Shown here: positions 1 to 64,000 of the stretch, one piece after another
Position numbering within the stretch: position 1 is the stretch's first letter
Layout: every line of letters begins with the position of its first letter
DNA from: Thalassorhabdomicrobium marinisediminis
GTDB lineage: Bacteria > Pseudomonadota > Alphaproteobacteria > Rhodobacterales > Rhodobacteraceae
Direction of reading: 5' to 3'
DNA length: 64,000 nt
Assembly: GCF_003072065.1 (NCBI RefSeq)
Contig: NZ_QCYG01000006.1
Location: forward strand, 248,001 to 312,000
Notes under the pieces: generated by a model
What the model saw: only the letters and a program-made list of their open reading frames with translations
Told to the model about the DNA's origin: nothing
The model's database searches: none
Made by a program: the position numbers and the translations under genes

Positions 1-1577
<1,577 letters not shown>

Positions 1578-1655
1578 GGCGCAAACCGCCTCAGCTCAGG
1601 GGCCGGTGAAACTCCGGCCCGCTCCATCCTCCCGCCATACTGAAAAGGTATCGAT

Positions 1656-4600
1656 ATGAACCAGGAACTGACAAACAACCCGTTCAACCCGCTCACCCCG
1701 GCGAAGACGTTTGACGAAATCAAAGTGAGCCTTGCCTCGCCCGAGCGGATCCTCTCGTGGTCCTTCGGTGAGATCAAGAAGCCCGAAACCATCAACTACC
1801 GCACGTTCAAGCCCGAGCGTGACGGCCTGTTCTGCGCGCGCATCTTTGGCCCGATCAAAGACTACGAATGTCTGTGCGGCAAATATAAGCGCATGAAGTA
1901 TCGCGGTGTTGTCTGCGAGAAATGCGGTGTCGAAGTCACGCTTCAGAAGGTCCGCCGTGAGCGTATGGGCCACATCGAGCTGGCCGCCCCCGTCGCGCAC
2001 ATCTGGTTCCTCAAGTCGCTGCCATCCCGCATCGGCCTGATGCTGGACATGACACTGCGCGATCTGGAACGCATCCTGTATTTCGAAAACTACGTCGTGA
2101 TCGAACCCGGCCTGACGGACCTGCAATACGGTGCCCTGATGACCGAGGAAGAATACCTCGACGCGCAGGACGCCTACGGCATGGACGCCTTCACCGCCAA
2201 CATCGGCGCTGAAGCGATCCGCGAAATGCTGGCCGCGATCGATCTGGAAGGCGAAGCGGAGCAGCTGCGCGAGGACCTCAAGGTCGCCACCGGTGAGCTC
2301 AAGCCCAAGAAGATCATCAAGCGTCTGAAGATCGTTGAAAGCTTCATCGAATCCGGCAACCGTCCGGAATGGATGATCCTCACGGTCGTGCCCGTGATCC
2401 CGCCAGAGCTGCGCCCGCTGGTGCCGCTGGATGGTGGCCGTTTCGCGACCTCCGACCTCAACGACCTGTATCGCCGCGTGATCAACCGGAACAACCGCCT
2501 CAAGCGGCTGATCGAGCTGCGCGCGCCGGACATCATCGTCCGCAACGAAAAGCGGATGTTGCAGGAATCCGTCGATGCGCTGTTCGATAACGGCCGCCGT
2601 GGCCGCGTCATCACCGGTGCCAACAAGCGCCCGCTGAAGTCGCTGTCGGACATGCTGAAAGGTAAGCAGGGTCGCTTCCGTCAGAACCTTCTCGGCAAGC
2701 GGGTCGACTTCTCGGGCCGTTCGGTCATCGTGACGGGGCCGGAACTCAAACTGCACCAGTGCGGCTTGCCGAAGAAGATGGCGCTGGAGCTGTTCAAGCC
2801 GTTCATCTACTCGCGGCTTGAGGCGAAGGGCCTGTCGTCCACCGTCAAGCAGGCCAAGAAGCTCGTTGAAAAAGAGCGTCCTGAAGTCTGGGACATCCTT
2901 GACGAAGTGATCCGCGAACACCCCGTTATGCTGAACCGTGCGCCCACGCTGCACCGTCTTGGCATTCAGGCGTTTGAGCCGGTTCTGATCGAAGGCAAGG
3001 CGATCCAGCTGCACCCGCTCGTGTGTTCCGCGTTCAACGCCGACTTCGACGGGGACCAGATGGCCGTTCACGTGCCGCTCTCGCTGGAAGCCCAGCTGGA
3101 AGCGCGTGTGCTGATGATGTCCACGAACAACGTGCTGTCGCCTGCCAACGGTGCGCCGATTATCGTGCCGTCGCAGGATATGATCCTTGGTCTTTACTAC
3201 ACGACCATCGAACGCGAAGGCATGAAGGGCGAAGGCATGGCCTTCGGCTCCATCGAAGAGGTCGAGCACGCGCTCGCCGCTGGTGAAGTGCACCTGCACG
3301 CCAAGATCCAGGCCCGCATTCCGCAGGTCGACGAGGACGGCAACGAAGTGATCAAACGCTTCGAAACCACGCCGGGCCGCGTGCGTCTGGGCGCGCTTCT
3401 GCCGCTCAACACCAAGGCGCCGTTCGAACTGGTGAACCGTCTGCTCCGCAAGAAAGAAGTGCAGCAGGTCATCGACACGGTCTATCGCTACTGTGGCCAG
3501 AAAGAGTCGGTCATTTTCTGTGACCAGATCATGACCATGGGCTTCCGGGAGGCGTTCAAGGCCGGCATCTCGTTCGGCAAGGACGACATGGTGATCCCCG
3601 ACAACAAGTGGACACTGGTCGACGACACGCGCGAGCAGGTGAAAGACTTCGAACAGCAGTATATGGACGGCCTGATCACTCAGGGCGAGAAGTATAACAA
3701 GGTTGTCGACGCCTGGTCGAAGGCCAACGACAAGGTCACCGACGCGATGATGACGACGATCTCGACCACGGCCCGCGCCGAGGACGGGTCCGAGTCCGAG
3801 CCGAACAGCGTTTACATGATGGCCCACTCCGGTGCCCGTGGCTCGGTCACGCAGATGAAGCAGCTGGGCGGCATGCGCGGCCTGATGGCCAAGCCGAACG
3901 GAGAGATCATCGAAACGCCGATCATCTCGAACTTCAAAGAAGGTCTGACCGTTCTTGAGTACTTCAACTCGACCCACGGGGCCCGGAAGGGTCTGTCGGA
4001 TACGGCGTTGAAGACCGCGAACTCAGGCTATCTGACCCGTCGTCTGGTGGACGTGGCGCAAGACTGCATCGTGCGCGAAGTCGACTGCGGCACCGAAACC
4101 GCGATTACCGCGGAAGCGGCGGTCAACGACGGTGAAGTCGTGGCGTCGATCTCCGAGCGTGTTCTGGGTCGGGTGTCGGCGGATGATGTCATCGCACCGG
4201 GGTCAGAAGAGGTGTTGGTGAAGGCCGGCGATCTGATCGACGAGCGGATGGCCGACGCGATCGAAACCGCTGGCGTGCAGAAGATGCGCATCCGCAGCCC
4301 GCTGACATGCGAGGCCGAGGACGGCGTCTGCGCCATGTGTTACGGTCGTGACCTTGCACGCGGCACGCGGGTGAACATCGGCGAAGCTGTCGGCATCATC
4401 GCCGCGCAGTCCATCGGTGAGCCCGGCACGCAGCTGACGATGCGGACCTTCCACATCGGCGGTGTTGCGCAGGGTGGCCAGCAGTCCTTCCTCGAGGCGT
4501 CCGTGGACGGCAAGGTGGAGTTCCGCAACGCCAACATCCTCGAGAACGACATGGGCGAGCAGATCGTCATGGGCCGCAACATGGTTCTGGCAATCGTCGG

Positions 4601-5909
4601 CGAGAACGGTGAAGAGCGGGCCAACCACAAGGTCGGCTATGGCTCCAAGGTGTTCGTCAAGGACGGGGCCGAGATCAAGCGCGGCGACAAGATGTTCGAA
4701 TGGGATCCCTACACCCTGCCGATCATCGCCGAGAAGGGCGGTACGGTTAAGTTCGTCGACCTCGTCAACGGGATCGCCGTGCGCGAAGACACCGATGACG
4801 CGACCGGCATGACCCAGAAGATCGTGACCGACTGGCGTTCTGCGCCCAAGGGCAACGAGCTCAAGCCGGAAATCCTGATCGTCGGCGAAGACGGTGAGCC
4901 TGTGCGCAACGATGCGGGCAACCCAGTCACCTATCCGATGTCCGTCGATGCGGTTCTCTCCGCGGAAGAAGGACAAGAGATCAAGGCCGGTGACGTGGTT
5001 GCGCGTATCCCGCGTGAAGGCGCCAAGACCAAGGACATCACCGGTGGTCTGCCACGGGTTGCGGAACTGTTCGAAGCCCGTCGTCCAAAGGATCACGCGA
5101 TCATCGCCGAAATCGATGGCTACGTGCGCTTTGGCAAGGACTACAAGAACAAGCGTCGCATCGCGATTGAGGCTGCGGACGATCCGGACACCAAGGTGGA
5201 ATACATGGTGCCCAAGGGCAAACACATCCCGGTTCACGAAGGCGACTTCGTGCAGAAGGGCGATTATATCATGGACGGCAATCCAGCGCCCCATGACATC
5301 CTCGCCATTATGGGTGTGGAAGCGCTTGCGGATTACATGATCGCCGAGGTGCAGGACGTCTATCGCCTGCAGGGTGTGAAGATCAACGACAAGCACATCG
5401 AGGTGATCGTTCGTCAGATGCTCCAGAAGTGGGAGATTTCCGACAGCGGTGAGACGACCTTGCTCAAGGGCGAGAACGTCGACAAGGCCGAGTTCGATGA
5501 AGCCAACGCCAAGGCGGTTGCCCGTGGTGGCCGCCCTGCACAGGGTGAACCGATCCTGCTCGGCATCACCAAGGCGTCGCTGCAGACCCGGTCGTTCATC
5601 TCTGCCGCGTCCTTCCAGGAAACCACGCGCGTGCTGACCGAGGCTTCGGTTCAGGGCAAGCGGGACAAGCTGGTCGGCCTGAAAGAGAACGTGATCGTCG
5701 GACGTCTGATCCCGGCCGGGACGGGGGGCGCCACCCAGCGCGTCACCCGCATCGCCCAGGAACGCGACAACGTGGTCATTCAGGCCCGCCGGGAAGAAGC
5801 GGAACAGGCGGCGGCCCTTGCCGCACCTGAGCCTGCGGCCGATGACATCGTGGGCGGGGATGAGTTCGACACGATCATCACCGACACCCCCGAAAGCCGC
5901 GACGAATAA
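1656..5909 (+). CDS. rpoC: RNA polymerase beta-prime subunit
   Basis: This is the catalytic largest subunit of RNA polymerase, 1417 residues, a normal bacterial length. The N-terminal zinc site is visible as Cys72, Cys74, Cys87 and Cys90. The Mg-binding motif NADFDGDQM lies near residues 461-469, and a second zinc-binding group ([11 protein letters not shown]) near residues 885-895. The bridge and trigger region follows ([17 protein letters not shown]). The ATG at 1656 gives the standard start [12 protein letters not shown]. The gene is co-oriented with rpoB and closed by a strong terminator 22 bases after the stop. Confidence 0.99.
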
Positions 5910-5930
5910 GCGGCGCACATAAGAAAGTCC

Positions 5931-5964
5931 AAAGCCCCGTCAGAAATGGCGGGGCTTTTTGTTT
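5931..5964 (+). terminator. Intrinsic terminator after rpoC
   Basis: An inverted repeat (aaagccccg / cggggcttttt) with a short loop ends in a T run. It closes the rpoBC transcript before the next gene. Confidence 0.9.
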
Positions 5965-6132
5965 GTATTGAGGGCACCCACAGCATGTGCATGGCACGTA
6001 CCCAGGATTGCTGGTTCGGCTTCAAGAAGGCCGGACGCCTGTGTCTTCCGTTGGCCTAGCCGGACTGGCCCCGTTCATCCGCAAAAGCCGATGCCGCTGG
6101 CCTCCCCCTCCCAGTCGTGCCACACATCTCGC

Positions 6133-7047
6133 ATGATACGTTCAGACAACATGCGCGCGGCGCTTTTGATCGTGGTTTCCATGGCGGCGTTCACGATCAA
6201 CGACGCTTTCATGAAGCTCGCCTCGCCAGGCGTGCCGTTCTTCGAGCAGATATTCCTGCGCGGTGTTCTGATCACGCTCGGGTTGACCGGTCTGGCCTGG
6301 GCATTGGGGCAGCTCAGCTTCCGTCCATCGCGCAGGGATCGGGCGCTGACCCTGTTGCGCACGCTGACCGAGACCGTGGGCACCGTGATCTTCCTGACCG
6401 CGCTCTTCAGCATGCCCATCGCAAACCTGTCCGCGATCCTGCAGGCGCTGCCGTTGACCGTCACCCTTGCTGCGGCGGTGTTTCTGGGCGAGCCGGTGGG
6501 CTGGCGCCGGCTGCTGGCTATCCTCGTCGGGTTCATCGGGGTCGCGATTATCATCCGCCCCGGGTTCGAGGGGTTCTCGGTCTATTCCCTGTATGGCGTG
6601 GCCGCCGTTTGCGCGATCACCTTGCGCGACCTCACGGCACGCAAGCTCTCGGCCGAGATCCCGTCCATCCGCGTGGCCCTGTCCGCCGCGATCGGCGTGA
6701 CGGTGATGTCCGCCGCAGCTTCGCTCATCATGGGGGAACGCTGGGTCATGCCCGACACGGGCGCGGCCCTGCTCATGGCGGGGGCCGCCGTTTGCCTGAT
6801 GGTGGGCTATATCTCGGCGGTGGCGGGAATGCGCCTTGGGGAAGTTGGCTTCGTGGCCCCTTTCCGCTACACCTCACTTCTGGTGGCGTTGATCCTCGGA
6901 CGGGTGCTGTTCGACGAATTCCCCGACGCGCTGACCCTGCTGGGGGCGGGCATCGTCGTGGCGACCGGTTTGTTCACGTTGTTCCGCGAACGCCGCACGG
7001 CAACCGCCTCGACCGGCATCCCGCCGAAAGGCCTGCGCATCCGCTAG
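6133..7047 (+). CDS. DMT/EamA family transporter
   Basis: This is a 304-residue inner-membrane protein of the drug/metabolite transporter superfamily. It shows about ten hydrophobic segments and two EamA-type halves (for example MAAFTINDAFMKLAS near the N-terminus and FIGVAIIIRPGFEGF in the middle). The substrate cannot be read from the sequence; family members export metabolites, amino acids or drugs. The frame stays open upstream to 5959, but that extension overlaps the rpoC terminator and is Arg/Pro-rich, so the ATG at 6133 (MIRSDNMRAALL) is preferred; the ATG at 6151 is possible. It sits alone between the rpoBC terminator and the rpsL promoter. Confidence 0.85.
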   Translation: MIRSDNMRAALLIVVSMAAFTINDAFMKLASPGVPFFEQIFLRGVLITLGLTGLAWALGQLSFRPSRRDRALTLLRTLTETVGTVIFLTALFSMPIANLSAILQALPLTVTLAAAVFLGEPVGWRRLLAILVGFIGVAIIIRPGFEGFSVYSLYGVAAVCAITLRDLTARKLSAEIPSIRVALSAAIGVTVMSAAASLIMGERWVMPDTGAALLMAGAAVCLMVGYISAVAGMRLGEVGFVAPFRYTSLLVALILGRVLFDEFPDALTLLGAGIVVATGLFTLFRERRTATASTGIPPKGLRIR

Positions 7048-7065
7048 GCCCGCGGAACACCCGTG

Positions 7066-7094
7066 TTGACAGCCCGCGCGAGTCGACCTATGAA
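7066..7094 (+). promoter_or_regulatory. Promoter of the rpsL-rpsG-fusA-tuf operon
   Basis: A perfect -35 box TTGACA (7066-7071), a 17-base spacer and a -10 box TATGAA (7089-7094) precede rpsL by about 225 bases. No coding sequence is seen between this site and rpsL, so the operon has a long leader. Confidence 0.75.
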
Positions 7095-7320
7095 GCGCGC
7101 AACTTGGCCACGGGTCCGTCCTTGGTCAGGCATCATTATCGTCGTGGTCAAGATCCGACCTACTGCTGGTCCGATCCTCTGAATACCCAACCGCTCCGTA
7201 GCACCCGGTAAGGCTACGACAGCGGGTTGTTCGTGCTTTTTGGACGCAGGAAGCCCGTGAAATTGAAATCTGCGGCGATCATGCCGCTACACATGTGTAG
7301 GAAGTAGGGAAAAAAGCCCA

Positions 7321-7692
7321 ATGCCAACAATTCAACAGCTGATCCGGAATCCCCGTCAGCCCAAAGTCAAACGCTCGAAGTCCATGCACCTTGAGGGCAA
7401 CCCGCAAAAGCGCGGCGTCTGCACCCGTGTCTATACGACGACACCGAAAAAGCCGAACTCGGCCATGCGTAAGGTCGCCAAGGTGCGCCTGACCAACGGT
7501 TTCGAAGTCATCAGCTACATCGGCGGTGAAAGCCACAACCTTCAGGAACACTCTGTTGTCCTGATCCGTGGCGGCCGTGTGAAAGACCTTCCCGGTGTCC
7601 GTTACCACATCGTGCGCGGTGTTCTGGATACCCAGGGCGTCAAAGACCGTAAGCAACGCCGTTCGAAGTACGGCGCGAAGCGTCCGAAGTAA
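7321..7692 (+). CDS. rpsL: 30S ribosomal protein S12
   Basis: S12 is a decoding-centre protein of the small subunit, 123 residues, normal length. The segment [18 protein letters not shown] carries the conserved lysine where streptomycin-resistance substitutions occur; the wild-type lysine is present. The second accuracy loop is also visible ([11 protein letters not shown]). The start codon is the ATG at 7321, with purine-rich sequence upstream. It is the first gene of the str operon, followed by rpsG after 12 bases. Confidence 0.98.
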
Positions 7693-7704
7693 GGAAGAGA
7701 TAGC

Positions 7705-8175
7705 ATGTCACGTCGTCACGCCGCTGAAAAACGCGAAATCCTGCCAGACGCAAAGTTTGGCGATAAGGTCCTGTCCAAGTTCATGAACAACCTCATGATC
7801 GACGGGAAGAAATCCGTTGCCGAGCGCATCGTCTACAACGCCTTCGACCGCGTTGAGGACAAGCTCAAGAAGGCACCCGTGGAAGTGTTCCACGAAGCCC
7901 TCGACAACATCAAGCCGAACCTCGAAGTGCGCTCGCGCCGCGTCGGTGGTGCCACCTATCAGGTGCCCGTCGAAGTGCGCCCCGAACGCCGTGAGGCTCT
8001 GGCCATCCGCTGGTTGATCGCTGCTGCGAAGAACCGCAACGAAAAGACCATGGAAGAGCGCCTCGCCGGTGAGCTGGTCGACGCGGTCCAGGGCCGTGGC
8101 ACCGCCGTCAAGAAGCGCGAAGACACCCACAAGATGGCCGATGCGAACAAAGCATTCAGCCACTACCGCTGGTAA
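7705..8175 (+). CDS. rpsG: 30S ribosomal protein S7
   Basis: S7 nucleates assembly of the 3' domain of 16S rRNA, 156 residues. Conserved segments include [19 protein letters not shown] at the start, [18 protein letters not shown], and [17 protein letters not shown], which covers the rRNA-binding region. It is preceded by an aaggaaga ribosome-binding site and followed by fusA after 15 bases, so it is certainly cotranscribed. Confidence 0.98.
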
Positions 8176-8190
8176 GGGGAAGCAACCATT

Positions 8191-10308
8191 ATGGCACGCG
8201 ACTATCCAATCGAACTTTACCGCAACTTCGGTATTATCGCGCACATCGACGCCGGTAAGACGACCTGTTCCGAACGGATCCTGTTCTACACCGGCAAGAA
8301 CCACGTCATGGGTGAAACCCACGACGGCGCCGGCACCATGGACTGGATGGAGCAGGAGCAGGAACGCGGGATCACCATCACCTCGGCTGCGACGACCACC
8401 TTCTGGGAGCGCACCGAGAACGGCAAGGAGCCCGACAGCCCCAAGCACCGGATGAACATCATCGACACCCCCGGACACGTTGACTTCACCATTGAGGTCG
8501 AGCGTTCGCTGGCCGTGCTCGACGGTGCCGTGACTGTGCTGGACGGCAACGCCGGTGTTGAGCCGCAGACCGAAACCGTCTGGCGTCAGGCCGACCGCTA
8601 CAAAGTGCCGCGCGTTGTGTTCGTCAACAAGATGGACAAGATCGGCGCGGATTATCTGAACTGCGTTCGCATGATCGAAGACCGCACGGGCGCGACCGCG
8701 GTTCCAATCAACCTGCCGATCGGCTCCGAGTCCGCTCTGGAAGGCATCGTTGATCTGGTGACCATGGAAGAATGGCTGTGGCACGGCGACGACCTGGGCG
8801 CCTCCTGGGAGAAGGCCCCGATCCGGGCCGAAATGCAGGACCTCGCCGATGAATGGCGCAGCAAGCTGATCGAGGCCGCCGTCGAAATGGACGACGACGC
8901 GATGATGGAATACCTTGACGGCAACGAGCCCGACGTTCCCACGTTGCGCAAGTTGATCCGCAAGGGCTGTCTTGACCTGAAGTTCGTTCCCGTTCTGGGC
9001 GGCTCTGCGTTCAAGAACAAAGGCATGCAGCCTTTGCTCAACGCGGTTGTCGACTACCTGCCAAGCCCGAAAGACGTTGTCGACTACATGGGCTTTGCCC
9101 CCGGCGACGAAGAGGAAGTCCGTAACATCGCACGTCGTGCAGATGACGACATGCCGTTCTCGGGCCTCGCGTTCAAGATCATGAACGACCCCTACATGGG
9201 CACATTGACCTTCACCCGCATCTATTCCGGTACGCTGGAAAAGGGTGACACGTTGATGAACACCACCAAGGGCAACAAGGAACGCATCGGCCGTATGGTG
9301 ATGATGCACTCCAACAAGCAAGAAGAGATCACCGAGGCCTACGCCGGTGACATCATCGCGCTTGCGGGTCTGAAGAACACCACGACCGGTGACACCCTGT
9401 CTGACGAAAAGCAGCAGGTGGTTCTGGAAACGATGTCCTTCCCCGATCCGGTGATCGAGATCGCAGTCGAGCCCAAGACCAAGGCCGACCAGGAAAAGAT
9501 GTCCATGGGTCTGCAGCGCCTTGCAGCCGAAGACCCATCCTTCCGTGTTGAGACCGACCTCGAGTCCGGTCAAACCATCATGAAAGGCATGGGCGAACTT
9601 CACCTCGACATCCTGATCGACCGCCTCAAGCGCGAGTTCAAGGTCGAAGCGAACATCGGTGCGCCTCAGGTGGCCTATCGTGAGACCATCGGTCACGCGG
9701 TCGAGCACACCTACACCCACAAGAAGCAGTCGGGTGGTTCGGGTCAGTTCGGTGAGGTCAAGCTCAACATCATGCCGACAGAGCCGGGCGAAGGTTACTC
9801 CTTCGAGTCGCTCATCGTTGGTGGTGCGGTGCCCAAGGAATACATCCCGGGCGTCGAAAAGGGCATCCAGTCCGTCATGGACTCCGGTCCGCTGGCAGGC
9901 TTCCCGGTCATCGACTTCAAGGTGCAGTTGCTGGACGGTAAGTTCCACGACGTTGACTCCTCGGTCCTCGCCTTCGAGATCGCAGCACGGATGTGTATGC
10001 GTGAAGGCATGAAAAAGGCCGGCGCGAAGCTGCTGGAACCGATCATGAAGGTCGAAGTGATCACGCCTGAGGAATACACAGGCGGCATCATCGGTGACCT
10101 GACGTCCCGTCGGGGTCAGGTGCAGGGTCAGGATACGCGCGGCAACGCCATCGCGATCGACGCCTTCGTGCCACTGGCCAACATGTTCGGCTACATCAAC
10201 AACCTGCGCTCCATGTCGTCGGGCCGTGCGAACTTCACCATGCAGTTCGACCACTACGATCCGGTGCCAAGCAACATCTCTCAAGAGATCCAGGAAAAAT
10301 TCGCTTAA
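8191..10308 (+). CDS. fusA: Elongation factor G
   Basis: EF-G is the translocation GTPase, 705 residues, full length. The G1 motif AHIDAGKT is at residues 17-24, followed by the switch region [11 protein letters not shown], the G3 motif DTPGHVDF and the G4 motif NKMDK. The C-terminal domains IV-V are present ([15 protein letters not shown]). It lies between rpsG and tuf in the standard str order. A short ribosome-binding site (aagggga) precedes the ATG. Confidence 0.98.
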
Positions 10309-10381
10309 GCCGTCAGCGGCTTAGGCTTCCCCCGGCCGCCGCGCCGGGGGTCCCACAACACGATTATTCAAGGAGGCCATC

Positions 10382-11557
<1,176 letters not shown>

Positions 11558-11591
11558 TCCGACCCCGCCGGACCACCACCGGACCCCAACG

Positions 11592-11620
11592 AAGGCCGCC
11601 CCACCCCGGGGCGGCCTTTT
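11592..11620 (+). terminator. Intrinsic terminator after tuf
   Basis: The arms aaggccgcc and ggcggcctttt flank a short C-rich loop and are followed by T residues, closing the str operon. A run of nine G residues follows at 11632-11640. Confidence 0.85.
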
Positions 11621-11708
11621 GCATGGAGGCAGGGGGGGGGCAATTGCCGTGCTCCGCGCCATGATATTCTTCTCGCCGGATAAAGTGCGGATGTCCGAAC
11701 AGAAGGTC

Positions 11709-11737
11709 TGGACAGGGCAGCCGACTCCCTCTATACG
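11709..11737 (+). promoter_or_regulatory. S10 operon promoter
   Basis: The -35 box TGGACA (11709-11714), a 17-base spacer and the -10 box TATACG (11732-11737) lie 123 bases before rpsJ. The element matches four other ribosomal promoters in this window, including the pyrimidine-rich stretch just before the -10 box. Confidence 0.75.
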
Positions 11738-11744
11738 CCCGCTA

Positions 11745-11833
11745 TCCAACAGGGGTGCGCCGACCGCGTGCCCCTCTTCCGTTGGAGATGAAGACGCGAT
11801 GAGGGTGCCGGATGAGCCGCCATCTTCCTCTCC
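11745..11833 (+). promoter_or_regulatory. Structured 5' leader of rpsJ
   Basis: The predicted leader begins with a two-tier hairpin: tccaac (11745-11750) pairs with gttgga (11781-11786), around an inner stem agggg/cccct (11751-11755/11771-11775). An alternative helix pairs ggagatgaag (11784-11793) with cttcctctcc (11824-11833), with one mismatch. The two share bases 11784-11786, so they compete. In E. coli the S10 leader is the L4 autoregulation target; a similar role here is an inference. Confidence 0.45.
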
Positions 11834-11860
11834 GTTGAGACCCGAGACATGGGTGATGAC

Positions 11861-12172
11861 ATGGCAGCAAGCCAGAATATCCGCATCCGTCTGAAGGCCT
11901 TTGACTATCGTGTGCTGGATGCCTCCACACAAGAGATCGTCAACACGGCCAAGCGGACAGGTGCTTCGGTACGGGGCCCGATCCCGCTTCCAAACAAGAT
12001 CGAAAAGTTCACCGTTCTGCGTGGACCGCACATCGACAAGAAATCCCGCGACCAGTTTGAAATGCGCACGCACAAACGGCTGCTGGACATCGTCGACCCG
12101 ACACCACAGACCGTGGACGCGCTGATGAAGCTCGACCTCGCTGCTGGCGTCGACGTCGAGATCAAGGTTTAA
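11861..12172 (+). CDS. rpsJ: 30S ribosomal protein S10
   Basis: S10 is a 30S head protein and also transcription factor NusE, 103 residues with the start chosen here. The ATG at 11861 gives [20 protein letters not shown], the family's usual N-terminus; the in-frame ATG at 11849 would add four residues and is less likely. Conserved segments include [19 protein letters not shown] and the C-terminal [13 protein letters not shown]. It is the first gene of the S10 operon, with rplC 12 bases downstream. Confidence 0.97.
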
Positions 12173-12184
12173 GGAGGGCATGGT

Positions 12185-13057
12185 ATGTTGCGCTCTGGTG
12201 TAATCGCGAAGAAGGTCGGCATGACCCGCCTTTTTCAAGAGGACGGGAAGCAGATCCCTGTGACCGTTCTTCAACTGGACAACCTGCAGGTCGTTGCTCA
12301 GCGGACCGCTGACAAAGACGGCTACACGGCTGTTCAACTTGGTGCCGGCACGGCCAAGGCAAAGCGGACCTCTGCCGCGATGCGCGGTCACTTTGCCAAG
12401 GCAAACGTTGAGCCCAAGCGGAAGGTCGCGGAATTCCGCGTCGCCGAGGAAAATCTCATCCCCGTCGGGGAAGAGATCATCGCCTCGCACTACTTCGAAG
12501 GCCAATTCGTCGACGTCTCCGGCACATCCATCGGTAAAGGGTTTGCGGGTGCGATGAAGCGTTGGAACTTCGGCGGTCTGCGCGCGACGCACGGTGTGTC
12601 CATCTCGCACCGTTCGCACGGCTCGACTGGTCAGTGTCAGGACCCCGGCAAGGTGTTCAAGGGCAAGAAAATGGCCGGTCATATGGGTGCGGCCAAGATC
12701 ACCACGCAGAACCTTCAGGTCGTCAAGACCGATAGTGAGCGTGGCCTGATCATGGTCAAGGGCGCTGTTCCCGGGTCCAAGGGCAACTGGGTCACCATCA
12801 AGGATGCGGTGAAGAAGCCGATCCCTGAAAACGTGATCTATCCTGCTGCTCTGGCCTCTGCCGCCCGTGAAGCCCAGCGTCTGGCTGATGAAGCTGCTGC
12901 ACAGGCTGCCGCAGAAGAAGAAGCCGCAGCAAAGGCCGCCGCAGAAGAGCAAGCCGCACAGGAAGCTGCTGCTCTGAAGGATGCCGAAGCCTCCATCGAA
13001 GCCGATCGTGCTGACGAAGGTGGCGCAGCGGAAGGAGACAAGTCCGATGAAAGCTGA
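12185..13057 (+). CDS. rplC: 50S ribosomal protein L3 with long Ala/Glu tail
   Basis: L3 is an early 23S rRNA assembly protein near the peptidyl-transferase centre. The core (about 220 residues) is canonical: [18 protein letters not shown] at the start, and the central loop with [19 protein letters not shown] and GKKMAGHMG, which carries the PrmB-type methylation glutamine in [10 protein letters not shown]. At 290 residues it is about 70 longer than the usual protein. The excess is a C-terminal tail of Ala/Glu repeats ([19 protein letters not shown]), predicted helical or coiled coil, ending in an acidic stretch. The gene overlaps rplD by 11 bases. Confidence 0.97.
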
Positions 13058-13664
13058 TGCAATCAAACTGGATGGCGCACAGGCCGGTTCCGTCGATCTG
13101 AACGACGAAATCTTCGGTCTTGAGCCGCGCGTGGACATCCTCCACCGTGTGGTCCGCTGGCAGCGCAACAACGCGCAGCAGGGCACCCACAAGGTGAAGA
13201 CCCGGTCCGAAGTGAAATACTCGACCAAGAAGATCTATCGCCAGAAGGGCACCGGCGGCGCACGCCACGGCGCACGTTCGGCTCCGATCTTCCGCGGTGG
13301 CGGTATCTACAAGGGTCCGACCCCACGCAGCCACGGTCACGAGCTGACCAAGAAGTTCCGCAAGCTCGGCCTGCGTCATGCGTTGTCTGCGAAAGCCGCA
13401 GCGGGTGAGCTGGTCATCGTGGACTCGGTTGACATGAAGGACGCGAAAACCTCGGTTCTGGCCAAGCAGGTCAAGGATCTCGGTTGGAAGCGCGCCCTTG
13501 TGATCGACGCTCAGGTGTCCGAAAACTTCGCCGTTGCCGCGCGCAACATTGCAACCATCGACGTGCTGCCCTCTGTGGGTGCCAACGTCTACGACATCCT
13601 GAAGTCCGACACGCTTGTGTTGACCAAGGCTGGCGTCGAAGCACTGGAGGCTCGTTTGTCATGA
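13047..13664 (+). CDS. rplD: 50S ribosomal protein L4
   Basis: L4 lines the polypeptide exit tunnel and in some bacteria represses the S10 operon, 205 residues. The start is the ATG at 13047 ([10 protein letters not shown]), preceded by an aaggaga site inside the end of rplC; the open frame from 12981 is only read-through in the rplC tail. The extended loop that reaches into the tunnel is visible as [21 protein letters not shown]. The stop overlaps the rplW start as ATGA, so translation is coupled. Confidence 0.97.
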
Positions 13665-13957
13665 GCGCGAAAGCAGAACACTACGACGTGATCCGCAAGC
13701 CGGTCATCACCGAAAAGGCGACCATGGCTTCCGAAGCCAATGCCGTCGTCTTCGAAGTGGCGATCGATAGCAACAAACCCCAGATCAAAGAAGCTGTTGA
13801 AGCTCTTTTTGGTGTGAAGGTCAAAGCGGTCAACACCTCGATCACCAAAGGCAAGGTCAAGCGGTTCCGCGGCCAGCTCGGCACCCGTAAGGATGTCAAG
13901 AAAGCCTATGTGACGCTTGAGGAAGGCAACACCATCGACGTGAGCACCGGTCTGTAA
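13661..13957 (+). CDS. rplW: 50S ribosomal protein L23
   Basis: L23 sits at the tunnel exit and docks trigger factor and SRP, 98 residues. The ATG at 13661 overlaps the rplD stop by four bases. Typical segments are [15 protein letters not shown], which opens the family, and [26 protein letters not shown] strong terminator begins about 25 bases after the stop, so rplB, which normally follows in the S10 operon, is separated from it here. Confidence 0.97.
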
Positions 13958-13982
13958 GGACCTGCCTGTCGAACTAGAACAC

Positions 13983-14016
13983 GAAAGGCCCCTGCGTGCG
14001 CGCAGGGGCCTTTTTC
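13983..14016 (+). terminator. Intrinsic terminator after rplW
   Basis: A GC-rich inverted repeat (gaaaggcccctgcg / cgcaggggcctttttc) with a T run ends the first ribosomal block. Confidence 0.93.
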
Positions 14017-14109
14017 GTGTGTGGGGGGGCTGGCGATGGAAGGCCTGAAATCCCTTTGCTCGGGGTGGGGCAGGGGAGGTGGCACCGCAAACGCCGCGCC
14101 GGCAGTATT

Positions 14110-14142
14110 GTTCCATAAACTTTGCGGCGAAGTTTGTGGAAC
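14110..14142. repeat. Inverted repeat upstream of the PRC-barrel gene
   Basis: The 13-base arms gttccataaactt (14110-14122) and aagtttgtggaac (14130-14142) are complementary except for one T:G pair, around a 7-base loop. The right arm ends in GGAAC, followed 18 bases later by CGTT, which resembles the EcfG stress promoter (GGAAC-N16/17-CGTT) but with a spacer one base too long. Operator, promoter or RNA hairpin are all possible. Confidence 0.5.
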
Positions 14143-14227
14143 GCAGGGCGGGGGTCGGGACGTTCTTCCAGCATAGGATCGCCCGCTGCAACGGCGGGTT
14201 GGTCGATGTTAATGTTGGAGGACTAGT

Positions 14228-15307
14228 ATGAAAACGACCCGCAAAACCACATTCCTGGCTGGCGTATCCGCTGCGGCGCTTGCTGTAGCTGCACCGGCGT
14301 TCGCGCAAGAAGTCGATGACGATGCAGCCGCGACAGCCGACGTGATGGGCGGTCAGGTTGTTGTCGAGCAGCAGGACGCAACCGTGGACGTTGAGGTCCC
14401 CGATCCCGACGTGAACGTCACGCAGGGCGCCCCCGTCGTGACCGTGGACCAGCCACAGCCCGAAATCACCGTGACCGTGCCCGAACCCACCGTGCGCGTG
14501 CAGCAGCAGGCTCCGATCATCACGATCGAGCAGGCTCAGCCGCAGGTGACCGTGCGCATCCCCGAGCCGACCGTCACCGTTCAGGTGCCCCAGCCCGAGG
14601 TTGACGTCGACACCGGTGAGCCGATCATCGACCTTGAGCAGCCCGAGCCTGTTGTCCGCTTCGTGCGCCCCGAGCCGAAGATCACCATCGAGGAATCCGA
14701 GCCTCGGGTGAACATCGAACAGGCTGAAGCTGACGTGAACGTTCAGGAAGCCGAGAACGCTCTGGTCGACATCAATCAGGCCGAGGCTGACGTGAACATC
14801 GAACAGGGTGAAGGCGCCGACGTTACAGTTGAGGAAGCCGAGCCCGAGGTGAATGTGACCCGTGCCGATGGCGCCGAGGTCAACGTTGAGCAGGAGCAGG
14901 CCCGGATCGTGACTGAGGACTATAACGCCGATGAGATGGGGGTCATGTCCGAGGAAGACCGCGACCGCTACCGCACCGAAACCTCGGTTCTGCCGATCTT
15001 CAACCTGAACCGTGACGACCTTGTCGGCCGTTCGGTTGCCACCGAGCGCGGTGAGGACGTGGGCGAAATCGACTTCATCGGTCGCCGCGGTGACACCCTT
15101 GTCGCTATCGTTGGCGTCGGCGGGTTCCTCGGCATGGGCGAGAACGAAGTCGCCATCCCGCTGGAAAAGCTGATCCTGCGTGAGGACGAAGTCATCGTTC
15201 CCGGCTACACCGAGGAACGTCTGGAAGAGATGCCCGAGTTCAACGAATCCGAGGTGCGTCTGATGGAAGACAACATGCGCCTCGCCGAGTGGATCGGCCT
15301 CGACTAA
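14228..15307 (+). CDS. Exported nonapeptide-repeat protein with PRC-barrel domain
   Basis: This 359-residue protein has a clear signal peptide (positive start, hydrophobic core, cleavage near AFA-QE at 26-27). Residues 44 to about 225 are about twenty tandem repeats of nine residues, roughly V-x-V-x-x-P-E-P-x; occasional units have ten. Early units are rich in Pro/Gln, later ones in Glu/Ala. After a linker, residues 255-330 form a PRC-barrel domain (DDLVGRSVATERGEDVGEID). PRC-barrel proteins occur in RNA processing and in envelope or stress proteins; the export signal favours the latter. The function is unknown. A ggagga site precedes the ATG, and the gene is flanked by terminators on both sides. 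Confidence 0.85.
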   Translation: MKTTRKTTFLAGVSAAALAVAAPAFAQEVDDDAAATADVMGGQVVVEQQDATVDVEVPDPDVNVTQGAPVVTVDQPQPEITVTVPEPTVRVQQQAPIITIEQAQPQVTVRIPEPTVTVQVPQPEVDVDTGEPIIDLEQPEPVVRFVRPEPKITIEESEPRVNIEQAEADVNVQEAENALVDINQAEADVNIEQGEGADVTVEEAEPEVNVTRADGAEVNVEQEQARIVTEDYNADEMGVMSEEDRDRYRTETSVLPIFNLNRDDLVGRSVATERGEDVGEIDFIGRRGDTLVAIVGVGGFLGMGENEVAIPLEKLILREDEVIVPGYTEERLEEMPEFNESEVRLMEDNMRLAEWIGLD

Positions 15308-15330
15308 ACGAGTGAGCGAGTAACGAGTAG

Positions 15331-15358
15331 AAGGGGCGCCCCCACGGCGCCCCTTTTC
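15331..15358 (+). terminator. Intrinsic terminator after the PRC-barrel gene
   Basis: The inverted repeat aaggggcgcc / ggcgccccttt around a short loop is followed by T residues. It makes the PRC-barrel gene a single-gene unit. Confidence 0.85.
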
Positions 15359-15424
15359 ACGTGTGCAGCGGCGGTGGGACAGGGCGCGCCACCTAGCTAC
15401 GGCGAAAGCACCGGCGCTTGGCCC

Positions 15425-15453
15425 TTGACCGCCACAGCCATCCCCCCTAAACA
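15425..15453 (+). promoter_or_regulatory. Promoter of the rplB-rpsS-rplV-rpsC-rplP block
   Basis: The -35 box TTGACC (15425-15430), a 17-base spacer ending in six C residues, and the -10 box TAAACA (15448-15453) lie 142 bases before rplB. It restarts ribosomal transcription after the inserted gene. Confidence 0.75.
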
Positions 15454-15595
15454 CCGCCCATCGACCAGCCTCGGATTCGTCCGGGGCTCGTCTTTTGTGG
15501 GGGAACCTGCATTTCAACCGGGCACCTACGGGGGCCTATCACATCAGGATCGGGGCGCATGCCTTCGGTCCGCCAAGCAAACGGAAGAAGCTAAC

Positions 15596-16438
15596 ATGGC
15601 ACTCAAGTCGTATAAGCCGACGACGCCGGGCCAGCGTGGGCTGGTGCTGATCGACCGTTCGGAGCTTTGGAAAGGACGCCCAGTCAAGGCCCTCACCGAG
15701 GGTTTGACCAAGTCGGGCGGACGGAACAACACCGGACGGATCACATCACGTCGTCGTGGCGGGGGCGCAAAGCGTCTCTATCGGATCGTGGATTTCAAGC
15801 GCAACAAGCTCGATATGGAAGCAGTTGTCGCGCGCATCGAATATGACCCGAACCGGACTGCATTCATCGCACTTATCCAATACACCGATGGTGAGCAGGC
15901 CTATATCATCGCACCACAGCGTCTGGCTGTCGGTGACAAGATCGTCTCTTCGGCCAAGGCCGACATCAAGCCGGGCAACGCCATGCCGTTCGCCGGCATG
16001 CCCATCGGGACAATCGTTCACAACATCGAAATGAAGCCCGGCAAGGGTGGTCAGATCGCTCGTGCAGCTGGCACCTATGCCCAGTTCGTCGGCCGTGATG
16101 GTGGCTACGCCCAGATCCGTCTGAGCTCGGGCGAGCTGCGCCTCGTGCGGCAGGAATGCATGGCCACCGTCGGTGCCGTGTCCAACCCTGACAACTCGAA
16201 CCAGAACATGGGTAAAGCCGGTCGCATGCGCCACCTTGGCAAGCGTCCGTCGGTCCGTGGTGTTGTCATGAACCCGATCGATCACCCGCACGGTGGTGGT
16301 GAAGGTCGTACGTCGGGTGGTCGCCACCCTGTGACACCTTGGGGCAAGCCCACGAAGGGTGCGAAAACCCGCAACAAGAACAAAGCGTCCAGCAAGCTGA
16401 TCATCCGCTCGCGGCACGCCAAGAAGAAGGGGCGTTAA
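15596..16438 (+). CDS. rplB: 50S ribosomal protein L2
   Basis: L2 is needed for subunit joining and peptidyl transfer, 280 residues. The ATG at 15596 gives [15 protein letters not shown], the usual start; the upstream open frame to 15374 crosses the promoter and is not coding. Conserved segments include [18 protein letters not shown], and near the C-terminus [14 protein letters not shown] with the histidine implicated in peptidyl transfer, followed by [15 protein letters not shown]. The rpsS start follows after three bases. Confidence 0.98.
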
Positions 16439-16441
16439 GCA

Positions 16442-16720
16442 ATGTCTCGTTCCGTATGGAAAGGCCCGTTCGTCGACAGCTACGTGCTCAAGAAAGCCGA
16501 AGCTGCGAAAGAATCCGGCCGCAACGACGTCATCAAGATCTGGTCCCGTCGTTCGACTATCCTGCCTCAGTTCGTTGGTCTGACGTTCGGCGTCTACAAC
16601 GGCCGGAAGCACATCCCTGTGAACATCACCGAAGACATGATCGGTCAGAAGTTTGGTGAGTATTCGCCAACACGCACCTATTATGGTCACGCGGCTGATA
16701 AAAAAGCGAAGCGGAAATAA
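16442..16720 (+). CDS. rpsS: 30S ribosomal protein S19
   Basis: S19 forms a head complex with S13 near the A site, 92 residues. It shows the family opening [18 protein letters not shown], the core [22 protein letters not shown], and the C-terminal [20 protein letters not shown]. It lies three bases after rplB and three before rplV, within one transcript. Confidence 0.98.
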
Positions 16721-16723
16721 GTC

Positions 16724-17104
16724 ATGAGCAAGGATAAGAATCCCCGCCGCGTGGCTGACAACGAAGCAATGGCGAAAACCCGCATGCTTCGCACGTCCCC
16801 GCAGAAACTGAACCTCGTTGCCGGCATGATCCGTGGCAAATCGGTGGACAAGGCCCTTACGGACCTCACGTTCTCCAAGAAGCGGATCGCGCAGGACGTG
16901 AAGAAATGCCTTCAGTCCGCGATCGCCAACGCCGAGAACAACCACAACCTGGACGTTGATGAGCTCATCGTCGCCGAGGCTTATGTGGGCAAGAACTTGA
17001 CGATGAAGCGCGGACGCCCTCGGGCCCGTGGTCGCTTCGGCAAGATCATCAAGCCGTTCGCGGAGCTGACCATCAAAGTGCGCCAAGTTGAGGAGCAAGC
17101 ATAA
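16724..17104 (+). CDS. rplV: 50S ribosomal protein L22
   Basis: L22 has a beta-hairpin that lines the exit tunnel, 126 residues. Visible family segments are [20 protein letters not shown] and the hairpin/C-terminal portion [20 protein letters not shown]. The N-terminus carries an extra stretch ([16 protein letters not shown]) common in alphaproteobacterial L22. The stop overlaps the rpsC start by one base (TAATG), so the two are translationally coupled. Confidence 0.97.
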
Positions 17105-17820
17105 TGGGTAACAAAGTTAATCCAATCGGCATGCGCCTTCAGGTCAACCGCACCTGGGACAGCCGTTGGTATGCCGACACCAAAGACTATGGCGATCTGC
17201 TGCTCGAAGACCTGAAGATCAAGGACTTCATCAAGAAAGAGTGCAAGCAGGCCGGCGTCAGCCGTGTCATCATCGAACGTCCGCACAAAAAGTGCCGCGT
17301 GACCGTTCACACCGCGCGCCCTGGCGTCATCATCGGCAAGAAAGGTGCAGACATCGAAACCCTGCGCCAGAAGCTTGCCGCCATGACCAAGTCGGAGCTG
17401 CACCTGAACATCGTCGAAGTCCGCAAGCCGGAACTGGACGCCGTTCTCGTCGGTGAGAGCATCGCGCAGCAGCTTGAGCGTCGTGTCTCGTTCCGCCGCG
17501 CCATGAAGCGCGCCGTGCAGAACGCCATGCGTATGGGTGCCCTTGGCATCCGCGTGAACCTTGCGGGCCGTCTTGGCGGTGCCGAGATCGCGCGGACCGA
17601 ATGGTATCGTGAGGGCCGCGTGCCACTCCACACCCTGCGGGCCGACATCGATTACGCGCACGTCGAAGCACAGACGGCTTATGGTATCATCGGGATCAAG
17701 ACCTGGATCTACAAAGGTGACATCATGGAGCACGATCCGTCTGCGCATGACCGTAAACTGCAAGAGCTTCAGGATGGTCCCGCCCCGCGCGGCGCACGTC
17801 CTGGTGGCCGTGACCGCTGA
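17104..17820 (+). CDS. rpsC: 30S ribosomal protein S3
   Basis: S3 lies at the mRNA entry channel and has helicase-type activity with S4/S5, 238 residues. It shows [20 protein letters not shown] at the start, the KH-domain GxxG loop in [14 protein letters not shown], and the C-terminal domain ([19 protein letters not shown]). The C-terminus ends in an Arg/Gly/Pro tail. rplP follows after 12 bases. Confidence 0.98.
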
Positions 17821-17832
17821 AAGGATTAAACA

Positions 17833-18246
17833 ATGCTTCAGCCAAAACGCACTAAATTCCGCAAGATGCACAAGGGCCGCATCAAGGGCGAAGCCAAAGG
17901 CGGCTCCGACCTGAACTTCGGCACCTATGGCCTCAAGGCGACTGAACCTGAGCGTGTGACCGCCCGTCAGATCGAAGCGGCCCGCCGCGCGATGACACGT
18001 CACATGAAACGTCAGGGTCGCGTCTGGATCCGCATCTTCCCGGACACGCCGATCACCGCCAAGCCCATCGAAGTCCGTATGGGTAAAGGTAAGGGTTCGG
18101 TCGACCGTTGGGCCTGCAAGGTCAAGCCCGGCCGCGTCATGTTTGAGATCGACGGTGTTGACGAAAGCGTCGCACGTGAGGCCTTGCGCCTTGCCGCGAT
18201 GAAGCTGCCGATCAAGACCCGCACCGTGGTCCGCGAAGACTGGTAA
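17833..18246 (+). CDS. rplP: 50S ribosomal protein L16
   Basis: L16 contacts the A-site tRNA elbow, 137 residues. It starts [20 protein letters not shown], contains the [24 protein letters not shown] core, and carries the arginine in the loop where the YcfD-type hydroxylase acts. It is the last ribosomal gene of this block. In most bacteria rpmC follows directly; here a terminator and about 3.4 kb of other genes intervene. Confidence 0.98.
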
Positions 18247-18256
18247 CTCGCGATAT

Positions 18257-18271
18257 TTGCCCAACGGGCAA
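18257..18271. repeat. Short palindrome after rplP
   Basis: The sequence ttgccc-aac-gggcaa is a perfect inverted repeat with a 3-base loop, 11 bases after the rplP stop. A second imperfect repeat (cgtttgac / gtcaaatg) follows near 18291-18309. They may be mRNA 3'-end structures ahead of the main terminator. Confidence 0.4.
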
Positions 18272-18332
18272 GTTTGCGACATGCGGGTGAACGTTTGACG
18301 CAGTCAAATGTTGCCGCACACGGTAAAAATAC

Positions 18333-18366
18333 AAAAACCCCCGTCGCACATGCGGCGGGGGTTTTT
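18333..18366. terminator. Strong terminator after rplP
   Basis: The arms aaaaaccccc and gggggttttt flank a 14-base centre and are followed by more T residues. With A and T runs on both sides it could work in both directions. Confidence 0.92.
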
Positions 18367-18487
18367 CTTTGATTGGGGCCGTGTCTGAGCCAGTGCCGCA
18401 GGGTGACGTCATGTTTGTTTCCCTCTTGCCGCGCTAGCGTTTCCCGCCTACCAAACGCTGTCGTCAAGCAACCACGGAGAACCCGCC

Positions 18488-19603
18488 ATGACCAAGACCA
18501 TCGTCAACTCCTGGAATGAATGGGATCCGTTGCGCCATGTGATCGTAGGGCGCGCTGATGACGGACATATCCCGCCCGAGGAGCCGGCGCTGGATGCGAA
18601 GGTGCCCGAGGACAGCGACATGCGCGGGGAGTGGGGGCGCCGCCCGCAGGAAACGATCGACCGCGCCAACGAATTGCTCGACAACTTCGCCAGCCTTCTG
18701 GAAAAACGCGGCGTGCGGGTCGACCGTCCGACGCCGATCGACCATTCCAAGCCGGTCACCACGCCGGACTTCCACACCGAAAGCCAGTTCGGCTGTATGC
18801 CGCCCCGCGATGTGTTGTTGACCGTGGGCTCCGAGATGCTCGAAGCCACGATGTCCTATCGCTGCCGCTGGTTTGAATACCTCAACTATCGCCCGTTGAT
18901 GCAGCGATATTTCGACGAGGATCCGAACTTCCGCCACGAATCCGCGCCGAAGCCGCGTCTGACGGATGCGGACTACCATCCCGATTACCTGTCTGAGGAA
19001 ATCGGCGTGGCCAAGCGGCTGCAATGGGCCGAGGAAAAGTTCTTCGTCACGACCGAGGAAGAGCCGCTTTTCGACGCCGCTGACGTCCTGCGTTTTGGTC
19101 GCGACCTTGTGGTGCAGCACGGGTTCACCACGAACCTTAAAGGCATCGAATGGCTGCGCCGCCACTTCCCGGATCACCGCGTCCACACGGTGAATTTCCC
19201 AGGCGATCCCTATCCGATCCACATCGACGCGACGTTCACGCCCTTGCGGCCCGGTCTGATCCTCAACAACCCCCAGCGCCGTCTGCCCGACGACCAGCGC
19301 AAGATGTATGAAGACAACGACTGGCAGATCGTTGACGCGGCCCAGCCCGCGCACAACACGCCGCCGCCGCTGTGCTATTCTTCGACGTGGCTGAGCATGA
19401 ACGTGCTTGTGCTTGATCCGAAAACCGTCTGCGTCGAGAAGTCCGAGGTCTATCAGGCCGAACAGATGGACAAGCTCGGCATGGAGGTGGTCGAGGTCGA
19501 GCTGCGCGACGCCTATGCGTTTGGCGGCGGGCTGCATTGCTGCACGGCGGACGTCTATCGCGAAGGGACGTGCGAGGATTACTTCCCCAGCCTGTCCGCC
19601 TAG
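18488..19603 (+). CDS. Glycine amidinotransferase-like protein
   Basis: This 371-residue protein belongs to the AGAT-like family, which transfers an amidino group from arginine to an amine such as glycine. The full catalytic triad is visible: Asp199 in [10 protein letters not shown], His245 in HIDATF, and the nucleophile Cys351 in [13 protein letters not shown]. The opening [19 protein letters not shown] is also typical. The acceptor substrate cannot be read; guanidinoacetate or another guanidino compound is the likely product. The ATG at 18488 has an acggagaacccgcc leader. The gene sits between rplP and rpmC, and its stop overlaps the stop of the convergent gene downstream. Confidence 0.85.
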
Positions 19604-20307
19604 CCTGCTGCGGGCCAGATCCGCACCATGCCCCCTTCGAACGCGGTCCAGCTCATGGTCGCGGAATTGCCCGCGTGGCCTTCGTAATAGGAGCGCCCGT
19701 TGGGCAGGGGGAGGCCGGCCCAGATCCGTGCGAGATTGTGCATGAATTGGCGCCGGCCCAGCGTGCCGGCCTCGAACCGCGTCAGGCCCGCATCCTCAAG
19801 CAGGACCAGCGCCAGCGCATCCTGCACCCCGGCGGTGAAACGTGTCTCGGGGCCGAAGCCGCGCACCTGCGCCACCCGCCGCAGGGTCGACGGGATGAAT
19901 TGATACCGTCCGATGGCATGGGGCTGGCCCGGCGTTGCGGCGATCCAGTCGAAAATCTCGCCCAGCGTCATCTGCGTCGGCGGGCGGCCCGGCCGCACCC
20001 GCGCGCCGTGCTGGACGGCGTCATAGCCGGCGGACCCGGCTTCGGCTTGCGCGATGAGGCTGAGGAGGCGGTCCACCGGCGCATCCCCGGTGCCCGCCAG
20101 TGGCGCCCGCACGACAGCGGGAACGGCCCGGTCCGGCCGGGGGGCGAACAGGCCCGACGATCCGGCAAACAGGCTTGAGGGTCTGGCCGAGGCGGTGACG
20201 ATCTGCTCTTCCCCCCCCGAACGGGCCTGCCCGCTGGCAAACAGGGAATTCATCTCGCCCATGGCGGGGCTACTAGCCAGCACCATCATCATCGCAATCC
20301 GCTTCAT
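19600..20307 (-). CDS. Exported lysozyme-like glycoside hydrolase
   Basis: This 235-residue protein has a short N-terminal signal-like stretch (MKRIAMMMVLASSPAMG), a low-complexity linker to about residue 75, and then a lysozyme-like domain. Glu89 in LIAQAEAGSAGYDAV and the segment HAIGRYQFIPSTL (130-142) match the general layout of phage-type muramidases/endolysins of the lambda R/GH104 kind, where the Glu is catalytic. Peptidoglycan turnover in the periplasm is therefore likely; the exact family is uncertain. It is transcribed against the amidinotransferase, with overlapping stops. Confidence 0.65.
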   Translation of the reverse strand: MKRIAMMMVLASSPAMGEMNSLFASGQARSGGEEQIVTASARPSSLFAGSSGLFAPRPDRAVPAVVRAPLAGTGDAPVDRLLSLIAQAEAGSAGYDAVQHGARVRPGRPPTQMTLGEIFDWIAATPGQPHAIGRYQFIPSTLRRVAQVRGFGPETRFTAGVQDALALVLLEDAGLTRFEAGTLGRRQFMHNLARIWAGLPLPNGRSYYEGHAGNSATMSWTAFEGGMVRIWPAAG

Positions 20308-20382
20308 ACGGTTCCACCCCTTCTGAGTTCGGGGCGGGTATGGGGATCAAGTCTTGACGGAGGGTTTCACCCGCCGGTCAAT

Positions 20383-20991
20383 TTAGCTCCATTTGTAATT
20401 AAAGCTGACAGAAATCCGGTCTTCCTCGGACAGGTTCATCGGCACCTCGTGGCGCAGCCAGCTTTCCCACAAGAGCACATCCCCCGGTTCCGGCTGCACG
20501 TAGATAAAGCCGCGCATTTCCTCGCGGGCGTCCTTCTTGCGGGGCGGAGCGGCCATCATCATCTGGCTGCGCGGGTCTTCGAGCTTGAGGGCTGAGGCCC
20601 CTTCGGGCATCTTCACGTAGGTCGTGCCCGAGATCACCGAGTGGGGATGGATATGGCTGGTGTGAATGCCGCCTTCGGGCAGGATGTTGATCCAGATGTC
20701 CTCAAGCACCAGATCACGCCCGTCGAGGTCGAACGCGAGGTCTTCGGCAAAGGCCGCCACGTGTTTGTCCAAGGCGTCGACCACGGCCTGAAAGATCGGA
20801 AACCGCCACGGCAAATCCGTGAGAGAAGCATAAGAGGTGTAGCCGGGAAATTCGTTCGCCTCGCACCACTCCTGCCCGGCCTCGTCATCCTCCGCAATGG
20901 AATAGCACGACGCCCGCAATTCGTCGGTGTCGATGTCACCAAGCGGCGCGTGGTAAAGGCGGGTGGCGAAAAGGGAGCGGATGTTGGGCAC
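20383..20991 (-). CDS. Putative 2OG-Fe(II) oxygenase-like protein
   Basis: This protein of about 202 residues resembles the uncharacterised 2OG-Fe(II) oxygenase group with the segment GGIHTSHIHPHSVISGTTYV, which holds the probable iron-binding histidines. A later His lies in LRHEVPMN, followed by DRISVSFNYKW, the usual end of the double-stranded beta-helix. The reaction is not known. The GTG at 20991 (VPNIRSLFATRLYHAPL) is the preferred start; the longer frame to 21108 would run through the promoter of the divergent toxin-antitoxin pair. It is a single minus-strand gene in the insertion between rplP and rpmC. Confidence 0.65.
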   Translation of the reverse strand: MPNIRSLFATRLYHAPLGDIDTDELRASCYSIAEDDEAGQEWCEANEFPGYTSYASLTDLPWRFPIFQAVVDALDKHVAAFAEDLAFDLDGRDLVLEDIWINILPEGGIHTSHIHPHSVISGTTYVKMPEGASALKLEDPRSQMMMAAPPRKKDAREEMRGFIYVQPEPGDVLLWESWLRHEVPMNLSEEDRISVSFNYKWS

Positions 20992-21004
20992 GGGCGATCC
21001 TGAC

Positions 21005-21032
21005 TTGAAATGATGGGGCTGGGGCGTATATA
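21005..21032 (+). promoter_or_regulatory. Promoter/operator of the Doc-type toxin-antitoxin pair
   Basis: The -35 box TTGAAA (21005-21010), a 16-base spacer and the -10 box TATATA (21027-21032) lie 28 bases before the antitoxin ATG. The -10 box is inside the palindrome gtatatac (21026-21033), a plausible site for antitoxin autoregulation. Confidence 0.55.
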
Positions 21033-21059
21033 CATTCGGACACACGAAAGGGCAACGCC

Positions 21060-21284
21060 ATGATCGAAACCAAAATCCGCCGCGTCGGCAATTCCGCCGT
21101 GATGACACTGACCACTGAGATGCTTGCCCTGCTGGACGCGAAAGAGGGTGACAGTCTGTTCGTTGTGCGTGGGGATAATGGGGATCTGCGCATCATGGCC
21201 CGCGATCAGTCCCTTGCCGAGATACTGGAGGCGGCGGAGATCGTCATGGACGAAAACCGCGAAGCTCTGCAAAAGCTCGCATGA
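21060..21284 (+). CDS. AbrB/MazE-type antitoxin
   Basis: This 74-residue protein has an N-terminal swapped-hairpin DNA-binding domain of the AbrB/SpoVT type (KIRRVGNSAVMTLTTEML... GDSLFVV) and a C-terminal acidic helix (residues 50-74) of the kind that wraps and neutralises a toxin. Antitoxins of this fold pair with Doc toxins and repress their own promoter. The stop overlaps the toxin start (ATGA), the classical coupled arrangement in which antitoxin is made first. Confidence 0.8.
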   Translation: MIETKIRRVGNSAVMTLTTEMLALLDAKEGDSLFVVRGDNGDLRIMARDQSLAEILEAAEIVMDENREALQKLA

Positions 21285-21667
21285 CCGAACCGACTTGGGT
21301 CTCGGTCACGGCCGCTATTGCCATTCATGATCGGCAAATCTCGCGCCACGGTGGGGCGGCGGGGCTTCGCGATCGCGGTCTGCTTGAAGGCGCAATCGCC
21401 CGCCCCCTCAACAAATGGCAATACGGCGTGACAGACCTTTTCGATCTGGCTGCAGCCTATGCCTTCGATATCGCCAAGGCACAGGCTTTTGTTGACGGAA
21501 ACAAGCGCACGGCGCTGGTCTCCGCACTGTCTTTTCTTTTCGCCAATGGCCGACACGTTCGTCATGATACCGATGCAACTGTTACCGCCATCGAAGACCT
21601 CGCCCGCGACGCCATGACCGAGCCGGCCTTCGCCGAATGGCTCCGGTCCGGTGCGCGCCCGCTCTGA
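21281..21667 (+). CDS. Doc/Fic-family toxin with altered catalytic motif
   Basis: This 128-residue Fic-fold protein is of the death-on-curing (Doc) type. Doc phosphorylates EF-Tu on a conserved Thr and stops translation. The family opening (AIHDRQISRHGGAAGLRDRGLLEGAI) and the motif AFVDGNKRTAL are clear, but the motif His is replaced by Gln68 (QAFVDGNKR instead of HxFxDxNKR; codon cag at 21482-21484). Asp72, Asn74, Lys75 and Arg76 are kept. It could be a natural variant, an inactive toxin, or an enzyme with changed chemistry. It is cotranscribed with the upstream antitoxin, inside the ribosomal cluster. Confidence 0.82.
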   Translation: MTEPTWVSVTAAIAIHDRQISRHGGAAGLRDRGLLEGAIARPLNKWQYGVTDLFDLAAAYAFDIAKAQAFVDGNKRTALVSALSFLFANGRHVRHDTDATVTAIEDLARDAMTEPAFAEWLRSGARPL

Positions 21668-21690
21668 CCGCAGAAAACCGCACAGGGGTG

Positions 21691-21719
21691 TTGCCAGACG
21701 GGGCCAACCGCCCTATACG
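21691..21719 (+). promoter_or_regulatory. Promoter of the rpmC-to-rpmD block
   Basis: The -35 box TTGCCA (21691-21696), a 17-base spacer and the -10 box TATACG (21714-21719) lie 113 bases before rpmC and just after the toxin gene. It belongs to the same family as the other ribosomal promoters here. Confidence 0.78.
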
Positions 21720-21832
21720 GCGCACTTCTACCCACTCCATCGGAGAATCGGGTCACGTGGCGTGTGCAGGTTCAATCGGACAAGCGCGCAAAATCACGGC
21801 CCGCCGGTGATGTTGACATAAGGAGCCGTCCG

Positions 21833-22042
21833 ATGGACGCCAATGAACTTCGGGGCAAGACCCCTGACCAGCTTCGTGATGAGCTGGCCAACCTGAAAAA
21901 AGAATCCTTCAACCTGCGTTTCCAGCAGGCGACCGGATCGCTGGAAAACACAGCCCGCATGCGCAGCGTCAAGCGTGACGCGGCCCGTGTCAAAACCATC
22001 CTGAACGAAAAAGCGGCAGACGCCGCCAAGTCGGAGGCCTAA
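21833..22042 (+). CDS. rpmC: 50S ribosomal protein L29
   Basis: L29 is a small helical-hairpin protein at the tunnel exit, 69 residues. The ATG at 21833 ([18 protein letters not shown]) follows an aaggag site; the in-frame sequence from 21764 is leader. The core [21 protein letters not shown] is diagnostic. It ends in an Ala-rich tail and is followed by rpsQ after three bases. Here it is the promoter-proximal gene of an 11-gene ribosomal block. Confidence 0.97.
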
Positions 22043-22045
22043 TCA

Positions 22046-22276
22046 ATGCCCAAGCGTATTCTGACCGGTGTTGTCACCTCCAACCAGAACGATCAGACCA
22101 TTTCCGTGTCCGTGGAGCGTCGCTTCAAGCACCCGTTGATGGAAAAAACCATTCGGAAGTCCAAGAAATACCGGGCCCACGATGAGCACAACACATTCAA
22201 GGTCGGCGATACCGTTCGCATCCAGGAATGTGCACCAAAGTCGAAAACCAAACGCTGGGAAGTGATCAACGCCTAA
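22046..22276 (+). CDS. rpsQ: 30S ribosomal protein S17
   Basis: S17 is an early assembly protein binding the 5' domain of 16S rRNA, 76 residues with an OB fold. It shows [39 protein letters not shown] and [17 protein letters not shown]. An unusually long 82-base gap separates it from rplN; the gap holds a small hairpin (ggtcag / ctgacc, 22317-22336) followed by tatagg, possibly a secondary promoter or mRNA structure. Confidence 0.97.
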
Positions 22277-22358
22277 GGCGCGATCACGGACCAGATTAAC
22301 GAAACCCTAGGGGCCCGGTCAGAATCGGGACTGACCCTATAGGTCGGGAGTAATCTAA

Positions 22359-22727
22359 ATGATCCAGATGCAGACCAACCTAGATGTGGCTGACAACAGC
22401 GGCGCACGCCGTGTTCAGTGCATCAAGGTGCTCGGCGGTTCCCACCGTCGTTACGCATCGGTCGGCGATATCATCGTCGTATCGGTGAAAGAGGCCATCC
22501 CACGTGGTCGCGTGAAAAAGGGTGACGTCCGCAAGGCCGTCGTCGTGCGCACCGCCAAGGAAGTTCGTCGTGAAGACGGCACGGCCATTCGCTTCGACCG
22601 CAACGCGGCCGTGATCCTCAACAACAGCAACGAGCCTGTGGGCACCCGGATCTTCGGGCCCGTGGTTCGCGAACTGCGCGCGAAGAACTTCATGAAGATC
22701 ATCTCGCTTGCTCCGGAGGTGCTGTAA
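22359..22727 (+). CDS. rplN: 50S ribosomal protein L14
   Basis: L14 forms an intersubunit bridge and is the docking site of the silencing factor RsfS, 122 residues. It starts [20 protein letters not shown] and contains [21 protein letters not shown] and the C-terminal [22 protein letters not shown] ggag ribosome-binding site precedes it. rplX starts two bases after its stop. Confidence 0.98.
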
Positions 22728-22729
22728 CA

Positions 22730-23035
22730 ATGGCTGCTAAACTTCGCAAAGGTGACAAGGTCATCGTGCTGGCTGGCAAGGACAAGGGCAAAACCGGCGA
22801 AATCTCGTCCGTCGACCCCAAGGCCGGCAAAGCTGTCGTGGATGGCATCAACATCGCCATCCGCCACGTGAAACAGTCCCAGACAACGCAGGGTGGTCGC
22901 ACACCCAAGGCGATGCCCATCGACCTCTCCAATCTCGCGATTGTGGACAAGAACGGCAAAGCGACGCGCGTTGGCTTCAAGATGGACGGCGACAAGAAAG
23001 TCCGCTTCGCCAAGACAACAGGGGATGTGATCTGA
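22730..23035 (+). CDS. rplX: 50S ribosomal protein L24
   Basis: L24 initiates 50S assembly at the 5' end of 23S rRNA, 101 residues. The KOW motif is visible at the N-terminus ([20 protein letters not shown]), followed by [20 protein letters not shown]. Its stop overlaps the rplE start by one base (TGATG), which couples translation. Confidence 0.97.
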
Positions 23036-23598
23036 TGCTTGATACCGCAAACTACACCCCGCGTCTGAAGGACGTCTACGCATCGACGATCAAACCGGCG
23101 ATGAAAGAAGAGTTCGGCTACAAGAACGACATGCAGATCCCCGGTCTGGAAAAAATCGTTCTGAATATTGGCTGCGGCTCTGAAGCTGTGAACGATTCCA
23201 AGAAAGCCAAGTCGGCTCAGGAAGATCTCTCTGCGATTGCCGGTCAGATGGCCGTCATCACGAAAGCCAAGAAATCCATCGCGGGTTTCCGGGTGCGTGA
23301 AGACATGCCTCTGGGCGCCAAAGTCACCCTGCGTGGCGACCGCATGTTTGAATTCCTTGACCGTCTGATCAACATCGCAATGCCCCGTATCCGCGACTTC
23401 CGCGGCGTCTCGGGCAAGGCATTCGATGGGCGTGGCAACTATGCCATGGGCATCAAGGAACACCTCGTCTTCCCCGAAATCAACTTCGACAAGATCGACG
23501 TTGCCTGGGGTATGGATATCGTCATCTGCACGACTGCAGACAACGATGCAGAAGCAAAAGCGCTGTTGAAGCATTTCAACATGCCGTTCAACAGCTAA
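23035..23598 (+). CDS. rplE: 50S ribosomal protein L5
   Basis: L5 binds 5S rRNA with L18 and L25 in the central protuberance, 187 residues. Characteristic segments are [20 protein letters not shown], the P-site-contacting loop region [21 protein letters not shown], and [17 protein letters not shown] with the [11 protein letters not shown] segment. rpsN follows after 13 bases with a good ribosome-binding site. Confidence 0.98.
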
Positions 23599-23611
23599 GG
23601 GGAAGATTGAT

Positions 23612-23917
23612 ATGGCTAAAAAATCCATGATCGCCCGCGAAGTGAAGCGTCAGAAGCTCGTCGAAAAGTACGCAGCCAAACGCGCCGAACTCAAAGAAAT
23701 CGCAAACGACGAAAGCAAGCCCATGGAAGAGCGTTTCAAAGCGCGCCTGAAGCTTGCGAAGCTGCCACGCAACTCGGCACCCGTTCGTCTGCACAACCGT
23801 TGCCAGCTGACCGGTCGTCCGCACGCGTACTACCGCAAGCTGAAAATGAGCCGTATTGCGCTGCGGGACCTCGGGTCCAACGGCGAGATCCCCGGCCTCA
23901 CGAAGTCCAGCTGGTAA
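23612..23917 (+). CDS. rpsN: 30S ribosomal protein S14 (long, zinc-free form)
   Basis: S14 is a head protein, 101 residues. It is the long C-minus form: the C-terminal region [20 protein letters not shown] carries only one Cys and lacks the CxxC pairs of the short zinc-binding form. Its translation does not therefore depend on zinc supply. It lies between rplE and rpsH as in the spc operon. Confidence 0.97.
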
Positions 23918-23926
23918 GGAGAGACG

Positions 23927-24322
23927 ATGATGAACGATCCTATCGGTGATATGCTGACCCGTATCCGCAACGGCCAGATGCGCGGCAAGTCCACAGTGGC
24001 GACGCCGGCTTCCAAACTGCGCGGTTGGGTTCTCGATGTGCTGGCAGACGAAGGCTACATTCGCGGCTACGAAGAGAGCAAGGACGAGCGCGGCCACCCC
24101 GCGTTCGAGATCAGCCTCAAGTACTACGAAGGCACGCCCGTCATTCGCGAAGTCAAGCGGGTCTCCAAGCCCGGTCGTCGCGTCTATGCAAGCGTGAATG
24201 ACATTCCTGCGGTCCGTCAGGGCCTTGGCGTGTCGATTGTCTCCACCCCCAAGGGTGTGATGTCGGATGCAAACGCCCGCAGCCAGAACGTTGGCGGCGA
24301 AGTGCTCTGCACCGTATTCTAA
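23927..24322 (+). CDS. rpsH: 30S ribosomal protein S8
   Basis: S8 binds the central domain of 16S rRNA and in E. coli represses the spc operon, 131 residues. Visible segments are [40 protein letters not shown], and the C-terminal [20 protein letters not shown]. Two ATG codons are adjacent; the second (23930) could equally be the start. A strong aaggaga site lies upstream. Confidence 0.97.
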
Positions 24323-24332
24323 GGAGAAAACG

Positions 24333-24863
24333 ATGTCTCGTATTGGTAAGAAACCGGTCAGCCTGCCCGATGGCGTTACCGCCAACGTGTCCGGCCAGAC
24401 CGTTGAAGTGAAGGGGCCGAAAGGCACCCGCAGCTTTACCGCAACCGACGATGTCACGCTGACTGTCGCGGACGACGCCGTCAAGGTGGAACCCCGTGGC
24501 AAGTCCAAGCGGGCCCGCCAGCAGTGGGGCATGACCCGCACGCAGGTGCAAAACCTCGTCACCGGTGTCACCACCGGCTTCACGAAAGAGCTTGAGATCA
24601 ACGGCGTTGGTTACCGTGCTCAGATGCAGGGCAACACCCTGAAGCTGAACCTCGGTTACTCGCACGATGTCGACTTTGAGGTTCCGGAAGGCGTCACCGT
24701 CACCGCCCCCAAGCCGACCATCGTGATCGTCGAAGGCCAGGACCAGCAGCAGGTTGGTCAGGTCGCGGCGAACATCCGTGAGTGGCGCAAGCCCGAGCCC
24801 TACAAAGGCAAGGGTATCAAGTACAAGGACGAGTATATCTTCCGCAAAGAAGGCAAGAGGTAA
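24333..24863 (+). CDS. rplF: 50S ribosomal protein L6
   Basis: L6 lies near the GTPase-associated region, 176 residues in two related domains. The ATG at 24333 gives [20 protein letters not shown] and follows an aaggag site; the frame from 24267 overlaps rpsH and is discarded. The second domain ends in the signature [22 protein letters not shown]. rplR starts five bases after the stop. Confidence 0.98.
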
Positions 24864-24868
24864 GAACG

Positions 24869-25228
24869 ATGGCAAACTCCAAGCGTCAATTGTTCATCAA
24901 ACGCCGTCTGCGCGTTCGGAACAAGCTCCGCAAAGTGAACGCAGGCCGTCCGCGTCTGTCCGTGCACCGCTCCAACAAGAACATCAGCGTTCAGCTGATC
25001 GACGATGTGAACGGCGTGACCGTCGCCTCTGCCTCCTCGCTCGAGAAGGATCTCGGCGTGGTCGGCAAGAACAACGTCGAAGCCGCCTCCAAGGTCGGTG
25101 CGGCCATCGCGGAACGTGCGAAAAAGGCCGGTGTGACCGAAGCCTATTTCGACCGTGGCGGTTTCCTCTTCCACGGCAAGGTGAAGGCTCTGGCCGAAGC
25201 TGCCCGTGAAGGCGGTCTGAAGATCTAA
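24869..25228 (+). CDS. rplR: 50S ribosomal protein L18
   Basis: L18 anchors 5S rRNA in the 50S subunit, 119 residues. The basic N-terminus [19 protein letters not shown], followed by [20 protein letters not shown], and the C-terminal [21 protein letters not shown] are diagnostic. The ATG at 24869 is chosen because it directly follows the rplF stop and gives the family N-terminus. A perfect hairpin follows the stop. Confidence 0.97.
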
Positions 25229-25236
25229 GACACTGT

Positions 25237-25259
25237 GAAGGGCCCCGCCGGGGCCCTTC
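25237..25259. repeat. Perfect hairpin between rplR and rpsE
   Basis: The 10-base arms gaagggcccc and ggggcccttc surround a 3-base loop. No T run follows, so it is more likely an attenuator or RNA-processing or stability element than a full terminator. Confidence 0.6.
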
Positions 25260-25338
25260 CGATGATCCGGGGGGTCCGCAGGACGCCCACCAGGATTGAG
25301 ACAAAGCGCAGATGCGCACCATTCTTAAGGAGGGCCAC

Positions 25339-25935
25339 ATGGCTCGTGATAACCAGCGCGGCGGTAACCGTCGTGAAGAAACACCAGAATTCGCCGATCG
25401 CCTTGTCGCGATCAACCGTGTGTCCAAGACCGTCAAGGGTGGTAAGCGCTTCGGCTTCGCCGCCCTCGTCGTCGTGGGCGACCAGAAGGGCCGCGTCGGC
25501 TTTGGCAAGGGGAAAGCCAAGGAAGTCCCCGAGGCGATCCGCAAGGCCACCGAGCAGGCCAAGCGTCAGATGATCCGCGTGCCGCTGCGCGAAGGTCGCA
25601 CGCTGCACCACGACATGAACGGTCGTTGGGGTGCCGGCAAGGTCGTCATGCGCACCGCGCCACAGGGTACCGGTATCATCGCCGGTGGTCCGATGCGTGC
25701 CGTGTTCGAGATGCTTGGCGTTCAGGACGTGGTGGCCAAGTCCATTGGGTCGCAGAACCCCTACAACATGATCCGCGCCACTCTGGACGGCCTGCAGAAA
25801 GAATCGAGCCCCCGCTCCGTGGCCCAGCGTCGCGGCAAGAAGGTGGCCGACATTCTGCCGAAAACCAACCCCATCGACGAGCAGTCGGACGTCGCGCATA
25901 ACGCGCCCGTCGCCTCTGCCGCCGCTGACGCCTAA
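25339..25935 (+). CDS. rpsE: 30S ribosomal protein S5
   Basis: S5 contributes to decoding fidelity and the mRNA entry helicase, 198 residues, slightly longer than average because of a C-terminal Ala/Asp tail. The ATG at 25339 follows a near-perfect aaggagg site. Conserved segments are [37 protein letters not shown] and [20 protein letters not shown]. rpmD follows after 13 bases. Confidence 0.98.
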
Positions 25936-25948
25936 AGGAGCCTGACCC

Positions 25949-26137
25949 ATGGCCAAGACAATCGTCATCAAGCAGATCGGTTCGCCGATCCGTCGCCCAC
26001 AGGAACAGCGTGCCACGCTGATCGGTCTGGGCCTCAACAAGATGCACAAGACCCGTGAGCTGGAAGACACGCCTTCGGTGCGCGGCATGATCGCCAAGAT
26101 CCCGCACATGGTCGAGATCATCGAAGAGCGCGACTAA
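25949..26137 (+). CDS. rpmD: 50S ribosomal protein L30
   Basis: L30 is a small 50S protein, 62 residues. It shows [20 protein letters not shown] and [20 protein letters not shown], with the usual ending [13 protein letters not shown]. It is the last gene before a terminator; rplO, its normal neighbour, is displaced by about 2.2 kb of unrelated genes. Confidence 0.97.
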
Positions 26138-26160
26138 GCGCTGCGCCCTTCAACCCGATC

Positions 26161-26193
26161 AACGCCCCGCAGTCCGCTGCGGGGCGTTTTTCG
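26161..26193 (+). terminator. Intrinsic terminator after rpmD
   Basis: The arms aacgccccgcag and ctgcggggcgttttt flank a short loop and end in a T run. Confidence 0.92.
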
Positions 26194-26229
26194 TTGCAGC
26201 CCCTTCCTCTCCTTGCCACGGTGCCTGTC

Positions 26230-27444
26230 ATGACACATCTGACCCCCGACCTGATCCGCAACACCTATGACGCGATCCGTGACGCTACGATCCGCACACC
26301 GCTGGTGCCGGCCACCCGCCTGTCCCTGCATCTTGGCATCGACCTGCACCTGAAGCTGGAAAACCTGCAGCATACCAATGCCTTCAAAGCGCGCGGCGCG
26401 CTGGCGAAGCTGCTGACGCTTACGGAGGCGCAGAAACGGGCCGGAGTGATCGCCTGCAGCGCGGGCAATCACGCGCAAGGCGTGGCCTATCACGCGACCC
26501 GTCTGGGTATCGCCAGCACCATCGTCATGCCCGAGGGGACGCCCTTCAACAAAGTCAAACGGACCGAGGATTTCGGCGCGACCGTGATCTTGCATGGCAC
26601 GGGCTTCGACAGTTCCGTGCAGTTTACGCTGGATCTGGCGGCGCGGGACGGGCTGACCTTCCTGCATCCCTTCGACGATCCGGTGATCGCGGCGGGGCAG
26701 GGGACGGTCGCGCTGGAGATGTTGGAACAGGCCCCGGACCTCGATTGCATCGTCGTGCCCATCGGCGGCGGCGGGTTGATCGCCGGCATGGCCGTGGCCG
26801 CCAAAGCGATCAAGCCCGAAATCGAATTCATCGGCGCACAGGCGCAGCTTTTTGACGCCGCCAAGGCACAGTTCGACGGGGCGCCCACGAATTTCGACGG
26901 CGCGACGCTGGCAGAGGGGATCGCGGTCAAGGAACCCTCGGCGGCCAACCTCGCCGTGATCAAACAACACGTCACCCGGATCGACAGCGCGACCGAGGCG
27001 GAAATCGAGGACGCGGTCTTCGACCTGCTCTCGGCGGAGAAACTCGTGGCCGAAGGCGCGCCCGGGGCAGGGCTCGCGGTGATCAAGAACAATCTCGCAG
27101 CCTATGCGGGCAAGAAGGTCGGGCTGGTGGTCTGCGGCGGCAACATCGACAGCCGCCTGCTCTCGACCCTGATCCTGCGCGGCCTCGTCCGCGATGGCCG
27201 CATCACGCGGCTTACGTTCGAGATCAGTGACACGCCGGGGCAACTCGCTGATATTTCACGGATCATCGGGGAAGCGGGTGCAAACGTGGTGGAGGTCATC
27301 CACCAACGGATGATGCAATCGGTGAGCCTGAAACAGGCGGAACTCGACGTCGTGATCGAAGCGCGGGACTTGGGGCATGTGGAGATGATTGTCGGGGCGC
27401 TAAGAAGTCAGGGCTTTAGCGTGCGATCAGATAGCGGAGTTTGA
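26230..27444 (+). CDS. Threonine ammonia-lyase with ACT domain
   Basis: This 404-residue PLP enzyme of the threonine/serine dehydratase fold converts threonine to 2-oxobutanoate and ammonia, the first step toward isoleucine or a catabolic step. The PLP lysine is Lys53 in TNAFKARGAL; the phosphate-binding glycine loop is IGGGGLIAG. Residues from about 325 form a single ACT regulatory domain (FEISDTPGQLADISRIIGE), which suggests amino-acid control. Related enzymes act on serine or 3-hydroxyaspartate, so the substrate is likely but not certain. The ATG at 26230 is preferred over the upstream frame that overlaps the rpmD terminator. Confidence 0.85.
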   Translation: MTHLTPDLIRNTYDAIRDATIRTPLVPATRLSLHLGIDLHLKLENLQHTNAFKARGALAKLLTLTEAQKRAGVIACSAGNHAQGVAYHATRLGIASTIVMPEGTPFNKVKRTEDFGATVILHGTGFDSSVQFTLDLAARDGLTFLHPFDDPVIAAGQGTVALEMLEQAPDLDCIVVPIGGGGLIAGMAVAAKAIKPEIEFIGAQAQLFDAAKAQFDGAPTNFDGATLAEGIAVKEPSAANLAVIKQHVTRIDSATEAEIEDAVFDLLSAEKLVAEGAPGAGLAVIKNNLAAYAGKKVGLVVCGGNIDSRLLSTLILRGLVRDGRITRLTFEISDTPGQLADISRIIGEAGANVVEVIHQRMMQSVSLKQAELDVVIEARDLGHVEMIVGALRSQGFSVRSDSGV

Positions 27445-27534
27445 CGGCGCAAATAGCGAAGGACCACGCCTTGCGTTTACGTTCTAAGCCGCACACTCTA
27501 AACGACCATAAACAACGCGAAGGCGCGCGCGGCG

Positions 27535-28194
27535 ATGATCATCAATGACACCTTTTTGTTCATCCACATCCCCAAAACAGGCGGCACATCTGTCAGAAGC
27601 AGCCTTGAACATCTGGATACAAGAGAACCCAAAACACTCAAAAGCCGTGCCGCCCGGATATTAGGCAGGCGTCTGCCATGGCAAGAGGCCCGTTTCCGCA
27701 GACACGATGATCTGCAAACCGTTCACACCGTGGCCTCGGGGGTCAATATGTTCACATTTGCCGTCGTCCGAAACCCGTATGACCACGCCGTCTCGCATTT
27801 TCGGCACATGCGTACGCGAAATCGGAACCGACGCTACGCGGACCAAACGCTAAACATGACCCTAGCGCAGTTCCTCGCGTGGAGGGAAAAATCAGCAAAA
27901 CCAATCTCTTGGATAGAAAACAAAAATCTACGTTTTGCCACGATACCGTCCCAGTTTGACTTCCTCACTTTAGACGGCCGATTGGCTGCCGACCGCGTTC
28001 TAAGACTTGAAACGTTAAACGACGATTTCGCGCAACTTTGCGAAGACCTCGGCTTGGGACCCATCCAGCTTCCACGAAAAAACGTTAACAAGACCGCAGC
28101 AAACGTCGAACTTGATCCGCTTTCCATTGAAATCATCAACCGTTTGTATAAGCCGGACTTCGACACGTTCGGGTATCAACAGCGTTCACGTTAG
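27535..28194 (+). CDS. Sulfotransferase-family protein
   Basis: This 219-residue protein carries the two PAPS-binding signatures of sulfotransferases: the 5'-phosphosulfate loop HIPKTGGTSV (residues 11-20) and the 3'-phosphate site FAVVRNPYDHAVSHF (75-89, with Arg79 and Ser87). It would transfer sulfate from PAPS to a carbohydrate or other hydroxyl; the acceptor is unknown. It has no signal or membrane segment. The gene is visibly less GC-rich than its ribosomal neighbours and has a weak ribosome-binding site. It ends just before the rplO promoter, consistent with acquisition by transfer. Confidence 0.75.
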   Translation: MIINDTFLFIHIPKTGGTSVRSSLEHLDTREPKTLKSRAARILGRRLPWQEARFRRHDDLQTVHTVASGVNMFTFAVVRNPYDHAVSHFRHMRTRNRNRRYADQTLNMTLAQFLAWREKSAKPISWIENKNLRFATIPSQFDFLTLDGRLAADRVLRLETLNDDFAQLCEDLGLGPIQLPRKNVNKTAANVELDPLSIEIINRLYKPDFDTFGYQQRSR

Positions 28195-28214
28195 ACCCAA
28201 GCTATATCTGGCTC

Positions 28215-28243
28215 TTGCCCCATGCGCGACGTTGTCCTATACG
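28215..28243 (+). promoter_or_regulatory. Promoter of rplO-secY-adk
   Basis: The -35 box TTGCCC (28215-28220), a 17-base spacer and the -10 box TATACG (28238-28243) lie 102 bases before rplO. The element restarts ribosomal transcription after the ilvA-like and sulfotransferase genes. Confidence 0.75.
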
Positions 28244-28345
28244 CCGCCGGTGGCCTTCTTCCCGGCCGCGAGATGAATACGAATCAAACAAACGCCGCGT
28301 GCCTGATCTTCGCTGGGTCAGGTCTTCCGGCAAGGAGACAGCGAC

Positions 28346-28831
28346 ATGGTTAAACTGAACGAACTTCGTGACAATCCCGGTGCGAACAAGCCCAAGAAGC
28401 GCGTGGGCCGTGGCCCCGGTTCGGGCATGGGTAAAATGGGTGGTCGCGGGATCAAGGGTCAGAAATCCCGTTCCGGCGTGGCGATCAAGGGCTTCGAAGG
28501 CGGCCAGATGCCGCTCTACCAGCGCTTGCCAAAGCGCGGCTTCAACAAGCCGAACGCCAAGAAATACGCCGTTGTGAACCTCGGCCTGATCCAGAAGTTC
28601 ATCGACGACAAGAAGCTGGATGCCGGCAAGATCAACGAAGACACGCTGGTGTCTTCCGGCCTCGTGCGGCGCAAGCTTGACGGCATCCGCGTGCTGGGCA
28701 AGGGCGAACTGACCGCCAAGGCCACGATCGAAGTGACGGGCGCGTCCAAGGGTGCCATCGAAGCTGTCGAAAAGGCAGGCGGCACGCTGACGGTCACGGC
28801 TCCGGCGCAAGACGCTCCAGCGGCTGAATAA
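28346..28831 (+). CDS. rplO: 50S ribosomal protein L15
   Basis: L15 is a late assembly protein of the 50S core, 161 residues. It starts [20 protein letters not shown] and contains the glycine-rich basic segment [20 protein letters not shown] and the C-terminal region [20 protein letters not shown]. An aaggaga site precedes the ATG. A 121-base gap with a hairpin follows before secY. Confidence 0.98.
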
Positions 28832-28879
28832 GACCTTGTGAGGGGTGGATATGCCCCTTACATCGTTACACGGACAAAG

Positions 28880-28917
28880 ACGCCGCCGCTTTGGACCCCC
28901 AAGGCTGGCGGCGTTTG
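28880..28917 (+). repeat. Hairpin between rplO and secY
   Basis: The arms acgccgcc (28880-28887) and ggcggcgt (28907-28914) with partial inner pairing are followed by only three T residues. A partial terminator that lowers secY expression relative to rplO is plausible. Confidence 0.5.
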
Positions 28918-28952
28918 CACATAAGAACCGATCATAGATAGGCACCCACCCC

Positions 28953-30311
28953 ATGGCATCAGCAGCAGAGCAAATGGCCGCGAACACCAGTTGGAGCGCG
29001 TTTGGCCAGGCCAAGGAACTCCGGCAGCGGATCTTTTTCACCCTCGGCCTGTTGATCGTCTATCGCGTCGGCACCTACATTCCCGTGCCGGGCATCGACG
29101 CGGATCAGCTTCGCGCCTTTATGGAGGAAGCGGCCAGCGGCATCGGCGGCATCCTGTCGATGTTCACCGGCGGCGCGTTGGGCCGCATGGGCATCTTCGC
29201 CCTGGGCATCATGCCCTACATTTCCGCCTCGATCATCGTGCAGCTTCTGGGCGCCATGTGGGAGCCTTTGAAGCAGCTCAAGAAAGAGGGTGAGCAGGGG
29301 CGCAAGAAGCTCAATCAATACACCCGCTACGGCACCGTGGTTCTGGCCACCTTCCAGGCTTACGGCATGGCCGCAGGGCTTGAGGCGGGCGGTCTGGTCA
29401 CTGATCCCGGACTGACGTTTAAGGCGGCAGCGGTCATCACGCTGGTCGGCGGCACCATGTTCCTGATGTGGCTGGGCGAACAGATCACCGCCCGCGGCAT
29501 CGGCAACGGCATCTCGCTTATCATTTTCGTGGGCATCATCGCCGAAGTTCCCGCGGCCCTCGCCGGGTTCCTGGCCCAGGGGCGTGAGACGAATAACTGG
29601 GGCCTCGTGCTTGGCGTCTTTGCTATGGTGATCGCGGTCTTTGCCTTCGTGGTCTTCATGGAGCGGTCCCTGCGCAAGATCCACATCCAGTATCCACGCC
29701 GTCAGGTCGGCATGAAGGTCTATGATGGGGGCTCCAGCCACCTGCCGATCAAGGTCAACCCTGCGGGCGTGATCCCGGCGATCTTCGCGTCGGCGTTGTT
29801 GCTTCTGCCGACCACGCTGGCCACCTTCTCGGGCAGCACGCAGACCGGGCCGGTGATGTCCACGATCCTCGCCTATTTCGGCCCCGGTCAGCCGCTCTAC
29901 CTGCTGTTCATGACCGCGATGGTGGTGTTCTTCACCTTCTTCTACACCAAGGAAGTGGCCTTCAAGACCGATGAGGTCGCCGACAACCTGAAGAACCAGA
30001 ACGGCTTCGTGCCCGGCATCCGCCCCGGCAAGCGCACGCAGGAATATCTGGATTACGTCGTGACCCGCATTCTGGTTCTCGGCTCCGCCTATCTTGCGCT
30101 TGTCGTCCTGCTGCCGGAGATTCTGCGCAGCCAGCTTGCGATCCCGTTCTATTTCGGCGGCACCTCGGTGTTGATCATCGTGAGCGTCGGCATGGACACG
30201 ATCCAGCAAATCCAGTCCCACCTGCTGGCCCATCAGTATGAGGGGCTGATCGAGAAATCCCAGCTGCGCGGCAAGCGTGGCGGCAAGAAACGGAGTCCTT
30301 CCCGCCGATGA
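28953..30311 (+). CDS. secY: Preprotein translocase subunit SecY
   Basis: SecY is the pore subunit of the Sec translocon in the inner membrane, 452 residues with ten predicted membrane helices. Visible landmarks are the first helix and lateral-gate start ([14 protein letters not shown]), the plug region SGGALGRM-like stretch at residues 67-74, helix 2 with [15 protein letters not shown], and the cytoplasmic loop that binds SecA and the ribosome ([18 protein letters not shown]). The stop overlaps the adk start as ATGA. Confidence 0.98.
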
Positions 30312-30955
30312 CCAATATTATCCTTCTCGGACCGCCCGGAGCCGGCAAAGGCACACAGGCCCGCAAACTCGTTGATGAGCGTGATATGGTGCAGTTGAGC
30401 ACCGGGGACATGCTGCGCGCCGCCCGCACCTCGGGCACCGAAATGGGCAAGAAGGTCGCGGCTGTGATGGACGCGGGGCAGTTGGTCACGGACGAGATCG
30501 TTATCGGTCTGATCCGCGAACAGCTGGAAGACACCAGCCACGCGGGCGGGTTCATCTTCGACGGCTTCCCACGCACACTGGCGCAGGCCGATGCGCTGGG
30601 GGAATTGCTGGCGGACATGGGGCAAAGCCTTGATCACGTGATCGAAATGGCGGTCGACGATGAGGCGCTTGTCGCCCGGATCACCGCGCGCTCGACCTGT
30701 GGCAACTGTGGTGAGGTTTACAACGACCAGACCAAGCCCTGGCCCGCGGACGGCAAATGCGCCAACTGCGGCAGCACCGAACAGACCCGGCGCGCCGACG
30801 ACACCGAAGAGGCGTTGAAGACCCGGCTGCTGGCCTATTACAAACAGACTTCGCCGCTGATCGGCTACTACTACTGCAAGGGCGATCTGACCGCGATCAA
30901 TGCCTTGGGCACGATGGACGAAGTCGCCGCTGAAATCGCCGGAATTCTGGACTAG
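30308..30955 (+). CDS. adk: Adenylate kinase (zinc-LID form)
   Basis: Adenylate kinase interconverts ATP, AMP and ADP, 215 residues, long-LID form. The P-loop is GPPGAGKG (residues 8-15), the AMP-binding segment [13 protein letters not shown] starts at residue 85, and the LID carries four cysteines, Cys131, Cys134, Cys151 and Cys154, predicted to bind zinc. It overlaps secY by four bases and is the last gene of this block. Confidence 0.97.
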
Positions 30956-30977
30956 GCCCGCGGGACGGGGCAGGGGG

Positions 30978-31006
30978 TTGACGGCTGCGTCGATCCCTCC
31001 TAAACA
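30978..31006 (+). promoter_or_regulatory. Promoter of rpsM-rpsK-rpoA-rplQ
   Basis: The -35 box TTGACG (30978-30983), a 17-base spacer ending in cctcc, and the -10 box TAAACA (31001-31006) lie 145 bases before the rpsM GTG. Confidence 0.75.
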
Positions 31007-31029
31007 GCGCCGTTCCTGACCGGAACAGC

Positions 31030-31093
31030 ACCGAGTCGGTCTCGGTTCGACCACCTCGATATGACTTAGGCGCGGCACCCTGATGGTCCGCGC
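31030..31093 (+). promoter_or_regulatory. Structured leader of rpsM
   Basis: Two stem-loops lie between the promoter and rpsM: accgag/ctcggt (31030-31046) and gcgcgg/ccgcgc with a further acc/ggt pair inside (31070-31093). In other bacteria the alpha operon leader is an S4 target; a regulatory role here is an inference. Confidence 0.4.
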
Positions 31094-31151
31094 TTACGTT
31101 GTGAAAAAAGGGTCTGGCGCTACGGACCCGCAACGAAAAGGAAGATATAAC

Positions 31152-31520
31152 GTGGCACGTATTGCCGGCGTAAACATCCCGACTGCAAAGCGGGTTCCAA
31201 TCGCCCTCACCTACATCACCGGAATCGGTAACACCTCCGCCAAGGACATCTGCGAAGCCGTTGGCATCGATCAGACCCGTCGCGTGAATGAGCTGTCCGA
31301 CGCCGAAGTCCTGAAAATTCGCGAGCACATCGACGAGAACTACACCGTTGAAGGCGACCTGCGTCGTGAAGTTCAGATGAACGTCAAGCGCATGATGGAC
31401 CTCGGCTCCTACCGTGGCCTGCGTCACCGCCGCAACCTGCCCGTTCGCGGTCAGCGCACATCCACCAACGCACGCACCCGCAAAGGCCCCGCAAAGGCCA
31501 TTGCCGGTAAGAAGAAATAA
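31152..31520 (+). CDS. rpsM: 30S ribosomal protein S13 (GTG start)
   Basis: S13 contacts the P-site tRNA and the 50S central protuberance, 122 residues. The start is the GTG at 31152 ([18 protein letters not shown]), preceded by aaaggaag; the open frame from 31083 lies in the structured leader. The helix-two-turn-helix region [20 protein letters not shown] and the basic C-terminus [20 protein letters not shown] are typical. rpsK follows after 14 bases. Confidence 0.97.
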
Positions 31521-31534
31521 GGGGGGCTTGATCA

Positions 31535-31924
31535 ATGGCACGCGATCCTAAACGCACCAAGAAGAAGGTCTCCAAGAACATCGCCGCTGGCGTTGCTCAC
31601 GTGAATTCTTCGTTTAACAACACGAAAATCCTGATCTCCGACGTGCAGGGCAACGCGATCTCGTGGTCGTCTGCTGGCACCATGGGCTTCAAGGGCTCCC
31701 GCAAGTCGACACCTTACGCCGCCCAGATGGCTGCGGAAGATGCCGGCAAGAAGGCCCAGGACCACGGCGTGAAAACGCTGGAAGTCGAAGTGCAGGGCCC
31801 CGGTTCCGGTCGTGAATCCGCGCTGCGCGCTTTGGCTGCCGTCGGCTTCAACATCACGTCGATCCGTGACGTGACGCCAATGGCCCATAACGGTGTTCGC
31901 CCTCCTAAGCGTCGCCGCGTCTAA
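31535..31924 (+). CDS. rpsK: 30S ribosomal protein S11
   Basis: S11 lines the platform near the mRNA exit, 129 residues. Diagnostic segments are [40 protein letters not shown] and the C-terminal [21 protein letters not shown]-rich hairpin follows before rpoA. Confidence 0.98.
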
Positions 31925-31939
31925 ATTATCCAAAACGCC

Positions 31940-31969
31940 TTGGGGCCCGCAGTCCGTCTGCGGCCCCAA
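31940..31969 (+). terminator. Terminator-like hairpin after rpsK
   Basis: The arms ttggggcccgcag and ctgcggccccaa pair with one bulge. The T run begins only seven bases later, so partial attenuation before rpoA is more likely than complete termination. Confidence 0.5.
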
Positions 31970-31990
31970 TCCGTCATTTTAACCTCGGGC

Positions 31991-32018
31991 GTTTGCCATT
32001 TGGACATGAACGGCAAAC
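31991..32018. repeat. Inverted repeat in front of rpoA
   Basis: The arms gtttgcc (31991-31997) and ggcaaac (32012-32018) flank a 14-base loop ending eight bases before the rpoA ribosome-binding site. It could be an operator or an mRNA hairpin. Confidence 0.4.
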
Positions 32019-32034
32019 TGGAATGGAGGGACAC

Positions 32035-33051
32035 ATGATCCACAAGAACTGGGCTGAACTGATCAAGCCGACGCAACTGGACGTGAAGCCGGGCAATGAC
32101 CCGCTGCGTCAGGCAACCGTGGTTGCCGAACCGCTTGAGCGGGGCTTCGGCCTGACGCTGGGCAACGCCCTGCGCCGCGTTTTGATGTCGTCGCTGCAAG
32201 GCGCGGCGATCACCGCCGTTCAGATCGACAACGTTCTGCACGAATTCTCCAGCATCTCCGGCGTGCGCGAAGACGTCACCGATGTTGTTCTCAACCTCAA
32301 GGGCGTCGCCATCCGCATGGAAGTCGAAGGCCCCAAGCGTTTGCAGGTTCAGGCCAAGGGCCCCGGCATCGTCACCGCCGGTGACATCTCGGAATCCGCT
32401 GGCATCGAGATCCTCAACAAGGACCACGTGATCTGCCACCTCGACGAGGGTGCCGATCTCTACATGGAACTGACCGTCAACACCGGAAAGGGCTATGTCG
32501 CCGCGGACAAGAACAAGCCCGAAGATGCGCCCATCGGCATGATGGCGATCGACGCGATCTATTCGCCGGTCAAGCGCGTGTCCTACGACGTGCAGCCAAC
32601 CCGTGAAGGGCAGGTTCTGGATTATGACAAGCTGACCATGAAAGTGGAAACAGACGGCTCCATCACGCCGGATGACGCCGTGGCCTTCGCCGCGCGTATC
32701 CTGCAGGACCAGCTGTCCATCTTCGTCAACTTCGACGAGCCCGAGTCCGCGCAGGCATCGTCCGACGACGACGGTCTGGAATTCAACCCGCTTCTGCTGA
32801 AGAAGGTTGACGAGCTCGAGCTCTCCGTCCGCTCCGCCAACTGCCTCAAGAACGACAACATCGTCTACATCGGGGATCTGATCCAGAAAACCGAAGCCGA
32901 GATGCTGCGCACGCCGAACTTCGGCCGCAAGTCGCTCAATGAGATCAAGGAAGTGCTGTCGGGCATGGGTCTGCACCTTGGCATGGACGTCGAGGACTGG
33001 CCACCAGACAACATCGAGGATCTTGCGAAGAAATTCGAAGACTCGTTCTAA
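32035..33051 (+). CDS. rpoA: RNA polymerase alpha subunit
   Basis: Alpha starts polymerase assembly and its C-terminal domain binds UP elements and activators, 338 residues. The ATG at 32035 ([12 protein letters not shown]) follows a ggaggg site; the frame from 31993 is upstream leader. The NTD dimerisation segment [20 protein letters not shown] and the CTD ([37 protein letters not shown]) are complete. rplQ follows in the same direction, the usual alpha operon ending. Confidence 0.98.
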
Positions 33052-33168
33052 TCCCCGCTGGGGGGCCATGTGGCCCCCCGCGTTCGACCCCGGGCAATTC
33101 CGCCCCACAAACGGAGCCTGCGACACGCATCGCAACGGCCCACCCTAAAACAAAATGGAGACTATCAC

Positions 33169-33585
33169 ATGCGTCACGCACGAGGTTACCGCCGCCTGAA
33201 CCGCACCCACGAGCACCGCAAGGCACTCTGGGCGAACATGGCCGGCTCGCTCATCGAACATGAGCAGATCAAGACGACTCTGCCCAAGGCAAAAGAACTG
33301 CGCCCGATCATCGAGAAGATGATCACGCTGGCGAAACGCGGCGATCTGCACGCCCGCCGTCAGGCTGCGTCGCAGCTCAAGCAGGATCAGTATGTCGCGA
33401 AGCTCTTCGACGTGCTCGGCCCCCGCTACAAGGACCGTCAGGGCGGCTACGTCCGCGTCCTGCGCGCTGGCTTCCGCTACGGCGACATGGCGCCCATGGC
33501 GATCATCGAATTTGTCGACCGCGACGTCGATGCCAAGGGCAAGGCAGACAAAGAACGCCTCGCCGCTGAGGATGCTGCCGAATAA
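33169..33585 (+). CDS. rplQ: 50S ribosomal protein L17
   Basis: L17 lies near the tunnel exit, 138 residues. It starts [20 protein letters not shown] after an atggag-type site, with [20 protein letters not shown] and [20 protein letters not shown], and ends in an acidic Ala-rich tail. It is the last gene of the ribosomal supercluster and is closed by a strong terminator. Confidence 0.98.
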
Positions 33586-33608
33586 GCACCCCTTATTTTA
33601 TTGACTGC

Positions 33609-33639
33609 AAAAGGCCCGCCGGAACCGGCGGGCCTTTTT
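33609..33639 (+). terminator. Intrinsic terminator after rplQ
   Basis: The perfect arms aaaaggcccgccgg and ccggcgggccttttt around a 2-base centre end the ribosomal supercluster. Confidence 0.94.
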
Positions 33640-33713
33640 GCGTTTTAAAGGTATTGTAGAATCAAAAGACCCACGGAATGATTAAGGCGAAAATGTGGAA
33701 AAAATAAGACCTT

Positions 33714-34325
33714 ATGTCAGTCCGTCAACGTATCGACCTGCAAACCGCGCGAATGACTAGGCTGGCACCCGAGGGGTTCTTTTACGCCCTTCATATCCGG
33801 TTTGCTTTGCCGCTGCTGCATTACCAAAGCTATCCTAAAGGCTGGATCGAGACCTATACGTCGCAGGCCTATGCCTTGCGCGATCCGATCATCGCCTGGG
33901 GCTTCAGCCAGACGGGAACCACCCGCTGGAGCGAGATCACGCTGCTCGATCCGCTCGACATCCTGCCACAGGCGCGGGCTTACGGCATGAACTACGGGCT
34001 GGCGGTGTCGGTGGGGCCGATGCAATCGCGCACGATCGCCTCGGCCGCTCGCCACGACCGAGAGTTCACCGGCCCCGAAATTACCGCCTTCGCCGCTTTG
34101 GTGAACGACCTTCACAACAATACAGAACCACCCACATCCCTCACCCGTGCTCAGGCTGAGGCTTTGACATCCGTTGCCAACGGAGATCGGTATGCTGCCG
34201 CTGCCGCCAAGCTGAACATCTCGGAAAGTGCGTTCAAGGCACGGCTCGCTTCTGCGCGGGCCACGCTTCTTGCGCGCACCACTGCCGAGGCTGTCCAGCG
34301 GGCGAAAGAATACCGGCTCATCTGA
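33714..34325 (+). CDS. LuxR-family quorum-sensing regulator
   Basis: This 203-residue protein has an N-terminal autoinducer-binding domain and a C-terminal LuxR-type helix-turn-helix. All the AHL-pocket residues of TraR have counterparts at the right spacing: Trp44, Tyr48, Asp57, Pro58 and Trp72 (TraR W57, Y61, D70, P71, W85). In the HTH, LTRAQAEAL and ANGDRYAAAAAKLNISESAFKARL fit the family, but the usual Glu after LTxR is Gln147. It probably binds an acyl-homoserine lactone made by the adjacent synthase. The ribosome-binding site is weak and the upstream region AT-rich. Confidence 0.85.
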   Translation: MSVRQRIDLQTARMTRLAPEGFFYALHIRFALPLLHYQSYPKGWIETYTSQAYALRDPIIAWGFSQTGTTRWSEITLLDPLDILPQARAYGMNYGLAVSVGPMQSRTIASAARHDREFTGPEITAFAALVNDLHNNTEPPTSLTRAQAEALTSVANGDRYAAAAAKLNISESAFKARLASARATLLARTTAEAVQRAKEYRLI

Positions 34326-34340
34326 CCTCCTTTCTCTCAC

Positions 34341-34352
34341 GACCATCTGGTC
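34341..34352. promoter_or_regulatory. Possible lux-box-like palindrome before luxI
   Basis: The perfect palindrome gaccatctggtc lies between the LuxR-type and LuxI-type genes, 10 bases before the ggagg site of the synthase. It is shorter than a canonical 18-20 base lux box, so the assignment is tentative. Confidence 0.35.
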
Positions 34353-34370
34353 ACAATACCTGGAGGACCC

Positions 34371-34958
34371 ATGAAGTCTGCTGCCCTTTCTTTCGCCAAT
34401 CTCCACAACCATGGCGAGCTATTTGCCAACATACTTCGCGCCCGCCGTGAGGCTTTTATTCTCAATAATCGCTGGGAACTGCCGGAAACCATGGGCATGG
34501 AGTACGATCAATACGACACGCCGCAGTCCCGTTGGCTGGCCGTACATGATGCGGGGCGGGTCTATGCCGGGGTGCGCCTGACCCCCACGACCGCCCGTTG
34601 CGGCATCTACAGCTACATGATCCGCGACGCGCAGAACGGGTATCTCGATTCGATCCCGCAGGACCTGCTTTATGCGCCCGCGCCGGTGGATGAAGCCACG
34701 TGGGAAGTGACGCGCGGGTTCATCGTCGCCGATCTGCCCGCCGCCCTGCGCCAGAAGGTGCGGATGCGTCTGGTGATGGAGATGCTGCGCACCTCGCGCG
34801 TTGAGGGGATCGGCCGGATGATCGCGCTCTTGCCGTCCAACTGGCACCGCTGGGCCGCGCGCTGCAAGTTGGACATGGACGCGGCAGGGCGCAACATGAA
34901 CATGGGCGGCATTGATTATCAGGCCGTCTGGATCGATTTCGGCAGCCAGTTGCACTAG
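34371..34958 (+). CDS. Acyl-homoserine-lactone synthase (LuxI family)
   Basis: This 195-residue protein makes an N-acyl-homoserine lactone from S-adenosylmethionine and an acyl carrier. The conserved LuxI-type residues are visible at matching spacing: Arg25, Phe29, Trp35, Asp46, Asp49, Arg69, and Glu112/Arg115 in WEVTRGF. The acyl chain made cannot be read from sequence. The ATG at 34371 has a clear ggagg site, and the gene lies 45 bases behind the LuxR-type gene in the same direction, so the pair is probably cotranscribed or autoinduced. Confidence 0.88.
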   Translation: MKSAALSFANLHNHGELFANILRARREAFILNNRWELPETMGMEYDQYDTPQSRWLAVHDAGRVYAGVRLTPTTARCGIYSYMIRDAQNGYLDSIPQDLLYAPAPVDEATWEVTRGFIVADLPAALRQKVRMRLVMEMLRTSRVEGIGRMIALLPSNWHRWAARCKLDMDAAGRNMNMGGIDYQAVWIDFGSQLH

Positions 34959-34992
34959 CCTTCGTGCCGCGTCGGGGGTAGTTTCGCGCTCT

Positions 34993-36312
34993 ATGGCTGA
35001 CCTCTTCGACACCGGCGCAGCAGCGCAAGATACGCCCAAAGGCTCCGGCCCGCGTCCGCTCGCGGACCGGTTGCGCCCGACGTCGCTGGCCGAGGTGATC
35101 GGCCAGCAACATATCCTTGGGCCCGACGCGCCATTGGGCACCATGCTGGCCTCAGGCTCGCTGTCATCGTTGATTTTCTGGGGGCCGCCGGGCGTGGGCA
35201 AAACCACCATCGCGCGGCTGCTTGCTGATGAGACGGACCTGCATTTCGTCCAGATCAGCGCCATTTTCACCGGTGTGCCGGACCTGCGCAAAGTGTTCGA
35301 TGCTGCGAAGATGCGGCGACAGAACGGGCGCGGCACCTTGCTTTTCGTGGACGAGATCCACCGGTTCAACAAGGCGCAACAGGACGGCTTTCTACCCCAT
35401 ATGGAGGACGGCACCATCCTGCTGGTGGGCGCCACCACAGAAAACCCGAGCTTTGAGCTGAACGCCGCTGTGCTGTCACGCTCGCAAGTGCTTGTGTTGG
35501 AACGTCTTTCGTTGGCCGATCTGGAACGATTGACCCAGCGGGCCGAGCGCGAGTTGGGTCGCAAACTGCCACTTACAGGCCCTGCGCGGGAAGCGCTGCT
35601 CGAGATGGCCGACGGCGACGGGCGCGCGGTGCTCAACCTCATCGAACAAGTCGCCGCCTGGAAGGTTGACGGCAAGCTCGACACCGACGCGCTTGCGACG
35701 CGGCTGATGCGGCGGGCGGTGAACTACGACAAGAGCGGTGACGAGCATTACAACCTGATTAGTGCTTTGCATAAGTCGATCCGCGGTTCGGATCCCGATG
35801 CGGCGCTCTATTGGTTCGCGCGGATGCTCAGCGGCGGGGAAGACCCGCGCTTTTTGGCGCGTCGCCTGACTCGCATGGCGGTCGAGGATATCGGGCTGGC
35901 GGACCCGCAGGCCCAGAACATCTGCCTGCAGGCCTGGCAGACCTACGAACGGCTCGGCAGCCCCGAGGGCGAGCTGGCGCTGGCCAACGCGGTGGCCTAC
36001 CTCGCGCTCGCGCCGAAATCCAACGCGGTCTATGCGGCTTACAAGAACGCCATGGCGGCGGCGCGCAAAACCGGCAGTGAGCCGCCCCCGAAACACATAC
36101 TCAACGCGCCGACCGCGCTGATGAAGGACATCGGCTACGGCGAGGGCTACGCCTATGACCACGACGCCGAGGACGCCTTCAGCGGGGCGAATTATTTCCC
36201 CGACGGCATGAAGCGCAGCGTCTTTTACAATCCGGTCGACCGCGGGTTCGAACGGGAGCTGAAGAAGCGCGTCGCCTATTTCGCCAAGCTGCGCGACAAG
36301 CGCAACGGTTGA
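34993..36312 (+). CDS. rarA: Replication-associated recombination protein A (AAA+ ATPase)
   Basis: RarA/MgsA is a clamp-loader-like AAA+ ATPase acting at stalled replication forks, 439 residues. Walker A is GPPGVGKT (residues 64-71), Walker B LLFVDEIHRF (Asp120-Glu121), and the sensor region GATTENPSFELNAAVLSR. The C-terminal tetramerisation region (KHILNAPTALMKDIGYGEGY) is complete. The ATG at 34993 (MADLFDTGAAAQ) is chosen because the frame upstream overlaps luxI. Confidence 0.95.
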   Translation: MADLFDTGAAAQDTPKGSGPRPLADRLRPTSLAEVIGQQHILGPDAPLGTMLASGSLSSLIFWGPPGVGKTTIARLLADETDLHFVQISAIFTGVPDLRKVFDAAKMRRQNGRGTLLFVDEIHRFNKAQQDGFLPHMEDGTILLVGATTENPSFELNAAVLSRSQVLVLERLSLADLERLTQRAERELGRKLPLTGPAREALLEMADGDGRAVLNLIEQVAAWKVDGKLDTDALATRLMRRAVNYDKSGDEHYNLISALHKSIRGSDPDAALYWFARMLSGGEDPRFLARRLTRMAVEDIGLADPQAQNICLQAWQTYERLGSPEGELALANAVAYLALAPKSNAVYAAYKNAMAAARKTGSEPPPKHILNAPTALMKDIGYGEGYAYDHDAEDAFSGANYFPDGMKRSVFYNPVDRGFERELKKRVAYFAKLRDKRNG

Positions 36313-36342
36313 CTCCACAGGCCAGCGGCATATGACGCGCCT

Positions 36343-36717
36343 ATGATACCGACTGTTTTTCATGTGGCCCTTGGCGGCGCCCTTGGTGCTGCGGCCCGCT
36401 ACGGCGTGGGCCTGGCATTGACGCGTCCCGCAGGGGCCTTTCCACTGGGCGTGCTCGCGGTGAACATCGCCGGGTCTTTCCTGATGGGGCTGATTACGGT
36501 CTATCTGGGGGAAAAGCTCCTGACGCAGTTTCACCCCTTCCTGATCGCGGGGGTTCTGGGCGGGTTCACGACCTTCTCGGCATTCTCGCTTGAGGCGTTT
36601 ATGCTGTTCGAACGGGGCGCGGTCGGGCAGGCCGCGCTGTATGTCGTGTTGTCCGTCGTTCTGTCCATCGCCGCGCTTGTCGCGGGAGCTTTCATCATGC
36701 GAGGAGTGCTGGCATGA
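36343..36717 (+). CDS. crcB: Fluoride channel CrcB/Fluc
   Basis: This is a dual-topology fluoride exporter in the inner membrane, 124 residues with four membrane helices. Family motifs are GGALGAAARYGVGLA, NIAGSFLMGL (with the key Asn) and GVLGGFTTFSAFSLE (the Phe-box and Na-site region). No fluoride riboswitch is evident in the 30 bases before it. The stop overlaps the next start as ATGA. Confidence 0.95.
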   Translation: MIPTVFHVALGGALGAAARYGVGLALTRPAGAFPLGVLAVNIAGSFLMGLITVYLGEKLLTQFHPFLIAGVLGGFTTFSAFSLEAFMLFERGAVGQAALYVVLSVVLSIAALVAGAFIMRGVLA

Positions 36718-37754
36718 GCCGCGTTCAAACCCTTCACGTCGGCCCTGATGAGGGCGACCAGCGCCTTGATCGCTGGATCAAACGGCGCTTTCCGCACCTG
36801 CAGCAGGGGCGGATCGAAAAGATGTGCCGCAAGGGGGAAATCCGCGTCGACGGCGGGCGGGTGAAGTCCAGCACGCGGGTCGAAGTGGGCCAGCAGGTGC
36901 GGATCCCGCCACTGCCCGATCCGAACGAGGTGGACAACCGCCCGCGCGACATGTCCGCCGCCGACATCAAGCTGATCCAGGGCTGCGTGATCTACAAGGA
37001 CGACCACGTCATCGCGCTGAACAAGCCCGCCGGATTGCCGACGCAGGGCGGCAGCAAGCAGACCCGCCACGTGGACGGCTTCGCCGAGGCGTTGAAGTTC
37101 GACTATGACGAGAAGCCGCGCTTGGTCCACCGGCTGGACAAGGACACCTCGGGGGTGCTGATCCTTGCCCGCACGCGCATGGCGGCAAAGGCCCTGACCG
37201 AGGCGTTCCGCCATCGCAACACCGAAAAGATCTACTGGGCGCTGGTCGCGGGCGTGCCGATCCCCAAGCTTGGCTCGGTGAAATACGCGCTGGTCAAACA
37301 GGGCGGCGCGGGCAAACGCGGTGACAACGAAAAGATGCAGTGTCTGCATCCGCGCGACGTCGACAAGGTCGAAGGGGCCAAACGCGCCCATACCGATTAC
37401 ACGGTGCTGACCTCGCTGGCTGACCGCACCGCATGGGTTGCGCTGACGCCGGTGACCGGACGGACCCACCAGCTGCGCGCCCATATGGCCGAGATCGGCC
37501 ATCCGATTGTCGGGGATGCCAAATATGGTTCGGTCGCACAGGAAAACCTGGGCGACGGATGGGGCGCTGGCATGGGCGAGGAGATCGGCCGCAAGCTGCA
37601 CCTGCATGCGCGGTCGCTGCGGATCGAACATCCCGAAACCGGCAAGGAGCTGTGGATCAAGGCCGCGCTGCCGCCGCATATGCAGCATTCGTGGGACTTC
37701 TTCGGCTGGAAGGAAAGCCACGCGCCGGACAGCCCGTTTGAGGGACTGCTATGA
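36714..37754 (+). CDS. RluC/RluD-type pseudouridine synthase
   Basis: This 346-residue enzyme has an S4 RNA-binding domain (GDQRLDRWIKRRFPHLQQGR, residues 14-33) followed by the pseudouridine synthase domain. The catalytic motif is HRLDKDTSG (139-147) with Asp142, and the later segment ALTPVTGRTHQLRAHM is typical. It most likely modifies 23S rRNA at RluC sites (955/2504/2580 in E. coli), though RluD-type specificity cannot be excluded. It overlaps both neighbours by four bases, so the crcB, rluC-type and ATP12-type genes form one unit. Confidence 0.92.
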   Translation: MSRVQTLHVGPDEGDQRLDRWIKRRFPHLQQGRIEKMCRKGEIRVDGGRVKSSTRVEVGQQVRIPPLPDPNEVDNRPRDMSAADIKLIQGCVIYKDDHVIALNKPAGLPTQGGSKQTRHVDGFAEALKFDYDEKPRLVHRLDKDTSGVLILARTRMAAKALTEAFRHRNTEKIYWALVAGVPIPKLGSVKYALVKQGGAGKRGDNEKMQCLHPRDVDKVEGAKRAHTDYTVLTSLADRTAWVALTPVTGRTHQLRAHMAEIGHPIVGDAKYGSVAQENLGDGWGAGMGEEIGRKLHLHARSLRIEHPETGKELWIKAALPPHMQHSWDFFGWKESHAPDSPFEGLL

Positions 37755-38461
37755 GTGAATGGGCCGCCAAACGATTCTGGACCGAGGTTTCCGTCGAACC
37801 GGTCGATGGCGGCTTTGCGGTCCATCTGGACGGGCGTCCGGTCAAGACGCCGGCCAAGACGTTGCTGGTGCTGCCCAACCGGCGCGTTGCCGATGCCGTG
37901 GCCGAGGAATGGCGCGCAGTGGAGGGGGCGATCAACCCCGAGGTGATGCCGTTCACCCGCGCGGCGAATTCGGCTCATGACAAGGTGACGCCGCAGTTCG
38001 ACGAGGTGGCGGCGATGCTCGCGGCCTACGGCGAAAGCGACCTTCTGTGCTACCGCGCCGAAAGCCCCGAGGCGCTGGTCGCCCGGCAGGCCGCGCAATG
38101 GGACCCGCTGCTCGACTGGGCTTCTGACACCTATGACGCGCGCCTGCAGATCACCACGGGCGTCATGCCGGTGGAGCAATCCCCGCAGGCAGTGAAAAAC
38201 CTCGCAGCACCGCTCTATGCCGCCGATGCTTTCGAGCTAACCGCGTTGCACGATCTGGTGGCTCTGTCCGGCTCTCTCGTTCTGGCTCTGGCCGTGACGC
38301 AACGTCGTCTGACCGCCGCCGAGGCGTGGGACCTCTCGCGCGTGGATGAGGATTGGCAGATCGAACAATGGGGCGAGGATGAGACCGCAGCGCAGATGGC
38401 CGAAGTAAAACAAAGGGCCTTTCATCATGCGGCCGCCCTGCACGGGATGATTGCCGACTGA
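37751..38461 (+). CDS. ATP12-family F1-ATPase assembly chaperone
   Basis: This 236-residue protein matches the ATP12 family, which in mitochondria holds the F1 alpha subunit until it joins beta. Diagnostic segments are AKRFWTEVSVEPVDGGFAVH, LDGRPVKTPAKTLLVLP and MPFTRAANSAHDKV. Its presence is typical of alphaproteobacteria, the mitochondrial relatives. It starts inside the rluC-type stop and is followed by a terminator. Confidence 0.9.
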   Translation: MSEWAAKRFWTEVSVEPVDGGFAVHLDGRPVKTPAKTLLVLPNRRVADAVAEEWRAVEGAINPEVMPFTRAANSAHDKVTPQFDEVAAMLAAYGESDLLCYRAESPEALVARQAAQWDPLLDWASDTYDARLQITTGVMPVEQSPQAVKNLAAPLYAADAFELTALHDLVALSGSLVLALAVTQRRLTAAEAWDLSRVDEDWQIEQWGEDETAAQMAEVKQRAFHHAAALHGMIAD

Positions 38462-38493
38462 CGCGCGCGGGCCAAATGCCTGGTACGAGCTGG

Positions 38494-38520
38494 AAAGCGG
38501 GCCTTTTGGCCTGCTTTTTT
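38494..38520 (+). terminator. Terminator after the ATP12-type gene
   Basis: The arms aaagcgggcc and ggcctgcttt around tttt, with one G:T pair, lead into a T run. Confidence 0.8.
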
Positions 38521-38609
38521 ATGGCGTTTCAAGGGTTCGGCCTCTTGACGTAGGCCTGTTAATCCTCACACTCATAGCCGTTGCGCAAGGAGACTTGCGT
38601 TCATCGCCC

Positions 38610-38655
38610 CGACCCTGACGGGTCGGACAATAATATACCCGCGACATACGCGGGT
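38610..38655 (+). repeat. Paired hairpins in the aapJ leader
   Basis: Two perfect stem-loops stand in tandem: cgaccc/gggtcg (38610-38625, loop tgac) and acccgcg/cgcgggt (38637-38655, loop acata). The second lies just before the aggaag ribosome-binding site of aapJ. They may stabilise the mRNA or affect translation. Confidence 0.45.
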
Positions 38656-38675
38656 GAACTCAGGAAGGTATCTTA

Positions 38676-39692
38676 ATGAAAAAATCAGTATTCCTCGGCG
38701 CGCTGACCGTTGCAGGTCTTGCTGCCGGTGCGGCTGCTGCCGGCACACTCGACGACGTCAAAGCGCGTGGCACCCTGAACTGCGGCGTTTCGACTGGTCT
38801 CGCCGGGTTCTCGACCCCCGACGCGAACGGCGAATGGCAGGGCTTCGACGTGGCCGTGTGCCGCGCGGTTGCGGCTGCGGTTCTCGACGATCCGATGGCG
38901 GTGGAATTCGTGCCGACGACCGGCCAGACCCGTTTCACGGCCCTCGCCTCGGGTGAGATCGACCTGCTGGCCCGGAACACCACCTGGACCTTCTCGCGCG
39001 ACAACGACCTTAAGTTCGAATTCGTCGGCGTGAACTACTACGACGGTCAGGGCTTCATGGCCCCGCGTGAACTGGGCGTCTCCTCGGCCAAGGACCTCGA
39101 CGGCGCGACGGTCTGCATCCAGACCGGCACCACGACCGAGCTGAACCTTGCGGATTTCTTCCGGTCCAACAACATCTCGTATGAGCCTGTGCCGATCGAA
39201 ACGAACGCAGAAGCCCAGCAGCAGTATCTGGCCGGTGCCTGTGACGTCTACACCACCGACGCCTCGGGCCTCGCCGCGACCCGTGCGACCTTCGAGAACC
39301 CCGGCGATCACGTTCTGCTGCCCGAGATCATCTCGAAAGAGCCGCTGGGCCCGCTGGTCCGTCACGGTGACAACGAATGGGGTGATATCGCCCGCTGGAC
39401 GCTCAACGCGCTGATCGCCGCCGAAGAGCTCGGCATCACCTCAGCCAATATCGAAGAGCTGTCCGCCGGCACCGACAACCCCGAGATCAACCGCCTGCTG
39501 GGCACCGAAGGTGAGCTTGGCGCGATGATCGGGCTCGATTCGGACTGGGCCAAGCGCGCCATCATGGCGGGCGGCAACTACGGTGAGCTGTTCGAAAAGA
39601 ACATCGGTGAAAGCACGCCGATCGGTCTTGCACGGGGTCTGAACGCCCAGTGGACGGACGGTGGCCTGATTTACGCACCGCCGTTCCGCTAA
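38676..39692 (+). CDS. aapJ: General L-amino acid ABC transporter, binding protein
   Basis: This is the periplasmic binding protein of the AapJQMP broad-range amino-acid importer, 338 residues. The signal peptide is clear (MKKSVFLGALTVAGLAAGAA, cleavage near AAA-GTL), followed by the type-3 solute-binding domain (RGTLNCGVSTGLAGFSTPD, GFDVAVCRAVAAAV, TTGQTRFTALASGEIDLLAR). Its leader has two hairpins, and a stem-loop after its stop probably makes it more abundant than the membrane subunits. Confidence 0.93.
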   Translation: MKKSVFLGALTVAGLAAGAAAAGTLDDVKARGTLNCGVSTGLAGFSTPDANGEWQGFDVAVCRAVAAAVLDDPMAVEFVPTTGQTRFTALASGEIDLLARNTTWTFSRDNDLKFEFVGVNYYDGQGFMAPRELGVSSAKDLDGATVCIQTGTTTELNLADFFRSNNISYEPVPIETNAEAQQQYLAGACDVYTTDASGLAATRATFENPGDHVLLPEIISKEPLGPLVRHGDNEWGDIARWTLNALIAAEELGITSANIEELSAGTDNPEINRLLGTEGELGAMIGLDSDWAKRAIMAGGNYGELFEKNIGESTPIGLARGLNAQWTDGGLIYAPPFR

Positions 39693-39702
39693 ATATCACT
39701 GC

Positions 39703-39731
39703 AAGGGGCGCGATCCAAGATCGCGCCCTTT
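39703..39731 (+). terminator. Intercistronic stem-loop after aapJ
   Basis: The arms aaggggcgcgatc and gatcgcgccctt pair with one bulge and are followed by ttt. Position and shape suggest partial termination between the binding-protein gene and the permease genes. Confidence 0.7.
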
Positions 39732-39829
39732 CGCCCTAAAGACGTAAGAAAATAATATCGTAAAGACACGAGCGGCCGGATCAACCGACCCGAAGATGTC
39801 TTACAGTAGCCCGACAAGGGCGAGGGAGT

Positions 39830-41113
39830 ATGCGGATGACAACGCTCACCGATCCACCGAAAGATCGCTTTCGGTTCAGTCAACTTATCTACGACACACG
39901 CTATCGCTCGATCACGATCCAGGTCGTTGCCCTGGTCCTGATCGTTGCGGCGCTCACCTGGCTGGTGAACAACACGGTCGAGAACCTCGAAGAATCCGGC
40001 AAGACCTTCAGCTTTGCCTTCCTGGGCCAGCCCGCCGGCTACGACATCAACCAGATGTTGATCGAATACGACAACCAGATGAGCCACGGACGCGCGGCGC
40101 TGGTCGGCATCCTGAACACCTTGCTGGTGGCCTTTCTGGGCTGCGTGGCCGCGACCATCATCGGCGTCTTCGTCGGGGTGCTGCGTCTGTCCAAGAACTG
40201 GGTGATCAGCCGTCTGATGGCGGTCTATGTCGAAGGCTTCCGCAACATCCCGCTGCTGCTCTGGATCGTTTTGATCTTCGCGTTCCTGTCGGAAGGATTG
40301 CCACAACCGCGCGACTTCCGGGGTGAGGATCCCGCAGCTTCGATGTCCGTCTTCGACAGCGTGGCGATCACCGGACGCGGCACCTATATCCCGCGCGTGG
40401 GCTTCACCAACAGCCTGAGCGGCAACGAAGCCGTCGCCCCGCAAGAGGGGATGCCTCCGCTGGCCTCCGGCTTGGTCGACTGGCTGGTGATCATCGGCGT
40501 CGTCATCGCCTCGATCATCGCCATGCGCTACGTCTCCGCCCGCGCCAACCGCATCCAGCAGGCCACCGGTGAGCGTCCGAACACGCTCTGGCCCAACGTC
40601 GCGATCTTCTTCGTGCCGTTGGGCATTGTTCTGCTGCTGCTGGGGGCGACCATCTCGCAGCCGTATCTGCGCGGGTTCAACTTCACCGAAGGGATTTTCC
40701 TGCGGAACTCTCTCATCGCGCTCTGGCTGGCCCTGTCGCTTTATACCGGCGCCTTCATCGCAGAGATCGTCCGCGCCGGTATCCTCGCCGTCAGCAAGGG
40801 CCAGTCCGAGGCCGCTTTTGCGCTGGGGCTGCGTCCGAACCGGACCATGAACCTCGTGATCCTGCCGCAGGCGATGCGTGTCATCGTGCCGCCGCTGATC
40901 TCGCAATATCTCAACCTGACGAAGAACTCGTCGCTGGCGATTGCCGTGGGTTACATGGACGTGCGCGCCACGCTGGGCGGGATCACCATCAACCAGACCG
41001 GGCGCGAGCTTGAGGGCATGCTGCTGCTGGGCGGGTTCTACCTCAGTCTGTCGCTGATCATCTCTGCGGTGATGAACTACTACAACAACCGCACAAAGCT
41101 GATGGAGCGATAG
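39830..41113 (+). CDS. aapQ: General L-amino acid ABC transporter, permease AapQ
   Basis: This is one of two inner-membrane permeases of the Aap importer, 427 residues. It has several membrane helices, with an insertion of about 120 residues between the first helices and the BPD_transp_1 core, as is usual in AapQ. The ABC-contacting EAA loop reads SKGQSEAAFALGLRPNRTMNLVILPQAM. The start is taken at the ATG 39830; a second ATG two codons on is equally possible. aapM begins one base after the stop. Confidence 0.92.
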   Translation: MRMTTLTDPPKDRFRFSQLIYDTRYRSITIQVVALVLIVAALTWLVNNTVENLEESGKTFSFAFLGQPAGYDINQMLIEYDNQMSHGRAALVGILNTLLVAFLGCVAATIIGVFVGVLRLSKNWVISRLMAVYVEGFRNIPLLLWIVLIFAFLSEGLPQPRDFRGEDPAASMSVFDSVAITGRGTYIPRVGFTNSLSGNEAVAPQEGMPPLASGLVDWLVIIGVVIASIIAMRYVSARANRIQQATGERPNTLWPNVAIFFVPLGIVLLLLGATISQPYLRGFNFTEGIFLRNSLIALWLALSLYTGAFIAEIVRAGILAVSKGQSEAAFALGLRPNRTMNLVILPQAMRVIVPPLISQYLNLTKNSSLAIAVGYMDVRATLGGITINQTGRELEGMLLLGGFYLSLSLIISAVMNYYNNRTKLMER

Positions 41114-41114
41114 G

Positions 41115-42431
41115 ATGTCGGATACCCATGCACAAACCGTTCGCTACGTCCGCGAGACGATGCTGCCCGAGCGCGAGCCGCCCCTGGCCGAGACGGGCGT
41201 CATCAAGTGGATGCGCGAGAACCTGTTCTCAAGCTGGATCAACGCGATCCTCACCATCGTCTCGCTCTACATCATCTTCGTGGTCCTGTCGGCCATCATT
41301 CCGTGGCTCCTCAATTCGGTCTGGGACGCGGAGTCGCTGACCGAATGCCGCGAAATCCTTGCGGCGCAAGGGCTGTCGAGCCATGACGGCGCCTGCGGGG
41401 CGGTCCTCACCGCGCGCTGGCACCAGCTTGTCTTCGGCTATTACCCGTCCGAACTCTACTGGCGGCCGATCCTCGCACTGGCGCTGTTCCTTGTGGGCAT
41501 CGCGCCCGTGCTCTTCGCCAACCTGCCGCGGCAGATGTTGCTGGTCTCGGCGGCGGTGCCCTTTGTCTGCTTCTGGCTGCTCTGGGGTGGATCGGTCTGG
41601 TTTCCGGTGATGATCGCGCTGGGCTTCGTGCTGGGCTATCTGGCCATGGTCCTTGTCGGCAAGGCGCTGAGCCCGCTGGCGGGGATCATCGCGGCGATCG
41701 TCTTGCCGATCCTCTATTGGATCTTTCTCGCCGGACCTTTGGCCGCCGCGATGGCGGATGTGATCCCCCTGCGCATCGAAGAGGTTCAGAGCCGGGCCTT
41801 CGGCGGGTTCATGTTGTCAGTGGTGATCGGCCTTTCGGCGATCATCCTGTCGCTGCCACTGGGCATCCTGCTGGCGCTCGCACGGCAGTCGAACCTGTTC
41901 ATCATCAAGACTTCGGCCGTTGTCTTTATCGAGGTGATCCGCGGCGTGCCGCTGATCGTCTGGCTGTTCACCGCGCAACTGCTGTTGAACTACTTCCTGC
42001 CGCGCGGCACCAACTTCGATCTGACGTTGCGCGTGATCATCATGGTGACGCTCTTCTCCTCGGCCTATATCGCCGAGGTGGTGCGCGGGGGCCTCGCCGC
42101 GCTGCCGAAGGGCCAGTATGAGGGCGCGGATTCACTCGGTCTGGATTACTGGCAGTCCATGCGGCTGATCATCCTGCCGCAGGCGTTGAAGATCTCGATC
42201 CCCGGGATCGTGAACACCTTCATCGGCCTGTTCAAGGACACCACGTTGGTGGTCTTCATCGGCCTTTTCGATCCGTTGGGCATCGCCGGCGCGATCCGCG
42301 CCTCGACCGAATGGAACGGCATCTATTGGGAGCTGTTCGTCTTCATCGGTCTGATGTTCTTCATCGCCTGCTACAGCATGGGCCGCTATTCACTTTATCT
42401 GGAGAAAAAACTCCAGCGCGAACACCGTTAA
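41115..42431 (+). CDS. aapM: General L-amino acid ABC transporter, permease AapM
   Basis: This is the second permease of the Aap system, 438 residues. The N-terminal third is an extra membrane region (helices around residues 35-60 and 120-190), and the C-terminal part is the transport core with the EAA loop LPKGQYEGADSLGLDYWQSM. The family is inner membrane and pairs with AapQ. aapP follows after 11 bases with a strong aaggaga site. Confidence 0.92.
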   Translation: MSDTHAQTVRYVRETMLPEREPPLAETGVIKWMRENLFSSWINAILTIVSLYIIFVVLSAIIPWLLNSVWDAESLTECREILAAQGLSSHDGACGAVLTARWHQLVFGYYPSELYWRPILALALFLVGIAPVLFANLPRQMLLVSAAVPFVCFWLLWGGSVWFPVMIALGFVLGYLAMVLVGKALSPLAGIIAAIVLPILYWIFLAGPLAAAMADVIPLRIEEVQSRAFGGFMLSVVIGLSAIILSLPLGILLALARQSNLFIIKTSAVVFIEVIRGVPLIVWLFTAQLLLNYFLPRGTNFDLTLRVIIMVTLFSSAYIAEVVRGGLAALPKGQYEGADSLGLDYWQSMRLIILPQALKISIPGIVNTFIGLFKDTTLVVFIGLFDPLGIAGAIRASTEWNGIYWELFVFIGLMFFIACYSMGRYSLYLEKKLQREHR

Positions 42432-42442
42432 GGAGACGTTAA

Positions 42443-43234
42443 ATGTCTGACACTGCAACCAACCGCGTGATCAATCGCGACGCCATGACGGTCTCTGACG
42501 AGGTCGCGATCCAGATCACCGATATGAACAAGTGGTACGGCACGTTCCACGTTCTGCGCGACATCAACCTGACCGTGAACCGCGGGGAACGGATCGTAGT
42601 CTGCGGGCCGTCCGGGTCCGGCAAATCGACCTTGATCCGCTGCATCAACCGCCTGGAAGAGCATCAGGCAGGCTCGATCGTGGTGGACGGGACAGAATTG
42701 TCCTCGGACCTCAAGAACATCGACAAGATCCGCTCCGAGGTTGGCATGTGCTTCCAGCACTTCAACCTGTTCCCACACCTGACGATCCTCGAGAACTGCA
42801 CGCTGGCCCCGATCTGGGTGCGCAAGACGCCCAAGCGTGAAGCTGAAGAAACCGCGATGCATTTCCTCGAGAAGGTGAAGATCCCCGAGCAGGCCGACAA
42901 ATACCCCGGTCAGCTTTCCGGCGGTCAGCAACAGCGGGTCGCCATCGCGCGGTCACTCTGCATGCGGCCACGGATCATGTTGTTCGATGAGCCGACGTCG
43001 GCGCTTGACCCCGAGATGATCAAGGAGGTTCTCGACACGATGATCGAGCTTGCGGAAGAGGGGATGACGATGATCTGCGTCACCCACGAAATGGGCTTCG
43101 CCCGTCAGGTGGCCAACCGCGTGATCTTTATGGATGCGGGTCAGATCGTTGAGCAGAACGAGCCCGAAGAGTTCTTCAACAACCCGCAGTCAGAGCGGAC
43201 GAAGCTGTTCCTGAGCCAGATCCTCGGCCACTAG
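42443..43234 (+). CDS. aapP: General L-amino acid ABC transporter, ATPase AapP
   Basis: This is the ATP-binding subunit of the Aap importer, 263 residues. The N-terminal 20 residues are variable; then come Walker [11 protein letters not shown]-loop [13 protein letters not shown], the ABC signature [15 protein letters not shown], Walker [15 protein letters not shown] and the H-loop [11 protein letters not shown]. It completes aapJQMP. Its stop overlaps the stop of the convergent minus-strand gene. Confidence 0.95.
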
Positions 43235-43722
43235 GGCAGGTCCCTCGGGACGATGAAATCAACCACTTGGGCCGACCGGGGAACCGCGTCGGCCCAATCG
43301 TTTACGGGCAGGTCGCAGACCAGTGTCGCCGCCGTCGGGTAACGTCGGAATTTCGGATGCGACGGGGCTTCGGCGACCACATCCTGCGCGAACAGGCCGA
43401 TGCCGGGATTGTGCCCCAACATCAGAACCGTATCAGCCCGCGCGGCCTTCAACGCCTTGAGCATCACTTGCTCTGGCGCAAGATAGAGCGACTGCAGGAA
43501 CTCCGTCTCGGCCTCAACCCCCAGCCGCGACAGGGTTTCGCGCGTGCGGGTGGCCGCAGAGCACAGCACCGCGTCGGGCAAATACCCCTCTTGCCGCAGC
43601 CACGCGCCAATTCGCGCCGCATCGGCGCGCCCGCGCGCGTTCAGAGGCCGTTCGATATCGGAGAGGTGCGGTCCGTCCCAGCCGGCTTTGGCATGACGCA
43701 TCAGAATCAGTCGTTTGGGCAT
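43231..43722 (-). CDS. SixA-like histidine phosphatase
   Basis: This 163-residue protein is of the histidine-phosphatase (phosphoglycerate mutase-like) superfamily in its small SixA form. The catalytic RHA motif is [11 protein letters not shown] (Arg9-His10), and the second conserved His lies in [11 protein letters not shown]. SixA acts on phosphohistidine in phosphorelay or PTS proteins; the target here is unknown. The ATG at 43722 ([10 protein letters not shown]) is chosen because upstream sequence belongs to the ferredoxin-like gene, which it overlaps by 16 bases. It is the last gene of the argB operon. Confidence 0.85.
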
Positions 43723-44333
43723 GACGGGTGGAAAACCTCCATATGATACGCGGTCTGCGCCTGATCCCGACCATAGCGCTGACTGACGGGGCAGGCCATG
43801 CGCACACGGCAGGCAGCCCGGCAGACGGGATCGGTGCCGATATGTGTCTTGCACAGTGGCACATCATAGCCGCCGGGTCCAAGGGCGCCGACCGGGCAAG
43901 CGGTGCGGCAGGGCTGCCCCGCACAGGTGTCACAGGGGCGCGCGGAAGCGGCGGGCAGGTCCAGCCTGCGCTCAAAACGAAGCGCGCCGCGATAGGACAC
44001 CAGCAACCCTGCGTCCTTGTGCACGAGCAGACCCACGGGGCTTTGCCAGGCCTCACCACTGCGCAGGGCCCAAGTGATGAAGGGATGGTAGGGCGGACCG
44101 CCAAATGGAAAACATGCCTGCGCGTCCAATTCGTCGGCAAGGGCGGTGATCGTCACGTCGGACCAATGGTCGAGCGGATCGGGGCCGTAAAAAGCTGGCT
44201 GGCGGGTCACGAAACCCCAGAACCCGGGCTCTAGCGGGCCAAGAAGAATCGTCGTGCCGCCTTCGTCATGAAGCCCGCCCAGCGGCGTCAGGTGGACGGC
44301 GGCGGCGGCCGTCGCAACCTCGGCCAGTGTCAC
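43707..44333 (-). CDS. Ferredoxin-like protein with two 4Fe-4S-type cysteine sets
   Basis: This 208-residue protein has no recognised enzyme domain in its first 125 residues, followed by a bacterial ferredoxin-type region. Cysteines are at 134, 137, 142 and 146 ([14 protein letters not shown]) and at 161, 171, 175 and 181 (ending CPVSQRYG), enough for two clusters, although the second set has loose spacing. It is likely cytoplasmic. The reaction is unknown; some relation to QueG-type C-terminal domains is possible. Its start overlaps the argB stop by four bases, so it is translationally coupled to argB. Confidence 0.7.
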
Positions 44334-45196
44334 TTTGCCGCGCGGATGATCGTGCCCGCGCCGTGGTCGGTGAACAGCTCAAGCAGGCAGGCATTGGGCG
44401 CGCGACCATCGAGAATGACCGCCGCACGGACGCCGCCGCGCAGGGCCTCCAGACAGGTCTGCGTCTTCGGGATCATCCCCCCCGCAATCACCCCTGCCGC
44501 CGTCAGTTCGATCACCTGATCGCTTGTCAGATCTGTGAGCACCGTCTTCTCGGCGTCCATCACACCGGGCACATCGGTCAGCAACAGCAAACGGTCCGCC
44601 GTCAGCGCCGCCGCAATCGCGCCCGCGGCCGTGTCGCCGTTGACGTTCAGGGTCTCGCCGTTCCGGCCCGCGCCAAGGGGCGCGATGACCGGGATGGCGT
44701 TGGCGTCGAACAAGGTGCGCAGAACGCTGGTGTCGACCTCGGCCGGCGTGCCCACCAGACCCAGTTCGGGCGCGTCCTGAACGCAGGTCATCAGGCTCGC
44801 ATCCTTGCCCGACAGCCCCACGGCGCGGCCGCCCTGACGGTTGATCGCGTTGACGATCCATTTGTTGACGCGACCCGACAGCACCATTTCTACTACTTCG
44901 ACGGTCGCCTCGTCCGTCACCCGTTTGCCGTTCACGAAGTCCGAGGTGATCTCCAGCTTCTCAAGCATCTCATTGATCATCGGCCCGCCGCCGTGAACGA
45001 TGACGGGGTTCACGCCAACCTGCTGCATCAGCACCACGTCACGGGCGAAATTCTCCATCGCGGCGTCGGAAGACATGGCGTGACCGCCCAACTTGATGAC
45101 AACAATCGCGTCGTTGTAGCGCTGAAGATAGGGCAGGGCCGCGCTGAGCGTGGCGGCGGTGGCGATCCAGTCGCGGTTCATGTCTTGCTCTCTCAT
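44330..45196 (-). CDS. argB: Acetylglutamate kinase
   Basis: ArgB phosphorylates N-acetylglutamate, the second step of arginine synthesis, 288 residues from this start. Motifs of the amino-acid kinase family are [24 protein letters not shown] and [15 protein letters not shown], with the nucleotide-binding segment [12 protein letters not shown]. The start may instead be the ATG five codons in (45181, [12 protein letters not shown]), which aligns better with typical ArgB. It lies 27 bases behind engB. Confidence 0.95.
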
Positions 45197-45222
45197 GCCT
45201 GATTCCGGGGGCGGCGAAGGGG

Positions 45223-45873
45223 CTAGTCTATCCCCGCGATGATCGCGCGCAACGTCTCGATGCCGTCGCCCTTTTCCGAGGATGTCAGGACCAGCTCGGG
45301 ATAGGCCGAGGGGAACTGTTGCAGCTTGCCGCGCACCTGTTCGAGGACCTTGTCCAACTCGCCTTTCTTCAGCTTGTCGGTCTTGGTCATGACACACTGG
45401 AACGTCACCGCAGCCGAAGCCAGCAGCGACATGATCTCTTCGTCGACGGGCTTGATCCCGTGGCGGGCGTCGACCAGCACGAAGGCGCGGCGCAGGGTGA
45501 CGCGCCCGCGCAGGTAGTTCTTGAGCAGCCGTTGCCATTTCTCCACCACCGCAAGCGGCGCATTGGCATAGCCGTAGCCCGGCAGATCGACGAGGTAGTG
45601 GCTCTCACCCACGGTGAAATAGTTGATTTCCTGCGTGCGCCCCGGCGTGTTCGACGCGCGCGCCAGCCCTTTGCGGCCTGTCAGGGCATTGATCAGGCTG
45701 GATTTGCCCACGTTGGACCGTCCGGCAAAGCAGACCTCGGGGCGGTCGGGGTCGGGCAGGCCGTCCATGGCGACGACGCCTTTGACGAACTCGGTCTCGC
45801 CGGCGAACATCTTGCGCCCCGCTTCGCGCATCTCGTCATCAGGCGCTGCGGCCTCAGGGAAGGGAAGTTGCAT
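45223..45873 (-). CDS. engB: Ribosome-biogenesis GTPase EngB/YihA
   Basis: This is an essential GTPase that helps late 50S assembly, 216 residues. G1 is GRSNVGKS (residues 51-58), G2 region [12 protein letters not shown]3 DLPGYG, and G4 TKTD ([11 protein letters not shown]). It starts at the ATG immediately next to the MOSC stop, so it is in the yidC-MOSC-engB-argB transcript. Confidence 0.95.
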
Positions 45874-46617
45874 TCAAAGCACCTCTGCTGCATCGCCGAC
45901 GGCCACGGGGCCGTCCTGTGTCACCACCGCATATACACCGAAATTCTGATGTCCGAAGCCGGTTTTCAACACGCTGATGGTGTCAACGTCGCGATCGCCG
46001 GACGCCGGGTTGGCCGCCGTGTGCAGACAGCGCCGGATCGGTTCGCGCACTTCAAGCGTGGCACCGCCGATGCGGATCGTCTTGCCGATCCACTGCTCTT
46101 CTGCCCAGGGGGCAAGCCCGTCCAGCCAGATGTTGCCGCGCCAGCGTTCCTGTTCAAGCGGCGCGCCATGGGCCTGCTCCACGGCGGCGTGACTGGTGCG
46201 GTTCATGAGCGAGATCGAAGGGAAAGCGCTGTCGGTCATACCGCGCCCCTCGGCCTTGACGATGGCGGCAGGCATGTCGCGCTCGGGCGGGCAAAGCGGC
46301 GTCACCCAGTCAAGGAACAGGTGTTCTTCGGTGTCGGGATCGAAAGTCACCGACCCGATGTCTTGGTGCCGCAGGGTCAGCCGGCCGGTGGCTTCGTCCA
46401 GTTCGGCCCAGATGCCCGCCAGCGTGGGCGTCAGCGTGCCGATCATGAAGTTCCGGCACATGGCCCAGTTTTCACCGTCGAACTTCGTGCGCTCGTGCAC
46501 CACCGCCCAATGCCGGTCCCACGGCAGGCACTTGCCCGCCGCGAGATGGGTCGCGTCAATCGCTTCGCGCCCGTGGCTTTTGATCGGGTGTCGCCAGATC
46601 TGCGCGACGGTCCCCAT
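45874..46617 (-). CDS. MOSC-domain protein
   Basis: This 247-residue protein has an N-terminal MOSC beta-barrel (VAQIWRHPIKSHGREAI) and a MOSC domain with the conserved cysteine Cys197 in IRRCLHTAANPASGDRD. MOSC domains bind the molybdenum cofactor or carry sulfur (YcbX/mARC type). The reaction here is unknown; oxidoreductase or N-hydroxy-reduction chemistry is possible. The ATG at 46617 overlaps the yidC stop by one base (TGATG), showing that the pair is coupled. Confidence 0.85.
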   Translation of the reverse strand: MGTVAQIWRHPIKSHGREAIDATHLAAGKCLPWDRHWAVVHERTKFDGENWAMCRNFMIGTLTPTLAGIWAELDEATGRLTLRHQDIGSVTFDPDTEEHLFLDWVTPLCPPERDMPAAIVKAEGRGMTDSAFPSISLMNRTSHAAVEQAHGAPLEQERWRGNIWLDGLAPWAEEQWIGKTIRIGGATLEVREPIRRCLHTAANPASGDRDVDTISVLKTGFGHQNFGVYAVVTQDGPVAVGDAAEVL

Positions 46618-48398
46618 CACTCGGCGTCCGGCTTCCGGCGTCCGGTGATGTTGCCGAACAGGTCCGGTTTGAACCCCTGCGACCGCATGATTGCGTACTG
46701 CTGCATGAAGGTGATCGTGTTGTTCGCGATCCAGTAGAGCACAAGCCCGCTGGCGAAGCTGCCCAGCATGAACATGAACACCCATGGCATCCAGGCAAAG
46801 ATCATCTTCTGCGTCGGGTCCGTGGGGGCCGGGTTCAGCTTTTGCTGCAGCCACATGGAGACCCCGAGCACAATCGGCATCACCCCGATGAAGACCAGCG
46901 ACAGGAAGCTTTCGGGCGCAGGCGCATCCCAGGGCAGCAGCCCGAACAGGTTGAACAGCGACGACGGGTCCGGTGCGCTCAGGTCGTTGATCCAGCCGAT
47001 CCAGGGCGCGTGGCGCAACTCGATGGTGACGAAGATCACCTTGTAGAGCGAGAAGAAGATCGGAATCTGCATCAGGATCGGCAGACAGCCCGAGGCCGGG
47101 TTGACCTTGTTGTCCTTGTAAAGCGCCATCATGCCCTTTTGCAGCTTCTCGCGGTCGTCACCGGCGCTTTCCTTGAGCTTTTGCATCTCGGGCTGAAGCT
47201 CACGCATCTTGGCCATCGAGACGTAGGATTTGTAGGCCAGCGGCAACAGCAGCGCTTTGATCAGGAAGGTCAGCGCGATGATCGACCAGCCCATGTTGCC
47301 GATCAGCCCGTTGAGCCAGTGCAGAACGGCGAAGATCGGCTTGGTCAGGAAGAAGAACCAGCCCCAGTCGATGCTGTCGAGGAAACGGTCGATGCCCAGA
47401 TCGTTCTGGTAGCTGCGGATCACTTCCCATTCCTGCGCACCGGCGAAGAACGCCGAGCTTGCGGCCAGCGTCTCACCGGCGGGAACCGTCATCATCGGAT
47501 AGACGGTCTCGATCTGGTAGATGTCATTGACCGACTTCGCGGTCGAGCGGAACTCGCGCCCCGGGGTGGGGATCAGCGCGGTCATCCAATACTGGTCGGA
47601 AAAGCCGATCCAGCCGTTCTCGGCGACTTCGACGCGGCCTTCCTCGGTGGTCAGGTCTGGCATGTCGTCGTAGTCGATTTCTTCCATCGAGCCATCGGAC
47701 ATCCGCACGACACCTTCGTGCTGGATGAAGAAGCCGATCTGATCCGGCTCTCCGTGGCGGGCGACGATGCCGTAGGGGCGCAGGGCGACTTCGCTGCCGG
47801 TGGTGTTCTCGACCGATTGTGTGACCGTGAACAGGAACTCGTCATCGACCGAGAAGGTCTTGCGGAAGGTCAGACCCGCGCCATTGTCCCAAGCCAGCGT
47901 GACGTCCGAGCCGGGCGACAGGCTCTCACCGGATTCCACGGTCCATTGCGTAGAGGGGCCGGGCACCTGCTCGCGCGTGGCGCCGACCGAGGGGACCCAG
48001 CCGTGCAGCGCGTAATAGGGCGCCGCCGTGCCGACAGGGGCCAGCAGGCGGACAAGGTCCGCGTCGGGCTCAAGGGTTTCGCGGTAGCCCTTGAGGCTCA
48101 GATCGTCGATGCGTCCACCCATGAGCGAAAGAGAACCGGTCAGGCTGGGGCTGTCGATGGCGACGCGCTCGGTCTGGCCGATGGCGTCCTCGACGGCTTC
48201 GGGGGCCAGAAGCGACGGGTTCGGCACATCGTCGGGGGCGTCCGCCTCAACCTCGAGCACGGTGCCATCGGCAGCGACCACGACGTCGGGTTCGACCGCA
48301 TCCTCAACCGGGGGCGGCGGGAACAGAACGAACCATGCCAGGATCACCAGGAAGCTGAGCGCTGTTGCGAGGATGAGATTCTTGTTCTGGTCGTCCAT
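46617..48398 (-). CDS. yidC: Membrane protein insertase YidC
   Basis: YidC inserts and folds inner-membrane proteins, 593 residues. TM1 lies at residues 7-27 (ILATALSFLVILAWFVLF), followed by an acidic Pro-rich stretch and the large periplasmic beta-sandwich. The conserved core helices start at about residue 365 (NMGWSIIALTFLIKALLLPL), with the cytoplasmic hairpin ELQPEMQKLKESAGDDREKL. The arrangement is that of Gram-negative YidC. In many bacteria yidC directly follows yidD; here ttcA and a PAP2 gene separate them. Confidence 0.97.
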   Translation of the reverse strand: MDDQNKNLILATALSFLVILAWFVLFPPPPVEDAVEPDVVVAADGTVLEVEADAPDDVPNPSLLAPEAVEDAIGQTERVAIDSPSLTGSLSLMGGRIDDLSLKGYRETLEPDADLVRLLAPVGTAAPYYALHGWVPSVGATREQVPGPSTQWTVESGESLSPGSDVTLAWDNGAGLTFRKTFSVDDEFLFTVTQSVENTTGSEVALRPYGIVARHGEPDQIGFFIQHEGVVRMSDGSMEEIDYDDMPDLTTEEGRVEVAENGWIGFSDQYWMTALIPTPGREFRSTAKSVNDIYQIETVYPMMTVPAGETLAASSAFFAGAQEWEVIRSYQNDLGIDRFLDSIDWGWFFFLTKPIFAVLHWLNGLIGNMGWSIIALTFLIKALLLPLAYKSYVSMAKMRELQPEMQKLKESAGDDREKLQKGMMALYKDNKVNPASGCLPILMQIPIFFSLYKVIFVTIELRHAPWIGWINDLSAPDPSSLFNLFGLLPWDAPAPESFLSLVFIGVMPIVLGVSMWLQQKLNPAPTDPTQKMIFAWMPWVFMFMLGSFASGLVLYWIANNTITFMQQYAIMRSQGFKPDLFGNITGRRKPDAE

Positions 48399-48554
48399 TG
48401 AGAGCCGCCTGAAACTGCCATTGAAATATCAGGCTGGTTCAATAGGTCGCGACCCCAAAGGTCAAGCGGTTTTCCCTTGTTTTGCACAAGTGTCGCGCGC
48501 GGCAGCGCCGTGGCGCTGGCGGCGGTCCGCCCCCGGCGATATCGGGGCGGGCAA

Positions 48555-49412
48555 TCAGGCGGCGTCGTCGGACCCGTCGGTGTCGCGCAGGGACAGGCCT
48601 GCGAAATCGAACAGCTTCGGGTCCAAAAGGTGCGAGGGCCGGGCATTCATGAGCGCGCGGAACATGATGTTGCGCCGCCCCGGCGTGTTGCGTTCCCAGC
48701 CGTCCAGGATCGCCTTGACCTGCTGCCGCTGCAATCCGTCCTGAGAACCGCAAAGGTCGCAGGGGATGATCGGGTAACCCATTGCCGTCGCAAAAGATTC
48801 GCAGTCCGCCTCCGCAACATGGGCCAGCGGGCGATACACGAACAGATCCCCCTCTTCGTTGACCAGTTTCGGCGGCATTGTCGCAAGCCGTGCGCCGTGG
48901 AACAGGTTCATCATGAAGGTTTCGAGGATGTCGTCACGGTGGTGGCCAAGAACGACCGCCGAGCAACCTTCCTCGCGCGCGATACGGTAGAGGTTCCCCC
49001 GCCGCAGACGCGAACACAGCGCGCACATGGTGCGGCCGGCGGGCACCTTGTCCATGACGATGGAGTAGGTGTCCTGATACTCGATTCGATGCGGCACGCC
49101 CATCTCTTCAAGAAAGGCGGGCAGCACCGTCGCCGGGAAGTTCGGCTGCCCCTGATCGAGGTTGCAGGCCAGCAGATCGACGGGCAGAAGGCCGCGCCAC
49201 TGAAGCTCGTGCAGGACGGCCAGCAGCGTGTAGCTGTCCTTGCCGCCAGACAGGCACACCAGCCACTTTTGCCGCGGGCCGTCGTTGACCATGCCGTAGG
49301 CCGCAATCGCCTCGCGCGTGTTTTGCACGATGCGTTTGCGGAGTTTCTTGAACTCGGTGGTCTTCGGGGCGCCGTGGAACAGCGGGTGGATATCGTCGGC
49401 GTCATCTCGCAT
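48555..49412 (-). CDS. ttcA: tRNA 2-thiocytidine synthetase TtcA
   Basis: TtcA thiolates cytidine 32 in some tRNAs, 285 residues from the ATG at 49412. The PP-loop motif is [18 protein letters not shown]; two CxxC pairs that hold the 4Fe-4S cluster are visible in [11 protein letters not shown] and PCDLCGSQ. The frame also has an ATG 12 codons upstream (49448), but [16 protein letters not shown] is the more usual beginning. It lies 156 bases in front of yidC, same strand, possibly in its own transcript. Confidence 0.93.
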
Positions 49413-49517
49413 GGGCGCGGCAATACAGTCCTGCAGGCGACCGGACAAGACCCGAAGCGCTTGCCGCCCGCGCCCGTTGCATTAGGTGTCGTGGGGAAGA
49501 AAACCGCGGGGGACGGG

Positions 49518-50249
49518 ATGCAGCGACTGCACGATTTGTGGACCTATATCCGAGCGCATATCGAGATTGCGTCGCTCGTGATCCTTGGCCTGGCGATCAG
49601 CCTGTTCTGGCTGCTGGCCGAACTCGTCGAAGAGGTGGTCGAGGGCAGCACCACGGCGCTGGACCGCGATATCTTGCTGCTGTTGCGCAATGCGGGCGAC
49701 CTGTCCGACCCGATCGGCCCGTGGTGGCTGGAAGAGATGGGCCGCGACCTTACCGCGTTGGGTGGTGTGGCGGTGCTGACCCTTCTGACGGTCGTGGTCG
49801 GCGTTTATTTCGCGCTGCGGATGCGTTTCGCGCAGGCACTTTATCTGTGGGTCGCTGTCGGCGGCGGGATCCTTCTTTCGAGTTTCGCCAAGAATTTCTT
49901 CGACCGCGCGCGCCCCGACCTCGTGCCCCATGGCTCGCTTGTCCACACCTCGAGTTTTCCGTCCGGCCATTCGATGATGGCGGCGGTTTGTTACCTGACG
50001 CTGGGCGTCTTGCTGGCGCGGGCGCAGCCCTCGGCCCGGATGCGGTTCTATGTGATGACCGTGGCGATCCTGATGACGCTATTGGTGGGGATCAGCCGCG
50101 TCTATCTGGGGGTGCATTGGCCCACGGACGTGGCCGCAGGCTGGCTCGGCGGCGCGTTCTGGGCGGTGCTGTGCTACATGGGCACGCGCTTGATCTCGTG
50201 GCGCTCGGCGGTCCGGCGCGGCCGGATGGGCGAGGGGGGTGAGCGCTAG
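49518..50249 (+). CDS. PAP2-family membrane phosphatase
   Basis: This 243-residue integral-membrane phosphatase of the PAP2 family would act on lipid phosphates such as undecaprenyl pyrophosphate or phosphatidylglycerophosphate. All three motifs are intact: K125-x6-R132-P133 (KNFFDRARP), PSGH (148-151), and SR-x5-H-x3-D (Ser193, Arg194, His200, Asp204). Several membrane helices are clear. The very long open frame upstream (from 48477) is antisense of ttcA and is not coding. It is divergent from ttcA and its stop overlaps the yidD stop. Confidence 0.88.
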   Translation: MQRLHDLWTYIRAHIEIASLVILGLAISLFWLLAELVEEVVEGSTTALDRDILLLLRNAGDLSDPIGPWWLEEMGRDLTALGGVAVLTLLTVVVGVYFALRMRFAQALYLWVAVGGGILLSSFAKNFFDRARPDLVPHGSLVHTSSFPSGHSMMAAVCYLTLGVLLARAQPSARMRFYVMTVAILMTLLVGISRVYLGVHWPTDVAAGWLGGAFWAVLCYMGTRLISWRSAVRRGRMGEGGER

Positions 50250-50479
50250 TCGGGCACGTTGTCGATGCCCGAGCCGCCCCATGGATTGCACCGCAGCACC
50301 CGCCGGACGGTCAGCGCCGTGCCCTTGACGCCGCCATGTTTGCGCAAAGCTTCCATCGCGTAGGCGGAACAGGTCGGATGGAAGCGGCATCCGTGGCCGA
50401 CCCAGGGCGAGAACACCAATCTGTAGAACCGGATCGGCAATGAGGCCAGAAAGGCGAGGGGGGTCATGCGCCCGCTCAT
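50246..50479 (-). CDS. yidD: Membrane protein insertion factor YidD
   Basis: YidD is a small membrane-associated protein that helps YidC-dependent insertion, 77 residues. The motif FSPWVGHGCRFHPTCSAYAM, with three conserved cysteines including the later RRVLRCNPWGGSG, is diagnostic. The start overlaps the rnpA stop by four bases. An in-frame ATG four codons on (MTPLAF) is also possible. Confidence 0.93.
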   Translation of the reverse strand: MSGRMTPLAFLASLPIRFYRLVFSPWVGHGCRFHPTCSAYAMEALRKHGGVKGTALTVRRVLRCNPWGGSGIDNVPD

Positions 50480-50865
50480 CGCATCTTGCCAAGCGCCTTG
50501 GCAAAATCCGCGCGCAAAGCATCGAAGTCGCGCGTGGCGGTGACGTCTTTCTTACCGATCAGCACATAATCATGGCCGGGCTTGGCAAGCGCAGGCAGGT
50601 CAAGGCGCGCAACCTCACGCAGGCGGCGTTTGGCACGGTTGCGGGCCACCGCGTTGCCGACCTTTTTGGAGCAGGTGAAGCCCACGCGCACACGCGGATC
50701 GCCGTCGCCCCGGTCGCGCATCTGCACGATCAGGCCGGGCGCGGTCTGATAGCGGGCCTTCGACGCGGCGACGAAGTCCCCCCGCTTGCGCATCACCTCA
50801 AGACGCGGAAAAACCGCCGCGAGCGATGCTCCGGCGGTTTCGGCTTTGTCAACGTGCGAAGTCAT
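50476..50865 (-). CDS. rnpA: Ribonuclease P protein component
   Basis: This is the protein subunit of RNase P, which matures the 5' end of tRNAs, 129 residues. The RNR signature is in GFTCSKKVGNAVARNRAKRR. The N-terminal 24 residues before VMRKRGDFVAASKAR are extra and variable. It follows rpmH by 17 bases and overlaps yidD by four, the classical rpmH-rnpA-yidD order. Confidence 0.95.
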   Translation of the reverse strand: MTSHVDKAETAGASLAAVFPRLEVMRKRGDFVAASKARYQTAPGLIVQMRDRGDGDPRVRVGFTCSKKVGNAVARNRAKRRLREVARLDLPALAKPGHDYVLIGKKDVTATRDFDALRADFAKALGKMR

Positions 50866-50882
50866 GCGACCCCGCGCCGCGC

Positions 50883-51017
50883 TCAGGCGCTCAGCGACTT
50901 GCGGCCCTTGGCGCGACGTGCGTTGATGATGTTGCGGCCGGCTTTGGTGGCCATACGGGCGCGGAAACCGTGACGGTTCTTGCGAACGCGGTTGGATGGC
51001 TGGAATGTGCGCTTCAT
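50883..51017 (-). CDS. rpmH: 50S ribosomal protein L34
   Basis: L34 is a 44-residue basic protein of the 50S subunit; the short frame was read directly on the minus strand. It begins [19 protein letters not shown] and continues [20 protein letters not shown], ending KSLSA and a TGA. A ccggagag ribosome-binding site precedes the ATG. It heads the rpmH-rnpA-yidD transcript, with a consensus promoter about 65 bases upstream. Confidence 0.97.
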
Positions 51018-51083
51018 GGCGTCTCTCCGGTTGTGATGGCGAACCCGATACGGATTCGAGCCTTGTTGTATCTCGAAGCCCGT

Positions 51084-51112
51084 CTCATAGGGGGGGCGGG
51101 CCAGCCTGTCAA
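51084..51112 (-). promoter_or_regulatory. rpmH promoter
   Basis: Read on the minus strand: a perfect -35 box TTGACA (51107-51112), a 17-base spacer, and the -10 box TATGAG (51084-51089). It matches the rpsL promoter (TTGACA-17-TATGAA). Confidence 0.75.
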
Positions 51113-51309
51113 CGCAACTGGCGCGGAAAATCCGGCCCGGGGGCGGTTTTCCCGCGCTGTGTCCTGCCAGAGCCCGCGCAGGGCTGCAACAATTGACGTG
51201 AAACGCTCACCCCGGATCAATGCAGCGTGAGCTTGGCGCATTTACGGTTCCGTGCGGGCGTCTGCAACGTCCATCTGGCAAAGCCACCAAAAAGCCAAAG
51301 GCGCACCCG

Positions 51310-52035
51310 ATGACCGATACGACCCATGCCAGCCAAATCCTCAGACGTCTGCCCATCATCCTGATCGGCGTCGTCGCGGTGTTGGGCGCGTTTTTCTTTC
51401 GCGATTCGCTCAGCTTCGACGCGCTGGCGCAGAATCGCGAGGCATTGCTTGCCTTTCGCGACAGCCATTACTTCTTGGCCGCGCTGGGCTTCGTGGCGCT
51501 TTATGCAGTTATCGTGGCCTTCAGCCTGCCCGGGGCCACGATCATGACCCTGACCGGGGGCTTCTTGTTCTCGCTCTTTCCCGGTGCGCTGTTCAACGTC
51601 GTTGCGGCCACCCTTGGCGCGGTTGCGATCTTTCTGGCGGCGCGCTGGGGTTTCGGCGCGCAGATGGCCCGACGGCTTGAAGGCTCGGACGGGCTGGTGC
51701 GCAAGATCAAGGACGGCATCGACGAGAATCAGTGGTCGATGCTGTTCCTGATCCGTCTGGTGCCGGCGGTGCCGTTCTTTCTGGCCAATCTCATCCCGTC
51801 GGTCGTGGGCGTGTCGCTGTTCCGCTTCGCGGTCTCGACCTTTCTGGGCATCATTCCCGGTGCCGTGGTCTATACGTCGGTGGGGGCAGGGCTGGGCGAG
51901 GTCTTCGCCGCAGGCGAGACCCCGGATCTTGGCGTGATCTTCGAACCGCATATTCTGCTGCCGATTCTCGGGCTTTGTCTGTTGGCTGCCCTACCTGTTC
52001 TGCTCAAAACTTTACGCGGCAAGAAAGGTCTTTAA
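51310..52035 (+). CDS. TVP38/TMEM64-family membrane protein
   Basis: This 241-residue inner-membrane protein has about six helices and the VTT/SNARE-associated domain seen in DedA and TVP38 proteins (FSLPGATIMTLTGGFLFSLFPG; RLVPAVPFFLANLIPSVVGV). Such proteins move or scramble lipids or undecaprenyl phosphate; the substrate here is unknown. The ATG at 51310 (MTDTTHASQ) is chosen over the open frame from 51220. It sits three bases before a flavin disulfide reductase, a pairing that recurs in many bacteria and suggests a shared, undefined function. Confidence 0.8.
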   Translation: MTDTTHASQILRRLPIILIGVVAVLGAFFFRDSLSFDALAQNREALLAFRDSHYFLAALGFVALYAVIVAFSLPGATIMTLTGGFLFSLFPGALFNVVAATLGAVAIFLAARWGFGAQMARRLEGSDGLVRKIKDGIDENQWSMLFLIRLVPAVPFFLANLIPSVVGVSLFRFAVSTFLGIIPGAVVYTSVGAGLGEVFAAGETPDLGVIFEPHILLPILGLCLLAALPVLLKTLRGKKGL

Positions 52036-52038
52036 CTC

Positions 52039-53457
52039 ATGTCCCGGATCAAGACGGATATCTGCATCATCGGCGCCGGCTCGGGCGGGCTGTCCGTCGC
52101 CGCAGGGGCCGCCCAGATGGGGGCCGATGTTGTGCTGCTCGAAGGGCACAAGATGGGGGGCGATTGCCTGAATTACGGCTGCGTCCCGTCGAAGTCGCTG
52201 ATCGCGGCGGGCAAACGAGCCCATGCCATGGCGCACACGGGCGACCTTGGCATCGCGCCGGTCGATCCGGATGTCGACTTTGCCGCCGCCAAGGATCACG
52301 TCGACCGCGTCATCGCCACCATCGCCCCCGTCGACAGTCAAGAGCGTTTCGAAAGCCTCGGCGTCAAAGTGATCCGCGCCTTCGGGACCTTCATCAGCCC
52401 AACCGAAGTGCAGGCCGGCGACACGGTGATCGAGGCGCGGCGCTTCGTCGTGGCCTCGGGCTCCAGCCCTCTGGTGCCGCCCATCGATGGTATCGACGGC
52501 GTGACCGTTCACACGAACGAGACGATCTTCGATCTGCGCGAGCGGCCCGAGCACCTTATCATCATCGGCGGTGGTCCCATCGGGATGGAGATGGCGCAGG
52601 CGCATGTGCGGCTGGGCTGCAAGGTCACGGTGATCGAAGGCAGCACGCCGTTGAACAAGGACGATCCGGACCTCACCGCGGTGGTTCTGGCGCAATTGAA
52701 GTCCGAAGGCATCGAGATTCTTGAGCAGGCCGAGGCGGAGCGGATAAGCGGAGAGGGCGACCGGATCACGGTTCACACGGCCAAGGGGGATGTCACTGGC
52801 TCGCATCTGCTGATGGCTGTGGGGCGCCGCGTGAACGTGGGCGACCTCGCCCTCGACAAGGCCAATGTGAAGTGGAGCAAACAGGGCGTTGAGGTGGGGC
52901 GCGACCTGCGCTCGGTCAGCAATCGCCGCGTCTATGCGGTGGGCGATGCGGCGGGCGGGCTGCAGTTTACCCATGTTGCGGGCTATCACGCGGGCGTCGT
53001 GATCCGCTCGATCCTGTTCGGCCTGCCCAGCAAGCAGCGCACCGACCATATCCCCTGGGTCACCTATACCGATCCCGAACTCGCCCAGGTCGGCCTGACC
53101 GAGGCGCAGGCCCGCGAGACACACGGCGACAAGCTCGAAGTGGTGCGATTCCACTACGACGAGAATGACCGCGCCATCGCCGAAGGCAAGACGACAGGCT
53201 TCATCAAGGTCATGGTGGTGCGCGGCAAGCCAGTCGGCGCGTCCATCGTTGGCGCCATGGCGGGTGAACTGATCGGGATGTGGGCCATGGCCATCGCCAA
53301 TGAGATGAAAATGTCGGCCATCGCCAACACGGTTTTGCCCTATCCGACCGTTTCTGAGATTAACAAACGCGCGGCGGGGGCGTATTTTAGCCCACGGCTG
53401 TTCGAAAGCAGCCTTGTGAAACGGGTGGTTGGCTTTGTCCAGCGGGTGATCCCCTGA
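52039..53457 (+). CDS. FAD-dependent disulfide oxidoreductase
   Basis: This 472-residue pyridine nucleotide-disulfide oxidoreductase resembles dihydrolipoamide dehydrogenase or mercuric reductase. The FAD loop is GAGSGG (residues 12-17), the redox-active pair CLNYGCVPSK (Cys43/Cys48), the NAD(P) loop GGGPIGMEMAQ, and the second FAD site YAVGDAAGG. The C-terminal dimerisation segment reads LPYPTVSEINKR, without the usual His-x-His-Pro-Thr pair, and there is no Hg-binding CC tail. A membrane-linked thiol or quinone role is therefore more likely than mercury reduction. It is cotranscribed with the TVP38-like gene. Confidence 0.82.
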   Translation: MSRIKTDICIIGAGSGGLSVAAGAAQMGADVVLLEGHKMGGDCLNYGCVPSKSLIAAGKRAHAMAHTGDLGIAPVDPDVDFAAAKDHVDRVIATIAPVDSQERFESLGVKVIRAFGTFISPTEVQAGDTVIEARRFVVASGSSPLVPPIDGIDGVTVHTNETIFDLRERPEHLIIIGGGPIGMEMAQAHVRLGCKVTVIEGSTPLNKDDPDLTAVVLAQLKSEGIEILEQAEAERISGEGDRITVHTAKGDVTGSHLLMAVGRRVNVGDLALDKANVKWSKQGVEVGRDLRSVSNRRVYAVGDAAGGLQFTHVAGYHAGVVIRSILFGLPSKQRTDHIPWVTYTDPELAQVGLTEAQARETHGDKLEVVRFHYDENDRAIAEGKTTGFIKVMVVRGKPVGASIVGAMAGELIGMWAMAIANEMKMSAIANTVLPYPTVSEINKRAAGAYFSPRLFESSLVKRVVGFVQRVIP

Positions 53458-53470
53458 AGGAAAGACCGGA

Positions 53471-54871
53471 ATGATCAACTCCCTCTCTGGGCGCTTCCTG
53501 ATGCTCACCACGATCTTCGTGCTGATCGCGGAGCTGCTGATCTTCGTGCCCTCGGTCGCGCGCTTTCGAGAGGATTATTTCCTCGACCGCCTGGAACGCG
53601 CGCAGATCGCATCGCTCACCCTGCTGGCCGACGACATGATCACGCCTGAGCTTGAGCAGGAGTTGCTTTGGAACGCGGGCGTCTTCAACGTCGTGCTGCG
53701 CCGGGACGAGGTGCGCCAGCTGGTCCTTTCCTCGCCGATCCCGTCTCCGATCCACAAGACCTTCGACATGCGCGACCCTTCAGCCTGGAGGCTGATCCGC
53801 GACGCGCTATTGCGGCTGGTCGACCGCGAGCAGCGGGTGATCCGGGTGATCGGCAATCCGGTGCAGGACGGCGGCTTGCTGATCGAGATCACGCTGGACA
53901 CCCAACCCCTGCGCACGGCCCTGATCGACTACGGCATCCGCATTCTTCTGCTGTCCGCCGTCATCTCGGTGATTACCGCGCTGCTGCTGTTTCTTGCGGT
54001 GCGGCGGGTCATCGTCAAACCCATCAAGGGCGTCGTCGAGCACATGCGCGCCTATGCACAGGCCCCCGAGGATGCCCGCCGGATCATCACCCCCAACGCA
54101 GGCGTCACTGAATTGCGCGAGGCGGAGCAGGCACTGGCCAGCATGCAGACGCAGCTCACCTCGGCGCTCCGACAGAAAGAGCGCTTGGCCCAGCTCGGCA
54201 GCGGCGTGAGCAAGATCAGCCACGACCTGCGCAATATCCTGACTTCGGCGGTGCTGTTCACCGACCGGATTGAGACCTCGAAAGACCCGGCCGTGCGACG
54301 GCTCGCGCCGAAACTGGTGAATTCGATCACGCGGGCGGTGAACCTGTGCGAAAGCACGCTGGCCTTCGGCCGCGTCGATGAGCCTGCGCCGGTCCTCAGC
54401 CGAATCCTGTTGTCGGACGTGGTTGACGATGTGGTCGCCGGAGAGCGTCTGTCCATCGGGGATGAGGATATCAGCCTGACCGTCGATATCCCCACCGGTA
54501 TGACCCTGCGTGCGGACGGAGAGCAGCTTTACCGCGTGCTGGGCAATCTGGTGCGCAACGCGCGGCAGGCGATATCAGCCACAGGCAAGGGGGGGGAGGT
54601 TTCGATCTCCGCAAGTGAGGACGACAGCGTCTGGACCATCGCCGTGGCCGACACCGGTCCGGGTCTGCCCGCCAAGGCGCGTGAGCATCTGTTCGAGGCG
54701 TTTCAGGGGGGCACGACGCGCGGCGGCTCGGGGCTGGGGCTGGCCATCGCCGCAGAACTGGTGCGCGGCCACGGGGGGCGGCTCGAGCTGGACCACACCG
54801 GAGAGGACGGAACACGGTTCTGCATTTCCCTGCCGAAACATGACCTGACACTTTCCTCACAAAACTCGTAG
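53471..54871 (+). CDS. Orphan sensor histidine kinase
   Basis: This 466-residue membrane kinase has helices at about 8-28 and 155-178 that flank a periplasmic sensor region, followed by a HAMP-like linker (VKPIKGVVEHMRAYA). The H-box is SKISHDLRNIL with His251, then the N-box LGNLVRNARQAI, G1 DTGPGLP and G2 SGLGLAIAAELV. The signal is unknown. No response regulator lies nearby: the gene ends just before a tRNA. It starts 13 bases after the reductase and may be cotranscribed with it. Confidence 0.9.
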   Translation: MINSLSGRFLMLTTIFVLIAELLIFVPSVARFREDYFLDRLERAQIASLTLLADDMITPELEQELLWNAGVFNVVLRRDEVRQLVLSSPIPSPIHKTFDMRDPSAWRLIRDALLRLVDREQRVIRVIGNPVQDGGLLIEITLDTQPLRTALIDYGIRILLLSAVISVITALLLFLAVRRVIVKPIKGVVEHMRAYAQAPEDARRIITPNAGVTELREAEQALASMQTQLTSALRQKERLAQLGSGVSKISHDLRNILTSAVLFTDRIETSKDPAVRRLAPKLVNSITRAVNLCESTLAFGRVDEPAPVLSRILLSDVVDDVVAGERLSIGDEDISLTVDIPTGMTLRADGEQLYRVLGNLVRNARQAISATGKGGEVSISASEDDSVWTIAVADTGPGLPAKAREHLFEAFQGGTTRGGSGLGLAIAAELVRGHGGRLELDHTGEDGTRFCISLPKHDLTLSSQNS

Positions 54872-54879
54872 TTTGCCCC

Positions 54880-54908
54880 TTGCATTGCCGCAGCACTGCA
54901 GATAAATC
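54880..54908 (+). promoter_or_regulatory. Probable tRNA-Arg promoter
   Basis: The -35 box TTGCAT (54880-54885), a 17-base spacer and the -10 box TAAATC (54903-54908) place a start just before the tRNA at 54919. The -10 box is only a moderate match. Confidence 0.45.
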
Positions 54909-54918
54909 CGCCCGCAGT

Positions 54919-54995
54919 GGACCGATAGCTCAGCTGGATAGAGTACCTGACTACGAATCAGGGGGTCGGGGGTTCGAATCCTCCTCGGTCCGCCA
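54919..54995 (+). tRNA. tRNA-Arg (anticodon ACG)
   Basis: A 77-base cloverleaf. The acceptor arms are ggaccga and tcggtcc with G73 and an encoded CCA; the D arm is gctcagctggatagagt; the anticodon arm cctga-ctacgaa-tcagg places ACG at 34-36 (read as ICG); the T arm is ggggg-ttcgaat-cctcc with one G:T pair. It matches tRNA-Arg for CGU/CGC/CGA. It is the boundary between core genes and the accessory region, as tRNA-Arg genes often are for integrated elements. Confidence 0.97.
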
Positions 54996-55050
54996 TTTTC
55001 TCTCCGTAAGTGATTGATGTGTCATAGGGTTTTCTCTCTCGCTGCGGCAA

Positions 55051-55068
55051 GGTACCTTTTGGGGTACC
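55051..55068. repeat. Close ggtacc pair downstream of the tRNA
   Basis: The hexamer ggtacc occurs twice, 12 bases apart (55051 and 55063), in a T-rich stretch between the tRNA and the stop of the minus-strand protease gene. It could be a transcription stop structure or part of an old attachment site. No integrase gene is present in the window. Confidence 0.3.
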
Positions 55069-55076
55069 ATTTGGAT

Positions 55077-57233
55077 TTATTTGCCGGATTGCTCGTAGGC
55101 CAGAAGTGAGCCAGGCGAGTTCAGCAGTTCATCGATTCTCATCATGTTCAATTCTCGCTTTACCAGCAAGGCTTCCGAAAGACGCACCAACATGCCTTTG
55201 TGTTCGGCCAGCAACTTCCGCGCCTGTGCTTCCGCCGCCTTCAAACGATGATTGATCACCTGCCGCCGCGTTTCGCTCAAGCTATGCCATTGGGACGTCG
55301 CCATCGGCGTGTAGATCAGGCTGCTCTCCCCAAGTCCCCACTGATATTCCTGCGCGATCAGTAGCGCTGTTGCGCGTTCCAGGTCGCTTTGCTGGCCGGA
55401 GCCAGACCCGGAGGAGATATCGCCGATCAGGAGCAGTTCTGCGGCGCGGCCCGCCATGAGGCAGACGAGTTCTGCTTTGATGATATCGGCGGTGTAGCTC
55501 GGTTGGGCAGGGCGCAAGACCTCGCCGCCGGTGGGGGTGATGCGAGCCCGAACGGGCAGGGGAATATCGAGGACAGCGGCGGCCACGATGTGCCCGGCCT
55601 CATGGGCAGCGATCCGGCGGAGATGCTTTGCGCAGACCGGCAGGGCGTGGTCTGCAACGGTCTGGTGCAGGTGATCCGCGGTCACGGATGTGCGCGCCCG
55701 TCGCGCGCGGGCCTTTGCGTCGCGGGCGATGTGGGCGAGGTCCGCGCCGGACTTGTCAAGAAGGCCGTTGATCGCGGAAGCCTCGATGGCGAACTCCGGG
55801 CCGAGGTGATGCGCCAGGATATCTCGGACACCGGACTTGTCCGGCAGCGGCACGGCGAGTGTCTGATCGAAGCGCCCCTCCCGCAGGATCGCCGGGTCGA
55901 TGTGGTCCAGGTGGTTCGTTGCGGCCACGACAATAACGCCCTCGGCCGCGTTCAGCCGGGTGAGCTCTTGCAGAAGGTCATTAATCACCGCTGTCATATA
56001 GCGGCTCAACTTCGAACCCGGATCGCGGGTTCGCGTGCCGAAGCTGTCGAGCTCGTCGAAGAAGATCACCGAAGGTGCGCGCGTCACGGCCTCGGCCACC
56101 ACGGCGGCCATCGCCTTCAGGTAGTCGCCGAGGTGGCCTGCCGCTTGCAGGTCGGTGTAGGACGTGGCGATGAAGTGCGCCCCCGCCGATCCGGCGAGCG
56201 CTTCGGCCAGCATGGTCTTGCCCGTGCCCGGTGGGCCATGCAGCAGGACGCTGGCGCTGACGTCCTCCCAGCGGACGCGGCCCGCCTTCCAGTCGGACAG
56301 GTCTGCGATGATATGCTGCAGACGCCCGCAGATATCGGGCAGGCCCTTCACGTCATCGAGTGTCAGGGGCGGATCGGAGGTAGCGAAGGTCGCTGTATGT
56401 TGCGCCAATCGATGCGCCACGGCCTGCGGCTTTGCCGCGCGGAAGGCGTGGCAGATCAGGCTTTCGGGCAGCGCTCGCAGTGCGGCCTCGGGCGGCAGAA
56501 GGAGGGCGATCTCGTCACGGTCCGCCGGCCCGGTTGCGCCGTGGGTCAATGCCACGAGATCAAGAACCATCGCAGTGGTCAGTTGCGACAGCGTAAACGA
56601 ACCTGTCAACACCGCGCGCGCGATGTCCGGGATCGCCTGGGCGCTGTCGCAAAGCAGCAGCGCGCTGTCTCCGTCCGCGATGGCTTGACTGACCTCAGTC
56701 TCGAAGCTGCGCTTCAGCTCGGCAGCAGATCGGCTGCGACCTCTGGGCGGAGAGGAACTGATCACCCGCAGGTCGTCAACGCCCACCCCTGCAAGCGCGG
56801 GGAGGGCGTGCAGCGCCTCGGTCAGATCGATGAACGTCTCCGAGACCCGCTCCAACCGCTGTGGCTCCGGGATGATTAAGACATGGACCGCCCCGGGTGC
56901 GGTGAGGCGCGCGACGGCGTCGGGGGAAGTGAAGACCTGCAACAGCTCGATCGCTGTCAACAGCGAGGGGAGGGGCAGGTAGCTCGGAAACGTGCCTTTT
57001 GCTGCTGGAATGGTGGCAGCAGGCATGCCACCCACCCTATTGGCGGGCACCGACATATCTGCCGTCGGAGATTTGCCCGTGTCGGGAGGTGGCAGGGGCC
57101 GAGGATCCGGCTCCCTCGGCGCGGGGCAGACCCCACCCGGGATGGCCCGGGCGATCACACGCTGCAGGACGTCTGCGGCGAAATCATCAGAGGTGGTGGA
57201 TGGGGACCAGTGGTTCGAAGGCGTCATGGGCAT
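55077..57233 (-). CDS. Soluble FtsH-like AAA+/M41 metalloprotease
   Basis: This 718-residue protein carries an AAA+ ATPase joined to an M41 peptidase, the FtsH layout. Walker A is GPPGTGKT (333-340), Walker B VIFFDELDS (Asp393-Glu394), and the second region of homology NHLDHIDPAILREGRFDQTL. The zinc motif is HEAGH (544-548) and the third ligand Asp617 lies in SGQQSDLERATAL. FtsH has two N-terminal membrane helices; none is seen here, but an unrelated N-terminal region of about 290 residues precedes the ATPase. It is therefore predicted to be a cytosolic ATP-dependent protease of unknown target. It is the last gene of a four-gene minus-strand unit next to a tRNA. Confidence 0.85.
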   Translation of the reverse strand: MPMTPSNHWSPSTTSDDFAADVLQRVIARAIPGGVCPAPREPDPRPLPPPDTGKSPTADMSVPANRVGGMPAATIPAAKGTFPSYLPLPSLLTAIELLQVFTSPDAVARLTAPGAVHVLIIPEPQRLERVSETFIDLTEALHALPALAGVGVDDLRVISSSPPRGRSRSAAELKRSFETEVSQAIADGDSALLLCDSAQAIPDIARAVLTGSFTLSQLTTAMVLDLVALTHGATGPADRDEIALLLPPEAALRALPESLICHAFRAAKPQAVAHRLAQHTATFATSDPPLTLDDVKGLPDICGRLQHIIADLSDWKAGRVRWEDVSASVLLHGPPGTGKTMLAEALAGSAGAHFIATSYTDLQAAGHLGDYLKAMAAVVAEAVTRAPSVIFFDELDSFGTRTRDPGSKLSRYMTAVINDLLQELTRLNAAEGVIVVAATNHLDHIDPAILREGRFDQTLAVPLPDKSGVRDILAHHLGPEFAIEASAINGLLDKSGADLAHIARDAKARARRARTSVTADHLHQTVADHALPVCAKHLRRIAAHEAGHIVAAAVLDIPLPVRARITPTGGEVLRPAQPSYTADIIKAELVCLMAGRAAELLLIGDISSGSGSGQQSDLERATALLIAQEYQWGLGESSLIYTPMATSQWHSLSETRRQVINHRLKAAEAQARKLLAEHKGMLVRLSEALLVKRELNMMRIDELLNSPGSLLAYEQSGK

Positions 57234-57278
57234 TCATCCAGTGCAAGGGTGTGGTGAAGGTGATGGGGGCCGACGCCA

Positions 57279-57875
57279 TCAGTCCGGCTCGAGGTCCGGT
57301 TCTTCAGGATCTGATGTCGTATCCTTTCTGGCCTCGGCTTCGATCTCGTCCATGAGAGACAGAAGGAACTCCAGGGCCTCGATCTCGTAGATTTCCGACT
57401 TGGTATTGATCTGGCCCGCGAACTCCTCGGGTGGCACGACCCACTCCGGGTGCTCTGTCCGCATGGTGCGGTGCGCGCGCTTCTCGGCCACCAAGGCGGC
57501 ATGCCCGGTCTTCATGTCGATGGCCCGCAAGACCTCGCCGGTGTCGCGCGCGGCGGGCCCCAACTGCTGGAGCAGCCGCCGCTCGGGATCGGAGCTGTGG
57601 CCCAGCTTGAGCACGGGCCGATCCACCAGTTCGATCCGGAAGAGATAGATGCGCGCCCCCCGGCCCAACAGCCGATAGCCCTTTTGCTTTGCGATCCTGT
57701 GCCAATGCGGCAGGATGGAGTCGTCTCGCGACGTCTCTTGCGCAGGGCGTGGTGCCCGATCCGCGGCACGGCGACTGCGCCGTTTGGGGCAGGGCGCGTC
57801 CCCCCGACGGAGGCTACGGAAAGGTAAGGGGAGGGCAGGACTCTTGGGCCCGCGGCTGCGAGGGGATGAAGACAT
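57279..57875 (-). CDS. GIY-YIG-like (T5orf172/MUG113-type) protein
   Basis: This is a protein of about 198 residues. A basic, Pro/Arg-rich first half (to about residue 65) is followed by a region resembling the GIY-YIG-related T5orf172/MUG113 fold: IYLFRIELVDRPVLKLGHSS, then DPERRLLQQLG, and later AEKRAHRTMRTEHPEWVVPPEEF. The pattern of Tyr, Lys-Leu-Gly, Arg and Glu matches that family's probable nuclease core, but activity is unproven. The ATG at 57875 (MSSSPRSRGPK) has an aaagga site; the frame is open to 57932. It lies 45 bases ahead of the FtsH-like gene and is probably cotranscribed. Confidence 0.6.
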   Translation of the reverse strand: MSSSPRSRGPKSPALPLPFRSLRRGDAPCPKRRSRRAADRAPRPAQETSRDDSILPHWHRIAKQKGYRLLGRGARIYLFRIELVDRPVLKLGHSSDPERRLLQQLGPAARDTGEVLRAIDMKTGHAALVAEKRAHRTMRTEHPEWVVPPEEFAGQINTKSEIYEIEALEFLLSLMDEIEAEARKDTTSDPEEPDLEPD

Positions 57876-57941
57876 GGTCTGTTCCTTTGGAAGATTGTGG
57901 GAAGGAAGGGGGTGACCGACACCGCCGGTCACGAGGGCAGG

Positions 57942-58388
57942 TCAGTGAAGCGGTTTGGCGGGCGGCACCCCGAAGCGGTGGGCCTGGATCTCGAGCAAGG
58001 TGTCGAGCAGGGTGAGGGCCTCCATCATCTGGCTGCGGCACAGCGTGCCGTCGGGCACTGCGTAAGCCGTGCGGCAGGCGAAGCGAAACACCTCAAGCAT
58101 GGTGTCGACCGTGCAGGTCTCCCAATCGAGCACCGTGAAGATCAGCTGCGCCATCTGGGCGCGGGGATCTGCCGGTTTCTCAGCAGACTGACCTCCATGA
58201 GATTGGGCAAAGCGAGACGCCTGCTGCTCCGCGAGCATCCAGATGAGCAGGCTTTCGTCCGACAAGACGGGCGGCGCATCAGGCGGTGTCAGATAGAACA
58301 AAGGCGTTTGCGCCTGAAGGGCAAGATCCAGTGCGGTGAGAACATGGGCAAAGGCGGTGGCGCGCGCAGGCGCGGGGGAATGGGTCAT
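57942..58388 (-). CDS. Hypothetical protein, accessory unit
   Basis: This is a 148-residue protein with no recognised domain. It is largely helical, with HVLTALDLALQAQTPLFYLT early, MLAEQQASRFAQ in the middle, and FACRTAYAVPDGTLCRSQMM near the end; the three cysteines are not arranged as a metal motif. No signal peptide or membrane helix is seen. The ATG at 58388 has a good ggagg site; the frame upstream to 58454 is ignored. It lies 66 bases before the GIY-YIG-like gene in the same unit. Confidence 0.6.
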   Translation of the reverse strand: MTHSPAPARATAFAHVLTALDLALQAQTPLFYLTPPDAPPVLSDESLLIWMLAEQQASRFAQSHGGQSAEKPADPRAQMAQLIFTVLDWETCTVDTMLEVFRFACRTAYAVPDGTLCRSQMMEALTLLDTLLEIQAHRFGVPPAKPLH

Positions 58389-58493
58389 GACGACCTCCGA
58401 GGACAATGAGGGAATGCGGGGGGTCTGGGGCCGCGGGCAACTCAATGGAGCCAACCCGCGACTGAGAGCAGGAGCGCAGGCTCGCTCGCGCGG

Positions 58494-58949
58494 TCAGTGC
58501 GACCGCGCGGCTGCCGCGACCGCGAATCCGGCGGGGCTGAACCGCGCGGTGTCGCCGAGAAGCAGATACATCAGCTCAGCGGTCCGGCCGAATTGCTCTG
58601 CACGTGGGTCCCATTCGTAGAAATCAGGAAACCGGGGCGTGCTCCAGCTCGCCATATCCAGCATGGTGTCGGCGACGGACTGATGGTGGTCCCGTTGCGC
58701 CTCATCCGTCTTGAGCAGCTGATACAGCGCATAGGCCAGCTCACCGAAAAAGTGATGCTGCGCCAAGGCGGTCTGGTGGAACCCGTCAAGCGTTTCCCGA
58801 AGCTGAGGCCAGGCCCGAAACGAAGGATCGGCGATGGCGGCTTCGATCATGCACAGAACGGCGTCGCGCTGGCCGGGGAGGGATTTGGCGTATCGGGCCG
58901 AACGCGTTTGAGCCGTCGGCAACACCGTGATATTGGAACCGGTAGTCAT
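58494..58949 (-). CDS. Hypothetical protein, first gene of accessory unit
   Basis: This 151-residue protein is not recognised. It is mostly helical, rich in Ala, Gln and His, with segments FHQTALAQHHFFGELAYALY and TPRFPDFYEWDPRAEQFGRT. The ATG at 58949 (MTTGSNITVLP) is chosen because an aaggaga site lies eight bases upstream; five codons further up is another ATG (58964). It is the promoter-proximal gene of the minus-strand unit and faces the ribbon-helix-helix gene across a palindrome. Confidence 0.6.
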   Translation of the reverse strand: MTTGSNITVLPTAQTRSARYAKSLPGQRDAVLCMIEAAIADPSFRAWPQLRETLDGFHQTALAQHHFFGELAYALYQLLKTDEAQRDHHQSVADTMLDMASWSTPRFPDFYEWDPRAEQFGRTAELMYLLLGDTARFSPAGFAVAAAARSH

Positions 58950-59019
58950 AGGGATCTCCTTCATAGATCGCTGTGGTTAGGGTGGGGTGTGAGTTGCCGC
59001 TCACGTCCCATCCGCACTG

Positions 59020-59045
59020 TTGCGATATCGATATCGATATCGCAA
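59020..59045. promoter_or_regulatory. 26-bp perfect palindrome (candidate operator)
   Basis: The half-site ttgcgatatcgat (59020-59032) is followed by its exact reverse complement (59033-59045). The centre is three tandem gatatc units. It lies in the divergent intergenic region between the accessory unit (start 58949) and the ribbon-helix-helix gene (start 59147). Ribbon-helix-helix proteins bind tandem short inverted sites of this kind. Confidence 0.7.
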
Positions 59046-59146
59046 TCATTATTTTGCAAGGCAGTGCATTTTTCTTCTGGATGCGGATGCGAAGGGGAGA
59101 GACGGGTGCTACGCATGTGAAGCTTGATGCTCGGAGGAAGATGAAG

Positions 59147-59329
59147 ATGGCGCCCCCCAAACGAGATACCACCGGTGTCCTGGTGCGACTGCATGCCAAC
59201 ACGCTGAACGGGTTGGACGATATGATTGCCAAAGCTGGTAAGGACTGGTCGCGGCCAGAAATGATACGCCGAATATTAAAGGAACGGCTCACCGAAGAGG
59301 GCTACGACGTTCGAGAGTGGGTCGATTAA
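59147..59329 (+). CDS. Small ribbon-helix-helix DNA-binding protein
   Basis: This 60-residue protein has the ribbon-helix-helix pattern: a basic strand (TTGVLVRLHANTLNGLDD) followed by two helices (MIAKAGKDWSRPEMIRRILK). It fits a CopG/Arc-type repressor that dimerises and binds short inverted repeats. The ATG at 59147 is chosen because a ggagg site lies nine bases before it; the ATG at 59141 is too close to the site. It is divergent from the four-gene accessory unit with the palindrome between, so it probably controls that unit and itself. Confidence 0.7.
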   Translation: MAPPKRDTTGVLVRLHANTLNGLDDMIAKAGKDWSRPEMIRRILKERLTEEGYDVREWVD

Positions 59330-59399
59330 CGTGGGTCGTTCGATGATACCCACCTGGAGTAAGAAGAGTGAATCCTTGACCAGCGCGGAGTGAAACCAG

Positions 59400-59640
59400 A
59401 GCCGTGAGACCATCATAGCCCTTCAGGAAGTCGATAGGCTTCGTCATCACCAAGACACGCACGCCCTGCGATGGCATCGGCATAGCAACGCCTCCAGCGC
59501 GTAGGCGATCTCCCCCATTCGCGCGACGGGGATGTCATGCGCACGTTCGATCACGACAGATCCCCGCACGATCCGGAAGAGGGCCGCCTGCGATGCGACC
59601 TCCGATTGCGCTCCCTCCTCGGCAACTTGAAGACGACCAG
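59400..59640 (-). pseudogene. Degraded IS66-like transposase genes
   Basis: On the minus strand, 59400-59483 encodes a fragment (VRVLVMTKPIDFLKGYDGLT) that matches the beginning of the IS66 second protein (TnpB/Orf2). Just upstream, about 59484-59640 encodes VIERAHDIPVARMGEIAYAL, resembling the end of IS66 OrfA. Both lose similarity outside these stretches and no terminal inverted repeats were found. This is an old, truncated insertion sequence. Confidence 0.5.
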
Positions 59641-60014
59641 AGGCGCAAAGACAGGTCAGTCAACTGCGGCTGCCAGTAGCGCAAGTTTGCTTTGCTTGGC
59701 CTCTCGACGCCCGGCCGAGAGTTGATTCGACAGAATGCCAGGTTGCTCCGCGACGAAATTCACTGTCGCGTCCGCATCCAAGGTCAGCAACGTAGGGCGA
59801 GATAGCGCTCACAGAGAACCCACCACCAGCATATTTCAAAAGCTACACTTCATTCCAATCTGACACGGCAGCAAGAATGGAATGGAGAGCGTATTTGTTA
59901 GTACAGCGCGGCAGCAAGAAGTAAATCAAATCGCAAACGATATACTTGCGGGCAATATATCATTCACTGACGCGACGCGCTAAGGCTGGAGGGGAAATGA
60001 AGTAGCGATACAAG
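59641..60014. other. Non-coding AT-rich stretch
   Basis: No convincing gene is seen here. The base composition falls from GC-rich to AT-rich around 59750-59850, marking the junction between the IS66-like scar and the polysaccharide cluster. A direct echo gcggcagcaagaa/acggcagcaagaa occurs near 59863 and 59911. Confidence 0.5.
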
Positions 60015-61232
60015 TTACAAATTGCCATTTCTTCGCTGGTATTTAATGTAGTCTGTTACTGTAAATGCCGCTGCAAAGAAAAGAGGATTTGAAAGCATGT
60101 GGCTCGCCGATACTTGAGCATCCGAAATAATAAATAAGCTATACATGATCAAGGTATTCATCGCGACGGAGCCACGAACTTCATTACGAAAATAGGAACT
60201 CAAGTAACGGTAAGTCATGATCAAGTAACGAATGACTGCGAGATAAAAGAGCCCGGTCAATAGAATCCCTCCTTTAAGTAACAGGTAGAAGAACAAAAAG
60301 TGAATGTAGCGTACCGTAGAAAGTGATTGATGAGTACTTAAAATTGCAACGTCGAGTGAAGATGTCATATCGATCGATGCCCCGAAACCGAACCCGAACA
60401 GAGCAGATATGACTCCTCCCTCCCGAATCTGATCCAAGACTTGATTGGCTTCAAAAATACGTTGAGCGGACGACATATCGAATGTTCGACTCTGCCAATT
60501 CAACTGCGAGAAAAATAGGTTTAGCTTCCTGTACAAGCCAGTTTCAAAAATTAAGTCTGGCGCGAACAGAAAAACAGTCAAGCCAATAGCGGCAGTGAGT
60601 GCAGAGAACTTCCAAAAACTACGTTTCCTTAAAAAGGACATTCTAAGGGTGAAGAGCAGAATAAACATGACTGAAAGAAAAACGCTCTTCCCATAAAGCG
60701 ACGAAAACACCGCCGCCCCTGCCAGGAGATAGAGAGCGGATTTCTCAATAGTACGACGGCTTATCGCTCCTGACATAAGTAAAAAAAGAAGCAGAAATCC
60801 AGCATATGAAAATTGTAACTTAACACCGATTGCCACGGTAATTGCTGAAATGATCGCGACAGGCCACAGCCATGACGTGACTACCTCAGAGCTTCTATCG
60901 GGCCGAGGTCGAGTGATGAAGACCAGTAGAATGAAGAAAGCCTGCATCGCCTCCGTAAGAATGAACGATGCGCTATTGCCGTTAACAATTGCTAAAAGAA
61001 ACAGTAGAACACAGAGGAAACCGAAGGGCGCGACCCTCGCGATGTCAGATGTTCGTATTGGGATCCGGTAAACAATAAGGAGAAGGACGACGGCGCCAAC
61101 GAAAAGAAATCCGACTCTTTTTGAGTAATTGTCCACGATAAAGATATTGTTGGACGAGAGGAAGATCATGCCTACGAGCGAGCTTGAGATCAAGAATGCA
61201 AGAAGTAGGATTCCTTGGGCGTGTAGCTTCAT
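60015..61232 (-). CDS. Wzy-like polysaccharide polymerase/O-antigen ligase-type membrane protein
   Basis: This 405-residue protein has about ten to twelve hydrophobic segments. A large loop lies between residues 230 and 290 (LNLFFSQLNWQSRTFDMSSA), as in Wzy polymerases. There is no strong sequence motif in this family, so the call rests on topology, length and the surrounding glycan genes. It would polymerise or ligate repeat units in the inner membrane or periplasm. The composition is AT-rich. It overlaps the CDP-alcohol transferase by four bases. Confidence 0.6.
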   Translation of the reverse strand: MKLHAQGILLLAFLISSSLVGMIFLSSNNIFIVDNYSKRVGFLFVGAVVLLLIVYRIPIRTSDIARVAPFGFLCVLLFLLAIVNGNSASFILTEAMQAFFILLVFITRPRPDRSSEVVTSWLWPVAIISAITVAIGVKLQFSYAGFLLLFLLMSGAISRRTIEKSALYLLAGAAVFSSLYGKSVFLSVMFILLFTLRMSFLRKRSFWKFSALTAAIGLTVFLFAPDLIFETGLYRKLNLFFSQLNWQSRTFDMSSAQRIFEANQVLDQIREGGVISALFGFGFGASIDMTSSLDVAILSTHQSLSTVRYIHFLFFYLLLKGGILLTGLFYLAVIRYLIMTYRYLSSYFRNEVRGSVAMNTLIMYSLFIISDAQVSASHMLSNPLFFAAAFTVTDYIKYQRRNGNL

Positions 61233-61957
61233 CGCGTTGAGAGCCAGTAACGTTGTTGCATTGCAATACGGGCGAGCAACATGACAACAGCGAATGCGGC
61301 CGTGTAAGCGAAGAATCCAAGTACGGGAGAGATGACAAATAATATAATTAGAATCTCAACGAGTGTTACGGGTGAGCTAACGACGCCATACCTTGCTCTC
61401 CACTGCTGATAGCGGTTGCCTTCCTCTGGACCAGGATCTGTGGCTCGTACAGGGTGCCATCTGCGAATCGATTCAATGTCGCCGCTCTTTGCAAAATTTT
61501 GTATTTCATGAACTTGGATATTATATCGGCTCTCGAAGCCAAAGAGAAATAAAAATACGAGCAATGAGGCGGCAAAGATTGCGATATCGCTGCTGAGCTG
61601 TGAATAACATAATGCGACCGCAACGCTACTGAACACTATTCGATCAACCGCAATATCCAACCACGCGCCGTATTCTGATCGAAGCCCCTTCAGCCGTGCC
61701 AGCTTTCCATCAATCGCGTCAAGCGTATAGCTAATTAAATAAAGCAATGCGCCCAAGACGATGTAACCAACTGCATAGGACCATGCAGACATAAGGCCGG
61801 CGAACAGTGACAGAATGGTTAGGTGGTTTGGTGTGAGGTTGGTATGATTAGCGACGAATCGTGTAGTCGGGATGGTCACATACTTCAACACGAAGATATT
61901 GAACCACGGTTCGTTCCCGTGAAAACACCGCGAGACTTGTTGTTCTGTAAATTTCAT
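61229..61957 (-). CDS. CDP-alcohol phosphatidyltransferase-family protein
   Basis: This 242-residue membrane enzyme carries the complete CDP-OH-P motif D-x2-D-G-x2-A-R-x8-G-x3-D-x3-D, with Asp80, Asp83, Gly84, Ala87, Arg88, Gly97, Asp101 and Asp105. It transfers a phospho-alcohol from a CDP-activated donor to an acceptor. Because a TagD-like cytidylyltransferase lies 1.2 kb away in the same cluster, its role is probably in a phospho-alditol-containing glycan rather than bulk phospholipid synthesis; this is an inference. It overlaps the Wzx-like gene by four bases. Confidence 0.85.
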   Translation of the reverse strand: MKFTEQQVSRCFHGNEPWFNIFVLKYVTIPTTRFVANHTNLTPNHLTILSLFAGLMSAWSYAVGYIVLGALLYLISYTLDAIDGKLARLKGLRSEYGAWLDIAVDRIVFSSVAVALCYSQLSSDIAIFAASLLVFLFLFGFESRYNIQVHEIQNFAKSGDIESIRRWHPVRATDPGPEEGNRYQQWRARYGVVSSPVTLVEILIILFVISPVLGFFAYTAAFAVVMLLARIAMQQRYWLSTR

Positions 61958-63189
61958 AGTGAGGTGCCTACCGGTTTAGTTCGCGTAGCGATCGCGAAAT
62001 AGAGGACATTTAGGAGAATGTGTACCGTTATCGTGGAATAAATAACGCCATACACGCCTTTGTGAGGGATAAGAATCAGGTTCATTGTGACTCCAACTAC
62101 GATTGCCGCACCCATCGCAGCGAGACGTTTGAAGAAAAATCCTTCAAGAAGAATGCGAATGCCGATAGGCGCCCCAATGAATCTCAAGACAATTAAGGGC
62201 AACAGGAGAACGACATACTGCTTTGAGTTTGTGTGGTCTCCCGAAAACAACACGTCAATAACGAATCCACTCAGCAAGTATGTCATCCCGGCGAATATCA
62301 AGGATAGGCACAGCATAACGACCATCGAATTTCGGAACGTTTGCAAATAGCCTGTGCGATCCTGTTTATACTGTTGTGACATGCGAGGAAGCATTAAATG
62401 ATTGAATATCTCAGGTGCGATCATCGTTAGTAATACGATACGGAATGCAAGCTGATACTCTCCAACATCACCATAGCCCAAGTAAATTTGAATAAGAAAT
62501 AGGTCGATATATAGATAGGCAAAGGAAAAAATTGTGACGCCGGAAATTGGGATAAGATCGAGCATAGTTCTCCTGAATTGCTCAACCGGCTGCCCGGTTT
62601 GATCCCCGACGCCATTATCCATCAAGAAATATAGAGTCGAATAAGATAGGCTAAATAGGCGGGCGACGAGTATCGCAGTTGAGAGCGTGTTTATATTGGC
62701 TCGGTCAATTGCGTATAGCGAGGCTATCAGTAGGAGAAGAGAAGCATTGCCGATGGTTACGCCATAAGATTCTACTTTGTAGTTTCGGAAGGATCGGTAA
62801 TAAGATGCTATAAACAGGAAAAATGACTGCGCTATTGCACTTAGGCAAAGAACGCTGAATACAAAGGTGGATTCGGGATAGAAAAGTAGTATGACGCCCA
62901 TCACCAACAGACTAGTGCCTATGGTAGCAAGTATCTTAATGCGCAAGAGCGTCATGACGAGGTTCTTCGGTGGCCGAGCTCCGTAACTCGCAATGATGAT
63001 TTTCTGGTTTATCCCAAACTCTGAGGCGATCAGGGTAAACTGAGCCAGAATAAGTCCAAGGGACAATTTCCCAAAGTCCGATATAGAAATCAAGTTTACG
63101 CAGATCAAGATGGCTGCAGGAAATACAAAAAATTTCTGCGTTTGAATGATTATTACATTCAGAGTGTCATTGGATTTTGAGTCTCTCAA
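61954..63189 (-). CDS. Wzx-like polysaccharide flippase (MATE/MOP superfamily)
   Basis: This 411-residue protein has about twelve hydrophobic segments in the pattern of the MOP superfamily of lipid-linked oligosaccharide flippases. Regions include ILICVNLISISDFGKLSLG at the start, FRNYKVESYGVTIGN in the middle, and a repeated six-helix layout. It would move undecaprenyl-linked repeat units across the inner membrane for the Wzy-like polymerase. It is AT-rich like its neighbours, and the TagD-like gene lies four bases upstream of it. Confidence 0.75.
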   Translation of the reverse strand: MRDSKSNDTLNVIIIQTQKFFVFPAAILICVNLISISDFGKLSLGLILAQFTLIASEFGINQKIIIASYGARPPKNLVMTLLRIKILATIGTSLLVMGVILLFYPESTFVFSVLCLSAIAQSFFLFIASYYRSFRNYKVESYGVTIGNASLLLLIASLYAIDRANINTLSTAILVARLFSLSYSTLYFLMDNGVGDQTGQPVEQFRRTMLDLIPISGVTIFSFAYLYIDLFLIQIYLGYGDVGEYQLAFRIVLLTMIAPEIFNHLMLPRMSQQYKQDRTGYLQTFRNSMVVMLCLSLIFAGMTYLLSGFVIDVLFSGDHTNSKQYVVLLLPLIVLRFIGAPIGIRILLEGFFFKRLAAMGAAIVVGVTMNLILIPHKGVYGVIYSTITVHILLNVLYFAIATRTKPVGTSL

Positions 63190-63193
63190 AACC

Positions 63194-63610
63194 TCATTCC
63201 GTTCTCAAGTTTTCAAGCGTCTTGTTGATCAGCGTTGAGGAAGTTTTGTTTGTGTATGGGAAATAGATCACCTTGACATGCCGATCCGCCAGTTGCGTCT
63301 CGACCGAGTCCCACTTATCGGTTTTGTACCAATCATCACCTACAAACATTATGTCGAACTTGTAGCGATCATGCGCGTCAAGCTTGTCCATTGTCTCTTG
63401 TGGAACAACCAGATCTACGTGTTTACAGTTCGCAACAACTTCTTTTCGATCTTCAAAGGTGATGACAGGCTGTTTGTTCTTATACCAAACGAGCTCGTCG
63501 GTGGAGACACCAACGATAAGTTTGTCACACATTGCCTTCGCGTTCCGGAGCAGCCTGACATGTCCGACATGAAAGAGATCAAAAACTCCTGTTGTATACC
63601 CAATTACCAT
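63194..63610 (-). CDS. Glycerol-3-phosphate cytidylyltransferase-like protein
   Basis: This 138-residue nucleotidyltransferase is of the TagD/GCT type. The HxGH motif is in VFDLFHVGHVRLL (His14, His17); the later segment NKTSSTLI occupies the place of the RTEGISTT signature. TagD makes CDP-glycerol for teichoic acids; small relatives use other alditol phosphates. Here it probably supplies a CDP-alditol to the CDP-alcohol transferase in the cluster. The start overlaps the end of the next gene by seven bases. Confidence 0.8.
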   Translation of the reverse strand: MVIGYTTGVFDLFHVGHVRLLRNAKAMCDKLIVGVSTDELVWYKNKQPVITFEDRKEVVANCKHVDLVVPQETMDKLDAHDRYKFDIMFVGDDWYKTDKWDSVETQLADRHVKVIYFPYTNKTSSTLINKTLENLRTE

Positions 63611-64000
63611 TCTAGTACCTCTAAGTTCAATTTTTGAAAGTATTTATACTCGTTTATCTTGTTCACACCCCCAAATGTCGCGCTGAATCCAATTTTCTTC
63701 CGCTCAATAGCTCCGTGCAGGCCGAGTCTTTCGCAATACTTGCGAAGGGGTATTTTTGATTCGGTTGCAGATATTTTCAGTGCTGCGGGGCGTCGGTATA
63801 GATAATCTGCGAGTGAACTATAAACGAATGGGACACGCGCTTCTTTCGAAGCCGCCATGGATGCAAAATCCATCCGCCGGAGAAGTCCAGGTAAGTGGAA
63901 ATCCCAGAAGAAGTCCTCAACAAACTCATTCGTTGTTTTGCCGGCCTTCAGTCGCACGATATACTCTATAAAGCGTTCTGTTGGAGCCACGTCTTCGGAG
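63604..64000 (-). CDS. Asparagine synthetase-like protein (C-terminal part)
   Basis: The last 132 residues are visible, and the frame is open to base 64000, so the gene is cut by the right edge. The segment FASMAASKEARVPFVYSSLA matches the conserved (R/D)xxSMAxSxExRxPF region of asparagine synthetase (glutamine-hydrolysing type), followed by SKIPLRKYCERLGL and RKKIGFSATFGG. Asn-synthetase homologues in polysaccharide clusters often transfer amido groups to sugars rather than make asparagine; the acceptor here is unknown. Confidence 0.75.
   Translation of the reverse strand, partial: SEDVAPTERFIEYIVRLKAGKTTNEFVEDFFWDFHLPGLLRRMDFASMAASKEARVPFVYSSLADYLYRRPAALKISATESKIPLRKYCERLGLHGAIERKKIGFSATFGGVNKINEYKYFQKLNLEVLEW

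Follow-up and report, generated by a model that had tools for sequence, protein, structure and literature searches.

A conserved nuclease-protease cassette with a predicted antisense RNA in Rhodobacterales, a candidate mobile conflict module

Do the four minus-strand genes that lie between a tRNA-Arg gene and a divergent ribbon-helix-helix (RHH) gene in Thalassorhabdomicrobium marinisediminis belong together, and what could such a set serve for? The question arose from a reading of sequence alone (the sequence-only reading) of 64,000 nucleotides of contig NZ_QCYG01000006.1, here called the window. The four genes, the tRNA and the 60-residue RHH protein that it had named were all located again (Table 1), and the gaps between genes fall into the proposed 45-105 bases when ATG starts are taken. 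The tRNA gene is separated by 82 bp from the stop codon of the ftsH-like gene; the same arrangement recurs in relatives at other tRNAs, where it is the usual position at an island end. The reading frame of the operon's first gene, u4, continues upstream of its conserved start to 58964 (58494-58964, 156 aa).

Table 1. Features of the cassette locus in window coordinates
Feature	Position	Strand	Basis or remark
tRNA-Arg(ACG)	54919..54995	+	3' end facing 3' end of ftsH-like gene
Soluble FtsH-like AAA + M41 zinc protease, 718 aa, extra N-terminal alpha/beta region	55077..57233	-	Pfam, structure, motifs
GIY-YIG-type nuclease domain, shortened, 217 aa, ATG option 57875	57279..57932	-	Alignments to homologues, phrog_681
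u3, 170 aa, ATG option 58388	57942..58454	-	ORF; relative found only in copy B
u4, first gene of operon, 151 aa from conserved start 58949	58494..58949	-	Start conserved in relatives
Promoter-like signal of predicted antisense RNA, inside u4: CGTTTG, 17 nt, TGATAT	58905..58933	+	Inference from leader comparison
Predicted antisense RNA, ~73 nt, two hairpins, covering u4 start and ribosome-binding site	58944..59016	+	
Small hairpin enclosing u4 Shine-Dalgarno (GATCT...AGATC)	58953..58969	-	
26-bp perfect palindrome, candidate RHH operator	59020..59045	none	
Divergent RHH protein, 60 aa from ATG 59147	59147..59329	+	ORF; RHH profile of relatives

The largest gene product combines an AAA domain (Pfam, E 7.8e-31) with a Peptidase_M41 domain (E 3.6e-12) and carries intact Walker A, HEAGH and SDL motifs. 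These domains, the active-site motifs and the fold are shared with FtsH, from which the window protease differs by its extra N-terminal region, by the lack of a clear membrane segment and by a score of 162.8 bits against a cut-off of 600 for the NCBIfam FtsH equivalog. In simple hydropathy analysis the highest 19-residue Kyte-Doolittle mean is 1.52 and falls within the peptidase part, so that no clear membrane segment is indicated, in line with the earlier description of a protease devoid of membrane anchors. Among homologous cassette proteases, 15 of 66 reach 1.6; two FtsH-type loci of the own genome, taken for comparison, give 2.72 (L016) and 1.39 (L015, with provisional reading frame). IetAS is composed of an AAA ATPase and a partner protease. 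With the PADLOC model of IetA, the window protease gives a match (best E 5e-24), but it is confined to the AAA region, and the M41 domain of the cassette protease is present in the same chain.

The usual order of genes in Rhodobacterales is a divergent RHH gene, U, nuclease and FtsH-like protease, U being a helical protein that is usually encoded by the first gene of the operon in relatives. Cassette-type proteases are present in 67 of 390 genomes. In 40 stretches fetched from those genomes, the nuclease stands beside the protease in 34 and was not detected in six; the RHH gene is present in 28 and was not detected in 12. Six plasmid-borne cassettes were also opened, and the cassette adjoins unrelated genes in them. 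A chance cluster is therefore rejected, as the gene set recurs on plasmids and across genomes. The genes presumed to form a cassette do co-occur in many other genomes and, as judged by this comparison, are a conserved cassette. The window genome itself contains five further copies or remnants, of which those designated B-E are decaying.

The 217-residue protein of the window gives no GIY-YIG match in Pfam and an endonuclease match in PHROG (phrog_681, E 6.7e-4). It is assigned to the GIY-YIG type because its longer homologues align; the GIY-YIG-like nature proposed for it thus holds by way of these homologues and lacks a Pfam match of the window protein itself. According to the alignment, the zinc-ribbon array of its homologues is missing, which suggests that the window copy of the cassette may be weakened or decaying. 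The nuclease slot of relatives is occupied by either a GIY-YIG or a PD-(D/E)XK enzyme (loci L044-L073 came from a GIY search, and GIY counts that include them are biased accordingly). The nuclease type switches along the protease tree, which left out L109, L130, L140 and L143 as second or near-identical copies, with six changes, at least four of them forced. Could the nuclease have a homing-like use, cutting target DNA, for example tRNA ends, so that repair spreads the cassette? PDDEXK_5 was found in 9 of 12 members, the sole PDB match (E 0.24) is 2OST, a homing endonuclease, and copies of the cassette stand at three tRNA genes of the window genome. Such a use seems nevertheless hardly probable at all, since integrase-type genes are present in the islands that show tRNA-end repeats, and the protease, U and the RNA would be left unexplained.

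This RNA emerged from the region between the RHH gene and U. Simple inverted-repeat scoring of this gap left only 6 of 44 loci unmatched by 60 shuffles, the window stretch being too short for it owing to the long RHH reading frame, and an alignment of leaders was made because of this weak outcome, taking in 23 of 28 stretches. Comparison of the leaders points to a conserved antisense RNA structure on the RHH strand that covers the first gene's ribosome-binding site. The stem is more stable on this strand in 23 of 23 leaders, and transition mismatches favour an RHH-strand RNA by 62 to 4. A stem working within the U message was rejected: positions paired as G.U on the RHH strand become A.C mismatches on the U strand, and the RHH strand is preferred for this reason. 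The structure was assigned by hand, using the opposite-strand alignment (A6); RNAalifold was applied to the U-strand alignment (A5) and gave three pairs. Covariation in the stem exceeds that of 500 out of 500 shuffles, one measure (pairs changed on both sides) being equalled by 33 of 500. TGNTA, a promoter-like signal, occurs at exactly the same place in 20 of 23 leaders. An RNA model search found the RNA in 18 of 24 cassette-bearing genomes, five of which had helped to train the model, and in 0 of 24 others; it was not found by this search in six cassette genomes. On this comparative evidence, a predicted cis antisense RNA at the first gene's start is a new feature of the cassette. In L071, one RNA match lies after the protease, away from the operon start.

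The RHH protein of the window matches Pfam RHH_1 below the cut-off (E 0.01). The 26-bp perfect palindrome, which had been placed between the divergent units, is located there; it occurs once in the window and never in 100 shuffles, and its place is unique genome-wide when up to three mismatches are allowed. Its position corresponds to the region that holds the operon promoter and GAYRTC hexamers in relatives, where the hexamer is present in 12 of 27 leaders versus 1.1 in shuffles. In 13 of the 27 leaders, that of the window among them, no sigma-70-like operon promoter was seen. The place of U is taken, by position, by u4. The model of U is all-helical, and a PDB search with its fold brought no match with an E of 0.001 or less.

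The sequence-only reading recognised no named system in this gene set, and none was matched in PADLOC 2023, NCBIfam or the literature searched; in PADLOC 2023, only AAA-type partial matches were obtained, for protein 1, and none for the other four window proteins. The SymE toxin of E. coli is repressed by the transcription repressor LexA, the antisense RNA SymR and the protease Lon; genes of its family occur on mobile islands that also hold restriction genes, and some have RHH regulators (PMC1891008). The cassette resembles SymE/SymR in having a repressor-type gene, a predicted antisense RNA similar to SymR and a protease, with islands that hold restriction genes, and differs in that its operon brings its own protease and nuclease. 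None of the five proteins of the window gave a SymE match (AbrB-fold toxin) in Pfam, NCBIfam or PADLOC. The Rfam model of SymR matches the window at E 6.4e-6 with 37.8 bits, against a threshold of 61, and FinP matches the same strand and stretch at E 2.5e-4, all Rfam matches being below curated thresholds. In L117, neither of the two matched and the R1162 plasmid model did, on the other (U) strand. The predicted RNA shares with FinP and R1162-type RNAs two hairpins, a length of ~75 nt and a position over the start site, but the genes regulated here would be U, nuclease and protease. SNIPE is a GIY-YIG phage-defence nuclease with a membrane segment and DUF4041 (PMC13190303); a GIY-YIG nuclease is common to it and one cassette nuclease type, whereas neither membrane segment nor DUF4041 was seen in cassette nucleases by Pfam.

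The cassette has the look of a weapon or addiction module that has yet to be described. As an addiction module, it would use the antisense RNA and the RHH protein as short-lived antitoxins; upon island loss, leftover message would make U or the nuclease and kill or stall the cell, following type I toxin-antitoxin logic. The predicted antisense RNA at the first gene resembles SymR, an antitoxin RNA, and the location on mobile islands and plasmids suits this idea. We consider it unlikely, as no toxicity is known for the cassette, U has no known toxin fold, and the decaying copies B-E show that piecemeal loss is possible, though relatives in the same cell could protect.

A mobile or defence-type setting had been suspected from the composition of the genes, and it is borne out in relatives, which sit in mobile, defence-rich surroundings. 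In the 48 loci with enough flank, two of which (L044 and L140) share one contig, a tRNA lies downstream of the cassette in 15 and upstream in one; in 33, no tRNA was found within 3.5 kb downstream. Attachment-like repeats were found in five of eight islands checked and not for G275, G186 and G178a. Three islands read in detail contain mobility-type and defence genes. One (G345) has a 46-nt tRNA-end repeat and a relaxase recognised by Pfam (3e-11), another (G215) a 45-nt repeat and an integrase (Pfam 5.4e-18). The integrase was named by reading only in G345 and G178b, as was the relaxase in G215 and G178b; these two relaxases gave no Pfam match. With tRNA-end direct repeats, integrase and relaxase, the islands of relatives fit an integrative mobilizable element. 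For the window copy, no far attachment repeat was found and none of three integrase-like queries matched nearby; of 11 same-genus loci, ten had usable flank beyond the tRNA, and in none of these did the flank match that of the window. A prophage relic was rejected, as none of 233 viral-contig stretches matching GIY patterns (GIY patterns only) encodes a relative.

That the cassette is constantly found at one end of the islands could make it backbone instead of defence cargo. An establishment or transfer module would be briefly expressed after entry into a new host without repressor and antisense RNA, and would remove host defences or control excision and transfer. FinP-like antisense logic, the constant tRNA-end place beside recombinases in several islands and mobility genes within islands speak for it. 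It is still improbable in our view: the same cassette occurs with serine recombinases as well as with tyrosine recombinases, and the plasmid-borne cassettes adjoin unrelated genes.

We favour a conflict module that is complete in itself, normally kept silent, and borne by plasmids and integrative mobilizable islands of Rhodobacterales, an interpretation whose chances we judge to be even. Comparison of sequences provides its basis, namely an RHH gene divergent from a U-nuclease-protease operon and a predicted antisense RNA structure over the U start; its function may be defence, addiction or establishment, the likeliest use being conflict with phages or rival elements. In such a conflict module, the RHH protein would bind an operator within the promoter of the operon and hold transcription down, and the antisense RNA would pair with the U leader and block translation of U, and of nuclease and protease too. 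The protease might remove U, the nuclease or an invader protein. These locks would fail when a phage or other element invades, when the island is lost, or when the module enters a cell that has neither repressor nor RNA; the nuclease would then be made and cut nucleic acid. With slightly more doubt than trust, we propose a new mobile conflict class, in which an exchangeable nuclease is coupled to a soluble FtsH-type protease of its own and to an adaptor, U, and an RHH repressor and an antisense RNA of the SymR/FinP kind silence the set at two levels; mobilizable islands of Rhodobacterales would carry it as a standard module at their tRNA end.

If this is true, two kinds of control, a DNA-binding repressor and an antisense RNA, together restrain a nuclease-protease pair whose nuclease is swapped between unrelated folds, and a soluble FtsH-like protease comes with natural partners among which to seek its substrate. 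The RNA signal, the operator and the two active sites would offer handles on how islands in this large order of environmental bacteria cope with phages, with rivals or with being lost themselves. Beyond the sequence-only reading, the analysis adds the predicted antisense RNA, the swapping of nuclease types, the islands at tRNA ends and the further copies within this genome.

Comparison with relatives establishes the gene set and order of the cassette, the exchange of its nuclease, its mobile setting and the structure of its predicted antisense RNA. In relatives, a divergent ribbon-helix-helix (RHH) gene is followed by U (a small helical first gene), a nuclease and a protease; in the window copy (copy A), u4 takes the place of U. 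The open reading frames, tRNA and palindrome of the sequence-only reading were all confirmed on the window sequence, and its proposal of a soluble FtsH-like protease held for protein 1, which has AAA and Peptidase_M41 domains (Pfam), whose motifs are intact and in which no clear membrane segment was seen. The closest structural matches of its model (mean pLDDT 80.8) are FtsH structures (top E 3.1e-23); an extra alpha/beta region lies before about residue 290. Window protein 2 on its own gives no GIY-YIG match in Pfam. Alignment with copy B and plasmid homologues identifies it as the C-terminal domain of a longer protein, lacking the Cys-pair array of these homologues. Ten columns are invariant across 33 aligned proteins, window protein 2 included; T5orf172 matches 13 and MUG113 12 of the 33 (Pfam, E up to 1).

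Features of the window cassette and its other copies or remnants in the same genome
Feature	Position or handle	Strand	Content
Protein 1 (copy A)	55077-57233	-	FtsH-like protease, 718 aa
Protein 2	57279-57932	-	GIY-YIG-type nuclease
u3	57942-58454	-	
u4	58494-58949	-	first operon gene
Predicted antisense RNA	58944-59016	+	over u4 start
Palindrome	59020-59045		26 bp
RHH	59147-59329	+	
Copy B	C19		RHH, u4, u3, 375-aa GIY protein, first 222 residues only of protease
Copy C	C4		internally deleted, adjoins tRNA-Ser(GCT)
Copy D	C31		internally deleted, adjoins tRNA-Ser(TGA)
Copy E	C3		protease, part only
Copy F	C5		complete divergent cassette, then 740-aa recombinase-like protein

Small protein, nuclease and AAA protease follow one order in all six Rhodobacterales plasmids opened, the nuclease being GIY-YIG in three and PD-(D/E)XK-like in three; RHH is annotated in three of the six and profile-detected in five. 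A profile built from eight proteases matched 67 of 390 Rhodobacterales genomes above 320 bits (among the matches listed), while ordinary FtsH scores about 255 bits across its AAA-protease region. A search of genome contigs for the GIY nuclease, made with two short peptide patterns and giving a lower bound, found at least 30 loci; almost all have titles that place them in Rhodobacterales. In 40 stretches fetched via the protease, the nuclease adjoins it in 34 (one of them broken) and an RHH gene is present in 28. PDDEXK_5 is matched by 9 of 12 members of the second nuclease type (best E 1.7e-5), the first member scoring just under the cut-off; the sole PDB match of this type is 2OST (E 0.24). 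A tree built from 62 proteases (44 with GIY, 12 with PD-(D/E)XK, 6 without nuclease) shows six switches of nuclease type, at least four of them resting on well-supported branches. As this is fewer than the shuffled mean of 11, nuclease type is, judged from the tree, inherited yet exchanged. An overview-level literature search yielded no paper recognised as describing the U-nuclease-protease gene set.

Most U leaders have three elements in common: a stem, a linker near CTAACCACAACGATCT and a small hairpin covering the Shine-Dalgarno sequence; the linker test was passed by 31 of 51, two of these (L131, L133) at the wrong place. Among 23 aligned U leaders, the stem is stabler on the strand opposite U in every case (mean -26.3 vs -18.0 kcal/mol on the U strand). 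Of the transition mismatches in the stem, 62 form G.U pairs when read on the opposite strand and 4 when read on the U strand, in a count that treats both transition kinds alike and whose nominal p is too small because the leaders are related. With the stem specified in advance, pairing is possible in 82.9% of cells and 9 of the 14 pairs vary at both positions; none of 500 shuffles and no slide scores as high for covariation. On the antisense strand of 20 of the 23 leaders, TGNTA keeps exactly the same spacing to the start codon (maximum over 1000 shuffles: 3), although the U residues encoded there vary.

Rfam, searched after the stem had been named, returned only tRNAs at curated thresholds for four loci. 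Below these thresholds, SymR (37.8 bits, E 6.4e-6) and FinP (30.5 bits, E 2.5e-4) match the same stretch of the window antisense strand; at locus L117 only the R1162 plasmid model matches, on the U strand. A covariance model detects the antisense RNA in 66 of 82 sources (E up to 0.01) and in 43 of 59 outside the training set, some being near-copies. It was found in 18 of 24 whole genomes with the cassette (13 of 19 when the five that trained the model are removed) and in none of 24 without it. Of 29 whole-genome matches, 25 are located at a profile-matched cassette protease, and six that were opened, including the four not at a listed protease, all have RHH and nuclease genes alongside. In the scan of the 82 sources, one match (L071:4965-5023) lies after the protease gene, away from the operon start.

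The RHH protein would bind the operon promoter region, where 12 of 27 leaders contain GAYRTC, against a mean of 1.1 after shuffling; 14 of the 27 have a sigma-70-like promoter for the operon, which was not seen in the window leader. The antisense RNA may block translation, nuclease and protease are predicted enzymes, and the cassette could be used in conflict. This scheme resembles the control of SymE, repressed by LexA, SymR and Lon according to PMC1891008. Since no SymE-type protein is reported in the cassette, unlike in SymE/SymR, we did not file it there.

The other copies were found by searches of the window's own genome and comparison of fetched stretches. Relatives of u4 occur in one of 101 genomes searched, the source genome itself. 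DNA identity with other copies ends just before u4, at window position 58982 against B and C and 58969 against D. The RHH genes have diverged much further, which suggests an exchange of the regulator end. Copies A and B have dN/dS of 0.28-0.53 over four genes. The nuclease of copy F is 98% identical to that of Sulfitobacter contig L052, which suggests recent transfer; its recombinase-like protein matches Phage_integrase below cut-off (E 2.5e-4). About 1.2 kb of DNA with a sugar-kinase-like gene, 94% identical between L007:6750-7946 and L006 (reverse), flanks copy C on the left and copy D on the right, suggesting that DNA was rearranged between the two tRNA-Ser loci.

Flanking sequence was long enough in 48 loci. 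Fifteen of them have a tRNA no more than 3.5 kb downstream of the protease, with its 3' end facing in 14, and one has a tRNA within 5.5 kb upstream. Five of eight islands examined carry a tRNA 3'-end repeat (45, 45, 46, 16 and 16 nt), spanning about 18-45 kb, and three do not; a far repeat was sought for the window copy and not found. Three islands read in detail contain type I restriction genes, AbiD/Abi_2, AIPR, TIR and C5 methylase (PADLOC and Pfam); Pfam confirmed one integrase and one relaxase there, others being named by reading only. Recurring RHH-side neighbours at L046, L049, L055-L057 and L105 (clusters c7, c10 and c15, a small HTH and a LuxR-like gene) may reflect an island backbone that these loci have in common.

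To the right of the window cassette (60015-63990), G+C drops from about 0.65 to about 0.44, and minus-strand genes read, by reading only, as polysaccharide export/synthesis (membrane polymerase-like, CDP-alcohol transferase-like, flippase-like, cytidylyltransferase-like). Elsewhere in the window, 15520-15593 passes the threshold of the Rfam model for the L2-Alphaproteobacteria ribosomal protein leader.
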